Origin: Actinomycetota bacterium
GTDB lineage: Bacteria > Actinomycetota > Thermoleophilia > Solirubrobacterales > Solirubrobacteraceae
Assembly: GCA_009699865.1 (NCBI GenBank)
Contig: WLNJ01000007.1
Span: 1 to 64,000 of the forward strand
Direction: 5' to 3'
Length of the DNA stretch: 64,000 bases
Shown one piece after another: positions 1 through 64,000 of the stretch; position 1 is the stretch's first letter; each line of letters opens with the position of its first letter. Below the pieces are notes generated by a model that was given only the letters and a program-made list of their open reading frames with translations, had not been told where the DNA came from and made no database searches. The position numbers and the translations under genes were made by a program.

Positions 1-551
1 GCAACGGCCAGTAGACGCGGACGCCAGTCGTCCCCTGAGGCAACCCTTGCGTGCGCTCTTACAACGAGGAGGGTGACTCCGTCCTCCAGCCGCAGGCCCA
101 TCTCGGAGGCTCGTGCGTTGCCGTCCTCTGCGCTGATGATCGAATCTGAAAGCGCGTCCTCCAAAAACGACCCGAGGGCCTCCTCGCTGGCCCGCTCCGG
201 GGCCCTGACCCGTTCCACTTCGCTGGCGACAACAGCCGCCACAAGTCGCCGCAACGACACATCAGCATCCTGCCCGCGCTGGCGCAGACGCAGGCTCCCA
301 ACCTCAGCGTCACCCACGCGTAGGTCAATCGCCTCTACACCCTCGCTGTCGCGTAGAAGTGCTCGCTCATCAGCCGTTGAACGTGCTGCAACAGCGAGCA
401 CAGTGCCTCCCCTGTCGATTAGGACGAGGCTTGCGTCAAGAACCCGAGCGGCTGCACGAACGATCTCGGGGAGGCCAGCGCCATCCTCCACTGCTGTGGT
501 GAGCAAATCGAGGGCGGCAAGCCCCGAAGTCTGTTCGATGCCGGGGGGCAT
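1..551 (-). CDS. PucR/CdaR-like transcriptional regulator, N-terminal part (truncated by window edge)
   Basis: An open frame runs on the minus strand from an ATG at 551 to the window edge with no stop, giving about 183 residues. It starts MPPGIEQTSGLAALDLL and has a GAF-like N-terminal region (about residues 15-110). A segment follows with the pattern FLEDALSD...ASEMGLRLEDGVTLLVV, typical of the middle domain of PucR-family regulators. The C-terminal PucR helix-turn-helix would lie outside the window, so the DNA-binding part is not seen. Family assignment rests on this middle pattern only. The gene is downstream of the ispE block in the same direction, separated by 30 bp from the small membrane protein gene. 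Confidence 0.62.
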   Translation of the reverse strand, partial: MPPGIEQTSGLAALDLLTTAVEDGAGLPEIVRAAARVLDASLVLIDRGGTVLAVAARSTADERALLRDSEGVEAIDLRVGDAEVGSLRLRQRGQDADVSLRRLVAAVVASEVERVRAPERASEEALGSFLEDALSDSIISAEDGNARASEMGLRLEDGVTLLVVRAHARVASGDDWRPRLLAV

Positions 552-581
552 GTGAGTAAGGCTACCGCGACAGGCGTGAGG

Positions 582-803
582 TCAGGCGATCTGGGGCCAA
601 GCCCAGATGATTCCAATGCCCAAAGCAACCCCAATCCCAGCGAAGATCCCGAACGCGTAGAGGCTCAGAATCCCAGCAGCAAGCCTGTCCGATGTCGTCT
701 TCCTTGCCCTGATGGCAGGAACGGCGACATAGCGCAGGAACACGGTGATCGAACCGACCAGCGCGAGAGCGACAACAGCTTGGGTGATCAGAAGATTGCT
801 CAT
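582..803 (-). CDS. Small two-helix membrane protein
   Basis: A 73-residue protein with two strongly hydrophobic segments (about residues 5-25 and 43-70) joined by a basic loop (RARKTTSDR), which predicts an inner-membrane hairpin. Its ATG overlaps the ispE stop by 4 bp (ATGA), so it is probably translationally coupled to ispE. The function is not recognised. Reality is supported by the coupling and the hydrophobic composition. A completely different frame of the opposite strand is also open here, but looks like a shadow. Confidence 0.6.
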   Translation of the reverse strand: MSNLLITQAVVALALVGSITVFLRYVAVPAIRARKTTSDRLAAGILSLYAFGIFAGIGVALGIGIIWAWPQIA

Positions 804-1714
804 TGGAGTTCCTCAATCGTGCCAGATCCCGGCGACGCAGTCGCCCACACAGCCGCTGGAACGCGGCCTGTAAGACCCTCGGCTGCGCGTTTGGCCCGCT
901 CTGGGCCGTCAGTCCCCGCGAAGAGTCCCACCACGGTTGGACCCGAGCCAGTGACGAATGCCTGATCCGCTCCGGCCGCCCGCGCCTCAGTTATTCCTGC
1001 CGACACGGCTGGCTCCAAGTCCGCTGCGGCCGGGCCAAGGTCGTTAAGTCCAAGCAGGCCAGCAGGAAGCTCCCAACCTGGGGCTGATGCCTCTGCCCTG
1101 ATGGCCTCGGTGATTGCGGCGAGGTCTTGGGAGCTACGCCGCAGACCCAGCTCCCCAGCCCGAGCAAAAACCACTGGCGTTGAAAGACCAACCGATGCGG
1201 GAAGGATTAGGAGTCCAACGGCTGCTGGCAGGGGGAGCGCGGTGACACGGTCGCCAATCCCCTCAACCAGTGTTGGACCGCCGTGGAGGAGCGGGGCCAC
1301 ATCGGCTCCGAGGGCAGGCGCTAAGTCGCTCAGCAGTGGGTCGTCAGGACGGCCGGCCCAAGCAGCGACCAACCTCAGGGCTGCCGCAGCGTCAGCTGAC
1401 CCACCACCCATGCCGGCCGCAACTGGCACGCGTTTTTCAATCGTCACCCTGACCGGCTTGCCTTCCCACCCGCTCGCCTCGCGCCAGCGCGCAAGCGCTG
1501 CGGAGACAAGGTTGTCGCCCTCCACTCCTGGACAGATCACCTCATCGCCCTCAGCGTTTGACGGTTCAATTACCAACCGGTCCGCAAGGTCAAGTGGCAG
1601 TACAACGCTGACCACGTCGTGGTAGCCGTCTTCCCTCAGCGGCCCGAGTGCGAGGCAGAGGTTGATTTTCCCCTGCGCGTTAAGCCCCAATGGCTGTCCG
1701 TTGGCCTCAGGCAT
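800..1714 (-). CDS. ispE: 4-diphosphocytidyl-2-C-methyl-D-erythritol kinase
   Basis: This GHMP-family kinase phosphorylates CDP-ME in the non-mevalonate (MEP) isoprenoid pathway, in the cytoplasm. The frame is open further upstream, but the ATG at 1714 is chosen because it gives the usual length (304 aa) and the expected N-terminus, with AQGKINLCL at residues 13-21. The glycine-rich ATP loop PVAAGMGGGSADAA lies at residues 97-110. The start overlaps the end of rsmA by 8 bp. The rsmA-ispE order is conserved in many actinomycetes. Confidence 0.95.
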   Translation of the reverse strand: MPEANGQPLGLNAQGKINLCLALGPLREDGYHDVVSVVLPLDLADRLVIEPSNAEGDEVICPGVEGDNLVSAALARWREASGWEGKPVRVTIEKRVPVAAGMGGGSADAAAALRLVAAWAGRPDDPLLSDLAPALGADVAPLLHGGPTLVEGIGDRVTALPLPAAVGLLILPASVGLSTPVVFARAGELGLRRSSQDLAAITEAIRAEASAPGWELPAGLLGLNDLGPAAADLEPAVSAGITEARAAGADQAFVTGSGPTVVGLFAGTDGPERAKRAAEGLTGRVPAAVWATASPGSGTIEELQ

Positions 1715-2552
1715 CAAGTCCCATTCTCTCGGCAAGTTCAACGAACTGCTGGGGTCCGAGGGTCTCCGCTCTGGCATCAGCAGGAAGGCCCATCTCCTCA
1801 AGGGCAGCCCGGGTGCGATCGCGGATTCCCTCTGCCGCGCCCGGAGCAAGTGAGAGCGACCTGGCCAAAGCCTTGCGGCGATGCGCGAAGCCCTCGCGGA
1901 TCAACGCTCGGACCGCTGGCCCAGTTGCGGGTCGGACTCGGTCAAGACGGACGATCACCGAGTCAACGTTTGGAATTGGTCGAAAGACCGTCCGTGAAAC
2001 CGGTCGGACAACCTTGACCTTGCAAGCGAGTTGGGCGAGCGCAGATGGGGCACCGTAAGTCTTTGACCCCGGGCCAGCAGCGAGGCGATCGCCCACTTCC
2101 TTCTGGACCATCCCCACCCAGATCTGACACTTGGGGAGCGCGGGGATCGAATCGAGAATCAACGGCGCGGCAATGCCATACGGAAGGTTGGCAACCAGTT
2201 TGGTTGGCTCCGGGTCAAGGCTCCCAAGGTCCATGTGCATCGCATCGGCGAAGTGGAGCGTCACATTGTCAAATGGTTCAACAGCCTCGGTTAGGGCGCC
2301 CTCCAGCCCAGGGTCAATCTCAACCACATGCAGGTGGGCGGCTTTCGCGGCGAGGTGCTCGCTCAGAATCCCAAGTCCGCCGCCAACCTCAAGCACTGTG
2401 TCCGCAGGCCCCACATCAGCCTCTATGGCGACAACCTCGAGCATGTTCGCGTCGATTAGGAAGTTCTGCCCAAGGTCGCGCTTCGGCTTTATGCCGCCCT
2501 CACGCATGCGCTCCAGCGATGCTGCGACTCGTCTCTCGCCAGCGGAGCTCAC
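1707..2552 (-). CDS. rsmA: 16S rRNA (adenine1518/1519-N6)-dimethyltransferase
   Basis: RsmA (KsgA) dimethylates two adjacent adenines near the 3' end of 16S rRNA during 30S assembly, using S-adenosylmethionine. Recognition rests on the LGQNFLID signature near the N-terminus, the SAM loop LEVGGGLGILSEHL and the catalytic NLPYGIAAPL motif. Two GTG codons (2555 and 2552) could start it. GTG at 2552 overlaps the tatD stop as GTGA, which fits the coupling seen elsewhere in this operon, so it is preferred. Length is about 281 aa, normal for the family. Confidence 0.95.
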   Translation of the reverse strand: MSSAGERRVAASLERMREGGIKPKRDLGQNFLIDANMLEVVAIEADVGPADTVLEVGGGLGILSEHLAAKAAHLHVVEIDPGLEGALTEAVEPFDNVTLHFADAMHMDLGSLDPEPTKLVANLPYGIAAPLILDSIPALPKCQIWVGMVQKEVGDRLAAGPGSKTYGAPSALAQLACKVKVVRPVSRTVFRPIPNVDSVIVRLDRVRPATGPAVRALIREGFAHRRKALARSLSLAPGAAEGIRDRTRAALEEMGLPADARAETLGPQQFVELAERMGLDA

Positions 2553-3292
2553 CACGCAAAAACCTCGGCGGCCGCCTTGGCTACCCCGTCGGAAAACTCG
2601 TCCATGCCGACACGACGCTCAGCCGCGATCACCGCAGCCGTATGCATCACGTTGGCCGGCTTGTTGCGCTCCTTGCGGACGACCTGAGGCGAAAGGTACG
2701 GGGCATCGGTCTCGACCAGCAGCCTGTCTGCTGGAACTGCGATCGCCGCAGTTCGTAAATCCTCGGCTGACGGGTAGGTGGCATTGCCAGCGAAGCTGAT
2801 CCACCAGCCTCGCGCAACGCATTCGCTGATCCGGTCGGGCATGGAGAAGCAGTGGAGGATCACCCTCAGGCCCTCCCCGCACTCGTCAAGGATGGAGATC
2901 GTCTGTTCATCCGCGGCGCGCGTGTGGATGATCAGCGCCTTGTCTAACTCGCGGGCAAGGTCGCAGTGGGCACGGAAGGCGTCTTGCTGGTCGGCTAGCG
3001 GGGCTCCTTCCCGGTAGAGGTCTACTCCTGTCTCGCCGACTGCCACGCAGCGCGGGTGTGCCGCGAGCTCACGCAGCGCGCCAAGGTCCTTGAAGCCAGT
3101 GGCAGAATTGGGGTGCAGTCCAACAGCCGCGTAGACCTCAGGATGAGCTTGGGCGGCTTCCAGAGCGAGGCGGCTTGAGGCCTCCTCAGTCCCGACAGTG
3201 ACCATCCGTTCAACTCCAGCGGCGACCGCCTCCGCGACGACCTCAGCAGTGTCGCCTTCGCAGAGATGGATGTGCGTGTGGGAGTCGATCAA
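2549..3292 (-). CDS. tatD: TatD-family metal-dependent deoxyribonuclease
   Basis: A TIM-barrel amidohydrolase-fold nuclease of the TatD/YcfH family. The N-terminal metal motif DSHTHIHL and later GLHPNS, GETGVDLYRE, HTRAADE and VETDAPYLSP segments match the family. The start is a TTG at 3292 overlapping the metG stop (TTGA), giving MIDSHTHIH as in most homologues. A longer in-frame start at 3352 would sit inside metG and adds unconserved sequence. Length is 247 aa. It is part of the metG-tatD-rsmA-ispE operon. Confidence 0.9.
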   Translation of the reverse strand: MIDSHTHIHLCEGDTAEVVAEAVAAGVERMVTVGTEEASSRLALEAAQAHPEVYAAVGLHPNSATGFKDLGALRELAAHPRCVAVGETGVDLYREGAPLADQQDAFRAHCDLARELDKALIIHTRAADEQTISILDECGEGLRVILHCFSMPDRISECVARGWWISFAGNATYPSAEDLRTAAIAVPADRLLVETDAPYLSPQVVRKERNKPANVMHTAAVIAAERRVGMDEFSDGVAKAAAEVFAW

Positions 3293-4788
3293 GGCTTGGG
3301 GAAGAGTGGTGCCAGCGGCCCAACTTTGGAGCCGGTGCCAACTGGGCGCCATGTCGCTGCTCTCCAGCTCAGGTCGTCTTCGCCTAGGGCAGCGATCAGT
3401 GTTCCCGTTGAGACCGGGATGAATGCGTGAAGCGCAACGGTCACGACACGGACGCCTTCGATCAGCGTGGCCAAAACTTGGTCAAGCCGTTGGGATTCAG
3501 CCTCGTCCTTGGCGAGTACCCATGGGGCGGTCTCCTCCACGTATCGGTTGAGGCGCCTGATCCGTTTCCAGATGGCCTCCAATGCGTTTGTTGGCTCAAC
3601 CGCATCAAGAAATGCGGCCACCTCTGCGGCAACGCCTGATAGCTCTGCCTCGATCACCGGATCGTGTGCGACGGCCGGCGTGTTGCCATCCCGCCAGCGC
3701 TCAACCATGGCAACCGTCCTGCTGGCGAGGTTGCCGAAGTCATTGGCCAACTCAGTTGAGTAGCGCGTCTCGAAGCCTTCAGTGCTGACCGTTCCGTCCG
3801 CTCCAAACTGGACTTCGCGCATCAGATAGAAGCGGAGTGCATCGGCCCCAAAGCGGTCCATCACTTCGAATGGGTCGAGCACATTGCCGAGTGATTTGGA
3901 CATCTTCTCGCCGTCCATCAACAGGTACCCGTGCACAATCAGCGACCTAGGGACATCCAAGCCGGCGGCCATCAGGATGGCTGGCCAGTAGACCGCGTGG
4001 AACTTGAGGATGTCTTTTCCGATCAGCTGAACGGCCGCCGGCCAGTATTGGGACGTGAGGTCCTCTCCCTCACGGGCGAACCTGAGTGCTGTCACATAGT
4101 TGAGGAGGGCGTCAAACCAAACGTAGAAAACTTGGGACTCATCCCACGGGACGGGAACTCCCCAAGTCAGACCGGAGCGCGAGCAGGAGATGTCGCGAAG
4201 GCCCGAACGGATAAACGAGAGTGCTTCATTGCGGCGCTCGGGCGGACGGACAAAGTCGGGCTGCTCATCAAAGAGGCGCTCAAGGTCTTCTTGGAACGCT
4301 GAGAGGCGGAAGAACCAGTTCTCTTCCTTCTCGACGGTCAGCTCTATTCCGTGCACCGGACATGTGTCGCCCGGCCCAACCTCCTGAGCAGTCTTGAAGT
4401 CTGCGCAGCGTGGGCAGTAGAGCCCTTCGTATTCACCCTTGTAGATATGGCCGGCCTCGTGGATGCGGACCATCAGCTCGCGTACAGCTTCGGTGTGGCG
4501 CGGATCTGAGGTCCTGATGAAGAAGTCGTTGGTCGCTTCGATCCTGGGCATCAGGGCTTCAAAGCGAGCCGCGTTGCGGTCGGCAAGCTCCTTGGGGCTG
4601 ACCCCCTCGGCCTCAGCAGCAAGCGCGACTGGCTCGCCGTGTTCATCAGTTCCGGTCAGGAAGAAGACATCCTCACCGCGCTGGCGCATGTGCCGAGCGA
4701 GGACGTCGGCAGCGATCGTCGTGTACGCGTGACCCAGGTGTGGCTGGGCGTTGACGTAGTAAATCGGCGTGGTTACGTAGTAGCTCAC
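3289..4788 (-). CDS. metG: Methionyl-tRNA synthetase
   Basis: A class I aminoacyl-tRNA synthetase charging tRNA-Met. The HIGH motif is HLGH (residues 17-20) and the KMSKS loop is at residues 295-299. A zinc knuckle is formed by CPRC (125-128) and CPVH (143-146). The anticodon-binding domain is present, and the protein ends at 499 aa without the C-terminal tRNA-binding appendix found in longer forms. The stop overlaps tatD; rsmI lies 11 bp upstream. Confidence 0.97.
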   Translation of the reverse strand: MSYYVTTPIYYVNAQPHLGHAYTTIAADVLARHMRQRGEDVFFLTGTDEHGEPVALAAEAEGVSPKELADRNAARFEALMPRIEATNDFFIRTSDPRHTEAVRELMVRIHEAGHIYKGEYEGLYCPRCADFKTAQEVGPGDTCPVHGIELTVEKEENWFFRLSAFQEDLERLFDEQPDFVRPPERRNEALSFIRSGLRDISCSRSGLTWGVPVPWDESQVFYVWFDALLNYVTALRFAREGEDLTSQYWPAAVQLIGKDILKFHAVYWPAILMAAGLDVPRSLIVHGYLLMDGEKMSKSLGNVLDPFEVMDRFGADALRFYLMREVQFGADGTVSTEGFETRYSTELANDFGNLASRTVAMVERWRDGNTPAVAHDPVIEAELSGVAAEVAAFLDAVEPTNALEAIWKRIRRLNRYVEETAPWVLAKDEAESQRLDQVLATLIEGVRVVTVALHAFIPVSTGTLIAALGEDDLSWRAATWRPVGTGSKVGPLAPLFPKP

Positions 4789-4799
4789 AGAAGCGAAGG

Positions 4800-5636
4800 C
4801 TAGTCGCCCCCGGGCGCGTCGCCGGCCTCGGGGTAGAGATCATTGGCGCGCAGGCCCGTCAGTCGGGCTATTACTTTGGCGGCAGCGCGCGGCTTGGCGC
4901 CAGCAGCAACTAGGTCGTCGACGGCAGCAGAGGCGGTCGCCTGATCACCCGTCTGCTGGTTTGGTGGTCCAACAACAAGGGTGATCTCGCCCTTCACTTC
5001 AGTGCGGCTGGAGAGGATCTCTGCGACCTCAGCTGCGGTGCCACGGATTGCCTCCTCGTGGATCTTTGTCAGCTCGCGACACACGGCCACTGGTCGGTCA
5101 GGGTCCATGTCAGCTAGGAGCGACACGGTCGCCGTGACCCGCTTGGGGGACTCGAATGCCACAAGCGTGTCGGCTGACTCAGTGAACACTCTGGTCAGGT
5201 CTCCTTGGCGCTTGGGCAAGAATCCAACGAACCGGAAGCTGTCCGCTGGCAGACCTGAGAGGACAAGGGCTGTGGTCACGGCCGTCGGACCCGGGAGTAC
5301 CTCAACGCGCAAGCCCTCCTCAATGCATGTGCGAACGAGTAGATACCCGGGGTCGGAGACAATCGGCGTCCCTGCGTCTGAAACAAGAGCAACCGTTCCC
5401 CCTGCGCGAATCTTCTCAACCAAGGAAGGCAGTGCGGACCGTTCGTTGCGGTCATGCAACGGAACTGGCCTCGCATCGATCCCCTCGTTTTCAAGCAGGA
5501 TCCGTGTGCGGCGAGTGTCCTCACTGGCAATTACATCCGCTGAGCGCAGTGCCTCAGTAACCCTCCGAGTTGTGTCCCCCAGGTTCCCAATCGGCGTTGG
5601 GCAGACCACAAGCCGTCCCCCCGGCGTAGCGCTCAT
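4800..5636 (-). CDS. rsmI: 16S rRNA (cytidine1402-2'-O)-methyltransferase
   Basis: RsmI methylates the 2'-OH of C1402 in the 30S decoding centre. The tetrapyrrole-methylase fold is evident from the N-terminal VVCPTPIGNLGD, then ASEDTRRTRILL, the SAM loop VSDAGTPIVSDPGYLLV and LPGPTAVTTAL. The 278-residue length is normal. The start codon overlaps the stop of the ROK kinase gene by 4 bp, and metG follows after 11 bp, so it belongs to the same operon. Confidence 0.96.
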   Translation of the reverse strand: MSATPGGRLVVCPTPIGNLGDTTRRVTEALRSADVIASEDTRRTRILLENEGIDARPVPLHDRNERSALPSLVEKIRAGGTVALVSDAGTPIVSDPGYLLVRTCIEEGLRVEVLPGPTAVTTALVLSGLPADSFRFVGFLPKRQGDLTRVFTESADTLVAFESPKRVTATVSLLADMDPDRPVAVCRELTKIHEEAIRGTAAEVAEILSSRTEVKGEITLVVGPPNQQTGDQATASAAVDDLVAAGAKPRAAAKVIARLTGLRANDLYPEAGDAPGGD

Positions 5637-6610
5637 CCGTTCCCGTCTCGGGCGGCACGGTCACGAGCGAGTAGCGATGCGCCAATCAACCCAGCGTCCG
5701 CCCCGAACTTCGCGGGGATGATCTCCATCTCAAGCGCGGCGGGCGGCATCGCTCTCTCCCTCAACACAGAACGGGCTGGCTCGAGGAGGAGGTCCCCCGC
5801 TGCCGCAAGCCCTCCACCGACCACGACCAACTCGGGGTCGAGCAAATTTGCGATTGCGACCAGCCCCGTCCCAAGCCACTGCCCGACTATCCCAAGTGCT
5901 TCAAGTGCGGCTAGGTCACCGTCATGCGCGAGCTCGACGACACGCGCACCGCGCAGTGGGCCGTTGGCGGCAGCTTTGGCGAGTTCGCTCTGGGGCCGGG
6001 CGATTGCGACCCTTTCAGCCTCGCGCTCAAGCGCCGGGCCACTCACGCGGGTCTCAAGGCAGCCTCGCCCAGGGCAGCCAAGTCCGCACTCCAAGCCACC
6101 CGGTTCTACGGGCAGGTGTCCAAGTTCGCCAGCCGCGCCGTGAGATCCGCGCCTCACCTCGCCATCCATGACAAGCCCCGCTCCAATCCCAGTTCCCAAA
6201 GTCATCACCACCGCATTGCCAACTCCAACTGCTGCACCAGCCCTGTGTTCGGCAATTGCCGCACAGGTGGCGTCGTTGTCGGCGACAACTGGGAGGCCCA
6301 GCCGTTCAGCTAACAAGTCCTCTATTGCGAGGTCCATCAACGGCAAGTGGGTTGACCGGACAACGCGGCCTGTGGAGTGATCAAAGGTCGCTGGGACCCC
6401 GATTCCCACTGCGACCGGCTCGTCCGCCACACCGCGCCTAGCTTCCTCAACGGTGGCGACAATCACGTCAATCAAGTCTGGGCGCGACAGCCCGGCCACC
6501 TCATGGCGGACTCTTGACCGAATTCCAAGGTCGGCGTCCAGCACTCCGGCGAGCACCTTCGTCCCCCCAAGATCGACCCCAATTGTGCACTCGGCAGCCA
6601 CCTTGTTCAC
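5633..6610 (-). CDS. ROK-family sugar kinase (probable glucokinase)
   Basis: An ASKHA-fold cytoplasmic kinase. The N-terminal phosphate loop IGVDLGGTKVLAGV, a VVADNDATCAA segment, the sugar/ATP loop TLGTGIGAGLV and the ROK zinc motif CGLGCPGRGCLE are all present. Glucose is the usual substrate of this subclass in actinomycetes, but substrate cannot be read from sequence. The GTG at 6610 (about 325 aa) is preferred over an ATG at 6637, because the latter would overlap the divergent LCP gene. GTG at 6601 is also possible. Confidence 0.88.
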   Translation of the reverse strand: MNKVAAECTIGVDLGGTKVLAGVLDADLGIRSRVRHEVAGLSRPDLIDVIVATVEEARRGVADEPVAVGIGVPATFDHSTGRVVRSTHLPLMDLAIEDLLAERLGLPVVADNDATCAAIAEHRAGAAVGVGNAVVMTLGTGIGAGLVMDGEVRRGSHGAAGELGHLPVEPGGLECGLGCPGRGCLETRVSGPALEREAERVAIARPQSELAKAAANGPLRGARVVELAHDGDLAALEALGIVGQWLGTGLVAIANLLDPELVVVGGGLAAAGDLLLEPARSVLRERAMPPAALEMEIIPAKFGADAGLIGASLLARDRAARDGNG

Positions 6611-6617
6611 TATAGGT

Positions 6618-7697
6618 GTGGCAGTGGCCGATGACACGCCCGATTACACCGTGTACCGAGCCAGGCCCCGCGGCCTGCGCGAACGCCTCCGTGGCGAGGC
6701 AGCCCCTGTGGGGAATCGCGACCCGAAGCGCCAACGAGGCAGCCGTGGCCGCAAGACCCCCTGGAGTCCAATTCGGGTACTCAAGTTCGCACTCATGGGA
6801 GCCGTTGGATGGGTTCTCCTTTCCGCGGTCCTCTTCCTGATCAGCGCCCACTCACAGGAGGGCAAGGGGATTTCTCAGGAGGCCAAGGCGGCGCTGGCCA
6901 AGGGAGGTTTTCCGCCGCTGACCCCCACCACAATTCTGGTGCTCGGTTCTGACAAGCGGCCGAAGGGAAGTAAGGAGCCAGGTGCGAGGGCCTCTGGTCA
7001 ACGGTCAGACACGATCATGCTGCTGCGCGTTGGTGGTGGCGCCTCATCCAAACTTTCAATCCCTCGCGACACGGTCGTTCCAATTCCCGGACATGGGGTT
7101 GACAAGATCAACTCGGCTTACGCATATGGCGGGGCAGCCCTTTCGATCAAGACCGTCTCCAACTGGACGGGGATCAGCATTGACCATCTGATTGAGGTCA
7201 ACCTTGAGAACTTCCCCAAGTTCATCGATGCTCTGGGCGGAATCACGGTCAAAACTCCGTGCGTTATTTCCGACATCAATGGGGGCACGCGCAACGGCGG
7301 TGTGTCGATCCGACTCCACAAGGGCGAAAACGACCTCAACGGCAAACAGTCACTTGCTTACGCCCGAACGCGTCACAACCGGTGCGATCCGTCCTACAGC
7401 GACATTGACCGAGTGCGGGCGCAGCAGCAGATAATCGGGGGCATGCGCACAAGCCTCCTGTCGCTCGGCGGGTTCATCCGCCTGCCTTGGGCCGCATGGG
7501 CGGCTCCACAAGCCATCAACACTGATGTTGGAGCCCTGGAGCTATCCGGAATCATTGCCTCAATCGTCGTCTCAGGCTCTCCGCCTCCAAAGGTCCTCAA
7601 GCCCACGGGCGCAGTGACACTCTCCAACGGTGGTGCTGGATTGGTCGTCAGCGACAGCGCCAAACAGCGTGCCGTTGATCAGTTCCTCAACGGCTGA
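6618..7697 (+). CDS. LytR-CpsA-Psr (LCP) family cell-wall ligase
   Basis: LCP proteins attach teichoic-acid-like or arabinogalactan polymers to peptidoglycan outside the membrane. A short basic cytoplasmic N-terminus is followed by one transmembrane helix (ALMGAVGWVLLSAVLFLI). The LCP domain then follows: ILVLGSDKRP, RSDTIMLLRV, LSIPRDTVVPIPG, KINSAYAYGG and the late YARTRHN segment with pyrophosphate-binding arginines. GTG at 6618 or 6624 is chosen because upstream starts would run deep into the ROK gene. The protein is about 359 aa. Confidence 0.9.
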   Translation: MAVADDTPDYTVYRARPRGLRERLRGEAAPVGNRDPKRQRGSRGRKTPWSPIRVLKFALMGAVGWVLLSAVLFLISAHSQEGKGISQEAKAALAKGGFPPLTPTTILVLGSDKRPKGSKEPGARASGQRSDTIMLLRVGGGASSKLSIPRDTVVPIPGHGVDKINSAYAYGGAALSIKTVSNWTGISIDHLIEVNLENFPKFIDALGGITVKTPCVISDINGGTRNGGVSIRLHKGENDLNGKQSLAYARTRHNRCDPSYSDIDRVRAQQQIIGGMRTSLLSLGGFIRLPWAAWAAPQAINTDVGALELSGIIASIVVSGSPPPKVLKPTGAVTLSNGGAGLVVSDSAKQRAVDQFLNG

Positions 7698-7703
7698 TCA
7701 GGG

Positions 7704-8045
7704 TCAGTCAGACTTTTTGGCGGGACCGGAGTCGCTGCCTTTGGACTCTGACTTCTTTGGGGAAGCCTTTTCCGAGCTTGAGCTTGAATCGCTCGACTTA
7801 GAAGTCGTGGAACCAGAATCAGTCGATGTGGCGCTCGAATCCTTCTTGGCCTTCTCGCGAGCGCGGCTCTTAGTTCCATAGTCCGTGTTGTAGAAGCCCT
7901 TCCCCTTGAAGTGCACCGCGGGGGCGAAGAGAATCCGTTGCGCTGGTGCGCCACATTCTTGGCACTCAGTCAGTGGATCTTCAGCCATCCGCTGAATGAC
8001 CTCAAACTGATGGCCCTTCTCACACTTGTATTCATAGACGGGCAT
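7704..8045 (-). CDS. FmdB-family zinc-ribbon protein
   Basis: A protein of 113 residues. The N-terminal half is the FmdB/CxxC_CXXC_SSSS regulatory-type zinc ribbon: MPVYEYKCEKGHQFE, then the second knuckle CQECGAPAQRIL, then FKGKGFYNTDYG. The C-terminal half is low-complexity Ser/Lys/Asp (polyserine stretches), as is common in actinomycete members. The start at 8045 rather than 8075 gives the conserved MPxYEYxC beginning. It converges with the LCP gene with a 6-bp gap. Its function in the family is unknown. Confidence 0.88.
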   Translation of the reverse strand: MPVYEYKCEKGHQFEVIQRMAEDPLTECQECGAPAQRILFAPAVHFKGKGFYNTDYGTKSRAREKAKKDSSATSTDSGSTTSKSSDSSSSSEKASPKKSESKGSDSGPAKKSD

Positions 8046-8115
8046 TGGTCCGCGAGTATAGGCGGGCCCGGGCAATCACATGGACTCAGCGACTATGTTC
8101 CCAAAGGCTTCCACG

Positions 8116-9345
8116 ATGACCTCCCCAGAACAGAACACACTCAGCCAACCACTTTCACTCCCTTGCGGAGCCGTTATCTCCAACCGATTTGCCAAGGCTC
8201 CGACCAGTGAACACTTGGCCGAACGAAGCGGTGACCCGGGACGCGAGCTCGAGTCTCTTTATCGGCTCTGGGCCAATGGCGGCACCGGCCTGATCATCAC
8301 CGGAAATGTGATGATCGAGCGACACCGCTTCGAGGCACCTCGCAACCCGGTCTTCGATGCACAGACAGATCCTCAGGCTGTCAAGGCGTACGCGATGGCG
8401 GCCAAAGCTGGGGGCAACCTCGCCATCGTCCAGATCAGCCACCCTGGCCGCCAGCAGCAGCGCGGCCACGGAAAGACGGTCGCGCCCTCCGCAGTGAAGC
8501 TCGCAGCGCCAGGCCTCCTGTTCGGTAAGCCAAGAGCACTTACTGGTGACGAGATTGAGGACCTAATCAGGAAGTATGCGACTGCGGCACGGATAGCCGT
8601 CGACGGAGGCTTTGACGGCGTTGAGCTCCACGCGGCGCACGGGTACTTGATCAACCAGTTCCTCTCCCCTGTCGTCAACCAGAGGACTGACGAGTGGGGC
8701 GGCACCTTCGAGAAGCGGTCGCGCTTCCTGCTTGCGGTTCTCTCCGCGGTCAGGGCGGAGATCGGCCCAGAGCGGATCATCGCTGCCAAGCTCAACTCAG
8801 CTGACTTCCAGCGCGGTGGATTCACAAACGAGGACTCAATCGCAACCGCCAAGTTGCTCGAAGCAGCGGGCCTTGACCTGCTTGAGATCTCCGGGGGCAC
8901 GTACGAGGACCCGCAGATGCTGAGCGGCCTTCCCAAGCGTCAGAGCACCATTGCCCGCGAGGCCTACTTCTTGGACTTCGCCGAACGCCTCCGCGGCGAG
9001 ACGAACCTTCCACTGATGGTCAGTGGCGGCTTCCGCTCCTCACCAGCGATGGCAGCCGCGGTTGAATCGGGGGCAACTGACCTCGTTGGCTTGGCTCGGC
9101 CGATGACCCTGATGCCCGACCTGCCCAACCGGGTCCTCGCCGGCGAGTCACTACGCGCAGTTGACTCTGAACCCCGTTCTTCAATCAAGTTTGTCGACGC
9201 ATTCCTCGGCTCCTCCTGGCACAACCAGCAGTACTCCCGCCTGGCAAATGGCAAGCGCCCAGCCGAGCACCGGGGAGCACTTGCAACGCTTGCCATCGGA
9301 ACAGCCAAGTTGCAGCGGGATGCCGCGCTGTACGGCCGCGGTTAG
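8116..9345 (+). CDS. NADH:flavin oxidoreductase (Old Yellow Enzyme family)
   Basis: An FMN-dependent TIM-barrel oxidoreductase of about 409 aa. Typical segments are NRFAKAPTSEHLAE near the N-terminus, QISHPGRQ, the active-site HAAHGYLINQFLSP, NQRTDEWGG and the phosphate-binding VSGGFRSSPAM and LVGLARPM. The protein stops after the barrel, with no second FAD/NADH module as in 2,4-dienoyl-CoA reductase, so it is an OYE-like single-domain enzyme. The start at 8116 has AAAGG 8 bases upstream; the ATG at 8080 is an alternative. Substrate is unknown. Confidence 0.88.
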   Translation: MTSPEQNTLSQPLSLPCGAVISNRFAKAPTSEHLAERSGDPGRELESLYRLWANGGTGLIITGNVMIERHRFEAPRNPVFDAQTDPQAVKAYAMAAKAGGNLAIVQISHPGRQQQRGHGKTVAPSAVKLAAPGLLFGKPRALTGDEIEDLIRKYATAARIAVDGGFDGVELHAAHGYLINQFLSPVVNQRTDEWGGTFEKRSRFLLAVLSAVRAEIGPERIIAAKLNSADFQRGGFTNEDSIATAKLLEAAGLDLLEISGGTYEDPQMLSGLPKRQSTIAREAYFLDFAERLRGETNLPLMVSGGFRSSPAMAAAVESGATDLVGLARPMTLMPDLPNRVLAGESLRAVDSEPRSSIKFVDAFLGSSWHNQQYSRLANGKRPAEHRGALATLAIGTAKLQRDAALYGRG

Positions 9346-9348
9346 GCT
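9343..9348 (+). promoter_or_regulatory. Possible -10 element of a leaderless glyQS transcript
   Basis: TAGGCT ends 6 nt before the glyQS ATG at 9355, and no Shine-Dalgarno sequence is visible. The same arrangement (TAGGGT/TAGGCT 6-8 nt before the start) occurs at other genes in this window. The hexamer overlaps the stop codon of the upstream gene, so chance is possible. Confidence 0.35.
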
Positions 9349-9354
9349 GGTCAT

Positions 9355-10725
9355 ATGGCTCAAGACGCAGTGACAATGGAAAAGATCGTTGCCCTCGCCA
9401 AAAGGCGTGGTTTTGTCTTCCCCGCTTCCGAGATCTACGGCGGCATCGGATCGACCTACGACTACGGCCACTACGGCGTTCTCCTGAAGGGAAATGTTCG
9501 CGAGGCATGGTGGCAATCAATGCTCCGCGAACGCGACGATGTTGTGGCGTTGGACTCGGCCATCATCCAGAACCCCCGGGTTTGGGAGGCCTCCGGCCAC
9601 TTGGCTGGATTCACCGACCCGATGGTGGATTGCCGCACTTGCAAGATGCGCTTCCGCGCTGATCACATTGACCAGCTGCCGTGTGGCAAGAAGCCATCCA
9701 AGACCGCCGGCGAGACCAGCGAGTGTGACCTGACTGAGGCCCGCGACTTCAATCTGATGTTCCAAACCACGATGGGAGCCGTCAAGGAAGAGGGCGCGAC
9801 TGTCTACCTCCGCCCAGAGACCGCTCAGGGGATTTTCGTCAACTTCAAGAACGTCCTCCAGTTTGCGCGCAAGCGCCCGCCATTTGGCATCGCCCAGACC
9901 GGCAAGAGCTTCCGCAACGAGATCACCCCCGGCAACTTCATCTTCAGAACACGCGAGTTTGAACAGATGGAGATGGAGTTCTTTGTTCCGCCCGATGAGG
10001 CAGACAAGTGGTTTGAGCACTGGTGCGACACTCGAATGAAGTGGTACTTGGATCTGGGAATACGGCCATCGCACCTCCGCCTTCGCGCACACGAGTCGAC
10101 AGAGCTGTCCCATTACTCATCGGCCACAAGTGACATTGAGTACCTCTTCCCGATCGGATGGTCGGAGCTTGAGGGCGTGGCCAACCGTGGTGACTTTGAC
10201 CTCACCGCGCACGCTGCTGCATCGGGCGAGAGGATCGAGTGGAGTGACCCCCAGAAGGGCGAGAAGTATGTGCCCCACGTAATCGAGCCAGCGGCAGGCG
10301 CAGACCGCGCAATGCTTGCCTTCCTCTGCGACGCATACGACGAGGAGGAGGTTGAGGGCGAGATCCGCACCGTCCTGCGCCTTCACCCCCGCCTCGCACC
10401 GGTCAAGGTTGCCGTGCTTCCACTGATGCGCAAGGACGGGCATCCGGAGAAGGCCAAGGAGATCCACGCCGAGCTCCGCCAGCGGATGAACAGCGAGTAC
10501 GACGAGGGTGGGTCAATCGGCAAGCGCTACCGCCGACAGGACGAAATCGGGACCCCCTTCGCCGTCACCGTGGACCACCAAACACTTGAGGACAACACCG
10601 TCACAGTTAGGGAGCGGGACTCTCTGAAGCAGGACAGGCTTCCCATCGAGGGCCTCGCGGATGAGCTTGATCGGCGCCTTCGCGCGCCGTGGGTTTCGCC
10701 CAAGCCCGACGTGCTGCCTGCCTGA
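9355..10725 (+). CDS. glyQS: Glycyl-tRNA synthetase (dimeric alpha2 type)
   Basis: A class II synthetase charging tRNA-Gly, here 456 aa in one chain. It shows KRRGFVFPASEIYGG near the N-terminus, YDYGHYGVLLK, motif 2 FRNEITPGNFIFRTREFEQMEMEFF and the late PHVIEPAAGADRAMLAFL (motif 3 region). The C-terminal anticodon-binding domain (APVKVAVLPL) is complete. It is the bacterial/eukaryotic-like alpha2 form rather than glyQ plus glyS. Translation is probably leaderless. Confidence 0.96.
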   Translation: MAQDAVTMEKIVALAKRRGFVFPASEIYGGIGSTYDYGHYGVLLKGNVREAWWQSMLRERDDVVALDSAIIQNPRVWEASGHLAGFTDPMVDCRTCKMRFRADHIDQLPCGKKPSKTAGETSECDLTEARDFNLMFQTTMGAVKEEGATVYLRPETAQGIFVNFKNVLQFARKRPPFGIAQTGKSFRNEITPGNFIFRTREFEQMEMEFFVPPDEADKWFEHWCDTRMKWYLDLGIRPSHLRLRAHESTELSHYSSATSDIEYLFPIGWSELEGVANRGDFDLTAHAAASGERIEWSDPQKGEKYVPHVIEPAAGADRAMLAFLCDAYDEEEVEGEIRTVLRLHPRLAPVKVAVLPLMRKDGHPEKAKEIHAELRQRMNSEYDEGGSIGKRYRRQDEIGTPFAVTVDHQTLEDNTVTVRERDSLKQDRLPIEGLADELDRRLRAPWVSPKPDVLPA

Positions 10726-10742
10726 CAGCCATTATTGGCGCC

Positions 10743-12485
10743 ATGGAAGGCGTCACCCCCACAGCTGAGCCAGCGTCAACCGGCGAGCGGCTCTCAAGAG
10801 CAGCGCTCTGGGCATCCATTGGCGCCTTCACGCTCCTGTCCCTGACGGTCGTAATCGTGATCGTCTGGAACGCGTTGTTCAACGGGGCAATCTGGACTGG
10901 TGCACTCGGCTATGTCTTTGACTCGATGCAGTACCTGGCATGGGTCCGCGAAGGCTCCGACCACTTCCTCTCCGCGAACCTCTTTGACACCGCTCCCCTG
11001 GTCAGGGACTACCTCAACCCTGGACTGATCATCTCCTCCGGTTTGCATCGCCTAGGCCTCTCAATACCTCTCGCGTATGCATTCTGGGTGCCGGTTGGAA
11101 TCGCCGGTCTCGTCGTTGCGGTCGTGAAGTACGCGGGCGAGATGCTGCCCAAGGGTTGGTGGCGAGTCGCAGCCATCGTGCTCGCACTCACCTACAAGCT
11201 CCCAATCAAAGCGATCCTCGAGGGCCATGTTCCCAAGAAGAGCCTTGACGCAACAACCTACGCTGGCTTCGACGCATGGCCGGTCTACTGGTCTTGGGGC
11301 TTCTCGCTAACAGCCGTGGCAGTTGCCTTGCTCTGCTTCGGTCTGATGCGATACGACGCTGTCAGGAGCCGCGGCATCCGCTTCTCCGGGTCTTTGTCAG
11401 CGATAGCGCTGTTCTGCTCTTGGCTTCAGCCGTGGCAGGGAGCAACCCTTCTCGGCGTGATCATTGGCGGCGAGATCATCGGCAGCCTTGTCCTCAAGGG
11501 AGAGGATTCAGCCGGGCTCCGTGGGCGGATGACCCTGATCGGGACCACGGTCCTCTTTGGGACGGCGCCACTCGTGTACTACTCGCTCTTGGGCAAGTTT
11601 GATGAGGCTTGGCGGATTAACGGTATTCAGGCGAATAACTATGTCGCGGGTGCCAGCTGGTGGACAGCATTTGCGATTCTGGGACCTCTCGTTGTTGGTG
11701 CCGCGTTCGCCCTGAGGTTCCGCCCCGAACGGTTCCGCGATGTTGCCATTCGCCTCTGGCCGGTTGTCGCGATCGTCCAGTTGATTGTCATTGACGCAAC
11801 TCAGATCGGAAACACCGCGACCCACGCTCTCAAGGGAATCACCATCCCTCTTGCAGTGCTCACAGTGATCGGAGTTGGCCCATGGTTCGCTCAGGTGGCA
11901 GGGTCGAAGCGACTTGGGAAGGTCGGTCCCGCCTTGAGCGCTGCGGTTGCCGTTGCGTTGATTGGCCTCCTCACGGTGCCTGGCGCAATCAACCAAGTCC
12001 GCCTGCAGCTTGACGACATGGCGCTTGAAGGTCGCGGGGGCTACTCAATCTCCAAGGACGATCTTCGGGCGCTTAATTACATCGCAAGTTCGCCCCATAA
12101 GGGCTCTGTCTACGCCAACTCTCTCTACGGATCCATGGTCCCTTGGCGAACCGACCGGGCCACATGGGTTGGGCATGAAACTTGGACCCCAAGGTTCCAA
12201 GGTCGGTCCTACTTCAACGAGGTCGCTCTCGAGGGAGGCCTGAGGACCCCCACCGTCGGCAGAGGACTCACCATTGCTGAGGTGGTGCGCTGGACGGGAG
12301 CCGCATTCGTACTCCAAGACTGTTACCACTCCAACAACTACCTAGCCAAGGCTCTTGCTCCGATCACGAAGACCCGCAAGAACTTCTACTGCGCAACCGT
12401 CTACGAGATCACTCCAGCTCCGAAAGCCCCTGCCCCACCCGGAATCGATCGGTTCCACCTCAACTGGACCAAGCGCGACGGCTGA
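10743..12485 (+). CDS. Large polytopic membrane protein, GT-C-like
   Basis: A protein of about 580 aa with roughly ten or more hydrophobic segments, the first at residues 20-45. A soluble C-terminal domain of about 150 residues follows (containing NYIASSPHKGSVYANSLYGSMVPWRTDRATWVG). This plan, a polytopic N-terminus followed by an extracytoplasmic C-terminal domain, resembles GT-C glycosyltransferases and YfhO-like proteins. No catalytic motif is firmly recognised. The ATG at 10743 is chosen because it lies after the glyQS stop; the longer reading would overlap it. It could be a cell-envelope glycan enzyme (inference). Confidence 0.75.
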   Translation: MEGVTPTAEPASTGERLSRAALWASIGAFTLLSLTVVIVIVWNALFNGAIWTGALGYVFDSMQYLAWVREGSDHFLSANLFDTAPLVRDYLNPGLIISSGLHRLGLSIPLAYAFWVPVGIAGLVVAVVKYAGEMLPKGWWRVAAIVLALTYKLPIKAILEGHVPKKSLDATTYAGFDAWPVYWSWGFSLTAVAVALLCFGLMRYDAVRSRGIRFSGSLSAIALFCSWLQPWQGATLLGVIIGGEIIGSLVLKGEDSAGLRGRMTLIGTTVLFGTAPLVYYSLLGKFDEAWRINGIQANNYVAGASWWTAFAILGPLVVGAAFALRFRPERFRDVAIRLWPVVAIVQLIVIDATQIGNTATHALKGITIPLAVLTVIGVGPWFAQVAGSKRLGKVGPALSAAVAVALIGLLTVPGAINQVRLQLDDMALEGRGGYSISKDDLRALNYIASSPHKGSVYANSLYGSMVPWRTDRATWVGHETWTPRFQGRSYFNEVALEGGLRTPTVGRGLTIAEVVRWTGAAFVLQDCYHSNNYLAKALAPITKTRKNFYCATVYEITPAPKAPAPPGIDRFHLNWTKRDG

Positions 12486-12503
12486 GCCGCCGCCAGACCC
12501 CAC

Positions 12504-12746
12504 TCAGGAAGTCTGCTTCTCGCTTACTGGGGGTGTTGCCTTGCCGTTCGCAGATGCGCCGTCAGCAGACTGAGCTGCCTCGGTTGGCTCGTAGTTGAAT
12601 GCCTCTTCAGAGCCGAACAGTGCGTCAAGAACACGGTCCCGAAGGCCCTCGCTGAGGGTTACTGCGAGCACCGCGAGAATCACACCGAACATGATCCACT
12701 TGAGGATCCCGCCTGAATCTTGGTCTCTGTTGTTATCTGCACTCAC
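12504..12746 (-). CDS. Small single-pass membrane protein
   Basis: An 80-residue protein starting with GTG, with GGGGA upstream as ribosome-binding site. A polar N-terminus is followed by one hydrophobic helix (ILKWIMFGVILAVLAVTL) and an acidic Ser/Thr/Ala-rich tail. It converges on the large membrane protein gene with an 18-bp gap. It has no recognisable family. Confidence 0.55.
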   Translation of the reverse strand: MSADNNRDQDSGGILKWIMFGVILAVLAVTLSEGLRDRVLDALFGSEEAFNYEPTEAAQSADGASANGKATPPVSEKQTS

Positions 12747-12832
12747 GGTTTCCCCCTGCTGTTTGGCTTGACGACGGCGGGGACCAATCGGTCGCCCGTC
12801 TTTCGAGCATACCCTTCCTTCGCTACTTCGAA

Positions 12833-13597
12833 CTACAGATCCCAGCTGGAGCCCTGTGCGGACATCTCGACCGGCCCGGCAAACACCGCAGCTGCCGCCT
12901 GCCTAGACCCCTCAAGGTCAAGAACATCGCTGGCATGGGTCAGGACAAGCCGTCCAACCCCAGCATCGTGTGCGATCTGTCCAGCCTGTACTGGAGTCAG
13001 GTGCCCGCTTTCAGCCTGGGGATCGGCTGGCAGTCCCGCTGGGAGGGTCGCCTCGACCATTAAGACATCAGCCCCGCGGGCGAGGGCGACCAATGCGTCA
13101 GAGACACCGCAGTCAGCCCCGTAGACAAACTTGGCTTGCGCCGATGTTGAGATCGCCATTGCGTAGGCGCGCGTGAAGTGCGGTACCTCGGCCATCTCAA
13201 TTGCGATGTCACCAACTGTCACTCCCTCATCGGGGACATATTCGATGGTGTCAAACGCGTCCTCGATCAGGGTCTCCTTGTCGAACGAGCCGGCAATCGT
13301 GCGCAGGACTTCCATGCCGCCAGGCGGCATGTACAAGATTGGCTTGCCAGCGGTCCGGGGTGGCCCATATATGAGCGCGTAAGCGAACGGGAAGAGGTCG
13401 AGAATGTGATCGCCGTGCGGATGGCTGATGACCACAGCGTTGATCTCCCGGTGGTCCAGCTGCCCTCGCAGCTTGCCAAACACGCCATTTCCGCAATCGA
13501 CAAGGACCTTGGTTTCACCCGACTCGACTAGATAGCCACTACACGCGCCGTTGGCGTCTTGCCAGGCTGGAGAGCGGCCGATGACTGTTATGCGCAA
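12833..13597 (-). CDS. Metallo-beta-lactamase-fold hydrolase, RNase Z-like
   Basis: A 254-residue protein with the MBL zinc motif SHPHGDHILDLFPFAY, an early LVDCGNGVFGKL and later HFTRAYAM, YGADCGVSD and LTHASD segments that supply the remaining metal ligands. The order resembles the RNase Z/phosphodiesterase subgroup. It lacks the long exosite of true tRNase Z, so the substrate (tRNA, cyclic nucleotide or other) is open. It is divergent from the antiporter gene with a 62-bp spacer. Confidence 0.82.
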   Translation of the reverse strand: MRITVIGRSPAWQDANGACSGYLVESGETKVLVDCGNGVFGKLRGQLDHREINAVVISHPHGDHILDLFPFAYALIYGPPRTAGKPILYMPPGGMEVLRTIAGSFDKETLIEDAFDTIEYVPDEGVTVGDIAIEMAEVPHFTRAYAMAISTSAQAKFVYGADCGVSDALVALARGADVLMVEATLPAGLPADPQAESGHLTPVQAGQIAHDAGVGRLVLTHASDVLDLEGSRQAAAAVFAGPVEMSAQGSSWDL

Positions 13598-13659
13598 AGT
13601 GATGGTCTCGTCGGTTTAAATGTCTTGCTGAGTGCGCCTGCTGGGAGACTTTACCCCGG

Positions 13660-14910
13660 ATGAGCCACGCCGTAACAATTGCCACAGCACCTGCCAGCAA
13701 CCTGAACCATGTCTTGCTGGTGCTGGGCGTCCTGCTGATGGCCGGTGCTCTACTGGCCGGCTTGGCCCGCAGGGGGTTCCTCAGCATGGTTGCTCTCTAC
13801 GTGATCACGGGCTTGGTCGTTGGAGAAAGTGGCTTTGGCTGGCTGCACTTCAGCGCATCCTCTCCATTCGTCAGCGACCTAACCGTCATTGCCCTTGTGG
13901 TGATCCTCTTCCGCGATGGGATTGAAGTCGAGGGGGAGATCCTGAAGTCCAGCTGGGTGCTCCCCGCCCGCAAGCTGGTTCTCGCGATGCCAATCACCGC
14001 TGCTGTGATCGCCGCGGTCGCGCACACGGTCGTTGGCCTGACCTGGACCGAAGGCTTCCTGCTCGGCGCCCTGCTCGCGCCCACCGACCCCGTCCTTTCA
14101 TCCTCGGTTGTTACTAACCCGCGCGTTCCGGCCATCATCCGGAACTCGCTCAACCTCGAGTCCGGTCTAAATGACGGGCTCGCCCTCCCAGCAGTCCTCG
14201 CGCTGGTTGCCGTCCTTGATCATCAGAAGAACTTCACAGTTGCCACGTTTCTCCTCCAGGATGTTGGTGGCGGAGTTGTCGTCGGACTGTCACTGGCTTG
14301 GATCGCGGCCAAGCTGATGCCATCGGGAATGAAGGACATCAAGCGCCATCTGATCTCGCTCTATGCGCTCGGTTCTGCTCTCTTCATCTACGCATTCACT
14401 GTTCTGGTTGTCAACGGCAACGGTTTGATCGCCGTGTTTGTCGGGGCGATCACCCTTGGCCTGCTCCGCAAGGACATCGCGGACGCCTTCGTTGAGCGCG
14501 CCGACGACATCGTCGAGCTGATCAAGCTCACGGTGTTTGTCGTCTTCGGCGCAACTGTCTCACTCAGCTCAATGTTCAGCTGGGGCTGGCCCGGACTGGC
14601 AATCGTTCTGACCACATTCCTAGTCGCACGCCCAATCGGCGTTGGCATCTCCCTTGCCGGCTCAGGTCTTGACCGGCAGACGAAGGCATTCATGGCCTGG
14701 TTTGGCCCCAAGGGTGTGGCCACTATGAGCTTCTCCCTACTCGTGCTGGGACGACTCTCGGGCAGTCAGGAGATCTTTGACATGGCGGCCCTGTGCGTCT
14801 TGGTCTCAATCATCGCTCACGGATTGACCGATGTTCCTGGTGCAAACTGGATCGCCGGCCATGCGGCCCGCAACGATGAAGCTGCAAGGGCGGGTCAGGC
14901 TACGGCGTGA
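13660..14910 (+). CDS. Cation:proton antiporter (CPA1/NhaP-like)
   Basis: A 416-residue membrane protein with about twelve hydrophobic segments. The transport core shows LFRDGIEVEGE in helix 3-4, LGALLAPTDPVLSSSVVTNP and LNLESGLNDGLALPAVLAL, matching the ALLAPTDPV and ESxxNDG motifs of CPA1 Na+/H+ antiporters. The AWFGPKGVATM segment near the C-terminus is also typical. There is no cytoplasmic regulatory tail. Ion specificity is unknown. The last 16 bp overlap a small gene on the opposite strand. Confidence 0.92.
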   Translation: MSHAVTIATAPASNLNHVLLVLGVLLMAGALLAGLARRGFLSMVALYVITGLVVGESGFGWLHFSASSPFVSDLTVIALVVILFRDGIEVEGEILKSSWVLPARKLVLAMPITAAVIAAVAHTVVGLTWTEGFLLGALLAPTDPVLSSSVVTNPRVPAIIRNSLNLESGLNDGLALPAVLALVAVLDHQKNFTVATFLLQDVGGGVVVGLSLAWIAAKLMPSGMKDIKRHLISLYALGSALFIYAFTVLVVNGNGLIAVFVGAITLGLLRKDIADAFVERADDIVELIKLTVFVVFGATVSLSSMFSWGWPGLAIVLTTFLVARPIGVGISLAGSGLDRQTKAFMAWFGPKGVATMSFSLLVLGRLSGSQEIFDMAALCVLVSIIAHGLTDVPGANWIAGHAARNDEAARAGQATA

Positions 14911-15128
14911 ATCTCGGCCTGCTCCTGAGGTGTGGGGAACGCCCACACCGTCTGGACGCGGCGAGCCTCACGGAAGTGAAAGCGCATCTGGCTTGGAGCC
15001 TTGAGACCATCGACAGAGAGCGGCCTGAAGGTGGCACATGGAGTCGGGTCCGGGAGAGCACAAAGTCCATTGGCGCCGAAGTGGCAGCCGGCACATGTGG
15101 GCTTCGGTGCGGACCTCCTCTTTGCCAT
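14895..15128 (-). CDS. Small cysteine-rich protein, possible zinc or metal binder
   Basis: A protein of 77 residues with four cysteines and a histidine clustered at the N-terminus (CAGCHFGANGLCALPDPTPC), which could bind a metal ion. The rest is basic and aromatic. A strong GAGGAG ribosome-binding site lies about 8 bases before the ATG, which is the main reason to accept it. It converges with the antiporter gene with a 16-bp overlap. The family is not recognised. Confidence 0.68.
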   Translation of the reverse strand: MAKRRSAPKPTCAGCHFGANGLCALPDPTPCATFRPLSVDGLKAPSQMRFHFREARRVQTVWAFPTPQEQAEIHAVA

Positions 15129-15266
15129 CAGTAAGACTCCTCAGGGTCACTGCGGACGACCACCGTCCGACCTGCGTCATACCACCGCAACTCGCCCCCC
15201 TGCGCAAGCGTCGTTCCCGCTCCTCGCGAACTTTTTTTCCGCGGGCGGCGTAGCCTCGTTTGAACA
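15129..15266. other. Intergenic region with T7 tract
   Basis: A 138-bp spacer between divergent genes. It contains a T7 run at 15232-15238 flanked by CCCGC and GCGGG, which could form a loose hairpin, and a TAGCCT 10 nt before the next ATG that could act as a -10 element. No clear -35 or operator is seen. Confidence 0.3.
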
Positions 15267-16190
15267 ATGCGCATTCTGATCACCGGCTTGACCGGCTTCA
15301 TCGGCGGGCAGTTGGCCCCCAAGCTCCTTGACCGGGGCCACGAGCTGGTTGCTCTGGTGCGGGACCCTTCTCGCGTACCGGCCCATCTAACTGGGCAGAT
15401 CGAGCTAGTCACAGGCGATGCGCTTGACCCAGACCTTGGGGTCCTGAACCGAGCAATGCAGGGCTGCGATGCCTTTGTCTGGCTGTTGCACTCGATGGAG
15501 CCCGACGCAGCTGGCATTGACTTCCGTGCCCTAGAGCTGCTCTCAATTGACAACGCGATCAGCGCGGCACAGGCAGCGGGTGTGGCTCGAGGGGTCTACC
15601 TCGGCGGCATGGCTCCCGCAGAGCCTCCGTCTCCCCATCTCGGCAGCAGGCTGGCAGTCGAGACCCGCTTACTGGACGCGCTCCCTGAGTCAACCGCGCT
15701 GCGCGCCTCGATCGTGATCGGGGCTCACTCGCGCTCCTTCCGTTTCCTGGTCCGGCTGGTGGAACGCATGCCGGCTCTCCCCCTGCCTGCCTGGCGTGAC
15801 AACAGGACACAGCCCGCTGACCAGCGAGACATCATCGAGGCCCTGGTCAGGTCTGTCGAAGGTAACGCGAGAGGCCAATCACTTGACATCGCATGTCCTG
15901 AAGTTGTTACTTACCGCGCTCTGATCGAATTGATCGCCGACCGCATGCTGATCCCACGCCCAACGGTGGGACTGCCATTTTCCTTGACAGCGATCGCCGG
16001 CCCTGTCGCCGCAGCCGTCGCAGGCGAGCACCGGGAGCTGATCGGACCGCTAATGGGCAGCCTGGGCGTGGACTTGCTGCCGAGAGCCGACGGGCTAGCC
16101 GCCCTCGGCATTCGGGCTCACTCCTTGGAGTCATCAGTTGACCGGGCCCTTGGGGACTGGGAAGCCGAAGAGGAGCTGGCAGGCAGATGA
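15267..16190 (+). CDS. NAD(P)-binding SDR-like protein (NmrA/YbjT type)
   Basis: An atypical short-chain-dehydrogenase-fold protein of 307 aa. It opens with the Rossmann glycine motif LITGLTGFIGGQL and has a basic VALVRDPSR segment that would favour NADP. A conserved YLGGMAP segment takes the place of the usual Tyr-x3-Lys catalytic pair, so it may bind rather than turn over a substrate. Its stop overlaps the following SRPBCC gene (ATGA), so the two are probably co-translated. In other bacteria such pairs act in quinone or lipid metabolism, but that is inference. Confidence 0.85.
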   Translation: MRILITGLTGFIGGQLAPKLLDRGHELVALVRDPSRVPAHLTGQIELVTGDALDPDLGVLNRAMQGCDAFVWLLHSMEPDAAGIDFRALELLSIDNAISAAQAAGVARGVYLGGMAPAEPPSPHLGSRLAVETRLLDALPESTALRASIVIGAHSRSFRFLVRLVERMPALPLPAWRDNRTQPADQRDIIEALVRSVEGNARGQSLDIACPEVVTYRALIELIADRMLIPRPTVGLPFSLTAIAGPVAAAVAGEHRELIGPLMGSLGVDLLPRADGLAALGIRAHSLESSVDRALGDWEAEEELAGR

Positions 16191-16636
16191 GTCGCGTTGA
16201 GACCTCAATCCAGATAGCTGCCACGCCCGAGGAGGTCTGGGCCGTTGCCCTTGACCCTCATAAGCTTGGTGACTGGGTAACGATTCACCGGAACCTGCAC
16301 TCAGCCCCCGACGGAAAACTGAAGGTTGGGGATCAGATAGTCCAAACCCTGATCTTGCGAGGCGCCCCCTTCAAGGTGAAATGGACGGTTGAGGAACTGG
16401 ATGAGCCCAACTCAGCTGTTTGGGTTGGTAAGGGTCCAGCGAGATCTGTAGCTCGGACCGAGTACCGCCTTGAGCCGTCGGCCAAGGGAACCAAGTTCTC
16501 CTATGCCAACGAGTTCAACCCACCGGCAGGTCCGATCGGCCGCATTGCCGCCAAAGCCCTTGTCGGCGACATTCCAAAGCGTGAGGCTGAAGAGTCACTT
16601 AAGCGCCTCGCCAAGAACCTCGGCCGGACAACCTGA
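16187..16636 (+). CDS. SRPBCC-family (START-like) ligand-binding protein
   Basis: A 149-residue protein with the typical opening of the polyketide-cyclase/CoxG branch of the SRPBCC fold, ETSIQIAATPEEVWAVALDPHKLGDWV, ending in a long basic C-terminal helix. Members bind hydrophobic ligands or act as enzyme accessory proteins. It is coupled by a 4-bp overlap to the upstream NAD(P)-binding protein, suggesting a joint role. Substrate unknown. Confidence 0.86.
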   Translation: MSRVETSIQIAATPEEVWAVALDPHKLGDWVTIHRNLHSAPDGKLKVGDQIVQTLILRGAPFKVKWTVEELDEPNSAVWVGKGPARSVARTEYRLEPSAKGTKFSYANEFNPPAGPIGRIAAKALVGDIPKREAEESLKRLAKNLGRTT

Positions 16637-16661
16637 CGCTCTAGCGCTGACATGCCACCTT

Positions 16662-16691
16662 TTGTCCCTCTTACCTAATTCATGTTAGGTT
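16662..16691 (+). promoter_or_regulatory. Candidate promoter with embedded palindrome
   Basis: TTGTCC (16662-16667) is followed after an 18-bp spacer by TAGGTT (16686-16691). The palindrome ACCTAA (16673-16678), six bases, TTAGGT (16685-16690) sits in the spacer and -10 region, where a repressor dimer could bind. This 110-bp region is much more AT-rich than its surroundings. Confidence 0.42.
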
Positions 16692-16709
16692 TTGTAAGAG
16701 GAGATTTAC

Positions 16710-16730
16710 GTGTGTCTAATAACATACTGA
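16710..16730 (+). CDS. Possible 6-codon leader peptide
   Basis: AGAGGAG lies 5 bases before a GTG that opens a tiny frame (GTG TGT CTA ATA ACA TAC TGA). Its stop is 17 bases before the ATG of the coiled-coil/AT-hook gene. The strong ribosome-binding site in front of a minimal frame is the only evidence. It could instead be a decoy or part of an untranslated leader. Confidence 0.25.
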   Translation: MCLITY

Positions 16731-16747
16731 AAGGATAAGTAATTTAG

Positions 16748-17221
16748 ATGAGTACATTTGTTGATAAAGCACTAACCGAACTGAAGCGCGAACGTAGAGC
16801 AATCGAGGCCGGGATTGACCGTCTCGAGAAGGAACTCAAGAACCTTGAAAACGCCGAGCAGGCCTTAGCCAAGCTCGGTGGTGGAGTACTCGCCCAGGCT
16901 GAGACCCTTGTCCGCGGTGGCCGAAAGGCCGCCGCATCAGCAAGCACCCGTACCCGTGGTGCTGCCCGCAAGCCAAAGCCAGCAGCACGTCGCAAGACAG
17001 GCTCAGGCCAGCGCGGACGGCCACCAGGAACAGGCAAGCGCCAGCAGCAAGCAATCCGCCTTGTAACAGCAGCAAACGGCATTACGCCAAAGCAGCTGGC
17101 AACCAAGATGAAGATGGAACCGACCTACCTCTACAGGCTCCTCCCGGAGCTCGAGAAGGCCGGGCAGCTTAAGAAGGAAGGTCGCCTCTGGTACTCGACC
17201 GACGCAAAGGTCAGTAGCTAG
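16748..17221 (+). CDS. Coiled-coil / AT-hook / winged-helix protein, candidate nucleoid-associated regulator
   Basis: A protein of 157 residues in three parts. Residues 8-45 are a charged heptad-rich helix, probably a coiled coil for dimerisation. Residues 56-100 are a basic Lys/Arg/Ala/Pro linker containing RGRPPG (89-94), the core of an AT-hook. Residues 100-152 form a winged-helix-like domain (ITPKQLATKMKMEPTYLYRLLPELEKAGQL). The layout suggests a DNA-organising or regulatory protein. It is preceded by an AT-rich, palindrome-containing leader and followed by a strong hairpin terminator. No named family is recognised. Confidence 0.8.
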   Translation: MSTFVDKALTELKRERRAIEAGIDRLEKELKNLENAEQALAKLGGGVLAQAETLVRGGRKAAASASTRTRGAARKPKPAARRKTGSGQRGRPPGTGKRQQQAIRLVTAANGITPKQLATKMKMEPTYLYRLLPELEKAGQLKKEGRLWYSTDAKVSS

Positions 17222-17239
17222 AAGCAGTCGCTGCGGTCC

Positions 17240-17263
17240 CCGGCTCCCCCACAGGGGAGCCGG
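17240..17263. terminator. Hairpin terminator between convergent genes
   Basis: A perfect 10-bp stem, CCGGCTCCCC and GGGGAGCCGG, closes a CACA loop. There is no T tract, as is common in high-GC actinomycetes. It lies between the AT-hook gene and mdh, which converge, so it can serve both. Confidence 0.7.
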
Positions 17264-17284
17264 GTCGCAATCGCAGTTCTGGGC

Positions 17285-18271
17285 TTAGATCAGACCAAGT
17301 CCGCTGACGGCATCGCGCTCTTCGCGCAACTCGCCAACAGTGTGGTCAATCCGACCACGTGAGAACTCGTCAACCTCGAGGCCCTGGACGATGCTCCAAG
17401 CGCCACCCTCGCAGGTGACTGGGAAGCCGGAGATCAGGCCCTCGTCGACGCCGTAGGAGCCGTCTGAGACGACACCCATGGAGACCCACTGACCATCAGT
17501 GCCAAGCACCCAGTCGTGAATGTGATCGATGGCCGCGTTTGCGGCAGAGGCAGCTGAGCTCGAGCCACGGGCTTCGATAATCGCCGCGCCTCGCTTGCCA
17601 ACCGTTGGGATGAACGTGTTTTCGTACCACTCACGGTCATTGACAACGTCAAGCGCTGGCTTGCCGTCGATCTGGGCGTGCTCAAGGTCCGGATACATGG
17701 ACGGCGAGTGATTGCCCCAGACACCGAGGTGGCTGATCGCCTCAACACTGACACCAGTCTTGGCTGCAACCTGCGCAAGGGCGCGGTTGTGGTCAAGACG
17801 GAGCATCGCCGTGAAGCGTTCGTTGGGGACATCAGGCGCGCTGTTCATTGCGATCAGAGCATTCGTGTTGGCTGGGTTGCCGACCACGAGGATCTTCACA
17901 TCATCTGCTGCGTTGTCGTTGATGGCCTTGCCCTGAACTGTGAAGATCGCGCCGTTAGCCTCAAGCAGGTCTGCGCGCTCCATTCCTGGACCACGGGGCC
18001 GGGCTCCAACGAGGAGGCCGATGTTGGTCCCATCGAATGCCTTGTTGGGATCATCGGTTGCCTCAATTCCTGCGAGCAGCGGGAATGCGCAGTCCTCAAG
18101 CTCGTAGGCGACGCCTTCGAGGGCGCCGACTGCCTGAGGAACCTCGAGGAGTCGGAGTTCAACTGGGGTGTCTGGCCCAAGCATCTGGCCGCTTGCAATA
18201 CGGAACAGCAGCGCGTAGCCGATCTGTCCTGCGGCGCCGGTTACGGTCACCTTCACTGGTGTGTTGCTCAC
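17285..18271 (-). CDS. mdh: Malate dehydrogenase
   Basis: This NAD-dependent enzyme converts malate to oxaloacetate in the TCA cycle, in the cytoplasm. It is 328 aa with the Rossmann loop [35 protein letters not shown] (substrate-binding arginines), [26 protein letters not shown] and the catalytic region [13 protein letters not shown]. This is the cytosolic-MDH-like type found in actinomycetes. It lies 50 bp downstream of icd in the same direction, so the two are probably one transcript. Confidence 0.97.
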
Positions 18272-18321
18272 TTTGTTGGTTCTCCTTGTATTGAGATTGT
18301 CTTGGTGTTGGAGGCTGGGCG

Positions 18322-19401
18322 TTAGGAGCCCATCTCCTCGATGACTGCGTCGGCGAACTCACTGGTTCCCACTGCTGTCGGGTCGTCACGGGTGGCCTTG
18401 AGGTCATAGGTGACCTTGTCGCCCTTTTCAATGACTGCCGCGATCGCGTTTTCAAGTCGCTCAGCTGCATCCTTCTCGCCGAGGTGGCTGAGCATCAGAA
18501 CGCCTGAGAGCATCAGCGCGGTCGGGTTGACCTTGTTGAGCCCCTTGTACTTCGGAGCTGAACCGTGGGTTGCCTCGAACACTGCTGCTGCCGTCCCGAT
18601 ATTTGCTCCGGGAGCGAGCCCGAGGCCGCCGATCATGCCGGCTCCAAGGTCGCTGACAATGTCGCCGTACAGGTTTGGCATCACGACAACGTCGTACTCC
18701 TCTGGCCGCGACACGAGCTGGTTGCAGAGGTTGTCGATGATCCGGTCTTCAAACTCAATCTCCGGGTGGCGCGCCGCAACCTTGCGGGCGACATCCAGGA
18801 AGATCCCATCTGAGAACTTCATGATGTTGGCCTTGTGGGCTGCCGTGACCTTCTTGCGGCCGTGCTCCTTTGCGTACTGGAACGCAGCTTCAACAATCCG
18901 TTCAGAGCCGTGCTCGGAGATGTACTTGAGGGAGATTCCGCTGTCCTGGGGGATCTCACTGCCAAGCTCCGCCACAACTTCACGCATGCGCGCTTGGCCT
19001 GGGCTGCCAATCTCGAACTCAATTCCGACATACATCCCTTCCGTGTTCTCACGGAAGATCACAAAGTCAGTCTCCGGATAGCGCGTACGGACACCGGCAT
19101 AGGACTTGCAAGGCCTTACGCAGGCAAACAGGTCCAGTTCTTTGCGCAGCAGCACGTTGACTGAACGGAAACCGGAGCCAATCGGAGTTGTTGTCGGTCC
19201 CTTGATGCCAACCTTGGTGCGGCGGAGGGAGTCGAGGGTGCGATCCGGGAACGGAGTTCCCTCTTCCTCGTAAATATCCACTCCTGCTGGTTGAACGTCC
19301 CAGATGAACTCAACGCCGGTCGCCTCAAGGACGCGCCGTGTCGCTTCAGCCAGTTCGGGTCCGGTGCCGTCACCGGGAATCAATGTCACTTCGTATGCCA
19401 T
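18322..19401 (-). CDS. icd: Isocitrate dehydrogenase, NAD-type (isopropylmalate-dehydrogenase superfamily)
   Basis: A protein of about 359 aa that decarboxylates isocitrate to 2-oxoglutarate. It opens [13 protein letters not shown] and contains [15 protein letters not shown], a dimer-interface [12 protein letters not shown] and the nucleotide segment [13 protein letters not shown]. The superfamily also holds isopropylmalate and homoisocitrate dehydrogenases. The NTEGMYxGIE pattern and the mdh neighbour favour isocitrate dehydrogenase. The ATG at 19401 is chosen over 19437 because it gives the conserved [12 protein letters not shown] start. Confidence 0.88.
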
Positions 19402-19509
19402 GCCGACTTCTCTCGTTTGTGGGCGGATTGCCTTCACTGTGCCTCGCCGCTTGGGACGGGGCGCGCCCCGATGCTAGCGCTGACGCGGATTACTGGGATG
19501 ATGGAAGCA

Positions 19510-21177
19510 ATGTCAGTTGAGAAAATCGTAAGTGCGCAGGCAGCAAGTGACCCGCGGCTGGTGGCACCAAACCAGCCGCCGCCACTCGCCAACGTCGATC
19601 TCTTCGCCACAAACCTGCCACTTGTGGAGTCACTTCAACGCAGCGGGGTCGCCGCCTGGGCTGACCGCTGCGTTGAGATCGGGACGCTTGCCGGCGAGCC
19701 CGAGGTCCTCGCCCTTGGTGCCCTTGCCAATGACAACCCACCTCAGTTGAAGGCCTTCGACCGCTACGGCAACAGGGTTGACGAAGTTGAGTACCACCCC
19801 GCCTACAACGACCTGATGGACATCGCTTGCGGCAACGGCCTTCACTCCCTGCCGTGGACTGAAGATCAGGGCGGGCACGCAGCCCGAGCCGCCATGTTTA
19901 TGACTTGGTCCCAAGTTGAAGCCGGCCACGGCTGCCCTGTCTCGATGACTTACGCCGCTGTTCCGGCACTGCGGGCAACTCCCGCACTAGCCGCCGAGTG
20001 GGAGCCACTCCTGACGCGAAATGCCTACGACGGCCGCTCCCTTCCAGCCTCCGAGAAGAACGGGGCGCTGGCAGGAATGGCAATGACTGAGAAGCAGGGC
20101 GGCAGTGACGTCAGGGCCAATCTCACAACTGCCACACCAACAGGAGGCCCTGGGGACCCGTGGCTGATCGACGGCCACAAGTGGTTCTGCTCAGCGCCGA
20201 TGTGCGACATCTTCCTGATCCTCGCCAAGACCGATGAGGGCCCAACTTGCTTTGCCGTCCCGAGATTGCTCGGCGCAGACAAGCGCAACGGCATCCGAAT
20301 CCAACGCCTCAAGGACAAGCTTGGGAACCGCAGCAATGCCTCCTCGGAAATCGAGTTCCACGGAACTCATGGCTGGCTGGTCGGAGAGTCTGGCCGCGGA
20401 ATTCAAGCGATCATCGAGATGGTCAACCACACGCGACTTGACTGCGTCCTAGGGTCAGCCTCCGGCATGCGTTGGGCACTTGCCCAAGCCGCCCACCACG
20501 CAGCGCACCGCTCAGCGTTTGGCAAGGTGATCGCCGAGCAGCCGATGATGCAGGGCGTTCTGGCCGACCTTGCCCTCGAGAGCGAGGCAGCAACAGTCCT
20601 AGGAATGCGATTGGCATCTGCGTACGACTCCGACTCTGAGGAAGAGGCCAAGTTCCGCCGCATCGCGACCGCAGTAGGCAAGTACTGGGTCTGTAAACGC
20701 CAGCCGGCGATGGTCGCTGAAGCGCTTGAGGTCTTGGGCGGCAATGGTTATGCGGAGGAGTCCGGTCTTCCGCGTCTTTACCGCGAGGCACCGCTCAATG
20801 GGATCTGGGAAGGCTCGGGCAATGTGATGTGCTTGGACGTCCTTCGGGCAGCTACCCGCGAGGAAGGCACACTTGAGGCACTGCTTACCGAGATCAGGCT
20901 TGGAGCTGACGCGGTCCCCGAGTTGGAGGCAATCGCCCGGGACTCTGAGTCAGCTCTAGCCAACCCTCGTGCCGCAGAGCCGAGTGCGCGTCTAATAGTT
21001 GAGCGCCTCGCAATCGGCCTCCAAGCCTCGCTGCTAGCCAGATTTGCTCCGCAGCATGTCGCAGATGCATTCGTGACAACCCGCGTCCGTGGCGAAGGCG
21101 GTCGCGCGTTTGGAGCAGTTCCAGCAGGATTAGCAACAGACGCACTAGTGGCTCGCGCAACACCCCACCTCGGCTAG
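19510..21177 (+). CDS. Acyl-CoA dehydrogenase, AidB-like
   Basis: A flavoprotein of about 555 aa. The FAD-binding segments AMTEKQGGSDVRANLT and GHKWFCSAP and the C-terminal LEVLGGNGYAEESGLPRLYREAPLNGIWEGSGNV are clear. The early DRxGNRVDEVEYHPAYNDLM and a long extra C-terminal helical region match the AidB subgroup. AidB-type proteins can bind DNA in E. coli, but most homologues are of unknown substrate. An in-frame ATG at 19498 is an alternative start. It is divergent from icd. Confidence 0.9.
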   Translation: MSVEKIVSAQAASDPRLVAPNQPPPLANVDLFATNLPLVESLQRSGVAAWADRCVEIGTLAGEPEVLALGALANDNPPQLKAFDRYGNRVDEVEYHPAYNDLMDIACGNGLHSLPWTEDQGGHAARAAMFMTWSQVEAGHGCPVSMTYAAVPALRATPALAAEWEPLLTRNAYDGRSLPASEKNGALAGMAMTEKQGGSDVRANLTTATPTGGPGDPWLIDGHKWFCSAPMCDIFLILAKTDEGPTCFAVPRLLGADKRNGIRIQRLKDKLGNRSNASSEIEFHGTHGWLVGESGRGIQAIIEMVNHTRLDCVLGSASGMRWALAQAAHHAAHRSAFGKVIAEQPMMQGVLADLALESEAATVLGMRLASAYDSDSEEEAKFRRIATAVGKYWVCKRQPAMVAEALEVLGGNGYAEESGLPRLYREAPLNGIWEGSGNVMCLDVLRAATREEGTLEALLTEIRLGADAVPELEAIARDSESALANPRAAEPSARLIVERLAIGLQASLLARFAPQHVADAFVTTRVRGEGGRAFGAVPAGLATDALVARATPHLG

Positions 21178-21207
21178 CAAGCCGCGCGCCTGCCACCATC
21201 GGAAGAG

Positions 21208-22374
21208 ATGGGAAACAGAAACAAGTCAATTCAGCTGTTCAGAATCTTCGGAATCCGCGTCGGCGTGGACTTCTCGTGGTTCGTGATCCTCTTCCTCGCC
21301 ATCTTCTGGCTCTCAGGAGTCTTCAAGACCATCCTCGGCGGGCAAGACACAACCGCCTACCTAACCGCCGTCGCAACAGCGCTCCTCTTCTTCGGGTCGC
21401 TCCTTGCGCACGAACTTGGTCACGCGCTTGTGGCGCGACGAAATGGCATCGGGGTACCAAGCATTGACCTATGGATGCTCGGCGGGATGGCAAGAATGGA
21501 GCGTGACGCTGAGACACCAGGTGAGGAGTTCAAGATCTCCATCGCCGGACCAATCGTCTCGCTGCTGGTCGCGATCATCTGCCTCGCAATCGCAGCAGCA
21601 GTAGCCAGCCCCCACGAGGCAATCGCTGCCGCGCAGCTGAAAGGCACTGTGACGGTCTCACCAGCTTTCTTAGCCCTCTCGTTCGTTGCCACGATGAACA
21701 TCGTCATCTTCATCTTCAACCTGATCCCCGCCTGGCCACTTGATGGCGGTCGCATCGCCCGCGCAATCGCCTGGAAGGCCACCGGCTCCCAAACCCGCGC
21801 GACAATCATCAGCGCCCGCCTAGGGAGAGGCTTCGCTTGGATCCTCGCGGCAGCAGGGCTCTTTGAGATCCTGAATGGAAGCCTGACCGGCCTGTGGTGG
21901 CTGATGCTCGCGTTCTTCATTGGCCAGGCAGCCCGCGGCGCGATTGTCCAGAGCCAGATGACGCGCCGCCTAGCCGGCCGAACCGTGATGGACCTGATGG
22001 ACCGGCATCCAGTGAGCCTCCCGGCTGACACCGATGTGGTCCGGGCAGATGAAGAATGGTTCACGCGTTACGGCTGGTCTTGGTTTCCTGTGGTTGACGA
22101 TCTTGGCCGGTTCATGGGTATAGCCAAGGAGGAAGCGGTTCGCGAAGCGGCACTGTTGCCTGGCGCTGGGGAACCACAGACAGTTCGCGATGTGATGGAC
22201 CGTGGGTCCGTCAACGAGTGGTCCGTCGAAGAAACTGCCTCCATTGAATCTGTCCTGGAGTCTCAAGGCCTCGGCCACAATGGTGCCCTAATGGCCGTCG
22301 ATGAGACCGGGGTGTTGATGGGCGTCATCACGGTTGAACAAGTCCGGGCTGCACTGCGCGAGCGGGCCGGGTAG
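21208..22374 (+). CDS. Site-2-protease-type (M50) zinc metalloprotease with CBS domains
   Basis: A 388-residue membrane protein. The zinc site HELGH lies at residues 68-72 in a transmembrane helix, and the second M50 motif NLIPAWPLDGGR is in a later helix. After about six hydrophobic segments there are two CBS domains (about residues 262-385: TVMDLMDRHPVSL and TVRDVMDRGS). This plan matches the Rip3-like group of intramembrane proteases that cut anti-sigma factors or other membrane substrates. CBS domains usually bind adenine nucleotides. The target is unknown. Confidence 0.93.
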   Translation: MGNRNKSIQLFRIFGIRVGVDFSWFVILFLAIFWLSGVFKTILGGQDTTAYLTAVATALLFFGSLLAHELGHALVARRNGIGVPSIDLWMLGGMARMERDAETPGEEFKISIAGPIVSLLVAIICLAIAAAVASPHEAIAAAQLKGTVTVSPAFLALSFVATMNIVIFIFNLIPAWPLDGGRIARAIAWKATGSQTRATIISARLGRGFAWILAAAGLFEILNGSLTGLWWLMLAFFIGQAARGAIVQSQMTRRLAGRTVMDLMDRHPVSLPADTDVVRADEEWFTRYGWSWFPVVDDLGRFMGIAKEEAVREAALLPGAGEPQTVRDVMDRGSVNEWSVEETASIESVLESQGLGHNGALMAVDETGVLMGVITVEQVRAALRERAG

Positions 22375-22425
22375 GCTCCCAATTGCGCGGTCACGCCCAC
22401 TCCCGCGAGCAGGGCGCGCAGGCGT

Positions 22426-22445
22426 TCACCGAATACCTTCGGTGA
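22426..22445. promoter_or_regulatory. Palindrome upstream of sdhA
   Basis: TCACCGAA, TACC, TTCGGTGA is a perfect 8-bp inverted repeat with a 4-base spacer, 34 bp before the sdhA start and 51 bp after the M50 gene. No T tract follows, so it could be a weak terminator of the M50 gene or an operator of the sdh operon. Confidence 0.45.
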
Positions 22446-22479
22446 TGATCCAACTACAGTCAGAGCGAGTACAAAGAGC

Positions 22480-24168
22480 ATGCCTAGTCACGACGTATTG
22501 ATTATCGGAGCCGGCCTCGCAGGACAGCGCGCAGCTCTTGCTGCAGCAGAAAAAGGCGCCACCGTAGCCATCATCTCCAAGGTCCACCCCGTTCGTTCGC
22601 ACTCAGTGGCAGCAGCCGGAGGCATCAACGCAGCGCTCAACCCTGAGGACTCATGGGAGTCGCACGCGTTCGACACAGTCAAGGGTTCTGATTACCTCGG
22701 CGACCAAGATGCAATTGAAGTGATGTGCAAGGAGGCTCCCAACGAGATCCTCTGGCTTGAGCACGCAGGCGTCACCTTCCACCGCAACGATGTTGGGCAG
22801 CTCGGAACCCGTGCCTTCGGTGGCGCATCCCAAGCCCGCACGTACTACGTAGCCGACATCACCGGCCAGGCAATCCTTCACGTTCTCTACGAACAGCTGA
22901 TGAAGCACCACGAGCAGATTGACCGTTACGAGGAGTGGTTCACCACTGAGCTACTGCTTGATGACTCCGGCAACTGCGTCGGCGCCGTCTGCCGCAACAT
23001 CCGTGACGGACAGCTCCAGATCTTCAACGCCAAGTCGGTAATCCTCGCCTCAGGTGGTGCGGGACAGGCATTCAAGCCAACGACTAACGCCCTGATCTGC
23101 ACGGGCGACGGCATCGCACAGGCCTACCAAATTGGTGCGCCGCTGATGGACATGGAAATGATCCAGTACCACCCCACAACCCTTGCTGAGAATGGCTTCC
23201 TCATCACTGAGGGTGCCCGCGGTGAAGGTGCTCACCTCTACAACGCTCTTGGCGAGCGCTTCATGGAGAAGTACGCGCCCAACAAGCTTGAGCTTGCATC
23301 ACGCGATGTCGTATCCCGCGCCGAGCAAACTGAGATCAACGAAGGCCGTGGCTTCCCAGACGGCACAATCGCCCTTGACATCACAAAGGTTCCCCGCAAG
23401 CGGACCCTTGAGGCACTGCGCGAGATCGTCAACATCGGCCGCGACTTTGCTGGCGTGGACATCACCCGCGAGCCAATCCACATCAAGCCGGGCATGCACT
23501 ACATCATGGGTGGCGTCAAAACTGACGTCGACGGTCAGACCCCTATCAATGGGCTATATGCCGCTGGTGAGGTTGCCTGCGTTTCCGTCCACGGTGGCAA
23601 CCGGTTGGGTGCCAACTCACTGCTTGACACGCTTATCTTCGGCCGTCGCTCCGGTGAGCACGCCGCTGACCAAGCTCTCTCGAAGGCAATGCCGTCAACC
23701 AGCCATTCCAAGATTGCCGACACGCAGAGGAAGTTCGACTCAATCCTCAACCGCGACGCTGGCGGCCGCCGGATCTCTGAGATCAAGAACGAGCTCGGCG
23801 AGACGATGAACCGCTACGCAGCCGTCTACCGCGACCAGGCTGGGCTCGAGACAGCACATGAGATCGTCCGCAGGCTCAAGGAAGAGGCCGCAGTCGCCCC
23901 AGTTGACGACAAGGGCACGGTCTTTAACCAGGACCTCCTCGGCGCAGTCGAACTTGAATACATGCTTGACGTCGCAGAGTGCATCGTTGTTGGCGCCAAG
24001 GAGCGCAAGGAGTCCCGCGGGGCACAGTTCCGCACCGACTTCCCTGAGCGCAACGACGCCGAATGGCTCAAGCACATTGATGTCTCACGCAATGGCGACG
24101 ACGCCCCAAGCGTGACCTACTCGCCCGTCACAATCACCAAGTGGGAGCCGCAAGAGCGGACCTACTAG
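22480..24168 (+). CDS. sdhA: Succinate dehydrogenase flavoprotein subunit
   Basis: A 562-residue subunit oxidising succinate to fumarate. The FAD-binding start IIGAGLAGQRAALAAAEKGA, the covalent-flavin region with KVHPVRSHSVAAAGGINAAL and the active-site segments GGASQARTYYVAD, MIQYHPTT and GARGEGAHLYN are visible, with GGNRLGANSLLD near the end of the FAD domain. It is the first gene of an sdhA-sdhB-sdhE operon. With its neighbours it fits the type E succinate:quinone oxidoreductase class, which has no cytochrome b subunit. Confidence 0.97.
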   Translation: MPSHDVLIIGAGLAGQRAALAAAEKGATVAIISKVHPVRSHSVAAAGGINAALNPEDSWESHAFDTVKGSDYLGDQDAIEVMCKEAPNEILWLEHAGVTFHRNDVGQLGTRAFGGASQARTYYVADITGQAILHVLYEQLMKHHEQIDRYEEWFTTELLLDDSGNCVGAVCRNIRDGQLQIFNAKSVILASGGAGQAFKPTTNALICTGDGIAQAYQIGAPLMDMEMIQYHPTTLAENGFLITEGARGEGAHLYNALGERFMEKYAPNKLELASRDVVSRAEQTEINEGRGFPDGTIALDITKVPRKRTLEALREIVNIGRDFAGVDITREPIHIKPGMHYIMGGVKTDVDGQTPINGLYAAGEVACVSVHGGNRLGANSLLDTLIFGRRSGEHAADQALSKAMPSTSHSKIADTQRKFDSILNRDAGGRRISEIKNELGETMNRYAAVYRDQAGLETAHEIVRRLKEEAAVAPVDDKGTVFNQDLLGAVELEYMLDVAECIVVGAKERKESRGAQFRTDFPERNDAEWLKHIDVSRNGDDAPSVTYSPVTITKWEPQERTY

Positions 24169-24190
24169 ACCAACCCGGGAACCAACACAT

Positions 24191-25483
24191 ATGCCTGAAT
24201 ACACACTTCGCCTCCGCCGTTACAACCCTGAATCCGGGGAAGCTCCCCATTACGAGGACTTCAAGGTTGAACTTGAAGGCCATCGCTCAGTGCTTGAGGC
24301 AATCCTTCAGGTCCGCGGCGAGCAAGACGGTTCAATCGGCGTGCGCTGCTCCTGCCGCGCAGCCATCTGTGGCTCATGTGGTGTCCGCACCAACGGCAAG
24401 CCAGGCCTTGCCTGTCACACCCACCTTGACGCCGCTGCCAAGAACAGCAAGCACGGCGAGAACGTAATCGTCGTCGAGCCAATGGGCAACATGCCGGTCA
24501 TCAAGGACCTGATCGTGGACATGGAAGAGGTCCACTGGAAGAAGATTCGTCGCGTCACCCCATGGCTCGTCGCCAAGGAGCCAGTGCCGGAGCGCGAGTA
24601 CATTGTTCCTCACGAGGCAATGGTCGATGTAACCCAGACGATGGCCTGCATCCAGTGCGGCGCCTGCGTTTCCGACTGTCTGACCATGGAAATGGACCCA
24701 CTCTTTGTTGGCCCCGCAGCACTCGCTAAGGCTTACCGCTTCGTCGGTGACCCACGCGATGCCGAGCAGGGTCAGCGCCTCAAGGACCTCGCCGAGGACC
24801 CACACGGCATATATGACTGCACCCACTGCTTCCAGTGCATCGAGGCCTGCCCTAAGGGTGTTGCTCCGATGAGTCAGATCATGCGCTTGCGCCGCCGCGC
24901 CGGTTCCGACTTCCATGTTGATGACCGCAACAACGGTCACCGCCATGAGATGGCTTTCGTCAAGAACATCCGCAAGAACGGCCTGCTTCACGAAGCGGAC
25001 CTGCTCCCTGACTCTTACGGCGGCAAGTTCCACCCTCGCGCGGTTCCGGAGCTCCTCAGCTCCCTCCCTGTTGTCCTCCGTGCACTCAAGACAGGCAAGG
25101 TCACCGTCAAGAAGGCACTGCTCCACGAGCACAAAGCCTCCCCTGAGATCGAGCGGATCTTTGACACGGTCGAAAACCGCGAGGTTCGACTTGAGTACAA
25201 CCTCTACATCTCCGGCAACGAGGACGACCTTGCTGACGATCCAGCGGATGCTGTAGCTCCAGCAGCAACAGCGACCCTCGCTCCCCCAGTAGTTGAGGAG
25301 CAGGCAGTTGAAGCTCCGCCTGAGCCTCCCGTCGCAGAGGCCCCAGCAGCTGAGGCAGCACCGGCCGAGACGCCAGCGGCCCCGGCTCCAGATGCCGAGG
25401 AAGCACCAGCTGCGGATCCCGCAGCAGAGATTGAAGTTGAAGCGCCCGCCGAAGGCGAGCCAACCGAAGGAGACACCCAGTGA
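24191..25483 (+). CDS. sdhB: Succinate dehydrogenase iron-sulfur subunit, with unusual acidic tail
   Basis: A 430-aa subunit, longer than the usual 240-330. The plant-type 2Fe-2S site uses C53, C55/C60, C63 and C75 (CSCRAAICGSCG...C). Two further clusters follow at C152/155/158/162 and C209/212/215/219 with PKG after the last. Residues 346-430 are a low-complexity Ala/Pro/Glu tail of about 85 residues with no cofactor motif, absent from standard SdhB. The stop overlaps sdhE (GTGA), so the three genes are co-translated. Confidence 0.95.
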   Translation: MPEYTLRLRRYNPESGEAPHYEDFKVELEGHRSVLEAILQVRGEQDGSIGVRCSCRAAICGSCGVRTNGKPGLACHTHLDAAAKNSKHGENVIVVEPMGNMPVIKDLIVDMEEVHWKKIRRVTPWLVAKEPVPEREYIVPHEAMVDVTQTMACIQCGACVSDCLTMEMDPLFVGPAALAKAYRFVGDPRDAEQGQRLKDLAEDPHGIYDCTHCFQCIEACPKGVAPMSQIMRLRRRAGSDFHVDDRNNGHRHEMAFVKNIRKNGLLHEADLLPDSYGGKFHPRAVPELLSSLPVVLRALKTGKVTVKKALLHEHKASPEIERIFDTVENREVRLEYNLYISGNEDDLADDPADAVAPAATATLAPPVVEEQAVEAPPEPPVAEAPAAEAAPAETPAAPAPDAEEAPAADPAAEIEVEAPAEGEPTEGDTQ

Positions 25484-26394
25484 AGGTCGCCTACTGGCCC
25501 GGCTGCGTAAGCCGTGGCTTCACCCCTGAACTTCACGGCGCGATGGAAGCCGTCGCACCACTGCTCGACCTAGAGCTAATCGGCATTGACCGTGCGTCCT
25601 GCTGCGGAGCTGGTGTGATCGCCGAGCACAACCAAGAGCTCGCCGACACGCTCAACGCACGCACCTTCGCTCTTGCTGCCGAAACACCAGGCGAGCTGAT
25701 GATGAACATCTGCTCAACCTGTCAGGGAGCTCAGAGCGAGTGCCAGGAACGACTTGACGCCAGCGCCGAGTACAGAGCTGAGATCAACACCACACTCGAG
25801 GCAGAAGGACTCGCCTACGAGAAGGGCCTTGTCACCAACAAGAACTTCCTCTGGCTGCTCGTTGAGGAGATCGGTCTTGAGAACCTCAAGAAGAAGGTCA
25901 AGCGCCCACTCACTGGCCTCAAGGTCGGGCCTTTCTACGGCTGCTACATCGTGCGGCCAACCGACCGCCTTGGCATTGACGACGAGAATCCGCGTGACCA
26001 GTACATGCAGATGGTCATTGAAGCCCTTGGTGGAGAGGTAATCGACTACGCCGGCATCTACAAGTGCTGCGGCTTCCCGATCATCACGATGAACAAGAAG
26101 GCCTCACTCCAGATGGCCGGCACGCACTTGGCTGACGCCACTGACGCCGACGCGGACTGTCTTGTCGTCCCATGTCCGCTCTGCCACCTCAACCTTGACC
26201 TCCAGCAGCCAATGGCTGCCGCAGAGATCGGCCGCGACCTGTCGATGCCAGTTCTGCACCTTCCACAGCTTGTGGGCTTGGCCCTCGGCCTGGATAACAA
26301 GGCTCTCGGCCTGTCACGCCACGTCATCAAGCCAACATCAGTCATTGACTGGTCAACGGCTGTGATCGGCTCCACCGGCGAAGCTGGCTGGTAA
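25480..26394 (+). CDS. sdhE: SdhE-type membrane-anchor subunit (heterodisulfide-reductase HdrB-like, two CCG domains)
   Basis: A 304-aa protein starting with GTG at 25480, which overlaps the sdhB stop. It has two cysteine-rich CCG modules: the first has YWPGC, SCCGAG and CSTC, the second has GCY, KCCGFP and CPLC. Such CCG proteins bind a noncubane 4Fe-4S cluster in HdrB and in type E succinate:quinone reductases, where they deliver electrons to quinone through amphipathic helices. No SdhF partner or transmembrane anchor gene is visible here. SdhE here means the HdrB-like subunit, not the flavinylation factor of the same name. Confidence 0.92.
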   Translation: MKVAYWPGCVSRGFTPELHGAMEAVAPLLDLELIGIDRASCCGAGVIAEHNQELADTLNARTFALAAETPGELMMNICSTCQGAQSECQERLDASAEYRAEINTTLEAEGLAYEKGLVTNKNFLWLLVEEIGLENLKKKVKRPLTGLKVGPFYGCYIVRPTDRLGIDDENPRDQYMQMVIEALGGEVIDYAGIYKCCGFPIITMNKKASLQMAGTHLADATDADADCLVVPCPLCHLNLDLQQPMAAAEIGRDLSMPVLHLPQLVGLALGLDNKALGLSRHVIKPTSVIDWSTAVIGSTGEAGW

Positions 26395-26413
26395 ACAAGG
26401 CCACATGGTTTCG

Positions 26414-26442
26414 AAAGGCTCCCTCCGGGGAGCTTTTCTTTT
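26414..26442 (+). terminator. Rho-independent terminator of the sdh operon
   Basis: GCTCCC, TCCG, GGGAGC stem-loop (26418-26433), extended by A-T pairs and followed by TTTTCTTTT. It sits 19 bp after the sdhE stop. Confidence 0.9.
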
Positions 26443-26467
26443 GCCCTAGTGTCCCGAGGGGTGCTGT

Positions 26468-27472
26468 CTAGAGGCCGCGCTGCACGAGCAGCTCGGCAAC
26501 CTGCACTGCGTTTGTGGCAGCACCCTTACGGAGGTTGTCGCCAACGATCCAGAGGTTGAGTGACCGCGGTGCGCTCTGATCCACGCGGATTCGCCCGACG
26601 AGCACTTCATCGCGGCCGCTTCCGTCAATGGCCATCGGGTAGACCCCAGCTGCCGGGTCGTCAGCCACGAGAACGCCAGGGGCGTTTGCGAGCAGTGCGC
26701 GGATCTCATCAGGACTGGCCTCCTGAGAGGTCTGGATATTGACCGACTCCGAGTGACCGTTCATTACTGGCACGCGGGCACAGGTGGCAGTAACAGGAAG
26801 GGCAGGAAGGCTCAAGATCTTGCGTGTCTCAGCCATCATCTTGCGTTCCTCCGTCGTGTAATCGTCCCCGTCCTGGAAGCTCTCAACTTGGGGGATCACA
26901 TTGAACGCAATCTGGTGGGGATAGACGGCGGCAGGTTCCACTGGCGCACCATCAAGTACCGCGCGGGCCTGCGACTCAAGCTCAGCAAGAGCTTTGACTC
27001 CGGTTCCGGAAACAGCCTGGTAGGTCGAGAAGATCACCCGGTCAAGACCAAAGCGATCAAGGATTGGCTTTAGGACAACCATTGCCTGCATGGTTGAGCA
27101 GTTGGGGTTGGCAACGATTCCCGAATGGCCCTCAACGGCTTCTGGGTTGACCTCTGGCACAACCAAAGGAACCTTTGGATCCATCCGCCAGTGGGATGAG
27201 TTATCGACAACAACAGCTCCGGCCTCCACAAACTTTGGCCCCCACTCGGCAGAGACCGTGGATCCAGCACTGAACAACGCGAGGTCAAAATTGGAGAGGT
27301 TGGCTAGCTCAAGGTCCTCAACGACTACGCCCTCAATCTCAGTGCCCGCGCTTCTGCTGCTCGCCAAGGCAGTGATGCTTGCCGCAGGGAAGGACCGCTC
27401 TCTCAGTAGGCGCAGGATCGTGCGGCCGACCGCTCCGGACCCACCCACGACTGCAACGCGCGGCTGGCTCAC
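26468..27472 (-). CDS. asd: Aspartate-semialdehyde dehydrogenase
   Basis: A 334-aa NADPH-dependent enzyme making aspartate semialdehyde from aspartyl phosphate, for lysine, threonine, methionine and diaminopimelate synthesis. The Rossmann loop VVGGSGAVGRTILRLL opens the protein. The catalytic Cys lies in VANPNCSTMQAMV, and a substrate-binding segment TCARVPVMNGHSESVN is present. Its start overlaps the lysC stop by 4 bp, so it is co-translated with aspartokinase. Confidence 0.97.
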   Translation of the reverse strand: MSQPRVAVVGGSGAVGRTILRLLRERSFPAASITALASSRSAGTEIEGVVVEDLELANLSNFDLALFSAGSTVSAEWGPKFVEAGAVVVDNSSHWRMDPKVPLVVPEVNPEAVEGHSGIVANPNCSTMQAMVVLKPILDRFGLDRVIFSTYQAVSGTGVKALAELESQARAVLDGAPVEPAAVYPHQIAFNVIPQVESFQDGDDYTTEERKMMAETRKILSLPALPVTATCARVPVMNGHSESVNIQTSQEASPDEIRALLANAPGVLVADDPAAGVYPMAIDGSGRDEVLVGRIRVDQSAPRSLNLWIVGDNLRKGAATNAVQVAELLVQRGL

Positions 27473-28731
27473 CTAGCGGCTCCGTGAGGCGTCTGCGCGC
27501 CGTCCTCATCATCACCAAGGTCAAACGCTGCGTGTAGCGCTCGGACGGCGTCAGCCACCCGATCTGCCGATACGACACAGGAAATCTTGATCGGCGATGT
27601 GGAGATCATCTCAATGTTGATCCCCTGCTCACCTAGCGTCCGGAAGACCGTCGCCGCAACGCCTGGGTTGGAACGCATCCCAGCGCCAACAACCGACACC
27701 TTGCCCATCTGCTCATCCCACGCGATCGATTGGATGCCTTGGGCCTCCATCAGGCCGTCAAGGGCCGCACGTGCGTCCCTGAGGTCCTCTGTGGCGACCG
27801 TGAAGCTCATGTCAGCGGCCTTGTCGTCCTCTGTCGGCTCGTTCTGGATGATCATGTCCACGTTCACTCCTGCGTCAGCGAGCGCGCCGAACACTGCTCC
27901 AGCTACACCTGGCGTATCGGGAACACCAGAGAGCGTGACTCTGGCCTCTTCAGTTGAGTGCGTTACAGCGGTGATTAGTGGGTGTTCCACGTTTTCCTCC
28001 TCATTGACGACGATTGTCCCATCGCCAGGGTCAAATGATGACCGGCAGTGGATCCGCACCCCATGGGTGCGTGCGTACTCGACCGACCTCAGCTGCAAAA
28101 CCTTCGCTCCAGAGGATGCCATCTCCAGCATCTCCTCGAAGGAAACAGTCCCAAGCTTCTTGGCATCGGGAACGATCCGCGGGTCAGCGCTGAAGACACC
28201 GGCGACATCAGTGTAGATCTCACAAACCGATGCGCCCAGGGCAGCGGCGACAGCAACGGCGGTGGTATCTGAGCCGCCCCGCCCGAGAGTCGTTACATCC
28301 TTCTCCGTTGAGACGCCTTGGAACCCAGCTACCAAGACCACTTGGCCGGCATCAAGAGCTTCGGTAATCCGGTCTGCTCGAACATCAAGAATGCGCGCCC
28401 GCGTGTGGGACGTGTCAGTAACAATCCCAGCCTGCGAACCCGTTAGGGAGATGGCGTCATAGCCAAGGTCCCTAATCGCCATGGCCGCCAGCGCGCACGA
28501 GATCCGCTCGCCCGTGGAAAGCAACATGTCCATCTCGCGTGGGTCTGGGGACTCCGATACCTCGGCAGCCATCTGGAGTAGCTCATCCGTGGTGTCTCCG
28601 CGTGCGGAAAGGACAGCAACGACGCGATCCCCGGCCTTGCGGCGATCCGCAATCCGAGCAGCGGCAGCCTTGATCCGCTGCGCGTCGGCAACGGAACTGC
28701 CCCCAAACTTCATAACGATTGTCTCTGCCAT
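27469..28731 (-). CDS. lysC: Aspartokinase
   Basis: A 420-aa kinase catalysing the first step of the aspartate family pathway. The kinase start MKFGGSSVADAQRIK and the GRGGSDTTAVAVAAAL segment are diagnostic. Two ACT domains occupy about residues 265-405 and usually mediate feedback inhibition by lysine/threonine. Whether it makes an internal beta-subunit start, as in Corynebacterium, is not visible. No lysine riboswitch is evident in the 65-bp upstream gap. Confidence 0.97.
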   Translation of the reverse strand: MAETIVMKFGGSSVADAQRIKAAAARIADRRKAGDRVVAVLSARGDTTDELLQMAAEVSESPDPREMDMLLSTGERISCALAAMAIRDLGYDAISLTGSQAGIVTDTSHTRARILDVRADRITEALDAGQVVLVAGFQGVSTEKDVTTLGRGGSDTTAVAVAAALGASVCEIYTDVAGVFSADPRIVPDAKKLGTVSFEEMLEMASSGAKVLQLRSVEYARTHGVRIHCRSSFDPGDGTIVVNEEENVEHPLITAVTHSTEEARVTLSGVPDTPGVAGAVFGALADAGVNVDMIIQNEPTEDDKAADMSFTVATEDLRDARAALDGLMEAQGIQSIAWDEQMGKVSVVGAGMRSNPGVAATVFRTLGEQGINIEMISTSPIKISCVVSADRVADAVRALHAAFDLGDDEDGAQTPHGAAR

Positions 28732-28796
28732 AGGAAGGGAGCGTACCCGTCACAGGGGCCTTTCCAGTCCCTCCGCGACGCTACGACCGGTGTCGG

Positions 28797-29402
28797 TCAG
28801 GGGTTGATGGAACGACGGCCCGACATTGCCCTGCCAAGGGTGAGCTCATCTGCGTACTCAAGGTCGGCTCCAACCGGCAGTCCGCTCGCCGGGCGGGTGA
28901 TGATCAGCGTCGGAGAAATCTCCCTCAACCCAGCCGCCATATGCAGCGCTGTGGCTTCTCCCGTCGTCGTCGGATTGGTGGCCAAGATCACCTCCGTCAC
29001 GGTTCCGGTCCGCACGCGTTCGTAGAGCTCAGCAATGTGGATGTCATCCTCATCAACTCCATCCATTGGAGAGAGCGCGCCACCGAGTACGTGGTAGCGC
29101 CCGCGGAACTCAGATGTGCGCTCGATCGGATGCACATCCTGTGACTGCTCCACAACACAGAGCAGCGCGTCGTCACGGCGGTCGTCCTGACAGATTGGGC
29201 ATCGCGGCCCTTCGGCAAGGTCAAAGCAGATCTCACACTCACCGATCTTCTCGCGCACCTCAACGATCGCGGCAGCGAGCGCCGCAGCTTGTTCTGGTGG
29301 CGCCCTGAGAACATGGAACGCGAGTCGCGTCGCTGTCCGGCCACCGACGCCGGGAAGCCGCGAAAACTCTGAGATCAGGCGTTGGATCGGAGGTGCGTAC
29401 AC
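28797..29402 (-). CDS. recR: Recombination mediator protein RecR
   Basis: A 201-aa protein of the RecFOR/RecR gap-repair pathway. It has the HhH region LPGVGGRTATRLAFHVL, the zinc finger CEICFDLAEGPRCPIC (four cysteines) and a Toprim domain beginning LLCVVEQSQDV. It lies 18 bp downstream of dnaX. The small DNA-binding gene ybaB/ebfC, usually between dnaX and recR, is not present. Confidence 0.96.
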   Translation of the reverse strand: MYAPPIQRLISEFSRLPGVGGRTATRLAFHVLRAPPEQAAALAAAIVEVREKIGECEICFDLAEGPRCPICQDDRRDDALLCVVEQSQDVHPIERTSEFRGRYHVLGGALSPMDGVDEDDIHIAELYERVRTGTVTEVILATNPTTTGEATALHMAAGLREISPTLIITRPASGLPVGADLEYADELTLGRAMSGRRSINP

Positions 29403-29420
29403 AGTCGCTCTACCCCTGCG

Positions 29421-31211
29421 TCAGGGACCGCTGGTCGCGCCGTCTGTGTCGGGACCGTCCACTGCTGACGGGCCCTCATCGCTCGGGGCGGACTCGGTGA
29501 CATCAGCGGGCTTATCGCCACTGACCTCCACCCCGCCAAACTCGTTGAGCAGGATGTCGGCCATCTCATCCCCGCTCAGTGCACGCTCCTGCGCGGCTGC
29601 TGTGGTCTCCATCGCCTCAGACAGCTCGTACTCGAGTTCCAGCCGGGCGCCGGTCAGGTCCGCTAGGGCCTGCATCACCGACTGGACATAGCGCTGGTCA
29701 GCAGCCTTGCGGCGGTGGAAGTCAGCGTCAATTGGGAACCCGACTGTTACACGACGCTCAACCAAACGAAGTGGGGTTGCTTGAGCCAGGATTGCGCTTA
29801 AGACGGGGCTTTCCTGAGCCATCTGCTCAACGACTTGCGGCCAGACGGCAAGTACTTCTTCAAAGGTTGGGACTGGTCCCGTATGGAGGCTCGGCGCTGG
29901 AGCTGCCTCCGCCATTTCAACGACAGGGTCCACCTGCGGGACGGCACTCAGAGCGGCCGACGCACCTGACCCGGTTGGGATCGAAGTCTCAAGGGGCGCT
30001 GATTGGACCACGGCCTGGGGAGCCTCGGGCGCCGGCGGGGTGGGCGCCACAGCTGGCGCCGCAACAACCTGCGGAGGCAGGGCTGGTGTTGGGGCTTTTC
30101 CGGCCGACATCGGCTTACCTCGGGAGGCAGCCTTGACCAGCAGCAGCTCAAGCCGGAGTCTGGCGTCGGCACCATCCTTGATTGCCCCGAAGGCCTCGGC
30201 GACGAGATCAAGGAACGTGACGATGCCGGCTCTGCCAAGTGCGTCAGCCTGCGCGGCAAGGCGGGCGTCGTACTCTGGTGTTGTTGCCAGTTCGGCAGGC
30301 ACCGAACCAGACAGGTCGGCGAGCAGAAGCGACCGCCCATGGCCCTCAAGGTCGTCGAGGAACCTGCGTACGTCACGGCCCGAGTCAGAGATCTTCGCCG
30401 CGGTGCGTACTGCTGCCGCTGGGTCAGAGGCTACGACTGCGTCAATCGCCTCAAACCTTAGGTCAGCGTCAACGACACCGAGAACAGCGAGGGCATCCTC
30501 GGTTGAAATGGCTCCCGACTCACCACCGGCATAGGTGACTAGCTGCTCGAGGGTCCCCAGGGCGTCACGGAACGACCCATCGGCTGACCTAGCAACGATC
30601 CTAAGTACCTCTGGGGGAGCGTCAATGCCCTCCGTCGCGGCTACCCGGGTGACGACCTCTTGCACCTCGACTACCGAAGGTCGCTGGAAGTCAAAGCGGT
30701 GGCACCGGTCAACGATCGTGGGGAGAATCTTCTTTGCCTCGGTGGTGGCCAGGACGAAAACAGTGTTTGGCGGTGGTTCCTCAAGTGTTTTGAGGAAAGC
30801 GTTCCAAGCTGCTGGCGAAAGCATGTGCGCCTCGTCCAGGATGTAGACCTTGTGACTTCCACTCATGGGGGCGAGTGCCACGCTGTCGCGCAGGTCGCGG
30901 ATGTCATCAACGCTGTTGTTGGAAGCGGCGTCCATTTCGACTACGTCAAGGGAGCTTCCCTGCGCTATCGCCTCACAGGCCGAACAGACTCCGCATGGCT
31001 CGGTGGTCGGTCCGTTCGCACAGTTCAGGGCTGCGGCGAGGATCTTGGCCATGCTCGTCTTGCCGGTACCTCGTGACCCAACGAACAAATAGGCGTGGTG
31101 AACGGCATTCCGGTCGATCGCATTGCGAAGCGTTCGGACAACGGCCTCCTGTCCGACTACGTCGGAGAAGGTTCGGGGGCGATGGCGGCGATATAGCGAC
31201 GGCGAGGACAC
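29421..31211 (-). CDS. dnaX: DNA polymerase III tau/gamma subunit
   Basis: The clamp-loader ATPase, 596 aa, starting with GTG. Walker A GSRGTGKTS lies at residues 45-53, the zinc cysteines are at 64, 73, 76 and 79, Walker B is DEAH and the sensor region is DRCHRFDFQRPS. Residues from about 375 form a Pro/Ala-rich linker. The C-terminal part contains FEEVLAVWPQVVEQMAQESPVLSAIL, the tau-specific domain that contacts the polymerase. No frameshift signal for a short gamma form was recognised. Confidence 0.96.
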   Translation of the reverse strand: MSSPSLYRRHRPRTFSDVVGQEAVVRTLRNAIDRNAVHHAYLFVGSRGTGKTSMAKILAAALNCANGPTTEPCGVCSACEAIAQGSSLDVVEMDAASNNSVDDIRDLRDSVALAPMSGSHKVYILDEAHMLSPAAWNAFLKTLEEPPPNTVFVLATTEAKKILPTIVDRCHRFDFQRPSVVEVQEVVTRVAATEGIDAPPEVLRIVARSADGSFRDALGTLEQLVTYAGGESGAISTEDALAVLGVVDADLRFEAIDAVVASDPAAAVRTAAKISDSGRDVRRFLDDLEGHGRSLLLADLSGSVPAELATTPEYDARLAAQADALGRAGIVTFLDLVAEAFGAIKDGADARLRLELLLVKAASRGKPMSAGKAPTPALPPQVVAAPAVAPTPPAPEAPQAVVQSAPLETSIPTGSGASAALSAVPQVDPVVEMAEAAPAPSLHTGPVPTFEEVLAVWPQVVEQMAQESPVLSAILAQATPLRLVERRVTVGFPIDADFHRRKAADQRYVQSVMQALADLTGARLELEYELSEAMETTAAAQERALSGDEMADILLNEFGGVEVSGDKPADVTESAPSDEGPSAVDGPDTDGATSGP

Positions 31212-31265
31212 TTCGCGTGACTCTATCGGCGGACTCGGCTATCGCCCACAGACACTCCTGCGGAC

Positions 31266-32192
31266 TCAGCGGAAGTGGTCGAGCGTGCCGCGCAGGCCGT
31301 CGCCAAGAGCAACCGTTGGCTGCCAGCCAAGGTCCTCAAGTGCGAGGCTTGGGTCCAAGACTGAGCGCCGAACCTCGCCCCCGCGAGCCGGCCGATAGTC
31401 AACCTCAAGGCCGCCATCAACCAAGCCATCGATCGCCGCGACAAGTTCGTTGATACTGGTCTCGAGCCCACTGCCAATGTTGCAGGCCCCATGGACTCGC
31501 GAATTGCCAGCTGCCAGCAATGCCGAAACAACATCGGATACCTCAACGAAGTCTCTGGTCTGCTCGCCATCCCCGTTGATGTGTGACATCTTCCCCAGCA
31601 GGGCGCGCTCGCAGAAGATCGCGACCACTCCCCCCTCTGAATGCGGGATCTGCCGCGGGCCGTAGACATTGGCCAACCGCAGGGTGTAGGTAGAGAGTCC
31701 GTGCAGGTCCGTGTACATAGAGACATAGGACTCAGCCGCAAACTTGCTCGCCCCGTAGGGACTCTCCGGCCTGATCAGAGCGGTCTCAGGGGTCGGATAG
31801 ACCCCAGCCTCTCCATACATGGCGCCACCCGTTGAGACATAGACAAGACGCTCAACCCCGCTCAGCCGAGCCGCCTCAAGCACTGAGATGGTCCCGAGGA
31901 CGTTGACCCGGGCGTCACGGTCTGGATCAGCAACAGAATCGCTCACCTGTGCCTGCGCTGCCAAGTGGAACACGGTGTCGGGGTTAGCTGCCTCGAATGC
32001 GCTGCGCACCGCAGCAGCATCGAACACGTCACAGGTCACAAGCTCAGCTCCTGAGGCAACCGCACCCGTCAGGTTTGCCTCGCGGCCAGTGGAGAGATCG
32101 TCAAGGACTGTCACGTCGCATCCGCCCACTATTAGGGCGTCAACAAGGTTTGACCCAACGAAGCCGGCGCCGCCGGTAACGAGTGCTCTCAC
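31266..32192 (-). CDS. NAD-dependent sugar-nucleotide epimerase/dehydratase (UDP-glucose 4-epimerase-like)
   Basis: An extended SDR of 308 aa. The NAD loop VTGGAGFVGSNLVDAL, LDDLSTGREANL, FHLAAQAQVSDSV and the catalytic YGASKFAAE are present, with the family segment ANVYGPRQ. This set matches the GalE-like branch, but the substrate cannot be fixed from sequence. It starts with GTG. It lies 54 bp upstream of dnaX in the same direction, and is divergent from the fatty-acid-hydroxylase gene. Confidence 0.9.
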   Translation of the reverse strand: MRALVTGGAGFVGSNLVDALIVGGCDVTVLDDLSTGREANLTGAVASGAELVTCDVFDAAAVRSAFEAANPDTVFHLAAQAQVSDSVADPDRDARVNVLGTISVLEAARLSGVERLVYVSTGGAMYGEAGVYPTPETALIRPESPYGASKFAAESYVSMYTDLHGLSTYTLRLANVYGPRQIPHSEGGVVAIFCERALLGKMSHINGDGEQTRDFVEVSDVVSALLAAGNSRVHGACNIGSGLETSINELVAAIDGLVDGGLEVDYRPARGGEVRRSVLDPSLALEDLGWQPTVALGDGLRGTLDHFR

Positions 32193-32247
32193 CAGTGGAA
32201 ATCTAGACCCTCAAGCCCGCGTGTGAGCGTTAGGCTTACCCGCGCCT

Positions 32248-32886
32248 ATGACCGAGCCTAGTTCCAGCCCTGCCAACTCAAGGAGTGATCTCCTCAGAGC
32301 GTCCCCGCGGATGTTCGACTCAGACCTGCTTGACAGGCTCTCGCGGGTGCACCCAGCGGTTGTCTTGGCGATCTTCGTTCCTACCGTTGCGCTCCTAACT
32401 GGACTGGGCGCGTCAGCCGTGGGAGCCGAGGCCGTCCTCTGGTTTGCCGGCGGTTGGCTGTTGTGGACTCTGACCGAATACTGGCTGCACCGGCTTGTTT
32501 TCCACTTCGACGCGGACAACCAGTGGGCTCACCGGTTCCACTTCATGATCCACGGGGTTCACCACGACCATCCCAATGACCCCCTCCGGCTTGTCATGCC
32601 ACCAGGGGCAAGCATCCCACTGGCGTCCCTGTTCCTGCTGGGCTTCTGGACTGCCCTCCCAGCTGGCGCATGGATGGCGTTTGGTGGTGGCTTCCTGACC
32701 GGGTATCTGGTCTACGACATGCTCCACTTCCACATGCACCATCATCGGCCGCGCACGCGAGTTGGACGGCTTCTGCGTGAGCTCCACATGCGCCATCACT
32801 TCCAGGATCACACGACAGGCTTTGGCGTCAGTGCGCCTTTCTGGGACTCGGTATTTGGAACCAAGCCCGCCTCACGCAGACCCTGA
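32248..32886 (+). CDS. Fatty-acid-hydroxylase (sterol desaturase) superfamily membrane protein
   Basis: A 212-aa di-iron membrane enzyme candidate. The histidine boxes are EYWLHRLVFH, HFMIHGVHHDH, HFHMHHHRP and HMRHHFQDH, the set needed for two non-haem irons, separated by four hydrophobic segments. The closest layout is fatty acid 2-hydroxylase, which hydroxylates lipid acyl chains. Substrate is inferred only. TAGGCT 11 nt before the ATG could be its -10 box. Confidence 0.87.
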   Translation: MTEPSSSPANSRSDLLRASPRMFDSDLLDRLSRVHPAVVLAIFVPTVALLTGLGASAVGAEAVLWFAGGWLLWTLTEYWLHRLVFHFDADNQWAHRFHFMIHGVHHDHPNDPLRLVMPPGASIPLASLFLLGFWTALPAGAWMAFGGGFLTGYLVYDMLHFHMHHHRPRTRVGRLLRELHMRHHFQDHTTGFGVSAPFWDSVFGTKPASRRP

Positions 32887-32916
32887 CCCCAGCGGCTCCC
32901 CTAGCACCCCAGAACG

Positions 32917-33036
32917 ACCGGGACCCGAACTCCGAGCACTGTGCTCGAAACCCGGGTCCGGTTTGGGAGGTCCGATGCCATCCCCCGACAGCATCGGCGC
33001 TGGTACCAACTCCATGAGAGAGCGGAGTTGGTACCA
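32917..33036. terminator. Array of three hairpins between convergent genes
   Basis: Three inverted repeats follow each other. The first is ACCGGGACCCG (32917-32927) with CGGGTCCGGT (32953-32962), enclosing CGAGCAC/GTGCTCG (32933-32947). The second is CCGATGC (32972-32978) with GCATCGG (32991-32997). The third is TGGTACCAACTCC (33001-33013) with GGAGTTGGTACCA (33024-33036), a perfect 13-bp arm. They probably form a two-way terminator of the hydroxylase gene and the secreted-protein gene, although three in a row is unusual. Confidence 0.6.
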
Positions 33037-33051
33037 AGTTGCCTGGCCTAA

Positions 33052-33858
33052 CTAGGAGGCGTGGTAAGTCTTCTTCTTGAGAACGTAAGGGCAACCGTGG
33101 GCGAGGGTGATTCCCTTGCCGCCCGGTGTGAGCTTGACCTTGGTCGAGCTTGCGACGCTCAGGTTGAATGGGACTCCCTGCTGACCCTCTCCATCGCTGA
33201 CATTGGCCATCAGCTTGGGAAGCTGAAGGAGTGCCTTGCATGGGTTGGCGTCGACATGGATGGTGCCCGTGATCTTGTTTCCGGCCTTGGCAGGAATGAT
33301 CTTCTTGCCGCTGTTGGCTGGGAACAGCTTGTCTGATGGGAACAGCTCAGTCAGAGCGACATAGTCACTACCTGGCTTAGCGAACAGACCTGAGACGGTG
33401 GCTGCTGAGTAGGCGTATGGCGATATGTCAGTCCCGGCTCCAGCGCGTGTGTAAAGCGAGGTGGCACTGGAAAGCGAGCAGCCAATTGCGTTACTTGGGA
33501 TCTCGCCATTGCAGCTGATCGTCTGGAACGAACTTGCTGCGGAGGACCCGTCTGGGTTCAGTACAAATGGCTCAGTGTCGAACCCAACAATGTTGCGTGT
33601 TACTGAGAAGATCGAGTATCCGTTGACTGCACCCGGGTAGGTAACTGTCTTGGTTACATCGGCTCCGTCTACATAAGTAGTGGTGAAGTCATTGCAGGTG
33701 ATTTCGTAGGTCAGCTCATAAGTGGAAACGTTTGTAACCGTCGCCTTACCTGAGCAGTCGGGTGCGTAGTTCTGGGCTGCAGCGGCCGGAGAGGCAGCTA
33801 CGACCAGACCGACGAGCAGGGCCGCCGTGGTAGTTGCGAATGTTGAGCGAAGTTGCAC
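33052..33858 (-). CDS. Secreted protein of unknown function, candidate Pho-regulon member
   Basis: A 268-aa protein with a clear signal peptide (hydrophobic stretch LLVGLVVAASPAAAA, cleavage near residue 28). The mature part is rich in Ser/Thr/Val and beta-strand-like, with six or more cysteines in pairs (PDCSGK, ITCND, SCNGE, GCSL, NPCK, HGCP), which suggests extracellular disulfides. No family is recognised. It follows the zinc-ribbon cluster, but an 11-bp-period TTCAC repeat upstream gives it a likely separate phosphate-controlled promoter. Confidence 0.75.
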   Translation of the reverse strand: MQLRSTFATTTAALLVGLVVAASPAAAAQNYAPDCSGKATVTNVSTYELTYEITCNDFTTTYVDGADVTKTVTYPGAVNGYSIFSVTRNIVGFDTEPFVLNPDGSSAASSFQTISCNGEIPSNAIGCSLSSATSLYTRAGAGTDISPYAYSAATVSGLFAKPGSDYVALTELFPSDKLFPANSGKKIIPAKAGNKITGTIHVDANPCKALLQLPKLMANVSDGEGQQGVPFNLSVASSTKVKLTPGGKGITLAHGCPYVLKKKTYHAS

Positions 33859-33908
33859 TTTTGTTACTCCTTGATCGAATGTGACTCATGGAACTGCGGA
33901 CGATCTGA

Positions 33909-33961
33909 AGTCTCGCGGGGAACTCCCCTCACGGTGTGAACCAGCCGTGACCCGCTGGTAA
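33909..33961 (-). promoter_or_regulatory. Candidate Pho box and -10 of the secreted-protein gene
   Basis: Read on the minus strand, GGTCACGGCTG and GTTCACACCGT are adjacent 11-bp units with TCAC at the same register (plus-strand GTGA at 33936 and 33947). A weaker unit with TTAC (plus-strand GTAA at 33958) precedes them. A GAGACT hexamer (33909-33914) lies 22 bp from the nearest core, the same distance as in the pstS and regulator promoters. Confidence 0.55.
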
Positions 33962-33972
33962 AAGAACCGAGC

Positions 33973-34419
33973 TCAGTGTTGGTGAGCTTCTGCCCCGTTC
34001 AAGGAGTGAGACGGTCCAGTGGGAGCGCCTGGTACAAGCAGGCGCTCGCCGCACTGCCAGCAGAATGTCGATCCGCGGGCATGGAGGGAGCCGCAGAAAC
34101 GGCAGGCCCCCGACGCTGCGGCGTCCTCGAGCCGAAGCAGTCTCTCTGCTTCGGCAAGTTCTGCGTCGACCTTCTGAAGCTCAGCAGCCCGGGCCGTGAC
34201 GACATCGAGACGGTAGTGGTCCCTAATGGCCATCTCGTAAACGACTCCGCCTATGTCGTACTGGATCTCGCCGAACTTCTGGGCAAGTTCGTCGCGCCGC
34301 TTGCGCAGCTCAACCATGCCAACGGTGGGTGTCGCCGCTGCTTCGCTTGCCTGCTGGATAGCGCGCTCGGCCGGCAGGCGCTTGCGGATTGAGTATGGAA
34401 GGCGGTTTGAAATGCTCAT
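33973..34419 (-). CDS. Coiled-coil zinc-ribbon protein
   Basis: A 148-aa cytoplasmic protein. Residues 35-100 are charged and helical (VELRKRRDELAQKFGEIQYD and AELQKVDAELAEAERLL), probably a coiled coil. A zinc ribbon follows with cysteines 106, 109, 120 and 123 (CRFCGS...FCWQCG). It is the last of the zinc-ribbon genes downstream of pstB, 45 bp after the phosphoesterase-like gene. Function unknown; possibly a structural or regulatory partner of the two membrane zinc-ribbon proteins (inference). Confidence 0.8.
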   Translation of the reverse strand: MSISNRLPYSIRKRLPAERAIQQASEAAATPTVGMVELRKRRDELAQKFGEIQYDIGGVVYEMAIRDHYRLDVVTARAAELQKVDAELAEAERLLRLEDAAASGACRFCGSLHARGSTFCWQCGERLLVPGAPTGPSHSLNGAEAHQH

Positions 34420-34464
34420 GGGTATCTCCTGTGGTGTGTTCGGGTGGGAAGGGTTGGGATTGGA

Positions 34465-36075
34465 CTATGGGACCGTCACGGGACGGGGATCAAGCTTTTT
34501 CGTGAAGAAGGTGCTCGGGAATAGAACGGGTCGGTAACCAAGGCTTGCTTCGGGGTTGCTTCGGCCTAGGAACGGCCCGAGGTTCGAGGAGGGATCCTTG
34601 ATGCTGCCGTAACCCAGCTCGGCCTCGATCGTCAAGAGAAGGTCGTACGGCGCGTAACTGGCGTTGCTGGACTTCCCGCTCTTTACCAGCGGCGACAGCA
34701 GGAGTAGCCCGGTGGGCGTGTCCGCCGTATCCCCGGATGCTGGTTGATCAAAACCAAGCGCGACCATGCCGCCACTGGTGTATGGGCTTGACTTCATCAG
34801 TACCCCGGAGACTGATGACGACAGGAAGGCGTTCAGCGCGGCAGGCCCGCCATCGGTGGTTCCATCTGGACACTTGACCGCTACTAATCCGCGGCAGCGT
34901 GAAGGAATGATGAATGTCACTGGGGGTAGGCAGGCTGTCCGGTCATCGAGGCTCGACGCCTGCTCGCAGACAGCCTTGTTGGCATGGTCAGCCTTGATGT
35001 CATCCGCCAACCGTTCAAGGGGACGGATTTCCTGAGCACAGTCGAACCCCGTGGCGAACTTCGTCAGCCAGAGGAACGGGTTGTCTCTGGGGTCCGGAGC
35101 TCCCGCAGTAGGAGGCGTGAGCGCGACACCATCAGCTGGGGGTGTGCACAGACCTGAGTCATCTGGCCAGCCAGATGTCGGCTTAGTCGCCCCGGTCTCT
35201 AAATAGATCCGTGTCTTCTCGCCAGCTGCACCGGCCACATCGCTAGCAATGTCGCCAACCCCGCGGGGATAGATGCAACCGTCGCCCGTAACCGTGTTCC
35301 CCGTCATAAAATTCGACGGCGGTTCAGGAACTGGCGAGGGGGTGTCACACCCCGTGGGGTTAGATGTCGCTGCGTTCGGAGCTTGCCCGGTGATAAGCGC
35401 GAGCCTGTTTGCGAGTCCTGACACTGATGGTTGGCGGTATCCCTTCAGAAGGAAGCCCTTCTTGACCAGCGAGGCAGGCAATGCCTGCCCTGGAGCTCCA
35501 CCTGGCAAAAGCACGACCATCACATGGCCAATGCTGGGGTTGGCTGGCGGCGTGGGTGGCTCTACAGGCGTTGGAGTAACCGCTGGTGGCGGGGTAACCA
35601 CTGTGGGTATCGCCGGGGGGACATCGGCGACGGGCGTGTCGGCAACTGCTGGTTCTGCGGCGGGCCCGGTTGCCTGTGCGCCAGCAGCCTGGACGATCAC
35701 GACTCGCTGACCCGAAGCGAGCGTGTCACTGACTGGAGGCCCAAATGCCGAGCCGATAATCGCGCCAACCGCTAAAAGCGCGAGCCCCGCAGAGGCAGCG
35801 GGCTTGGTCGCAAACGCCGTCGCGAGCGCGTTGGCACCTGTCAGTGCTGACTTGCCTTCACTCGCCGAATGGGCGAGCGCCATCGGCGGTGTCCCACCAA
35901 ACTGGGCGGCTCCAGCAGCAGCGACAGCAAGCGCTGCCAAGACCGGCCCCGATGGAACCCGCTGGGTTGCCCTGCGGACCCCACAGTTGAGGCAGTACCT
36001 CTGGTCGTGAGCAAGCGCCGTACCGCAGCAGCGGCAGGGCTCAAACTGGTCATTGGTTGACGGCTCTTGCGGCAT
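34465..36075 (-). CDS. Membrane zinc-ribbon protein with a diverged phosphoesterase-like exterior domain
   Basis: A 536-aa protein. It has an N-terminal zinc ribbon (C14, C17, C28, C31), a membrane helix at about 94-113 and a Pro/Thr-rich linker (141-181). A 350-residue domain follows that resembles the PF04185 phosphoesterase/acid-phosphatase family: HVMVVLLPGG at 184-193, PSVSG at 216-220, RDNPFLWL, FIIPSRC and YDLLLTIE near the end. In that family the first motif usually has a metal-binding Glu-Asn, here Pro-Gly-Gly, and the late Asp-Glu is Asp443-Gln444. It may therefore be catalytically altered or inactive. This homology is by eye. Confidence 0.72.
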   Translation of the reverse strand: MPQEPSTNDQFEPCRCCGTALAHDQRYCLNCGVRRATQRVPSGPVLAALAVAAAGAAQFGGTPPMALAHSASEGKSALTGANALATAFATKPAASAGLALLAVGAIIGSAFGPPVSDTLASGQRVVIVQAAGAQATGPAAEPAVADTPVADVPPAIPTVVTPPPAVTPTPVEPPTPPANPSIGHVMVVLLPGGAPGQALPASLVKKGFLLKGYRQPSVSGLANRLALITGQAPNAATSNPTGCDTPSPVPEPPSNFMTGNTVTGDGCIYPRGVGDIASDVAGAAGEKTRIYLETGATKPTSGWPDDSGLCTPPADGVALTPPTAGAPDPRDNPFLWLTKFATGFDCAQEIRPLERLADDIKADHANKAVCEQASSLDDRTACLPPVTFIIPSRCRGLVAVKCPDGTTDGGPAALNAFLSSSVSGVLMKSSPYTSGGMVALGFDQPASGDTADTPTGLLLLSPLVKSGKSSNASYAPYDLLLTIEAELGYGSIKDPSSNLGPFLGRSNPEASLGYRPVLFPSTFFTKKLDPRPVTVP

Positions 36076-36095
36076 GGCTGTTTAGAGGTGGGGAA

Positions 36096-36716
36096 CTAGT
36101 TGCCCCAGGTCTGAGCCCCGCCACCACCAGCAGGCGCCTTGTGGTCAATTGGCGGAGGAGTCCCGGGGGTCGAGATCGTCTTTGGCAGCTTGGCCAGCTT
36201 CTTCCCGCATGCGGTTGGCGTGAGACCCTTGCAGTCCGTCGCAGAAGCCACCGCAGCACTGCTCAACACCTTGGCGCCCTTTTGGACCGCTGACGGCGCG
36301 GCTCCGGAGCCCTTCTTGGCTGCCTTGGACCCGGCGGCGCCGGTTGCGCCCGCAGCAGTCCCGTCAGTTCCAGTAGCACCGACGGTTACGACCTGCGGTG
36401 CCGATGAGGCAACCTGCTGGCTCCCGCCTGCTGACCGACCTACAAGTACGCCGGTACCCAGGAAGAGAACCGAAAGGCAGACAATTGCCGTCGCAAGTGC
36501 TGGCGTGATGGCCTGCTTGCCTCCCGAGGCCGCTGTGTCCGTGGCCACCGTCTGAGGGGAGAATGGCACGCCCTTTTCGGCCCGGCGCGACCCGCACGAA
36601 AGGCAGTACCTCTGATCCTCAGCCACCGCCGCCGAGCAATTCCGGCACTGCGCCACGGCCGTAACGTTGCTGACTGCTGCAAATGGCTGGGTTATTGAGC
36701 TGGCTGACGTGTGCAT
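36096..36716 (-). CDS. Single-pass membrane zinc-ribbon protein
   Basis: A 206-aa protein: a zinc ribbon with cysteines 24, 27, 38 and 41 (CRNCSAAVAEDQRYCLSCG), a transmembrane helix at residues 72-93 and a Gly/Ala/Thr-rich outer segment ending in a Pro/Gly tail. Its ribbon closely resembles that of the next gene (DQRYCLxCGxRR in both), so the two are probably related by duplication. It lies between the lipoprotein and phosphoesterase-like genes in the pst operon. Function unknown. Confidence 0.8.
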   Translation of the reverse strand: MHTSASSITQPFAAVSNVTAVAQCRNCSAAVAEDQRYCLSCGSRRAEKGVPFSPQTVATDTAASGGKQAITPALATAIVCLSVLFLGTGVLVGRSAGGSQQVASSAPQVVTVGATGTDGTAAGATGAAGSKAAKKGSGAAPSAVQKGAKVLSSAAVASATDCKGLTPTACGKKLAKLPKTISTPGTPPPIDHKAPAGGGGAQTWGN

Positions 36717-36726
36717 TGTCGACTCC

Positions 36727-37470
36727 TTATTTGGATAGATCGGTTAATGGGACAAAGTTGGTGATGGCTCCCTTGCGAGGGTCAGCCCCTACGTAATAGA
36801 CGGCAAAGCCTTGTGGCTTTCCCTTGCCTTTCGGACCCAGTTTCTCGATGACCGAGCGGCCGGCTGCGACAACGCGGCCGCCCTGCCGGGCTACTGAGAA
36901 CACAACCAGTCGGTTCTGTTCAAAAGGAGAGTTGTTGCTTGCCTTCCCCCGGAGAGCGATGCCGCTTACGGGGTCAGCGAAGAAGACCTTCTTCAAGAGG
37001 GTGGGGTCAGCCGGTACAGACTTGTCAGCCTTGCCGAGGCCGATTCGGATCTTGGACCGGCGTGGAAACCCTCCGGTAACTTGGTCATCTACCCAATCGA
37101 ATGTCTGGCCTGGCCTGATAATCGGGATCTGTGTGAGCGTTGCGTCAGTGCCGTACGGCGTGTTTGTGTAGAACGCCTTGCTTCCCCTGTCGTAGCTGTA
37201 GAGAGCAATTGGGACATCAACGAGTGCGGTCTTAGCTGTGCTCTTGATGGTCACGACGACCGCATTCCTGTCAGTCCCACGGAGTGGCGTTATTGACAGA
37301 ATCTGCAGCCGCTTGTCGACCTTGGCTATCACCATTCCTCGAGATTGAATCTTCAGCTTCTTGGCAGCGATGGCCGCCTTCCGCGCGCTCTTGTCTTGGC
37401 TGCTTTCGCATGCGGCCAGAGAAATCGAGAGGGATGCAACTCCTAGGAGAACTGCGGCTCTTCTAATCAA
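36727..37470 (-). CDS. Lipoprotein translationally coupled to pstB
   Basis: A 247-aa protein. Signal peptide with lipobox LAAC, lipidated cysteine at residue 21. The mature protein is basic and beta-rich, with an Ig-like/DUF4352-like feel (AVVVTIKSTAKTALVDVPIALYSYD, IIRPGQTFDWVDD). It sits in the place where phoU usually follows pstB, and its ATG overlaps the pstB stop by 4 bp. This argues for a role outside the membrane linked to phosphate uptake. No family is recognised with confidence. Confidence 0.83.
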   Translation of the reverse strand: MIRRAAVLLGVASLSISLAACESSQDKSARKAAIAAKKLKIQSRGMVIAKVDKRLQILSITPLRGTDRNAVVVTIKSTAKTALVDVPIALYSYDRGSKAFYTNTPYGTDATLTQIPIIRPGQTFDWVDDQVTGGFPRRSKIRIGLGKADKSVPADPTLLKKVFFADPVSGIALRGKASNNSPFEQNRLVVFSVARQGGRVVAAGRSVIEKLGPKGKGKPQGFAVYYVGADPRKGAITNFVPLTDLSK

Positions 37471-38357
37471 CCGAACACGCCGCCCACATAGTTCTGTGTC
37501 CGCTCAGCGCGCGGAGCGTTGAATACCTGCTCAACCGTCCCGTACTCAACGAGCTCACCTAGGTACATGAAGGCGACGTTGTCCCCAACTCGGTGGGCCT
37601 GCTGAAGGTTGTGGGTCACAATCACGATCGCAACCTTCTCGCGGAGCCTCGTGATCAACTCCTCAATGATCTCTGTGGACTTGGGATCCAGTGCCGAGCA
37701 CGGCTCGTCCATCAGCAGTACCTCTGGCTTGGAAGCAAGCGCGCGCGCGATGCAGAGCCGTTGCTGCTGACCACCCGAGAGTCGGAGTGCAGGGTGGTCA
37801 AGGTTGTCGCCAACCTCATCCCATAGCCCTGCATCCTCAAGGGCCTCTCGAACCAATGGGGCGAGAGCCGACTTACTTGGCCTGCGGGCCGCCTGCTCTC
37901 TGATGGCGTAAGCGACATTGTCGAAGATGCTCATTGGGAATGGGTTCGGTTGCTGGAACACCATCGACACCCGGCGACGCAGATCCGTTGCCTCCAGTGC
38001 ATGAATGTCATCTCCATTGAGGGTGATTGACCCGGTGGCGACTGCTGTGTCGGTCAACTCAGTCAGTCGGTTCAGTGACCGTAGGAGCGTCGTCTTGCCG
38101 CAGCCAGAGGGACCGATCAGCGCGAGCACCTCCCCCTCTCGGACTGGCAGTGTCACATTCCTGACGGCAGGCTTCGTGCCATACGCGATGGAGAGATCAT
38201 CAATCCGCATGCGTTCAACCCTGTTGCTGCTGCCCGGCGCAACGGCCGCGGCTATGGCATCCGCCGCACCAAGCGTGTCGTGCCGAGGATCGACCACCTT
38301 CGGGGCGCGGCTTGGATCAATCCGTTTGATTGGCGGGAGTGGCGTGGGCGAGTTCAT
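37467..38357 (-). CDS. pstB: Phosphate ABC transporter ATP-binding protein
   Basis: A 296-aa ATPase energising PstCA. Walker A is GPSGCGKTT (residues 82-90), the Q-loop is in VFQQPNPFP, the signature is LSGGQQQR and Walker B is VLLMDEPCSALD, all in the PstB pattern. The first 50 residues are an extra Pro/Ala-rich extension, so MRIDDLSIAYG at residue 50 is an alternative start. Neighbouring genes overlap at both ends by 4 bp. Confidence 0.96.
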   Translation of the reverse strand: MNSPTPLPPIKRIDPSRAPKVVDPRHDTLGAADAIAAAVAPGSSNRVERMRIDDLSIAYGTKPAVRNVTLPVREGEVLALIGPSGCGKTTLLRSLNRLTELTDTAVATGSITLNGDDIHALEATDLRRRVSMVFQQPNPFPMSIFDNVAYAIREQAARRPSKSALAPLVREALEDAGLWDEVGDNLDHPALRLSGGQQQRLCIARALASKPEVLLMDEPCSALDPKSTEIIEELITRLREKVAIVIVTHNLQQAHRVGDNVAFMYLGELVEYGTVEQVFNAPRAERTQNYVGGVFG

Positions 38358-39313
38358 ACGATCTCCTTCTTGGAGCGACGGGAGAGGATGTCAATCCCGA
38401 AGTTGAGGGCAAGGACGAGTAGAAGCAGCACGAACGCGGCGGCATAGGCCTTCTGCGGGGCATTCCCCTCGCCAGCAGGAGAGTTGTTGTAGACGTAGGA
38501 GGTCAGGGTGCTCCCGGTTCCCCGCAGGGTGCTGACGATCGGAGCGGACCCAACCTTCTCAATCTGCATCGTTGCGCCGAGCAGGATCACGACAATTGCC
38601 GTGTCCCCTGCGATCCGGCCCATCCCGAGCGCCGTGCCGGTCAAGATGCCAGGGCGCGCAGTGGGTATTAGTACCTTGCGGATTGTCGACCACTTGGTCT
38701 TGCCCAATGCGTAGGAGGCCTCACGTACTTGAGCCGGGACCTGCTGGAGGGCCTCGCGCGTTGAGGTGAAGATCAGCGGGAGTGCGATCAGCGACATCAT
38801 CGCTCCGGCGGTGAGGAATGAGCGACCAGCGACAGCACCGCCGAGTGCCCTGAAGGACATGAAAGAGAAGATTCCGTTGCTGAACAGAAGGAGCCCGAAG
38901 ATCCCGAGAACGATGCTCGGGGTTCCCGCTACAACTTCGATTCCGGATTCCACTGCTCGGGCAAGCCGCGTTGGGCGGCCGTATTCCACTATCCAAATCG
39001 CTGTTGCGACACCGAGCGGGATCGCGATGATTGTGCCGACCAGAGTAAGAATGACGGTGCCAAGCAGAGGGGCTAGAAATCCGCCTGTCTGGCTTTGGTC
39101 GCTGCCAACGGCCGGGTTGGAGAAGATCAGGTCCAGGCTGACGTACTGAAGGCCCTTATTGAGCATGAACAGAATCAAGCCTGCGGCCACTAAGCACAGC
39201 CCAATACCAACCGCCCAGCAGGAGAAGTAAGCAATGCGGTCAGGTAGAGGCCACGACTTAACCGTGTCCTTACCTCGACGGTGAACCACCTTGGGTTGAG
39301 TTGAAGTGCTCAC
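38354..39313 (-). CDS. pstA: Phosphate ABC transporter permease PstA
   Basis: A 319-aa inner-membrane permease with six hydrophobic segments. The EAA-like cytoplasmic loop is EASYALGKTKWSTIRKVLIP, preceded by PLIFTSTREALQQVP. The start overlaps pstC and the stop overlaps pstB, each by 4 bp. It pairs with PstC to form the phosphate channel. Confidence 0.95.
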   Translation of the reverse strand: MSTSTQPKVVHRRGKDTVKSWPLPDRIAYFSCWAVGIGLCLVAAGLILFMLNKGLQYVSLDLIFSNPAVGSDQSQTGGFLAPLLGTVILTLVGTIIAIPLGVATAIWIVEYGRPTRLARAVESGIEVVAGTPSIVLGIFGLLLFSNGIFSFMSFRALGGAVAGRSFLTAGAMMSLIALPLIFTSTREALQQVPAQVREASYALGKTKWSTIRKVLIPTARPGILTGTALGMGRIAGDTAIVVILLGATMQIEKVGSAPIVSTLRGTGSTLTSYVYNNSPAGEGNAPQKAYAAAFVLLLLVLALNFGIDILSRRSKKEIV

Positions 39314-40320
39314 AGCCTGACCCCGTACTTCCGGAGTGGTCGCTTGGCGAGGGTGCCACCCAGCGAGAGCATCAAGCTTGCGAAGAGCAACACCGCTGCC
39401 ATGGCGTAGATGGTCTGACCAAAGGGCTTGACCGAGAGTCCTTCAGCGTTGTCAACGATTGTGGCCGCATATGGTCGGAGTGGCTCGAAGACGAAAGTGA
39501 TGCCGTCAAGTGGGTTTGGAGCGAATCCGACTGATCCGGAGACCATCGCGAGCATGATCCCCTCGCCGATGGCGCGGGCGGCAGCGATGACAGCTGCGGC
39601 GATAATCGCCGGCCGCGCGGATCGAACGACGACAGTCCACATGACCCTCCAGCGGTTGGCGCCCAAGGCCAGGGCCCCTTCCTTCCAGCCGTTTGGAACG
39701 GCGCGCAAAGCGTCAGCGATGATCGCGATCATGATCGGCGTGATCATCAGCGTCAGGATCACCACAGCAACCCCTAGTGACGCGCCTGAGAGCTGGACGA
39801 CGAAGGTGACGGAGTTCTTCCGACCGTCGCCGATCAGGTGGTTGCCCACGAACGGTACGAGGACGAGGATCCCGATCAGTCCATAGATAACTGAGGGAAC
39901 AGCCGCGAGCAGCCGAACCACTGGGCTCACGACGCGCTTGACGCTTGGAGGTGCAAACTCGACGATGAACACGGCGGCGAGAGTCGATACGACAATCCCG
40001 ATTGCCACGGAGACAATGGTCAGGAGCGCTGTCGCGTAGAGGATCGGCCAAGTCCTGATCGTGTAGTCCCACTTCGCCGGGTTGGCAGGGGAGTTGAAAA
40101 TGGCAGCGAGTTGGTCGTCAACGTTTCCACCCCAGCCGAACCACATTGGTCCGTTGTGTGAGAACGATGGCCAGGCCTTGAGAAGAACAAACAGGCACAT
40201 GGCCGTGATTAGGACCAGTACAAGCGACGACAGCGCGCCGAGCGATCGCTCGGCGCGCCTCTCGCTTCTCGCCGCGGAGGACTGAGGCACTGAGGCCTTG
40301 CTGTCCCCCGGGTAATTCAA
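39310..40320 (-). CDS. pstC: Phosphate ABC transporter permease PstC
   Basis: A 336-aa permease with six hydrophobic helices and the loop EGALALGANRWRVMWTVVV. VIYGLIGILVLVPF and AIGEGIMLAMVSGS are typical of PstC. It starts directly after the pstS stop codon and overlaps pstA by 4 bp. Confidence 0.95.
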   Translation of the reverse strand: MNYPGDSKASVPQSSAARSERRAERSLGALSSLVLVLITAMCLFVLLKAWPSFSHNGPMWFGWGGNVDDQLAAIFNSPANPAKWDYTIRTWPILYATALLTIVSVAIGIVVSTLAAVFIVEFAPPSVKRVVSPVVRLLAAVPSVIYGLIGILVLVPFVGNHLIGDGRKNSVTFVVQLSGASLGVAVVILTLMITPIMIAIIADALRAVPNGWKEGALALGANRWRVMWTVVVRSARPAIIAAAVIAAARAIGEGIMLAMVSGSVGFAPNPLDGITFVFEPLRPYAATIVDNAEGLSVKPFGQTIYAMAAVLLFASLMLSLGGTLAKRPLRKYGVRL

Positions 40321-41136
40321 CTAGACCAGCGGTACCCATCCAGCAGCAACGATCTTCTTTGCGGCTGTGCTTGTCTGGACCCAGCGGATGAATGTGCTTG
40401 TGATGCCGGTTGGGGCTCCACGCGTGACCATCCAGAAGTTACGGACTGCCGAGTAGGCGCCTGACTTTGCGTTGGTGAGGGTGCACGCTACGCCCTGGTA
40501 CTGAAGGGGCTTAATTCCCCCCACGAAGTCAAACGATACGTAGCCGATTCCGTTCGGGTCACTCTTCACTGAGCTCTGAATCAGACCGTTGCTGGCCTTC
40601 TGAGCCGCGCTATTGCTGACCGTCGATGAGCCCATGAAGAGCTTCAGGAATGCGTCTTGGGTTCCTGATGCGGCGGTGCGCACATACAGATTGATTGAAC
40701 CGGTCTTGCCTGACCCTGGGATATCGGACCAGCTGCGGGTGCTACCGCTGAAGATGGCCTGTACCTGAGCTGTAGTGAGGTTGGAAGCACCGTTGCTCTT
40801 GTTCACTGCTACGCAGAGTGCGTCACGGGCAATCTTGTTCCATGTAAGTCCACCGGAATCTGACGACTTGAGATCTCGGGAAGAGTTTCCGATGGTGACA
40901 CGACCAGCTGAGACATCGGATATGCCGACGTCGGAGCCGCCCTGGTACTGCTTGAAGGAAACCTTGCCCTTGCCTAGGCTTGAGGCGAGGAACGCAGGGA
41001 AGAGCTTTGACGTGAGTGGGGCCACTGATGTGGAACCGCTGAGCGTGATGATTGGCTTTGCCGAAGCTGCTGCTGGAGCCACAACCATTGCGGCTACTGC
41101 TGCAACTGCTGCGAGTGTGATGCGACTGCGGGACAT
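40321..41136 (-). CDS. pstS: Phosphate-binding protein PstS (no lipobox)
   Basis: A 271-aa secreted binding protein. Signal peptide to about residue 26 (VAAVAAMVVAPAAASA) followed by ITLSGSTSVAPLTSKLFPAF. GSTSVAP and the later GGSDVGISDVSAG and RTAASGTQDAFLKLF match the phosphate pocket of PstS. No cysteine follows the hydrophobic core, so it is not a lipoprotein, unlike most Gram-positive PstS. The ATG at 41136 has AAAGGGG upstream. First gene of the operon and controlled by a Pho-box-like repeat. Confidence 0.94.
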   Translation of the reverse strand: MSRSRITLAAVAAVAAMVVAPAAASAKPIITLSGSTSVAPLTSKLFPAFLASSLGKGKVSFKQYQGGSDVGISDVSAGRVTIGNSSRDLKSSDSGGLTWNKIARDALCVAVNKSNGASNLTTAQVQAIFSGSTRSWSDIPGSGKTGSINLYVRTAASGTQDAFLKLFMGSSTVSNSAAQKASNGLIQSSVKSDPNGIGYVSFDFVGGIKPLQYQGVACTLTNAKSGAYSAVRNFWMVTRGAPTGITSTFIRWVQTSTAAKKIVAAGWVPLV

Positions 41137-41191
41137 TTTTGAAACCCCTTTGATCGGTGAGTGGTTTGGCCGCAACATTGCGACTGACCAC

Positions 41192-41246
41192 AGACTCGCC
41201 GGTCTAGGGCTCTCTCTTGTGAAGGAGTCGTGTTGCCCCTGTGAAA
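41192..41246 (-). promoter_or_regulatory. Candidate Pho box and -10 of the pst operon
   Basis: On the plus strand GTGA (41219), GTGT (41230) and GTGA (41241) occur at exact 11-bp spacing, which reads as TTCAC-type direct repeats toward pstS. GAGTCT (41192-41197) is 22 bp from the nearest core and is proposed as the -10 element. The layout matches the PhoP/PhoB box of direct 11-bp repeats. No such repeat is seen in the rest of this spacer. Confidence 0.68.
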
Positions 41247-41270
41247 ATCCTGCCAACGGAAAACGGGTCA

Positions 41271-41633
41271 TTACTGCTGTCCCCCATCGGTTACCTCTGG
41301 AGACAGGCGGTAGCCAATACCGAAGTGAGTGTGCACGAATGTCCATTCGGGCGCGATTGCTCCCAACTTCTGTCGGATTCGCTTGACGTGGACGTCAACG
41401 GCTCGGTCGCGGTAAGGCATACGGCCTCCCCACACTCGCCCGTAGACGTCCTCGCGTGTGATGACACGGTCCGGCCGCTCCGTCAGAGCTTCCAATACTT
41501 CGAACTCCCTCACGGTCAGTGAGGCACGGACTCCCGAGACAAGCGCCTCACGGTCCCCAAGCCTGAGTTCAAGTGGTCCGAGGGAGAGAGTGTCGTCTTG
41601 GAGGGTCGGGGTTGTGGCGGCTGCGTGGTTCAC
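41271..41633 (-). CDS. Single-domain PhoB/OmpR-type DNA-binding protein (no receiver)
   Basis: A 120-aa protein. Residues 16-112 form one OmpR/PhoB-type winged helix: LTVREFEVLEALTERPDRVITREDVYGRVWG, then the recognition helix DRAVDVHVKRIRQKL and the wing VHTHFGIGYRL. The usual N-terminal receiver domain with its phosphorylated Asp is absent; upstream is only a regulatory region. The start is GTG, and a -10-like TAGTTT ends 8 nt before it with no ribosome-binding site, so it is probably leaderless. It is 134 bp upstream of pstS and likely regulates it. Confidence 0.88.
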   Translation of the reverse strand: MNHAAATTPTLQDDTLSLGPLELRLGDREALVSGVRASLTVREFEVLEALTERPDRVITREDVYGRVWGGRMPYRDRAVDVHVKRIRQKLGAIAPEWTFVHTHFGIGYRLSPEVTDGGQQ

Positions 41634-41641
41634 GGAGCCGA

Positions 41642-41707
41642 AAACTACGCCGACCTCGATGGCCTCTCGTGAAAGACCGGTGACGCAGTGGTGAAAAGAA
41701 TGTGAAG
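41642..41707 (-). promoter_or_regulatory. Four-unit Pho box and -10 of the regulator gene
   Basis: Plus-strand units CTCTCGTGAAA, GACCGGTGACG, CAGTGGTGAAA and AGAATGTGAAG (41664-41707) are adjacent 11-mers with GTGA in the same register, at 41669, 41680, 41691 and 41702. A TAGTTT on the minus strand (41642-41647) is 22 bp from the last core, and the expected -35 falls on the last repeat. This is the strongest repeat set of the three promoters and suggests autoregulation. Confidence 0.75.
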
Positions 41708-41746
41708 GAAGTTATGCCTGCAAAACGGGCACTTCTTCCTCCGCCC

Positions 41747-43180
41747 TCAAGCTTCGATGTTGCTCATTACGTGTTTTACGCGCGTGTAATCGTCAAATCC
41801 GTACATGGACAAGTCCTTGCCATAGCCGGATTGCTTGAAGCCACCGTGCGGCATCTCAGCCACGATTGGGATGTGGGTGTTAATCCACACACAGCCAAAG
41901 TCGAGGGCCTTAGCCATCCGCATTGCCCGGCCGTGGTCCTTAGTCCAGACGCTTGAGGCAAGGCCATAGTCGACGCCGTTGGCCCAGGCCAGCGCCTCAG
42001 CCTCGTCGGAGAACTGCTGGACGGTGATCACAGGTCCGAAGATCTCGTTCTGGACCATCTCATCATTCTGTTTGAGGCCTGAAACAACAGTGGGTTCAAA
42101 GAAGTACCCCGGGCCGCCGGGGGCGGAGCCTCCGGCGTTGACCGTGGCGTGCCCAGGAGACCGTTCAATGAAGCCCTGAACCCGCTCAAGCTGCGTCTGG
42201 CTAATGACAGGGCCCATGTATGTGTCCGCGTTGAGGGGATCGCCGAAGACAGTGCCCTTGGCCTGCTCTGTCAGTGCGTCAACGAAATCACCGTAGATGC
42301 CCGGTCCGGCAAGAACACGCGTTGCGGCCGTGCAGTCCTGCCCAGCATTGAAGTAACCAGTACCAGCAATCATCTCTGCGGCTTCAGCCAGATCCGCATC
42401 GTCAAAGACGACAACCGGAGCCTTACCCCCCAGTTCCAAGTGGACACGCTTAAGCGTGTCGGAGGCCGCGGCTGCGACAGCCTTGCCTGCCCTGACTGAC
42501 CCGGTCAGCGACACCATCGCAAGACCGGGATGGCGGACAAGGCCTTCGCCCACGTCACCCTTGCCTAGAACCACATTGAAGACACCCTCGGGGAGGTGCT
42601 TCTGCATCATTTCAGCAAGCCAAAGCGTGGAATTCGGTGTGTTCTCAGATGGCTTCAAAACACAGGTGCAGCCAGCAGCTATGGCCGGTGCGAACTTCCA
42701 CACGGCCATCATGAACGGGTAGTTCCAAGGTGTGATCTGCCCGACGACGCCAACAGGCTCACGGCGAACGAATGATGTGTGCCCAGCCATGTACTCGCCA
42801 GCAGACCTGCCTTCGAGGTTGCGCGCGGCACCTGCGAAGAAGCGGATCTGGTCAGCTGCCGGCGGGATCTCCTCTTCGATGGTCAGCTGGAGTGGCTTGC
42901 CTGTGTTCTCGGACTCGATGCGAGCGAGCTCTTCCCCGCGCTGCTCAAGTTCGTCCGCAATCCGATAGAGCGCAAGGGAGCGCTCCGATGGGGTCGCCTG
43001 ACTCCACTGGGCAAACGCCTTCGTTGCGGCTGCCACAGCAGCATCAAGGTCAGCTTGGTTGGAACAGGGCATCTCGGCGATCACTTCGCCAGTGGCGGCA
43101 TTGCGCACCTCGTGGGTCTCACTGCCACTTGGGGCAACAAACTTGCCGCCGATGAAGTTCTGAAGCTTGGTTACAGACAT
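41747..43180 (-). CDS. NAD-dependent aldehyde dehydrogenase (gamma-aminobutyraldehyde/betaine-aldehyde type)
   Basis: A 477-aa cytoplasmic enzyme. Typical segments are [14 protein letters not shown] and [13 protein letters not shown], then [12 protein letters not shown] for NAD, the catalytic Glu in HLELGGKAP and the catalytic Cys in [12 protein letters not shown]. The C-terminal [13 protein letters not shown] and [24 protein letters not shown] resemble aminobutyraldehyde dehydrogenase PatD. The exact aldehyde is unknown. It lies upstream of the phosphate regulator gene in the same direction but probably has its own promoter. Confidence 0.92.
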
Positions 43181-43229
43181 CTCACCCTCCGGTATTCATG
43201 TGAACGTTTCCCTTGTCTGGAGGGTACCC

Positions 43230-43913
43230 TTGAATGAACTGATGGGAAGCCTGCTCACTCACGTACTCCCGCTCGCGGCCGGTGCAGCAATCAGCCCGAC
43301 GATCATGACGCTGTCAGTCCTGATCCTCAGCGGGCCACACGGAAAGGCGCGACAAGCAGTCTTCACGGTGGTCAATGTGAGCTTGATGTGCCTGCTCGGC
43401 ATATTTGGCACGGCCTACATGGCCCATGCCGCCGATCGCCACAAGTCGGGGAAGGTGAACTCTGCCTCAGTGGCCGTAGATGTCACCTTGGGAATCGTTC
43501 TTCTCCTTCTTGCCATCCGCGAGCACTACTCCCCCGCCAAGGACACCGAGCACGACTCAGCTGATGCTGCAGGGAAGTCAACGGGCATCGCAGTTCCCAA
43601 GTACGCCGCGCTCGGCGTCGTGATGACCCTCACCAACTTCACCACGCTCGCCCTGTTCGCACCAGCCTTGAAGGAGATCGCGATCTCCAAACAGCCGCAC
43701 TCCACCGAGTTAGCGGTCGGGCTGATCCTGGTCGTGATCGCAACGGTCACAGCGTGGGTTCCTCTACTCCTCACGGTCTTGGTCCCGGGTCCCGCAGAGA
43801 GAATCCTCGGCTCAATCAACCACTTCACTACGACCTACAAACATCAGATCGTTCAGGTCGTGATGTTCGTCTTCGGCATCTACCTGTTGGCCAAGGGCCT
43901 CACCCGCGGCTGA
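43230..43913 (+). CDS. GAP-family membrane protein (Sap-like transporter)
   Basis: About 227 aa with six hydrophobic segments in the pattern of the GAP (Sap) family, which in mycobacteria includes proteins tied to glycolipid transport. The start LLTHVLPLAAGAAISPTIMTLSVLILSGPHGKARQAVFT and an internal FTTLALFAP segment are typical. TTG at 43230 is chosen because GGAGGG lies 5 bases upstream; ATG at 43242 is an alternative. Substrate unknown. Divergent from the aldehyde dehydrogenase gene. Confidence 0.78.
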   Translation: MNELMGSLLTHVLPLAAGAAISPTIMTLSVLILSGPHGKARQAVFTVVNVSLMCLLGIFGTAYMAHAADRHKSGKVNSASVAVDVTLGIVLLLLAIREHYSPAKDTEHDSADAAGKSTGIAVPKYAALGVVMTLTNFTTLALFAPALKEIAISKQPHSTELAVGLILVVIATVTAWVPLLLTVLVPGPAERILGSINHFTTTYKHQIVQVVMFVFGIYLLAKGLTRG

Positions 43914-43927
43914 GGCCCCGCCTTGGG

Positions 43928-44629
43928 TCAGTGCGCGTGGTCGTGTGCCGCCCCGTGATCGTGGTCGTGATGGGGCTCATGCCCTGCGGTGCCAGCTGAT
44001 CCATCCGAATCAATATCTGCGCGGACAACGGCCCATGACTGCCAGGTAATGCGAAGAATGCCTACGGTGATGAGCAAACCGATGATCGGGTCTGCGACTG
44101 GGAGCCCCACGGCGACAACTGCCGCAGTTGCGACAACCCCAAGGGACACAATCGCGTCCGCTCGTGCGTGCTCACCGTCAGCAATCAAAGCAGCGCTGTT
44201 GATCTTCTCACCTGCCCGCAGGCGGATCAGGGAGACCCACCTGTTACCGACGTAGCCGAGCACCCCAGCGATGGCAACCGCAGGAAGGTGCGTGACGGTT
44301 TGCGGGTCAATAAACCGGCTGATCGCCTCATAGCCTGCAATCAAGCCGCTGATTAGGATCGCCGCCACAACCGCCATCCCAGCCCACTTCTCCGCACGTT
44401 TGGAATGGAGCAGGAAGGCCACACCCACAGGCACCGCTGTTAGGGCATCCCCCACGTTGTGGATCAAGTCAGCAAGGAGAGCGATACTCCCCGACCAGAA
44501 GAACACGACGCCTTGGGCGCCAGCAGTGAGCAGTAGGACGGCAAGCGATTGCACAACGGCCCGAACCCCTTCGCGGGAGCGGAGGACATCTTTGTCCATT
44601 GGCGCGTGCGAGTGACCCGGTCCGTGCAT
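43928..44629 (-). CDS. Cation diffusion facilitator, short form without C-terminal domain
   Basis: A 233-aa membrane protein with six helices. The zinc/cadmium transport site motifs are SIALLADLIHNVGDAL in helix 2 and ADGEHARADAIVSLGV in helix 5. It ends with a His/Asp-rich tail (HEPHHDHDHGAAHDHAH) instead of the usual cytoplasmic ferredoxin-like domain. An N-terminal MHGPGHSHAP is also metal-rich. Likely a zinc or similar divalent metal exporter. Confidence 0.9.
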   Translation of the reverse strand: MHGPGHSHAPMDKDVLRSREGVRAVVQSLAVLLLTAGAQGVVFFWSGSIALLADLIHNVGDALTAVPVGVAFLLHSKRAEKWAGMAVVAAILISGLIAGYEAISRFIDPQTVTHLPAVAIAGVLGYVGNRWVSLIRLRAGEKINSAALIADGEHARADAIVSLGVVATAAVVAVGLPVADPIIGLLITVGILRITWQSWAVVRADIDSDGSAGTAGHEPHHDHDHGAAHDHAH

Positions 44630-44684
44630 GTGATGAGCCTATGCGCAAGCTCGAGGTGACAGCTCGCCGGTCGCGCTCAAACAG

Positions 44685-44712
44685 AAGGGGCGCGCCTTGC
44701 GGCACGCCCCTT
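44685..44712 (-). terminator. Hairpin after the secreted repeat-protein gene
   Basis: A 12-base arm AAGGGGCGCGCC pairs with GGCACGCCCCTT around a 4-base loop, with one wobble pair. It lies 24 bp after the repeat-protein stop on the minus strand, with no strong T tract. Confidence 0.65.
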
Positions 44713-44736
44713 TGAACAACTCAATCTGAACGACTG

Positions 44737-45480
44737 TTACCGCTTGGCTGCTGCCTTCTTGGCTGCTGCCTTCACGGCTGCCGAATGCCTTGCCACCGCT
44801 TTCCGAACGGCCGCCTTCTGCTTTGTGCTTAGACCGGGCGCAGCTGCGGCACGGCGATCTGCCCGGACCGAGTGCATGGCGGTCTTCAGCGTTGCCGCAT
44901 CAATACCCAAGGCGCTGGCGAGTGCCGTCACGAGCGTTCCACGGGCCGGCCGGGTACCAGCTGCTGGCTTAGGGATCGACGCGAACGCTGCGTTGACCTG
45001 ATCGGCCGTGAGACCGAGCGCGGTTGCCAGTGCTGCGGCGAACTCTGGCGAGCGAGGGCCGTGGCCCATGTGTCCGCCTGGTCCACCGTCTCCATCAGGT
45101 CCGCCTGGTCCAGCATGACCATCTGGGCCCATCGGAGGTCGTACCGAGTCCAGTGCTGCCTGAACCGCTGCGACATCAAGGCTCAGCTTGTCGGCGAGAG
45201 CCTGCGGGAAAGCTGCCCGGTCAGGCCGCGTGCCCTCGGTTGGACGGAGTGACTGGAGGGCCGCTGTCAGGGCATCCGTTGTTACGCCGAGCTTGCCGGC
45301 GAGGGCAGTCACAAATGCCGCCCGATCGCCTGGACCGTGCATTGGACCGCCAAACGCCTTGTGGTCCTTAGCGCCACTTCCGCTCCCAGCGAGTGCTGTC
45401 GTGCCGCCAATACCTGCCATCAGTGCCGCGGTGCCGAGCGCCGCGATCATGACCCTCTTGCTGTTTCGTCGTGACTTCAT
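44737..45480 (-). CDS. Secreted four-repeat protein with His/Gly linker and cationic tail
   Basis: A 247-aa protein with a signal peptide (cleavage near residue 32). Four related helical repeats follow (56-79, 91-114, 147-170, 183-206), each of the type LAxxLGxxxxxLxxAxxSxR. Between repeats 2 and 3 is a Gly/Pro/Asp/His linker (HAGPGGPDGDGGPGGHMGHG) that could bind metal. The C-terminus (219-247) is Lys/Ala-rich. It is divergent from a two-component system, with GGAGG ahead of the ATG at 45480. Function unknown; it may report on envelope conditions (inference). Confidence 0.8.
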   Translation of the reverse strand: MKSRRNSKRVMIAALGTAALMAGIGGTTALAGSGSGAKDHKAFGGPMHGPGDRAAFVTALAGKLGVTTDALTAALQSLRPTEGTRPDRAAFPQALADKLSLDVAAVQAALDSVRPPMGPDGHAGPGGPDGDGGPGGHMGHGPRSPEFAAALATALGLTADQVNAAFASIPKPAAGTRPARGTLVTALASALGIDAATLKTAMHSVRADRRAAAAPGLSTKQKAAVRKAVARHSAAVKAAAKKAAAKR

Positions 45481-45628
45481 TTGAATGCTGCCTCCTGCGG
45501 TTTGTTTTGGACTGGACCCCAACTGCTGGAGCAATCGTGCCCAGCCAGAGTTGGAATTACACATGACCAAGGTGAGAATCAGGTTAGAAAGCGGTGACCA
45601 CCCCTCTCTATGGGCCACAATCACGCCA
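45481..45628. promoter_or_regulatory. Divergent promoter region of the repeat protein and the two-component system
   Basis: This 148-bp spacer must hold promoters for both directions. CCAACT and AGTTGG form an imperfect, widely spaced inverted repeat, and GGAGG serves the leftward gene. No convincing -35/-10 pair is seen. Confidence 0.3.
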
Positions 45629-46321
45629 ATGACATCTAATGGCAACGCATCTATCCTGATCGCCGAGGACGACCGGGCCGCCCGGGAGGCACTCGTTCGC
45701 GCGCTCACCCTTGAAGGCTTTGATGTTGACGCAGTCAACGACGGCGCCGAAGCCCTCGCCTCTATCAAGGCCGCGGCGCCAGACCTTCTGATCCTCGATG
45801 TGATGATGCCCGAAGTTGACGGGATCGCTGTCTGCAGGCGAGTCCGCGCGGACGGCCTCTCAATCCCAGTGCTTATCCTCACCGCGCGCACCGAAACCTC
45901 CGACCGCGTGGTCGGGCTTGATGCTGGAGCCGATGACTACCTCGCCAAGCCCTATGCCCTAGAGGAGCTTCTGGCTCGGATCAGGGCGCTATTGCGCCGG
46001 GCCTCCACCCAGGATGAGGAGGATTCCCTTGTCGGACCCGGGCTACAACTCGACCTTGACGGGCGTCGCGCTTGGCGTGACGAGCGCGAGCTGGGCTTGA
46101 CCAAGACTGAATTTGACCTGCTTGAGCTTTTCGTTCGCAACGCTGGGATTGTCCTCAGCAGAGACACCATCCACGAGCGGATCTGGGGCTACGACTTCGG
46201 CCCGGAATCCAAGAACCTCGCCGTCTACATTGGCTACCTACGACGCAAACTGGAGGAGGGCGGCGAGACACGCGTGCTGCACACGGTCAGAGGTGTCGGT
46301 TATGTCGTGAGGGACGCATGA
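45629..46321 (+). CDS. OmpR-family response regulator (MprA-like)
   Basis: A 230-aa two-domain regulator. The receiver has the acidic pair at residues 13-15, the phosphorylated Asp57 (LLILDVMMPEVDG), Thr85 and Lys107 (KPYALEEL). The C-terminal OmpR-type winged helix contains LTKTEFDLLELFVRNAG and GYLRRKLEEGG...VRGVGYVVRD. The ATG at 45629 gives the normal length. The stop overlaps the histidine kinase gene by 4 bp. It may control the divergent secreted-repeat gene. Confidence 0.95.
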   Translation: MTSNGNASILIAEDDRAAREALVRALTLEGFDVDAVNDGAEALASIKAAAPDLLILDVMMPEVDGIAVCRRVRADGLSIPVLILTARTETSDRVVGLDAGADDYLAKPYALEELLARIRALLRRASTQDEEDSLVGPGLQLDLDGRRAWRDERELGLTKTEFDLLELFVRNAGIVLSRDTIHERIWGYDFGPESKNLAVYIGYLRRKLEEGGETRVLHTVRGVGYVVRDA

Positions 46322-47748
46322 GCATCCGCTGGAAGTTCGCTCTCGCTGTTGCCGCGCTCTCCGCCCTCGCCGCCATTGCGGCCAGCGCCCTCGGATACAG
46401 CGAAACCCGCTCACAGCTTTACGGGCAGATCGACAGCTCTGTCAGGCAGGGCGCAGACCGCCTCGCGCATGTGGCAGCAGTCCGAAGCGGGGCCGACCAA
46501 CCAGCGCGCGGACTCCCTTTTGGCCCCGGCCCAGGTGCCGAGTTCGCCCCTCAGGGCTTTCCCAACCACCCTCCCAGAGGGGCTGAGGAGGGGCCAATCG
46601 GCGACCCCGTCGCCAATCAAGCTCTCCTAGTCCAACGCCTAGGCAAAACCGGGGCGATCAAGAAGTCACAGACGCTCCCCCTCCCAGTTGACGCAGCCGA
46701 CCGTCAGCAGGCTTTGGGCGGCTCGGGCGAAACGAACATTCGCGACGCCACAGTTCAGGGAACCACGGTCCGGCTCGCGACCGCGCCGATCCTTGGCGGT
46801 GGAGCCATCCAAGTGGCGCGATCAACAGCGGAAGCTGCCGGCACACTCAACAGTCTGCGAGATCAGCTGGCGCTGCTGACCTTGGCGATTGTCGCGCTCG
46901 CTGCTCTGGCGGGCTTCCTCTTGGCTAAGCGCGCAACAGACTCGCTAGAACACCTGACTGAATCTGCGGAACGGGTGGCTAGTACTGGCTCCCCAGACGA
47001 GCAGATCAGCGTCGAAGGCACCGACGAAATCGGTCGGCTTGCCGGGGCGTTCTCCCAGATGCTGGCATCTCTCGCAGAGTCGAGAGAGCAGCAGCAGCGT
47101 CTGGTCCAGGACGCAGGCCATGAGTTGAGGACTCCATTGACGAGTCTGACTACGAACCTGACGCTTCTGGACCGGCTCAGTGAACTTTCACCCCAAGACC
47201 AAGCTGACATGATCTCCGACCTGCGGAGCGAAGCTGGGGAAATGACATCCCTCGTCAACGAGCTCGTCGAGCTAACGACCGGCGGTGGCGACGAGCCTGT
47301 TGCCGAGGTCCATCTCGCTACGGTCGCCCGAAAAGCGGCTGAACAGACAACGCGCAGGACCGGCCGCGCGGTCTCCGTGGACGCACAAGACACCGTCTTA
47401 TTGGGCCAAGCAAGGTCGCTCCAGCGGGCGATCGGCAATCTGCTTGACAACGCCGCGAAGTTCGATGACTCCCTAGACCCGCTGACCTTGACAGTGGCCC
47501 AAGACCGTGTCGAGGTCGCCGACCGTGGACCCGGAATCCCCGCCGGGCAGGAGACCCTTATCTTCCAACGCTTCCACAGGGCAGTTGAAGCGCGAAACGT
47601 TCCCGGCTCCGGGCTTGGGCTGGCAATTGTCCACGATGTCGCGAAACGGCACGGCGGCGTGGCCTACGCCCACATGCGCAAGGGTGGAGGCGCAGTCGTT
47701 GGCTTTACCTTCAGCTCGCGAAATCCGCTCGACAGGAGTACCGTCTAG
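46318..47748 (+). CDS. Sensor histidine kinase (MprB-like)
   Basis: A 476-aa kinase. Two transmembrane helices (6-26 and 184-203) enclose an outside sensor segment of about 155 residues rich in Pro/Gly. A HAMP domain follows, then the H-box DAGHELRTPLTSL with His268, and the ATPase domain with NLLDNAAKF (N-box), DRGPGIP (G1) and GSGLGLAIV (G2). It phosphorylates the upstream response regulator. The ligand is unknown. Confidence 0.95.
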   Translation: MSIRWKFALAVAALSALAAIAASALGYSETRSQLYGQIDSSVRQGADRLAHVAAVRSGADQPARGLPFGPGPGAEFAPQGFPNHPPRGAEEGPIGDPVANQALLVQRLGKTGAIKKSQTLPLPVDAADRQQALGGSGETNIRDATVQGTTVRLATAPILGGGAIQVARSTAEAAGTLNSLRDQLALLTLAIVALAALAGFLLAKRATDSLEHLTESAERVASTGSPDEQISVEGTDEIGRLAGAFSQMLASLAESREQQQRLVQDAGHELRTPLTSLTTNLTLLDRLSELSPQDQADMISDLRSEAGEMTSLVNELVELTTGGGDEPVAEVHLATVARKAAEQTTRRTGRAVSVDAQDTVLLGQARSLQRAIGNLLDNAAKFDDSLDPLTLTVAQDRVEVADRGPGIPAGQETLIFQRFHRAVEARNVPGSGLGLAIVHDVAKRHGGVAYAHMRKGGGAVVGFTFSSRNPLDRSTV

Positions 47749-47793
47749 CCACGCATTCATGCGGGAAGTTCACTCTGGGAGGGGAGAACAAAC

Positions 47794-49857
47794 ATGAGGA
47801 AGTCACTTGTTGGTGCCTTGGTTGGATCTGTCGTGTTCATCGCAGCCGCTGCAGGCCCTGCTGCCGCGACCACTGTCGCCCCATGTGACGGGACGGACAT
47901 GGGCGCGTGCATGCTCCCTTACCCCAACGATCACTTCACCAAGAAGGACTCCAAGACTTCAACGAAGCTGAAGCTGAACCTGCCTTCCAGCGGGATGCCC
48001 GCGACAAAAGCCGGCAAGGCGATTGTTGCCACCCAGTGGAACCAGCTAGACGGCTTCAGCCCGGGCTCGACGCTCATCGCCAGCGCCCCGTGCCTAGACC
48101 CAACGCAAAGCCACATCAATGGCGTGCTCAACCCAAGCGGATGGTCAGCCACTGACGCAGGCGCGATTGTCTTTGACATCAAGACCCCCCACACCCGCTG
48201 GCCAGTGTTCGGTGAGCTTGACGCACAAGCTGACTCGAGGGCACACACGGACCTGCTGATCCGCCCCCTTGTCAACTTCACTGAGGGCCACACCTATGTC
48301 GTGGTCTTGAGGAACATCAAGAACAGCAGCGGCACCGCATGCACCCCAAGCACCCACTTCAAGGAGCTTCGCGACGGTAAGGCGATGGGCGAAGTGATGA
48401 AGCGCGTCTCTGAGTACAGCCCAATCTTCAAGGCGATCAAGACCGCTGGAATCAGCCGCCCTTCACTCTTCCTCGCGTGGAAGTTCACGGTTGCGAGCTC
48501 AAAGAGCCTCAGCGGCCGCCTGCTGTCCATGCGCGACCAAGCGTTCAAGACCTTGGGTGACACAAACCTCAAGGACCGGAAGGTCTCCGGCACCTCCCCC
48601 GCGTTCACGATTACCTCGACTCAAAACTTCACGGTTGAGCAGAACGCCTATCTAAGCCGCCGGGTCTACGGGACAATCGACACCCCTTGTTTCCTGAAGT
48701 CCAACGGATGCGGGGCCGGGTCACTCCTGAACCTAGATTCGAAGGGGCTCCCTAAGCAGACGGTCAAGTCAAACGTTGACCATGCCCCGTTCGTCTGCAA
48801 CATCCCACGGAGCGTTTCGAACGGCTCGACGGTTCTTCAGAAGGGCTTCCCGATCCTCTACGGACACGGACTTATGGGCAACTACGAGGCGATCACGCGC
48901 AACAGCGCGTACGCAATTGCAGGTAATGACTTCAAGAACATCTTCTGTGGTCTTGACTGGCAAGGGATGTCCAGCAACGACGCCCCTTGGATCGGTATTG
49001 GAATCCTGCCGGACCTGTCCAACTTCGGCACGCTTCCAGACCGACTCCAGCAGGCGCACCTGAACTTCCTGCTTCTTGCCCGGGCACTCATCCACCCCAA
49101 CGGACTTGGGGCCAATGCCGCTTTCCGGTTCGGTGGTGTCAGCGCGCTTGGCACCCAGGTGGGCTACAGCGGTGACAGCCAGGGCGGCATCCTAGGCGGC
49201 GCCACGATGGCGGTCTCACCTGACTTCAAGTACGGCTCACTTGGCGTTCCAGGCATCAACTACTCCACTCTCTTGGACAGGTCAGTTGACTGGCCCGAGT
49301 ACGCGGCTGTCATGTACGACAACTACTCCAAGGGTCCTGAGCGCCCACTGCTGATGGCGTTGATCCAACAGCTCTGGGATCGCGGAGAGGGCGATGGGTA
49401 CGCGCAGCACATTGGCCGCAGCCCACTGCCCAACACACCGACCAACACTGTTCTGCTCCTGCCGGCATTCGGTGATCATCAGGTCACAAACCTTGCCGCC
49501 GAGGCCTACGCGCGCACGATCAGCGCGAAGCTGCGAACGCCAGCGCTAAGCGCAGGCCGAGCAAACCCCTTCCAGATGTTCTGGGGTATTACCGATGGTG
49601 GAGCCAGCGCATTCTCAGGCAACGCAATGCTGATGATGGACTCGGGTCCAGTTAGGACCGTCGACGGCCTGTCTGTCGGTACTCCTGCTCCACCAGTAGA
49701 GAACCTCCCCCCAGACATTGGTGAGGACCCTCACGGGCTCGGTGGCGGAACTGCCGAGATCCGCAGGCTTGTCAGCGCCTACATCAGGACGGGCAGCCTG
49801 CCGACCAGCTGCGCTGGACTGCCATGCGGCATCGGCGGCTGGGTCCCAGGGCTGTAG
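47794..49857 (+). CDS. Secreted alpha/beta-hydrolase-like protein
   Basis: A 687-aa protein with a signal peptide (LVGALVGSVVFIAAAAGPAAA, cleavage near residue 26) and several cysteines. The centre contains FPILYGHGLMG, a likely oxyanion segment, and GYSGDSQGG with a predicted nucleophile Ser462. A His is seen in FGDHQVTNLAAEAYA, which would complete a triad. This fits an esterase or lipase, although the large N-terminal part (about 330 residues) is not recognised. A terminator follows. Confidence 0.75.
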   Translation: MRKSLVGALVGSVVFIAAAAGPAAATTVAPCDGTDMGACMLPYPNDHFTKKDSKTSTKLKLNLPSSGMPATKAGKAIVATQWNQLDGFSPGSTLIASAPCLDPTQSHINGVLNPSGWSATDAGAIVFDIKTPHTRWPVFGELDAQADSRAHTDLLIRPLVNFTEGHTYVVVLRNIKNSSGTACTPSTHFKELRDGKAMGEVMKRVSEYSPIFKAIKTAGISRPSLFLAWKFTVASSKSLSGRLLSMRDQAFKTLGDTNLKDRKVSGTSPAFTITSTQNFTVEQNAYLSRRVYGTIDTPCFLKSNGCGAGSLLNLDSKGLPKQTVKSNVDHAPFVCNIPRSVSNGSTVLQKGFPILYGHGLMGNYEAITRNSAYAIAGNDFKNIFCGLDWQGMSSNDAPWIGIGILPDLSNFGTLPDRLQQAHLNFLLLARALIHPNGLGANAAFRFGGVSALGTQVGYSGDSQGGILGGATMAVSPDFKYGSLGVPGINYSTLLDRSVDWPEYAAVMYDNYSKGPERPLLMALIQQLWDRGEGDGYAQHIGRSPLPNTPTNTVLLLPAFGDHQVTNLAAEAYARTISAKLRTPALSAGRANPFQMFWGITDGGASAFSGNAMLMMDSGPVRTVDGLSVGTPAPPVENLPPDIGEDPHGLGGGTAEIRRLVSAYIRTGSLPTSCAGLPCGIGGWVPGL

Positions 49858-49872
49858 TCAAAATCTTCGGGC

Positions 49873-49901
49873 GGCCCCGCCTTCGGGCGGGGTTGGCTTT
49901 C
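49873..49901 (+). terminator. Rho-independent-like terminator after the hydrolase gene
   Basis: CCCCGCC, TTCG, GGCGGGG forms a 7-bp stem with a stable UUCG loop, extended by wobble pairs and followed by TTGGCTTT. Confidence 0.85.
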
Positions 49902-49924
49902 CGTCGAACTAGTTCCTAAATCAG

Positions 49925-50014
49925 CGGAGAGAGAGGGATTCGAACCCTCGAACGAGGTCAACCCCCGTTACACGATTTCCAATCGAGCCCATTCAACCAC
50001 TCTGGCACCTCTCC
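49925..50014 (-). tRNA. tRNA-Ser(GGA)
   Basis: A class II tRNA of 90 nt. The acceptor stem GGAGAGG pairs with the 3' CTCTCTCC region, leaving a G discriminator. The anticodon GGA is in TTGGAAATC. The long variable arm (around GTAACGGGGGTTGACCTCGT) and T-arm GGGTTCGAATCCC are clear. CCA is not encoded. It reads UCC/UCU serine codons. Confidence 0.96.
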
Positions 50015-50092
50015 GAACAACTTTGGATCCTAGCGGGGACTGGGCAACTGCCGCCTGTGGGTAGCAGAGTGCGCATTCCCACTTAATCCTCC

Positions 50093-50156
50093 TTGACAGT
50101 TCCCGAGACTCCGCAATAGTCATGGGGAGTTCGTGGTACCAGCATTGTCGCTGGTA
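50093..50156 (+). promoter_or_regulatory. Candidate promoter with palindromic 5' region
   Basis: TTGACA (50093-50098) with AATAGT or TAGTCA about 16-18 bp later is a plausible sigma-70-type promoter for the secreted gene at 50197. Downstream, TACCAGC (50137-50143) and GCTGGTA (50150-50156) form a perfect 7-bp inverted repeat in the leader, a possible operator or mRNA hairpin. Confidence 0.45.
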
Positions 50157-50196
50157 GGGCCGGGGCCGCACAACCCCCAATACGGAAGGAAGTTCC

Positions 50197-50919
50197 ATGA
50201 ATCATTGTGCCCCCAGAAGGTTGTCCGCGCCCAAGGTCGCGGCGGCCCTAATTGCAGCGGGATGCCTCGCCGCAGCCGGACCGACAGCAGCCCAGGCTAA
50301 GACCCTGGTCCAGATCAAGCCGATTTCAGGCGAAGCCACTGCCCCAGCAGGTTGGGTTACCTATGACGTCCGCGCTGGAGCCGGCCACACCTACGAGGTG
50401 TCAAATGACCCCTTCTTCCACAAGTACAGGTCGTTTCTGTCAGGAAGTCGCACCTCAAGCCGTGTCGCCATCAATGGCTTCAAGAAGGGCAAGGTTGGTC
50501 AGACGACCTTCTACGTCCGCGATAAGGCTGATCGGTACCGGACGGTTGAGTCAGTTGACATGCCGTGGGACTTCTCGATCCCTTACACCACATGGGGAGC
50601 AACACGGACTGTTTTCCGTGAGGACGGTAGGACTCCATACCTAGGTCACTTCACGGTCGAGTTGAGCGCATTCGACACAGCATTCCCGGGTGATACGCGC
50701 GGCCTCTGGGCTGAGCTGAATTACTCGAAGGAGACGCCGGATAACTCGGCAGCCTTCCCAACTGAGCTTGCTGACAATCAGGTAGTTGCCCTGACGTCAC
50801 GCAAGTTCTCGGTCGCGGTTGCGACCCCGCCCTATTGGGCACGGGTTGAGGACGCCTACGGGAACAAGGGCAAGTGGATGAAGCTTGCTTCCAACCCGAA
50901 GACCACCTACGCCAAGTAG
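50197..50919 (+). CDS. Secreted protein of unknown function
   Basis: A 240-aa protein with a signal peptide (AAALIAAGCLAAAGPTAAQA, cleavage near residue 34). The mature protein is basic with many aromatic residues (YRSFLSGSRTSSRVAINGFKKG, TTFYVRDKADRYRTVE). No lipobox at the cleavage site and no known domain. It has its own promoter and a strong terminator, so it appears monocistronic. Confidence 0.78.
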   Translation: MNHCAPRRLSAPKVAAALIAAGCLAAAGPTAAQAKTLVQIKPISGEATAPAGWVTYDVRAGAGHTYEVSNDPFFHKYRSFLSGSRTSSRVAINGFKKGKVGQTTFYVRDKADRYRTVESVDMPWDFSIPYTTWGATRTVFREDGRTPYLGHFTVELSAFDTAFPGDTRGLWAELNYSKETPDNSAAFPTELADNQVVALTSRKFSVAVATPPYWARVEDAYGNKGKWMKLASNPKTTYAK

Positions 50920-50930
50920 CTAACGCACAG

Positions 50931-50962
50931 ACACCCCTCGCGCGATGCGGGGGGTGTTCTTG
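50931..50962 (+). terminator. Strong hairpin terminator
   Basis: An 11-bp stem (50931-50941 with 50947-50957) around GCGAT, with one wobble, followed by TTCTTGCT. It sits 11 bp after the secreted-protein stop. Confidence 0.88.
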
Positions 50963-50982
50963 CTACTCGCTCTGAGTCGGGT

Positions 50983-52194
50983 CTAGATCTTCCACTCGCC
51001 GTTGGCGAGAACCAGAGTCTCGGCGCCATCCGCAGACACTGCGAACGTCTCAACTTCGTTGCTTCCAATCATGAAGTCAACGTGAATGCCTGACTTGTTG
51101 GCACGGGGGTAGTCAACCTCTTCGACCGCAAAGAGGTAAGCGCTCCCAATGGCAATGTGACTGGCGGCGTTCTCGTCCAAGAGAGTGTCATAGAAAGGGT
51201 GCTCAAGCGGTCCAATCCGTCCGCCACCGTCCACCAGAGCAATCTCCCCCAGCCGCGAGGCGCCCTCGTCCCGCTCAGCCATCGCCCGAAGAGCGCCCGC
51301 GCCTTGGTCCGCGGCAATCCGGACGATGCGCCCGGCCTCAAACTCAACCTCCAGCCCTTCAATGACGGTACCTGCGGCAACAAGCGGTTTTGTTGATCTG
51401 ACCACACCGTTGACCCGCTCGGGGTCTGGCGTGGTGAAGATCTCCTCCGACGGCATATTCGCCATGTGGACCAGACCATCCGCACGGCTGAAGCGTGCAG
51501 CAATCCACTTCGACGTCGGAAGCAACCCAACTTCAAGATCAGTGCCAGGCCCGCGGAGCCTTAGGGCGTCAGGCTGCATCCCACCCAACCGCTGGCCCAT
51601 GGCCTCCAACAGGTCCATTCGCTCGGCCCAAGCGGCAACTGGGTCTTCCTCGTCCAATCTGCAAACGTGGGCAATCTCGGTCCAGAGCCGATCCAGCGCC
51701 GCGTCGGAGTCCATGTCGGGGAAGCAGAGCTCAGCCCAGCCCGCGGTTGGGCATGGAATGGCGGTCCAATTGGTTGTCCGGTCTGACACAACCCTCCCGT
51801 TCTCGGCAACAAATGGAAGTTGGTCCCGACCGACCAATGCCGGGTCAAGGTCATCAAACAGGTGCGGCTCCACCGGGCCCGTCAGGCCGATCCGGGCGGC
51901 CTGTTCTTCACCAAGCGCGAGGACGCGCTGGCCAATCCAAGGTGGCACCCAGCCCAAAGAGTCCGGGTCGGCGTGGCTGATTCTCGAGTGTTTGATGTGC
52001 GGGTCAAACCAGGCGACATCAACGAACTTTGCCCCGGCGCGGTAGCCCGCATCTGCGAGCGCTCGGACGAGTTCCTCCTTGCCCAGCTCGGCTCCAATTG
52101 CGAGAACTTGGCCGGGCTGCACATTGGCTGCGAAGTTGACTGTCAACTCGGCAAGGGCTGCGAGGCGCTCCTCATTGGTTCCCGGGACTGACAT
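50983..52194 (-). CDS. Aminopeptidase, M29 family
   Basis: A 403-aa metallopeptidase releasing N-terminal residues from peptides in the cytoplasm. The family pattern LRGPGTDLEVGL, NMPSEEIFTTPD and EHPFYDTLLDENAASHIAIGSAY, then NKSGIHVDFMIG, supplies the two-metal site. Length and order fit AmpS/PepS. It lies upstream of, and in the same direction as, an aminotransport operon remnant; the stop of the next gene is 11 bp away but these may be separate units. Confidence 0.93.
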   Translation of the reverse strand: MSVPGTNEERLAALAELTVNFAANVQPGQVLAIGAELGKEELVRALADAGYRAGAKFVDVAWFDPHIKHSRISHADPDSLGWVPPWIGQRVLALGEEQAARIGLTGPVEPHLFDDLDPALVGRDQLPFVAENGRVVSDRTTNWTAIPCPTAGWAELCFPDMDSDAALDRLWTEIAHVCRLDEEDPVAAWAERMDLLEAMGQRLGGMQPDALRLRGPGTDLEVGLLPTSKWIAARFSRADGLVHMANMPSEEIFTTPDPERVNGVVRSTKPLVAAGTVIEGLEVEFEAGRIVRIAADQGAGALRAMAERDEGASRLGEIALVDGGGRIGPLEHPFYDTLLDENAASHIAIGSAYLFAVEEVDYPRANKSGIHVDFMIGSNEVETFAVSADGAETLVLANGEWKI

Positions 52195-52205
52195 GACGCG
52201 GACCC

Positions 52206-53027
52206 CTAGCCAACCTCTCGCAGGAAGGCTTTCGTGCGCTCATGCTGGGGGTCGTCAAGGACCTTCAGCGGTGGTCCTGATTCCACAACGACCCCGCCAT
52301 CCATGAAGACGACGGTGTCAGCGGCGCTCTTGGCGAATCCAATCTCATGGGTGACAACAATCATCGTCATGCCTTCGCTTGCAAGGTCACGCATGACTGC
52401 GAGGACTTCCCCGACTAGCTCTGGGTCTAGAGCAGAAGTGGGCTCATCAAAGAGCATCAGCTTGGGCTGCATGGCTAGCGCCCGGGCAATTGCGACACGC
52501 TGCTGTTGCCCACCTGAGAGCTGGGCCGGGTATGAGCCACCGCGATCTCCCATTCCGACTCTCTCAAGCAGTGCCGCAGCCCGATCCTTCGCCTCTGCCT
52601 TGCTGACTCCTTGGACCTTGACGGGAGCGATTGCGATGTTCTGTTCGGCGGTCAGATGTGGGAAGAGATTGAACCGCTGGAAGACCATCCCAATGCGCGA
52701 CCTCGCCTCACAAATATCGCGGTCTGGAAGGGCGTGCAGAACATCTCCCTTCTGGCGGTAGCCAACCAGCTCGCCATCAACCCAGAGTCGCCCAGCGTTG
52801 ATCTCCTCAAGCCGGTTGATGCAGCGCAGGAAGGTCGACTTCCCGGAGCCCGATGGCCCCAAGATGCACATCACTTCACCGCGGGCTACTTCCAAGTCAA
52901 TTCCCTGAAGGACTTCAAGGGCGCCAAAACGCTTATGGACGGCTTCAGCTTTGACCATCGGCCCGCCCAGTCCAGGCGGAGAGAGCTTCGAAAGCTGGCT
53001 CAGTTCCCCACCCGGTGTGTTCGTCAT
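52206..53027 (-). CDS. Polar amino-acid ABC transporter ATP-binding protein
   Basis: A 273-aa ATPase of the GlnQ/HisP type. Walker [11 protein letters not shown]-loop [12 protein letters not shown], signature [12 protein letters not shown] and Walker [15 protein letters not shown] are present. The ATG at 53027 overlaps the permease stop by 4 bp. A 20-residue N-terminal extension precedes the usual start ([12 protein letters not shown] at residue 24). Substrate is probably a polar or basic amino acid. Confidence 0.94.
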
Positions 53028-53965
53028 GCCACGACCTCTGCAGTAACGGGCCGCCATTTGCGCCAGAGCGCGACCAAACGCTGGCGGGGGGTTGGTGGCA
53101 GGTTGCGGGCTGTGCCACGGCCAAAGCGGCGCTCAAGGTAGTACTGGCCTACGTAGAGAACGGAGGTCAGAATCAGGTACCAGGCGCTCGCAACCAAGAG
53201 CAGCGGAATAACCTTGTAGTTGGCGGCGTAGATCAGCTGAACGGTGGTCAAGAGGTCAAGGACCTGCCCGAGCACGAACACGAGCGAGGTTGTCTTGAGC
53301 ATGTTGATCGTCTCGTTGCCGGTGGGTGGGACGATCACCCGCATCGCCTGGGGAAGGATGATGTGGCGCATCGTTTGGAACCTTGAAAGCCCTAGTGCCT
53401 CTGCTGCCTCACGCTGTCCGTCGTCCACGGACAGCAAGCCCGCGCGGACAATCTCTGCCATATAGGCGCCCTCGTTGAGGCTGAGAGCCAAATAGGCGGC
53501 AACCGTGGCGGTGATGACCGTATTTGCGCTTCCCGAGAACAACGCTGGCCCACCGAACGGGACTCCAAAGCTAATCTGCGGGTAGAGCGCTGCGATGTAG
53601 AACCAAAAGATCAACTGCACCAACAATGGCGTCCCGCGGAAAAGCCAGATGTAGAACCAGGAAATGCTCTTGAGGACCGGGTTAGGGGACTGCCGCATGA
53701 CGGCCAGCATGATTCCCAACGTCAAGCCGATTGCCATCGAGACCGCGGTCAGTTCGACTGTTGTCACTACTCCATCAAGGACACGTTGGCTGAAGAACCA
53801 GTCACCAAAGACGCTCCACTGGGCACGCGGATTGGTGAGGAATGACCAACCGAGAGATGCAACTGCCACTAGGGTCACGATCGCAGCGACCCAGCGTCCA
53901 GGATGGCGAACTGGGACAGCCCTTATATCTTCGGGCCGTCCCAGCTCTTTTGCTTCAGTTTCCAT
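53024..53965 (-). CDS. Polar amino-acid ABC transporter permease
   Basis: A 313-aa permease of the HisM/GlnP type. The N-terminal helix is followed by the amino-acid permease signature region [17 protein letters not shown] and the EAA-type loop [23 protein letters not shown]. It overlaps the ATPase gene by 4 bp. Only one permease gene is present, so it may act as a homodimer. Confidence 0.94.
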
Positions 53966-54010
53966 CCTGCTTTAACTCTTTCGCCTGCTATCTAAGCCGG
54001 CGGACTACCG

Positions 54011-54913
54011 CTAGCTGGTTGCGCCGTTGACGACCGGCTGAGTGATGGCAGCGCTTGACATGCCCCACTTGTCGAGAATCGACTTGTAGACACCGTTGGC
54101 GATCAGAATGTTGAGTGCATCGAGAACAGGCTTGGACAGCCCGCTCTTCTTCGACATTGCGATGCCGTATGGCGCGGTCTCAAACGACTCACCCTGAATC
54201 TTGAACTTGCCGTTTGACTGCTTGACGGCGAACGCTGCAACTGGAGCATCAGCAAGACCAGCCTGTGCTCGATCACTTGACAGCGCGAGGTTGGCTCCGT
54301 TCTGGTCAGGGAAGACCAGCACCTTGATCTGCTTGTTAGCAGCACACTTCTTCGACTGGTCTTCAGCCTGTGTCTGCTGAACGGTGCCCTTTTCTACTGC
54401 AACCGTCAGTCCACAGAGGTCGGCAATGGTGCTGACCTTTGCGCCGCTTGAAGCGGTCACGTAGATGGCCGTGCCGACGCTCATGTAGGTCACGAAATCA
54501 ACTGTCTTCTCGCGTTCCTTGTTGTCGGTGAACGAGGACATGCCAAGCGCGTACTTGCCGGCCTCAATGCCCGGGATGATCCCGTCAAAGCCAGCGTTCT
54601 GGAGGTTGGCCGTAAGGCCCATTGTTGTGGCAAGCGCGTTGGCGAGGTCTGCGTCGGCCCCTTCAACTGTCTTGCCATCAGTAGCAATTGACTCCATTGG
54701 TGGGTAGCTCGCGTCAAGCGCGACTGTGAGTGGCTTACCGGCAAATGCTGCGGGCACCTCAGCTGCCACAGTGGCGTCCTTGGTTGCTGTCGCCGAGCTG
54801 GCTGAAGCACTCGTTGACGTCTTGCTTGAACCACCGCAGGCCGAAAGGCCAACCGCTACAAGCGTAGTTACTAGAACAGCCGGTACCAACCGGCGCAAAG
54901 TCAAAGTCTTCAT
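54011..54913 (-). CDS. Amino-acid-binding lipoprotein of the ABC transporter
   Basis: A 300-aa solute-binding protein (SBP_bac_3 type). Signal peptide and lipobox LSAC at about residue 25. The mature domain shows PLTVALDASYPPMES, GADADLANALATTMG, DGIIPGIEAGKYALGMSSFTDNKEREKTVDF and DLCGLTVAVEKGT. GGGGAGG precedes the ATG. First gene of the binding-protein, permease and ATPase operon. Confidence 0.94.
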   Translation of the reverse strand: MKTLTLRRLVPAVLVTTLVAVGLSACGGSSKTSTSASASSATATKDATVAAEVPAAFAGKPLTVALDASYPPMESIATDGKTVEGADADLANALATTMGLTANLQNAGFDGIIPGIEAGKYALGMSSFTDNKEREKTVDFVTYMSVGTAIYVTASSGAKVSTIADLCGLTVAVEKGTVQQTQAEDQSKKCAANKQIKVLVFPDQNGANLALSSDRAQAGLADAPVAAFAVKQSNGKFKIQGESFETAPYGIAMSKKSGLSKPVLDALNILIANGVYKSILDKWGMSSAAITQPVVNGATS

Positions 54914-55107
54914 GGGTCCTCCCCAGGTTAGGTTTGCTGCTCGGAGGATAAGCGAACTAAGGGATGGAGGGTCTTTCGGGAAGGATCTCGGCTCGCTGTG
55001 TCTGCTCCCTGAGTCGCCCCCACGGTGGGCGAGGGGAAATCCTGACACGCCGTCAGCAGTCGCCATGAGAGGTGGTAATTGGGACCGTTCTCCTCTAGGG
55101 TCAGGGG
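54914..55107. promoter_or_regulatory. Divergent promoter region, binding protein and glycerophosphodiesterase
   Basis: A 194-bp spacer. TAGGGT (55096-55101) ends 6 nt before the ATG at 55108 and could be the -10 of a leaderless transcript. CTGAC and GTCAG (55042-55056) form a short inverted repeat. No 11-bp GTGA repeats like those of the phosphate promoters are seen here. Confidence 0.4.
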
Positions 55108-56211
55108 ATGAAAAGAACTCAGACACTCATTGCCCTTGCAGGAACCGCGGTTCTTGCACTCACCCCAGCTTCAGCTTCAGCGGCCAAGTACAACTGGCTC
55201 AAGTGGAATAGCGCGGATCACAAGCCGTTGATCATGGCTCACCAGGGCGGTGAGGATGAATTCCCGTCGAACACGATGTACGCGTTCAAGCAGTCTGCAA
55301 AGGCAGGTGTCAACTCACTTGAGCTTGACATTGGCGTGACGAGCGACGGCAAGATCGTCGTTGTTCACAACACCACCTTTGACAGTAAGTCCAATGCGAC
55401 CGGCAGTGTTCCTGTGTCCCAGATGACACTGGCCCAGGCCAAGGCGCTTGACGCTGCTTACTGGTTCACCACCCTCCCTAGCAGCGGCGGTGGGCATTAC
55501 GACCACGACCAAGCCACATCCCATTACACATACAGGGGCGTAGCCACAGGAGCCAAAAAGGCGCCGAGCGGTTACAAGGCCAGTGACTTCAAAACCCCCA
55601 CCTTGGCCGAGGTGCTTGCAGCTTTCCCTAAGACACCAATCAATATTGAGATCAAGGGTCGGACTCCAACGGAATCCAACGCGGAGTACCTCTACAACGC
55701 CACTGTTCTGGCCAATTACCTGAAGAACATCCACCGAACAGACTTGGTGGTCGTCTCGTTCAATCAGAACGCAGTGGACCTGTTCAGCACCATCGCAACC
55801 GCAATGCCAACAGCACCAGCAATAGCGGGCGACTACTCATACCTGTTCTCGAACTTTGCTTCAAGGCACATGCCAAGCTCGCAGACCGTCGCTTTCCAGG
55901 TTCCCAACTCGTTCTACGTGTCCTCAGCAAACCTGTTCGCAACGGGCATCGCCAATTGCAGCTGGATTGGCCGTGCTCACGGTGACGGATTCGCCTGGCA
56001 CCAGTGGTTTGGCAGCAGCTACTTGACTCACCCCGCTGATGTCGACGGTATTGGCACTGGCGGCAATGACGGCGGCTGGAAGTACCTGCTTGACCGCCGC
56101 GTTGACGGAATCATGACCGCGAGGCCAAAAGCCCTGTTGGCGTACATGAAGACCTACAAGTGGAATAAGGCATCCAACGCCTGCAAGTTCGTAGGCGGCG
56201 GCGGCTACTAG
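55108..56211 (+). CDS. Secreted glycerophosphodiester phosphodiesterase
   Basis: A 367-aa protein with a signal peptide (LIALAGTAVLALTPASASA, cleavage near residue 26). The GDPD TIM-barrel motifs are LIMAHQGGEDEFPSNTMYAF with His45, LELDIGVTSDGKIVVVHN with Glu72, Asp74 and the catalytic His87, and NIEIKGR. The usual HRG...PENT box is HQG...PSNT, a small change. It would release glycerol-3-phosphate from deacylated phospholipids outside the cell. No Pho box is visible upstream. Confidence 0.9.
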   Translation: MKRTQTLIALAGTAVLALTPASASAAKYNWLKWNSADHKPLIMAHQGGEDEFPSNTMYAFKQSAKAGVNSLELDIGVTSDGKIVVVHNTTFDSKSNATGSVPVSQMTLAQAKALDAAYWFTTLPSSGGGHYDHDQATSHYTYRGVATGAKKAPSGYKASDFKTPTLAEVLAAFPKTPINIEIKGRTPTESNAEYLYNATVLANYLKNIHRTDLVVVSFNQNAVDLFSTIATAMPTAPAIAGDYSYLFSNFASRHMPSSQTVAFQVPNSFYVSSANLFATGIANCSWIGRAHGDGFAWHQWFGSSYLTHPADVDGIGTGGNDGGWKYLLDRRVDGIMTARPKALLAYMKTYKWNKASNACKFVGGGGY

Positions 56212-57074
56212 TCACTCTTCCGTCCCGGCCCCATGGCCGGGACGGTCTGTAGTTCTCCACGGCGCGCGAGCATCAGGCTCGCCGCCAACATGATGAGCCC
56301 GCTCAGCTCCAGCAGCAGCCAGCCGAGACCGCGGTCAGGCCGGGGTCCAAACGCAAGCCCGACCAAGCCACTGACGACCGTCCACGCGGCGCAGTCTCTG
56401 ACCAGCAAGGCCAATGGCCTATCCAGCTCGGCCAACTCGGGAATGGTCGCCAAGGCCCGACGGTCAAGCCAGCGGGTGTATAGATACGCCCAGACCACGG
56501 GGAGGGTCTGGAGGATCCATCCAGTCCAAAGGTTGTCTGAGTCGTTGATCACCCACTCGCCGTAGCCACCCGCGATCGTCGCCAGAGAAAAACCCAGTCC
56601 CCAGGCGATCGCCGTCTCCTTGTCTACCTGTTTACGGACACGTATTGACAGCGGTGCAAGCCGGTAGCGCGAGTACTGCTCCGTGAAGGGCATGTTCAAC
56701 GCCACGGACCCGAATGCCAACAGTGCGAGTGCCGCATTCGACACCTCATCACAGTGGTTGTTCAACCAGCCGTCTACCCCGGGCTGACTCGCCAACCCGA
56801 TCAGCACCAGCGCTCCGAACAGAACCGCGTCGGCTGACTCCAACATCCTTGGACGCTCGCCCCTTGTCATCGCAATCCCAACAAGGGCGAGTGAGGAAGC
56901 GAACCCCACGAGCATCCCGGTCTCGAATCCCCATGGCGGCACTGCCATCGTCATCAGAATCCACGGCAACAGGCCAACTACCGGGTCGTCAACCAGCCGC
57001 AGGACAAACCCCTCATCAAGAACATCATCCTCACCGCTCAGAGGACCTAGCTTCTGAAGGTGCTGACCGCTCAC
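56208..57074 (-). CDS. Multi-pass membrane protein, unknown
   Basis: A 288-aa protein with about seven hydrophobic segments, starting with GTG. The first helix is at about 30-45 after an acidic N-terminus (GEDDVLDEGFVLRLVDD), and a conserved-looking central CDEVSNAALALLAFGSVALNMPFTEQYSRY lies between helices. It converges with the glycerophosphodiesterase gene by 4 bp. No family recognised. Confidence 0.72.
   Translation of the reverse strand: MSGQHLQKLGPLSGEDDVLDEGFVLRLVDDPVVGLLPWILMTMAVPPWGFETGMLVGFASSLALVGIAMTRGERPRMLESADAVLFGALVLIGLASQPGVDGWLNNHCDEVSNAALALLAFGSVALNMPFTEQYSRYRLAPLSIRVRKQVDKETAIAWGLGFSLATIAGGYGEWVINDSDNLWTGWILQTLPVVWAYLYTRWLDRRALATIPELAELDRPLALLVRDCAAWTVVSGLVGLAFGPRPDRGLGWLLLELSGLIMLAASLMLARRGELQTVPAMGPGRKSD
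56220..56245 (+). terminator. Terminator hairpin inside the neighbour's 3' coding end
   Basis: CCGTCCCGGCC, CCAT, GGCCGGGACGG is a perfect 11-bp hairpin that starts 9 bp after the glycerophosphodiesterase stop and lies within the last codons of the convergent membrane-protein gene. Confidence 0.75.
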
Positions 57075-57107
57075 TTGGGATCACAACCAAACGGCAGCCC
57101 AAAGGGG

Positions 57108-59939
57108 CTAAGGCTTGATGCGTGCAATCCGGTTGCGCAAGTTGCCGCCGTACGAGAAGAACTCCCCACCAATCAGCAGGTACTTGTTGGCTTGGATGGC
57201 GACCGTATCGACCCGGTAGCCATTCACGCCTGCTCCCGGCATAAGGGTTGAGTCGAGCGAGCCATCCAGTTTGAGCCTAACTATCTGGCGGCGATCGCGT
57301 CCGTCGAAGTTAGAGAAGCTACCGACCGCTACGACCTTGCCGTCAGGCTGCACGAGCAGCGACCTGACGCCACCGCCGGCTGCGCCCCGGAGGACAATGT
57401 TGACTGGCTCGTCGGGCTCACCGGTAGTCACGCCCGTGCTGCTCGAAAGAATGATGTGGGTGGAGACGACGCCGTCGAGGTTGGCGGCACCTGTGGTGAA
57501 AGTGATGTGCCCCGACTTGGGGATCGTCCCGGAATCAGTATTGATGCCATAGGTGGTATTTGGAAGGAGGCCGTCGGTAGCTCCCAGGGTTGCTGCTGTT
57601 GTCCCCGCAGTTGTTGTGATCGTGAGGTCGGCGCTGACCAAGCCGCCAGTGTCATAACCAGGGTCGAGTGCGCCCCTGTCAGTCAGGCGTGTCAGGCGGT
57701 TGCGCGGGCTTCCAGCAAAGTTAGAGAAGTAGCCGCCGACGATGATCTTCCCATCTAGTGGCTGGACTGCCAAGGCCCTGACGCTTGCGCTCGGGCCAGA
57801 ACCAACATCAAAACTTGAGTCATTCGTGCCATCGGACTGAATCCTGATCAACCGCTTGGCGGAGGCCCCGTTGAAGTGGGTGAAGTCGCCGCCAATCAGG
57901 GCTGTTCCGCTGGTCAGCGTCTTGATGGCGTAGACGCTTCCATCCGCGCCCACTCCCCCAACGTTGAAGAGCGTGTCGAGTGTTCCATCGTCATAGACGC
58001 GAGCCAAGCGCCCCGCGGTCGCACCGGCAAATTGTGTGAAGTTGCCACCAACGATGATGCTCCCGTCGGTCTGGACGCCAATCGTGTAAATCGCGGGCAC
58101 CGTCGCGCTGCCGGAAATTGCAGGGCCAAGCCCGACGTTGAATCCGGTGTCTAGGCTCCCGTCGGCGTTGAGGCGTGCCAGGCCCTTTGCGTCTTGCGTG
58201 CCAATCTTGGTGAACTCGCCGGCAATGAGAATCTTGCCACCTGCAACCTCAGCCATGGCAAGGATCTGCCCGTCTGCCCCCGGGGACACAAACCCGTCGT
58301 CGAGTGTTCCGTCAGCGCCCAGGCGTGCGATTCGCTTGCGGAGAATCCCGTTGTAACGGGTGAAGTTGCCAGCGATCAGAATCTGCCCGCCCGACTGGGG
58401 AACAATTGCACTGACCGTGTCGTTCGCAGCTGAGGTGACCTCAGGGTTGAAGGTCGTGTCGTACACCCCAGCTGAAGTTAGGCGCGACACACCGCGCAGG
58501 AAGAAGCCGCCGACTGCGATGGCGCCGCTAGTAGCGTCCACGTCTAGGGCGAGTGCGGTGTTACCCACAGCGAGCGCTGGGCTGAGGATGAAGTCTGGTG
58601 ACTGAGTACCGGCGTCAGTCAGGCGGACAATCCTGCTCGCGTCGGCGCCGTTGTAAGTAGTGAACCCGCCTACAGCCACAACTGATCCTTCTGTAAGGAC
58701 TCGAAGCGCGTAGACGGTTCCATTCAAGCCAGTACCTGGGTCAAAGTTTGTGTCCAGCGCGCCGGTCACTCCCAATCGAGCGATCCGGTTCCGGGACGTA
58801 GCGCCAACATGGGTGAAAGAACCAGCAATCCAAACCCTGCTGTCTGCTGCGACGCCGACAGCGCCAATCGCACCGTCGGGGCCAGCACCGGGGCTGAATC
58901 CAGAATCCAACCCGCCATCCTCGGTCAGGCGTGCGATCCGGCTGCGCGCCACACCATCGAAGGTGCTGAACGTTCCGCCGATGATTACCTTCGCAGTGTT
59001 CGGGTCGACAGCCAGCGCGGCAATCGCAGCGTTGGCACCTGTGGTGATGACGGTTGAGGCCACTGACTTACCCGCCCTGATTCCGGCGGCCTGCGACAGC
59101 GTGACTCTGGTGGTAAGGCTCGCTGGCATCGTGAATGTCACGTTGGCTGACTTTGGAATCGTTGACGAATAGACCCGGTAAGTCGTGTTCGGCTTGAGCC
59201 CTGTGACCTTGGAAAGAGTTGCCGTCGTCGAATTAGCGGCGGTCGTAATCGCAAAGATGGCGCTGACATCTGGGTTGAAGCTCGCGTCTAGGCTGCCATT
59301 CGTGTTAAGCCGGGCAATCCGGTTCTTGACAGTGCCGTTATAGCTGGCAAAGAGGCCGGCGATGATTGGCTTGTCCCCTTGCAGTGCGATTGCCGAGACC
59401 CAGCTGCACTTTGTCTGAGCCTTTGAGTTAACCGCCGTCGCCCCACCACCCGGGTTGAACCCAGTATCAAGTGACCCATCAGCGTTGAGACGAGCGATGC
59501 CGCAGCGCGGCGCACCTGAGACCTGGCTGAACGTGCCACCGATCAGGATCTTGTGATCGGCCTGCTCAACCACGCTTGAGACAGCGTTGTTGGGACCGGC
59601 CCCGAGGTTTGTCGAGAAGGCCTTATCCAGCAGGCCGTCTGCCCCCAGCTTTGCGACCCGGTTGGTGACTGTTCCGTCGTAGTGAGTGAAGCTGCCACCG
59701 ATCAGCGTCTGGCTGTCAGCAATGCTGACTACGGCGCTGACGGCTCCGTCCGTACCGACGCGGGGAGGGTTGAAAGTCGAGTCAATCGTTCCACCACCTG
59801 CTGCTGGTGAGACTGCTGCGAGCACAAGGCTTGCGGCCAGGGTGAGGGCGGATGCGGCTGCAAGAGGGCGTCGGCCAATCAGGGTGCCGCTAGTGCGCGT
59901 CCGCGTGGTCGCGGGCCTGGTGATCTTTCGTGCTCCCAT
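57108..59939 (-). CDS. Large secreted Delta-60 repeat (beta-propeller-like) protein
   Basis: About 943 aa. A signal-like N-terminus (PLAAASALTLAASLVLAAVSPAAGG) is followed by some fifteen repeats of the Delta-60 type, with the core GGxFxxxxG...RIARLxxDGSLDxxFNPGxG. Two inserted Thr-rich segments with LxPNTTYxVxxxTIPKSxxxTF interrupt the array. Such proteins are thought to form propellers on the cell surface. ATG at 59939 is chosen over 59999 to give a shorter basic start before the signal helix; both are possible. Confidence 0.83.
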   Translation of the reverse strand: MGARKITRPATTRTRTSGTLIGRRPLAAASALTLAASLVLAAVSPAAGGGTIDSTFNPPRVGTDGAVSAVVSIADSQTLIGGSFTHYDGTVTNRVAKLGADGLLDKAFSTNLGAGPNNAVSSVVEQADHKILIGGTFSQVSGAPRCGIARLNADGSLDTGFNPGGGATAVNSKAQTKCSWVSAIALQGDKPIIAGLFASYNGTVKNRIARLNTNGSLDASFNPDVSAIFAITTAANSTTATLSKVTGLKPNTTYRVYSSTIPKSANVTFTMPASLTTRVTLSQAAGIRAGKSVASTVITTGANAAIAALAVDPNTAKVIIGGTFSTFDGVARSRIARLTEDGGLDSGFSPGAGPDGAIGAVGVAADSRVWIAGSFTHVGATSRNRIARLGVTGALDTNFDPGTGLNGTVYALRVLTEGSVVAVGGFTTYNGADASRIVRLTDAGTQSPDFILSPALAVGNTALALDVDATSGAIAVGGFFLRGVSRLTSAGVYDTTFNPEVTSAANDTVSAIVPQSGGQILIAGNFTRYNGILRKRIARLGADGTLDDGFVSPGADGQILAMAEVAGGKILIAGEFTKIGTQDAKGLARLNADGSLDTGFNVGLGPAISGSATVPAIYTIGVQTDGSIIVGGNFTQFAGATAGRLARVYDDGTLDTLFNVGGVGADGSVYAIKTLTSGTALIGGDFTHFNGASAKRLIRIQSDGTNDSSFDVGSGPSASVRALAVQPLDGKIIVGGYFSNFAGSPRNRLTRLTDRGALDPGYDTGGLVSADLTITTTAGTTAATLGATDGLLPNTTYGINTDSGTIPKSGHITFTTGAANLDGVVSTHIILSSSTGVTTGEPDEPVNIVLRGAAGGGVRSLLVQPDGKVVAVGSFSNFDGRDRRQIVRLKLDGSLDSTLMPGAGVNGYRVDTVAIQANKYLLIGGEFFSYGGNLRNRIARIKP

Positions 59940-60012
59940 CCTCGTGCTGATGGTACCGCTCCTCGGTCCTGAGGGCAATGAGGAACCGCCCGTCTTCACG
60001 GGCGATTGGCCG

Positions 60013-61848
60013 CTACCAGGTGTCGACGGTGCGACGGCGGATCCCGGTGGTCAGAGGACTCGTGACAGGACCGGCTGCATTCAGCGTGGAAATTAGGCGT
60101 GCGCGCGTCGTCGCAGGGTCAATTACGTCGTCAATTTCAAAGAATGTGGCCATGTTCAGGGCGTTGCTCTGGGCCCTGACTGCCTCGACCAACTCCGCAA
60201 CCCTCTGCTCTCTTGCTGACTCATCCTCAATCTCCGCCAGCTCACGCTGGAATCCAAGCCGGACTGCGCCTTCCACGCCCATGGCGCCAAATTCGGCTGA
60301 TGGCCAGGCGAGGTTGATAGCTGGGGCATGAAAGTCCCCGCCGGTCATGGCCTGCGCGCCGAGCCCGAATGCCCGTCGAACGACAACGCTGACAAACGGG
60401 ACGCTGATGCTTGCTGCTGCGGTGAAGAGTCTGGAGGACCGTCGGACCATGCCTGTCAGCTCAGAGTCCGGGCCGACCATGAAGCCCGGCGTGTCAACCA
60501 GCGAGATGATTGGGATCCCGAACGCGTCGCAGAGCTGAATGAACCGTGCGGCCTTATCTGATGCCTCCGCGTCGATGGCACCACTCAGGTGGGATGGATC
60601 ATTGGCGATTACCCCAACCGGATGGCCCTCGATACGGGCGAATGCCGTGATCATCGCGCGGCCGAAGGCTGGCCGAAGTTCCATCACCGAGTCGGTGTCA
60701 AAGAGGCCAGTCACCACAGCGCGGGCGTCATGAACCCGTTTGGAATCATCGGGCACGATGGTTCGCAGCTCCGTTTGGTCAGGTGCGGACCAGTCCGAAA
60801 TGGGCCCTTGGAAATAGCCGACAAAGCGGCGGGCCGCGTCTACCGCAGAGGCTTCGTCATCAACCAAAAGGTCAATAACGCCAGCGGTTGCAAGGTCTTT
60901 CGCCGGGCCGACCTGTTCGGGAGTGAAGGTTCCGAGGCCTCCACCTTCAATCATCGCCGGACCTCCCATCCCGATAGTGGCATCAGGCGTCGCAATGATC
61001 ACGTCGCAACAACCGAGGAGCGAAGCGTTACCCGCAAAGCAGCGCCCCGAGACGACGCCGACGCGGGGGACTAAGCCTGAGAGCTTGGCGAAATTGCGGA
61101 AGGTTGGGACCACAAGGTGGAACAGTTCGGACTGGTCTGTGTCTCCAGGCCGGCCGCCTCCACCTTCGGCGAAAAGGATGACCGGAAGCAACTGACGCTC
61201 CGCGATGTCCAAGATCCGGTCGGTCTTGCGATGGTTGCGGACTCCCTGAGTACCTGCGAGCACCGTGTAGTCGTAGGAGAGCAGTGCGCACTGGGCTGCC
61301 TCTACCCCAAAGGTCTCGGCGTTCACCGTCCCGACACCGCAGACCATTCCGTCTCCGGGTGTCTTGTCAATCAGCTCCTCAACCGGGCGGCGCAGACGCT
61401 GGGCCGCAATTGCAAGGCCGCCGTACTCTGAAAATGTCCCCGTGTCGCAAAGGTCTGTGATGTTCTCGCGGGCGGTCCGTCGGCCAAGTGCTCGCCGTTT
61501 TGCCACCGCGTCTGGGCGGGCCTCGTCCTCAAGCTTGGCGCGACGGGCGAGAACATCGGCGAGTAGATCAGCGCCTGCCGACTCGGCGGATGCAGCATCT
61601 GGAAGGTCGGCGACTATCGCTTGGGCCCCGCCAGCCTCAATCTCAAACAGTTGCTGCCCTTCCTCCACCTGATCGCCTTTGCCAACAATCAGGCCGCGCA
61701 CCACGCCCGCGGAAGGAGCGGTTACCTCGTGGTGCATCTTCATCGCCTCAACCAGCAGGACAGTTGCGCCCTCGGCGACGTTTTCGCCCTCGGCGATAAC
61801 AATCTCCTCAACGAACCCGGTCAGGGGTGAATGGCAGACGCCTTCCAT
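60013..61848 (-). CDS. Biotin-carrier / carboxyltransferase fusion of acyl-CoA carboxylase
   Basis: About 611 aa with ATG at 61848. Residues 1-75 are a biotin-attachment domain with the biotinyl lysine in EAMKMHHEV (Lys37). The rest is a CT domain of the PccB/AccD type: FAEGGGGRPGD, GRCFAGNASLLGCCDVIIAT, IGMGGPAMIEGGGLG, ISLVDTPGFMVG and RRAFGLGAQAM. The carrier is normally fused with the biotin carboxylase, not the CT N-terminus. No carboxylase gene lies in the window. The acyl substrate is unknown. An earlier GTG at 61917 is an alternative start. Confidence 0.88.
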   Translation of the reverse strand: MEGVCHSPLTGFVEEIVIAEGENVAEGATVLLVEAMKMHHEVTAPSAGVVRGLIVGKGDQVEEGQQLFEIEAGGAQAIVADLPDAASAESAGADLLADVLARRAKLEDEARPDAVAKRRALGRRTARENITDLCDTGTFSEYGGLAIAAQRLRRPVEELIDKTPGDGMVCGVGTVNAETFGVEAAQCALLSYDYTVLAGTQGVRNHRKTDRILDIAERQLLPVILFAEGGGGRPGDTDQSELFHLVVPTFRNFAKLSGLVPRVGVVSGRCFAGNASLLGCCDVIIATPDATIGMGGPAMIEGGGLGTFTPEQVGPAKDLATAGVIDLLVDDEASAVDAARRFVGYFQGPISDWSAPDQTELRTIVPDDSKRVHDARAVVTGLFDTDSVMELRPAFGRAMITAFARIEGHPVGVIANDPSHLSGAIDAEASDKAARFIQLCDAFGIPIISLVDTPGFMVGPDSELTGMVRRSSRLFTAAASISVPFVSVVVRRAFGLGAQAMTGGDFHAPAINLAWPSAEFGAMGVEGAVRLGFQRELAEIEDESAREQRVAELVEAVRAQSNALNMATFFEIDDVIDPATTRARLISTLNAAGPVTSPLTTGIRRRTVDTW

Positions 61849-61921
61849 TCCGCTTACTACAGCGCACGCGGGGCTATTCGGTACTCCGCGGCATCCTTCA
61901 CCCGTAAGCCGGGACACGGTT

Positions 61922-61927
61922 TAGGGT
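61922..61927 (+). promoter_or_regulatory. Possible -10 of a leaderless MFS transcript
   Basis: TAGGGT ends 7 nt before the ATG at 61935. No ribosome-binding site is present between it and the start, so the mRNA would begin at or near the start codon. The same hexamer precedes the secreted glycerophosphodiesterase gene. Confidence 0.4.
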
Positions 61928-61934
61928 TGTGCGA

Positions 61935-63572
61935 ATGAGTTCCCAAGCGAAAATCGGCAAGTGGACCCCTGTCACCGTTTTGGCAATCGCGCAGTTCATC
62001 ATGGTGCTGGACACAACCGTGATGAACGTTTCTATCAGCGCTGTTGTTGAGGACCTCAACACGACAGTTTCAGGGGTTCAACTCGCAATAACGTCTTATG
62101 CGCTTGTGATGGCGGCCTTCATGCTGACCGGCGGACGGTTGGGCGACATCCTCGGGCGAAGGAGAGCATTTGCCATTGGTCTGCTGATCTACGGCGCCGG
62201 ATCATTGATCACGGCACTCTCTCCAAATCTGAGCGTGTTGCTTGTCGGCTGGTCGCTGGTGGAAGGACTCGGCGCGACTCTTGTGATGCCAGCGATCCTC
62301 TCCCTCGTCTCAGCGACCTACTCAGGCAAGGACCGGGCGATTGCCTACGGGATCCTCGGCGGAATTGCTGGAGCCGGAGCAGCAGCGGGCCCACTAATCG
62401 GCGGCTATGTGACGACAACCTTCTCGTGGCGCTATGTGTTTGCCGCCGAGACCGTGATCGTCCTTGGGCTTCTCGCAATCGGCCTGCGGAAGGTCGCCAA
62501 CCCGGCGCCGAAGGGTGGCCGGATCTCGCTGGTAGATGTCGCGATGACTGCATCGGGCATGGCAGCGATCGTCTTGGGGATTCTCCAAGCGAGCCGCTGG
62601 GGCTTCATCCTTCCAACCAGCCCACCGGTGGTGAACGGGACGGAGATCACGCCCCTCGGACTCTCCCCAGTTCCGTTCATTGTGGGAATTGGTGTCCTGA
62701 TCTTGGCTCTCTACGGTCGCCGCGCGACTCGGAGCGAAGCCCGCGATGGCCAGCCGCTCCTTCGGCCATCCCTGCTTGGGATTTCCCAAATGCGCAACGG
62801 GCTTTCAATGCTCACGAGCACGCAACTCGTGTTGGGCGGCATGTTCTTCACCCTGCCGCTCTTCCTCCAGGTCACCTTGGAGAAGGACGCCCTACAAACG
62901 GGGATTGAAATCCTTCCCCTCTCCCTAGCGATGGTGGCGTCCTCTGTCGTTGGATCGCGGCTCGCCATCAAGTACTCAACGAGAACGGTCGTCATGGCTG
63001 GGCTGCTCGTTCTCTCAGCGGGCCTTCTCATCCTTGTGGGCACGATCAGCCCTGACTTCCAGTCGACTGAGTTCTCAATCGGAATGGCTATTGCCGGAAC
63101 GGGCCTAGGTCTTGTTATCAGCCAGTTGGGCAACGTGATCATGAGTTCGGTCGACGAGAACTCAACCGGCGAGGCTGGCGGACTCCAAGGAACCGCACAA
63201 AACTTAGGAATGGCGTTGGGTACCGCCCTAATTGGTGGGGTTCTGATGGCCGGCCTCACCACCGGGTTCAAGGACCGGGTTGCGTCCGACCCACAGATTC
63301 CCGCTCAGGTTCAACAGCTCGTCGCATCTGAAACAAAGGACGGGGTACAGGTTGTCTCCAAGTCAGCGGCTGTAGCAACAGCGCAAGCGGCTGGCCTGAC
63401 CCCAACGGAGGTTGAGACGGTCTCGCAGCACTACATGGACGCGCAGATCGCCGCGCTCCGTAAGGCACTCGCAGTAGTGGCGATGCTTGCCCTGCTGGGG
63501 CTCTTCATCGCGAAGCGCCTCCCCGCAGAGCCAGCTGGCTCTGCGGTCAACGATCAGACCTCCCTCGGGTAG
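61935..63572 (+). CDS. MFS drug-resistance transporter, DHA2 (14-helix) family
   Basis: About 545 aa with fourteen hydrophobic segments. The opening FIMVLDTTVMNVSISAV and the loop GGRLGDILGRRRAFAIG are classic for EmrB/QacA-type proton-driven exporters; motif C is around GAGAAAGPLIGGYVTT. A large C-terminal cytoplasmic/periplasmic insertion precedes the last helix (AALRKALAVVAMLALLGLFIAKRL). Substrate unknown. Divergent from the carboxyltransferase fusion gene, with which it may not be linked. Confidence 0.92.
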   Translation: MSSQAKIGKWTPVTVLAIAQFIMVLDTTVMNVSISAVVEDLNTTVSGVQLAITSYALVMAAFMLTGGRLGDILGRRRAFAIGLLIYGAGSLITALSPNLSVLLVGWSLVEGLGATLVMPAILSLVSATYSGKDRAIAYGILGGIAGAGAAAGPLIGGYVTTTFSWRYVFAAETVIVLGLLAIGLRKVANPAPKGGRISLVDVAMTASGMAAIVLGILQASRWGFILPTSPPVVNGTEITPLGLSPVPFIVGIGVLILALYGRRATRSEARDGQPLLRPSLLGISQMRNGLSMLTSTQLVLGGMFFTLPLFLQVTLEKDALQTGIEILPLSLAMVASSVVGSRLAIKYSTRTVVMAGLLVLSAGLLILVGTISPDFQSTEFSIGMAIAGTGLGLVISQLGNVIMSSVDENSTGEAGGLQGTAQNLGMALGTALIGGVLMAGLTTGFKDRVASDPQIPAQVQQLVASETKDGVQVVSKSAAVATAQAAGLTPTEVETVSQHYMDAQIAALRKALAVVAMLALLGLFIAKRLPAEPAGSAVNDQTSLG

Positions 63573-63600
63573 CTCGCCCCCAGGGGTGCAGCCCCGCAAA

Positions 63601-63861
63601 TCATGGAATGTCGGAGCAGTTCTCTGGGTAGCCCTTGTTGTGAGCAAGACACTCAGCTTTGGCCTTGGACAGACTTTGATTGTTGTCCTGATTCTGGTTC
63701 TGGTTCTGATTTTGGTTCTGCTGCCTGACCGTGTCAGTAACTGTTGACGTCGTCAAACTGCTACTTCCCGACGACCCGCTACTGCCACCACAAGCGGAGA
63801 CAGAGAGTGCGAGCGCCAGACAGCACGATGTTGCGAGCGCGATGCGTACCAAGTTAGGCAC
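63601..63861 (-). CDS. Small lipoprotein with Gln/Asn repeats
   Basis: An 86-aa protein starting with GTG, with GGAAGGA upstream. Signal peptide with lipobox VSAC at about residue 24. The mature part has a Ser/Gly/Thr segment, then a Gln-Asn repeat (QQNQNQNQNQNQ) and a short C-terminal module with two Cys (AECLAHNKGYPENC) that could form a disulfide. Function unknown. Confidence 0.72.
   Translation of the reverse strand: MPNLVRIALATSCCLALALSVSACGGSSGSSGSSSLTTSTVTDTVRQQNQNQNQNQNQDNNQSLSKAKAECLAHNKGYPENCSDIP
63688..63725 (+). repeat. Hexanucleotide repeat coding Gln-Asn
   Basis: About six imperfect copies of the unit CTGGTT (with CTGATT and TTGGTT variants), which code on the minus strand for the Gln-Asn run of the small lipoprotein. 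Such tracts can change length by slippage. Confidence 0.6.
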
Positions 63862-64000
63862 AGTGATCGTCCTTCCATCCGGCGGATTGGGTTGGACTCA
63901 AGCCGGATGATTCAACGGTACCCCCGATTCCGCTGGCCTGGGATTCAGTTCTCTTGGCGGCTCCTGTAGCCAACGGCGCTCAGCTGTGAGACACTGCACA
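63862..64000. other. Window-end spacer
   Basis: No coding frame was recognised in these 139 bp. CATCCGG (63876-63882) and CCGGATG (63903-63909) form an inverted repeat in the lipoprotein leader, and nothing else is evident. Confidence 0.3.

What the first reader, a model, noticed from the sequence alone, without database searches (positions are those of the whole stretch)
41664..41707. Four adjacent 11-bp repeats with GTGA core before the receiver-less regulator
GTGA occurs at 41669, 41680, 41691 and 41702, exactly 11 bp apart, with partly conserved flanks (GTGAAA or GTGACG). This is the classic architecture of PhoP/PhoB boxes: direct repeats, one helical turn apart. A TAGTTT -10 sits 22 bp from the last core and the -35 falls on that repeat. 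Four units at the regulator's own promoter suggest autoregulation.
Basis: seen in the sequence. Interest (0 to 1): 0.68.

Follow-up and report, generated by a model that had tools for sequence, protein, structure and literature searches.

The report
Phosphate-type operator before receiver-less regulator
Four DNA repeats spaced 11 bases apart look like a real phosphate-starvation switch site in front of an unusually small regulator gene and a phosphate-uptake operon, and the same pairing of site and small regulator is conserved across a whole family of related bacteria whose phosphate control has, as far as I could find, not been described.

Summary
In detail: GTGA at 41669/41680/41691/41702, exactly 11 bp apart, is the only exact four-fold 4-mer array (spacings 8-24) in the window. 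The functional strand is minus: TTCACATTCTT-TTCACCACTGC-GTCACCGGTCT-TTCACGAGAGG, then -10-like TAGTTT starting 26 nt from the start of the last unit, then the GTG of a 120-aa lone winged-helix protein, then pstSCAB.

It is almost certainly a PHO-box-type operator. (i) Cores are conserved in four congeneric species while spacers drift. (ii) 50 of 61 receiver-less relatives found by protein search carry such an array at 11 bp. (iii) The strict triple repeat occurs in 102 of 146 family genomes; a reversed control pattern gives 2 hits in all. (iv) 17 of 20 sampled hits precede lone-wHTH/pst genes. (v) The same genome has conserved boxes before pstS1, pstS2 and a secreted-protein gene.

The receiver-less proteins form one clade (98/99 support). 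They share most DNA-reading residues with the family's full-length Pho regulator, which has an atypical receiver and no neighbouring kinase.

Autoregulation is plausible but not shown; the full-length regulator may be the main or only binder. Known kind of operator, new variant of Pho circuit.

The parts
41696..41706 (-). PHO-type direct repeat unit 1, TTCACATTCTT
   Evidence: core TT(C/A)AC kept in four congeneric species
41685..41695 (-). PHO-type direct repeat unit 2, TTCACCACTGC
   Evidence: core invariant in four species
41674..41684 (-). PHO-type direct repeat unit 3, GTCACCGGTCT
   Evidence: core invariant in four species
41663..41673 (-). PHO-type direct repeat unit 4, TTCACGAGAGG; overlaps the inferred -35 position
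   Evidence: constant 26-nt distance to the -10-like hexamer in relatives
41642..41647 (-). -10-like hexamer TAGTTT (TAACTT, TAACTT, TAACGT in congeners)
   Evidence: A at offset 27 in 55/68 and T at offset 31 in 59/68 aligned promoters
41271..41633 (-). lone winged-helix (OmpR/PhoB-type) DNA-binding protein, 120 aa, no receiver domain; GTG start 9 nt after the end of the -10 hexamer
   Evidence: PF00486 1.8e-20; AlphaFold pLDDT 87 with the PhoB effector-domain fold; clade of receiver-less relatives
41213..41245 (-). second, three-unit box TTCACAGGGGC-AACACGACTCC-TTCACAAGAGA between the regulator and pstS
   Evidence: cores kept in four species; -10 rule met by GAGTCT
41192..41197 (-). -10-like GAGTCT of the pstS1 box
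40321..41136 (-). pstS1, phosphate-binding protein (start ATG 41136 inferred from signal peptide and upstream AAAGGGG)
   Evidence: PF12849, TIGR02136 family
39310..40320 (-). pstC1
   Evidence: TIGR02138
38354..39313 (-). pstA1
   Evidence: TIGR00974 above cut-off
37467..38357 (-). pstB1
   Evidence: TIGR00972
33930..33962 (-). third box in the window, TTTACCAGCGG-GTCACGGCTGG-TTCACACCGTG with GAGACT at the -10 distance, upstream of a 268-aa secreted protein gene (33052-33858)
   Evidence: conserved upstream of the orthologue in three congeners

Best explanation
The four 11-bp repeats are a PHO-box-type operator: tandem binding sites, one per helical turn, for winged-helix DNA-binding domains of the PhoB/PhoP type. 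The units begin about 71, 60, 49 and 38 bp before the probable transcription start, so the last unit covers the -35 position, and bound protein would recruit RNA polymerase to a promoter that has only a -10 (activation, inferred). The operator drives a near-leaderless transcript of the lone winged-helix regulator followed by pstSCAB, and a second conserved box drives pstS itself. The binders are most likely both the full-length Pho response regulator of the genome (RR276, at the end of a second pst-phoU operon) and the lone protein, whose recognition helix and wing are similar; the lone protein would then be a starvation-induced, receiver-free amplifier of the phosphate response (positive autoregulation). 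Shown here: the repeats, their conservation, spacing, promoter geometry, association with phosphate genes, and the single clade of receiver-less proteins. Inferred: who binds, activation rather than repression, phosphate control, and autoregulation.
For: Only exact 4x 4-mer array in the window (simulations). Cores conserved in four species with drifting spacers. 50/61 protein-selected receiver-less genes carry a >=12/15 triple at 11 bp upstream; 0-2 at other spacings except 12 at 22 (the harmonic); none at 11 bp on the reverse strand; 0/88 before full-length RR genes on their own strand. Strict triple in 102/146 family genomes against two control hits in all. Of 20 sampled zero-mismatch hits, 15 directly precede a lone wHTH gene with pst genes behind it, one lies between a lone gene and pst genes (L226), one directly before pst-phoU-RR (L207), two beside DUF47/PhoU_div genes, one unexplained. 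Fixed -10 geometry in 68 promoters, met again by the pstS1 and secreted-gene boxes. Second array before pstS2 in the same genome. Positions equivalent to PhoB R193, V197, R203, T217, Y223 invariant in 79 lone and 99 full proteins. Array kept in several loci where no pst genes follow. Published: PHO boxes are 11-nt direct repeat units, GTTCACC in S. coelicolor (PMC4415409); four core units occur at S. coelicolor pitH2 (PMC7866108); MtbPhoP binds TCACAGC repeats with a strict 4-bp spacer, three or four repeats bind more tightly, and its isolated effector domain still binds as a cooperative dimer (PMC4832192); the isolated PhoB DNA-binding domain binds the pho box 7-fold better than unphosphorylated PhoB and activates transcription (PMC3264566, citing Ellison & McCleary 2000).
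Against: No binding or expression data exist. Eleven of 61 receiver-less genes lack a clear triple (two of these are really full-length genes with broken frames). Two PhoB base-contact residues differ (R219 of the wing is F, T194 is A), so specificity for TTCAC rests on association only. One pst operon (L207) has the box without an adjacent lone regulator, so the box does not need it. The pstS2 array of G000/G143 does not show the same -10 spacing. The lone protein could equally be a repressor or a competitor of the full-length regulator.
Confidence: 0.78

Rival explanations
1. The array is a PHO box used only by the full-length response regulator (RR276-type); the lone protein is a target gene with another role, for example a repressor or a feedback competitor that occupies PHO boxes without responding to phosphate.
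For: A box without an adjacent lone gene exists in front of pst-phoU-RR (L207) and beside DUF47 genes (L218, L221); the full-length regulator's recognition helix is strictly conserved (99/99 F at H198, K at R201), while lone proteins vary there.
Against: The box stays with several lone genes away from pst, and the lone proteins keep the fold and DNA-backbone residues.
Confidence: 0.3
2. The repeats serve another OmpR-type regulator (MtrA-, GlnR- or RegX3-like) and have nothing to do with phosphate.
For: MtrA is the nearest solved structure by sequence, and OmpR-type proteins in general bind direct repeats of about this spacing.
Against: The motif occurs once or twice per genome and nearly always at lone-wHTH/pst/PhoU-type genes.
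Confidence: 0.05
3. Chance repeat in a short intergenic region.
For: None beyond the small size.
Against: Expected 1.3e-5 per strand; conserved in four species and across dozens of genomes.
Confidence: 0.005

Closest known systems
Streptomyces PHO box (PhoP direct repeat units, GTTCACC, 11 nt; four-unit operator of pitH2)
   Same: 11-nt direct units with a TTCAC core, several units in a row, upstream of phosphate transport genes
   Different: Here the first gene is a receiver-less regulator and no phoR-phoP pair is found; the strict triple TTCAC is common in this family but only weakly above control in other Actinomycetota
Mycobacterium tuberculosis PhoP box (TCACAGC with 4-bp spacer)
   Same: TCAC core and 11-bp register; tandem head-to-tail binding; isolated effector domain still binds
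   Different: The core here is (T/G)TCAC with no AGC requirement, and the site heads a regulator-pst operon
E. coli PhoB and its pho box, PDB 1GXP
   Same: Effector-domain fold (Foldseek E 7.6e-07); equivalents of R193, D196, V197, H198, R201, R203, T217, Y223 are kept in the 120-aa protein
   Different: No receiver; wing R219 is F and T194 is A; box core TTCAC instead of TGTCA
Atypical, phosphorylation-independent OmpR/PhoB regulators (ChxR, HP1043; also GlnR)
   Same: Activity would not depend on phosphorylation
   Different: Those keep a receiver domain; here the receiver is absent in a whole clade, alongside a full-length paralogue with an atypical receiver

Membership tests
PHO box (PhoB/PhoP operator) | Direct repeats of 11 nt, two or more units in register | tested here: met
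   Four units at 11 bp
PHO box (PhoB/PhoP operator) | Conserved core per unit resembling the known actinobacterial core GTTCACC | tested here: met
   (T/G)TCAC in all four units and in relatives; literature core from PMC4415409
PHO box (PhoB/PhoP operator) | Overlaps or replaces the -35 of a phosphate-gene promoter | tested here: met
   Fixed 26-nt distance to a -10-like hexamer in front of wHTH-pstSCAB; transcription start not mapped
PHO box (PhoB/PhoP operator) | Rare in the genome and concentrated at phosphate genes | tested here: met
PHO box (PhoB/PhoP operator) | Bound by a phosphorylated PhoB/PhoP and controlled by phosphate | not testable with these tools
   Needs protein and expression data
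OmpR/PhoB-family response regulator (the 120-aa protein) | Winged-helix Trans_reg_C domain | tested here: met
   PF00486 1.8e-20; predicted fold
OmpR/PhoB-family response regulator (the 120-aa protein) | N-terminal receiver domain | tested here: not met
   PF00486 only; stop-to-stop frame is 146 aa; receiver-less clade
Canonical PhoR-PhoP/PhoB two-component system | Dedicated histidine kinase next to the regulator | tested here: not met
   The 5 histidine kinases of this assembly sit beside other OmpR-type regulators; none is near the Pho operon here or in three relatives; the assembly is 92% complete
Canonical PhoR-PhoP/PhoB two-component system | Receiver with complete phosphorylation pocket in the full-length regulator | tested here: inconclusive
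   Acceptor D kept in 94/100 and K in 100/100, but the second acidic residue (PhoB D10) is R, T, S or A in most

The most novel reading that the evidence does not exclude
In this actinobacterial family the phosphate response runs without a PhoR kinase: Pst/PhoU status reaches a full-length regulator with an atypical receiver by another route, and an ancient receiver-less paralogue under its own PHO box sets the gain by its concentration alone, giving a histidine-kinase-free Pho circuit.
Probability: 0.25. Interest if true: 0.8.

Novelty: new variant of a known kind. Interest (0 to 1): 0.57.

Why it matters
It gives a sequence definition of the Pho operator for a large, hardly studied bacterial group, predicts new phosphate-regulon genes, and exposes a conserved circuit in which a DNA-binding domain with no receiver is encoded with the phosphate transporter behind the same operator. 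It makes testable how a phosphate response works with a regulator that cannot be phosphorylated and, apparently, no partner kinase.

Tried and rejected
Chance origin: rejected. Split gene or sequencing error as the cause of receiver loss: rejected for the clade (58 domains in one clade); the two lone-looking domains placed among full-length ones (L091, L170) do have a receiver in a neighbouring frame. The own-genome hit at C2:51980 lies inside the methionine aminopeptidase gene and was discarded. The phylum-wide scan showed only weak enrichment outside the family (32 listed hits, two of them this array itself, against 10 control hits). The looser two-unit pattern with the -10 rule at one mismatch is not specific genome-wide (8 hits against 7 control in G000), so only hits conserved between species were used. 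Literature searches for receiver-less PhoB proteins or a Thermoleophilia Pho regulon gave nothing relevant, within an open-access library only.

Full report
What is there. On the plus strand GTGA occurs at 41669, 41680, 41691 and 41702. No other 4-mer at any spacing from 8 to 24 forms an exact four-copy array in the 64-kb window, and the expectation for this one is about 1.3e-5 per strand. The gene downstream is on the minus strand, so the array should be read TTCACATTCTT TTCACCACTGC GTCACCGGTCT TTCACGAGAGG, followed after 15 nt by TAGTTT (41647-41642) and after a further 8 nt by the GTG start at 41633. The 120-aa product is a PF00486 winged-helix protein and nothing else. Behind it on the same strand come pstS, pstC, pstA and pstB. 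The predicted structure (pLDDT 87) has the OmpR/PhoB effector fold, with the PhoB-pho box complex 1GXP among the matches.

The genome. The window belongs to a 1.7-Mb assembly, 92% complete, whose nearest named relatives are Solirubrobacterales MAGs. It has seven PF00486 genes. A second pst operon on another contig reads pstS2-pstC2-pstA2-pstB2-phoU-DUF47-RR276, where RR276 is a full-length response regulator whose receiver is only weakly recognised by Pfam. A further array (TTCACAGATCT TTCACACCTGA GGCACCCCTTC TTCACCATTCT TTCTC) lies right before pstS2. The lone protein and the RR276 effector domain are 46% identical over 96 residues.

Conservation within the genus. Aligning the promoter with three congeneric genomes, the cores of all four units are kept and the 11-bp register is exact, while in the most distant species (G145) the spacers differ. 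Between the regulator stop and the pstS start there is another three-unit array, TTCACAGGGGC AACACGACTCC TTCACAAGAGA, with its cores kept in the four species. A third box in the window (33930-33962) precedes a 268-aa secreted protein gene and is kept upstream of its orthologue in all three congeners. A scan of the whole window with the triple core plus the -10 rule described below returns exactly these three places; for triples of at least 13/15 that meet the rule the expectation is 0.013 against 3 observed.

Conservation in the family. A protein search of 146 genomes and of the named genome collection gave many relatives. Some are full-length response regulators; others have no receiver. Among 61 distinct receiver-less genes collected by protein similarity only, 50 have an upstream triple with at least 12 of 15 core letters at a spacing of 11. 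No other spacing from 6 to 24 gives more than 2, except 22, which gives 12 as the harmonic; the reverse strand gives none at 11; and 88 full-length genes give none at 11 on their own strand. Searching the other way round, with the DNA pattern only, TTCACN6TTCACN6TTCAC with at most one mismatch occurs in 102 of 146 genomes, usually once or twice, while the reversed pattern occurs twice in total. I then took 20 zero-mismatch hits in list order, leaving out regions already held and repeated identical sites. Fifteen directly precede a lone winged-helix gene that heads pst genes, many running on to phoU and the full-length regulator, often with a DUF47 (PhoU_div) gene divergent on the other side. 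One (L226) lies between a lone gene and pst genes, one (L207) precedes a pst-phoU-regulator operon without an adjacent lone gene, two lie beside a DUF47 gene, and one has no recognised phosphate gene. In the phylum at large the same strict pattern is only mildly above control.

Promoter geometry. Registered on the arrays, 68 promoters of receiver-less genes share a hexamer with A at offset 27 (55/68) and T at offset 31 (59/68) from the first base of the last unit, that is a -10 element without a consensus -35, and the first in-frame start codon is mostly 38-41 nt from that base. The transcripts are therefore probably leaderless or nearly so, and the last unit spans roughly -38 to -33. These 68 were chosen because they have arrays, so the counts describe geometry, not frequency. 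The pstS1 box and the secreted-gene box, which were not used to find the rule, obey it, the pstS1 box in all four species (read). This is the arrangement of activators that overlap the -35; activation is inferred from it.

The protein lineage. In a tree of 100 effector domains plus outgroups, 58 receiver-less domains form one clade with 98/99 support. The two remaining lone-looking domains (L091, L170) sit among full-length ones and have a receiver in an adjacent frame, so they are broken or mis-sequenced full-length genes. Receiver loss thus looks like one old event followed by splitting into at least two paralogous groups; some genomes carry both (for example L040, L129, L134). The domain is short, many inner branches are unresolved, and the clade statement rests on the one starred branch.

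Who binds. In 79 lone and 99 full-length proteins the positions equivalent to PhoB R193, V197, R203, T217 and Y223 are invariant, and D196 is kept in all but one. The full-length ones are nearly uniform (DRSVDVF.RK.R); the window's protein has the PhoB-like H198 and R201. PhoB's T194, V197, R201 and R219 make base contacts (PMC3264566); the last is F here. Both proteins are therefore good candidates. That the array stays upstream of several lone genes with no pst genes behind them argues that it serves the regulator gene itself, which favours feedback control but does not say by which protein. Isolated effector domains can act: the PhoB domain binds the pho box 7-fold better than unphosphorylated PhoB and activates transcription (PMC3264566), and the MtbPhoP effector domain binds direct repeats as a cooperative dimer with Kd 188 nM (PMC4832192). 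By contrast the KdpE and OmpR domains bind but do not activate alone (PMC3264566), so activation by the lone protein cannot be assumed. If it does activate, a lone domain behind a PHO box would be a starvation-induced amplifier.

An open oddity. The full-length regulators keep the acceptor Asp (94/100) and the Lys (100/100), but the second acidic residue is R, T, S or A in most. In this genome five histidine kinases are each next to one of the five other OmpR-type regulators, and none is near the Pho operon here or in three relatives. Incompleteness of the assembly and distant kinases cannot be excluded, so a kinase-free Pho circuit is stated only as the most novel reading.

Verdict. The finding is real and its PhoB/PhoP-box interpretation is well supported by comparison; autoregulation is plausible but unproven. 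The operator type is known; the conserved pairing with a receiver-less regulator at the head of pst operons is a new variant.

Noticed in passing
window 33052-33858 (-), box 33930-33962: A secreted 268-aa protein without Pfam match has a conserved PHO-type box in all four congeneric genomes: a predicted new phosphate-regulon gene.
   Followed up: partly
L116 about 8010-8105 (contig C12), L151, L152, L153: Between the DUF47 gene and the full-length regulator RR276 a two-unit box in reverse orientation (TTGTTAACAAGTCGTTCACACC in G000) is conserved in all four species; its role is unclear.
   Followed up: partly
L116 7179-8009; The full-length Pho regulators of this family have an incomplete acidic pair and no adjacent histidine kinase; in the window's genome every histidine kinase found is already next to another regulator.
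   Followed up: partly
window 34465-37470 (-): Downstream of pstB1 on the same strand lie a lipoprotein-like 247-aa gene overlapping pstB, a 206-aa zinc-ribbon-like protein and a 536-aa protein that resembles secreted phosphoesterases by eye; no significant Pfam match for the 247- and 536-aa proteins.
   Followed up: no
L045 and L046: One MAG contig (JAUJPF010000005.1) carries two near-identical copies of the lone-regulator/pst region about 26 kb apart.
   Followed up: no
L089: A contig labelled 'Chlamydiae bacterium' carries the same full-length Pho regulator and pst genes as Solirubrobacterales; probably misbinned.
   Followed up: no
L091 and L170: Full-length Pho regulator genes with the receiver in a neighbouring frame (frameshift or assembly error).
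   Followed up: yes
promoters listed: Start codons of the receiver-less regulators mostly lie about 6-10 nt after the -10 hexamer, suggesting conserved leaderless transcripts.
   Followed up: partly
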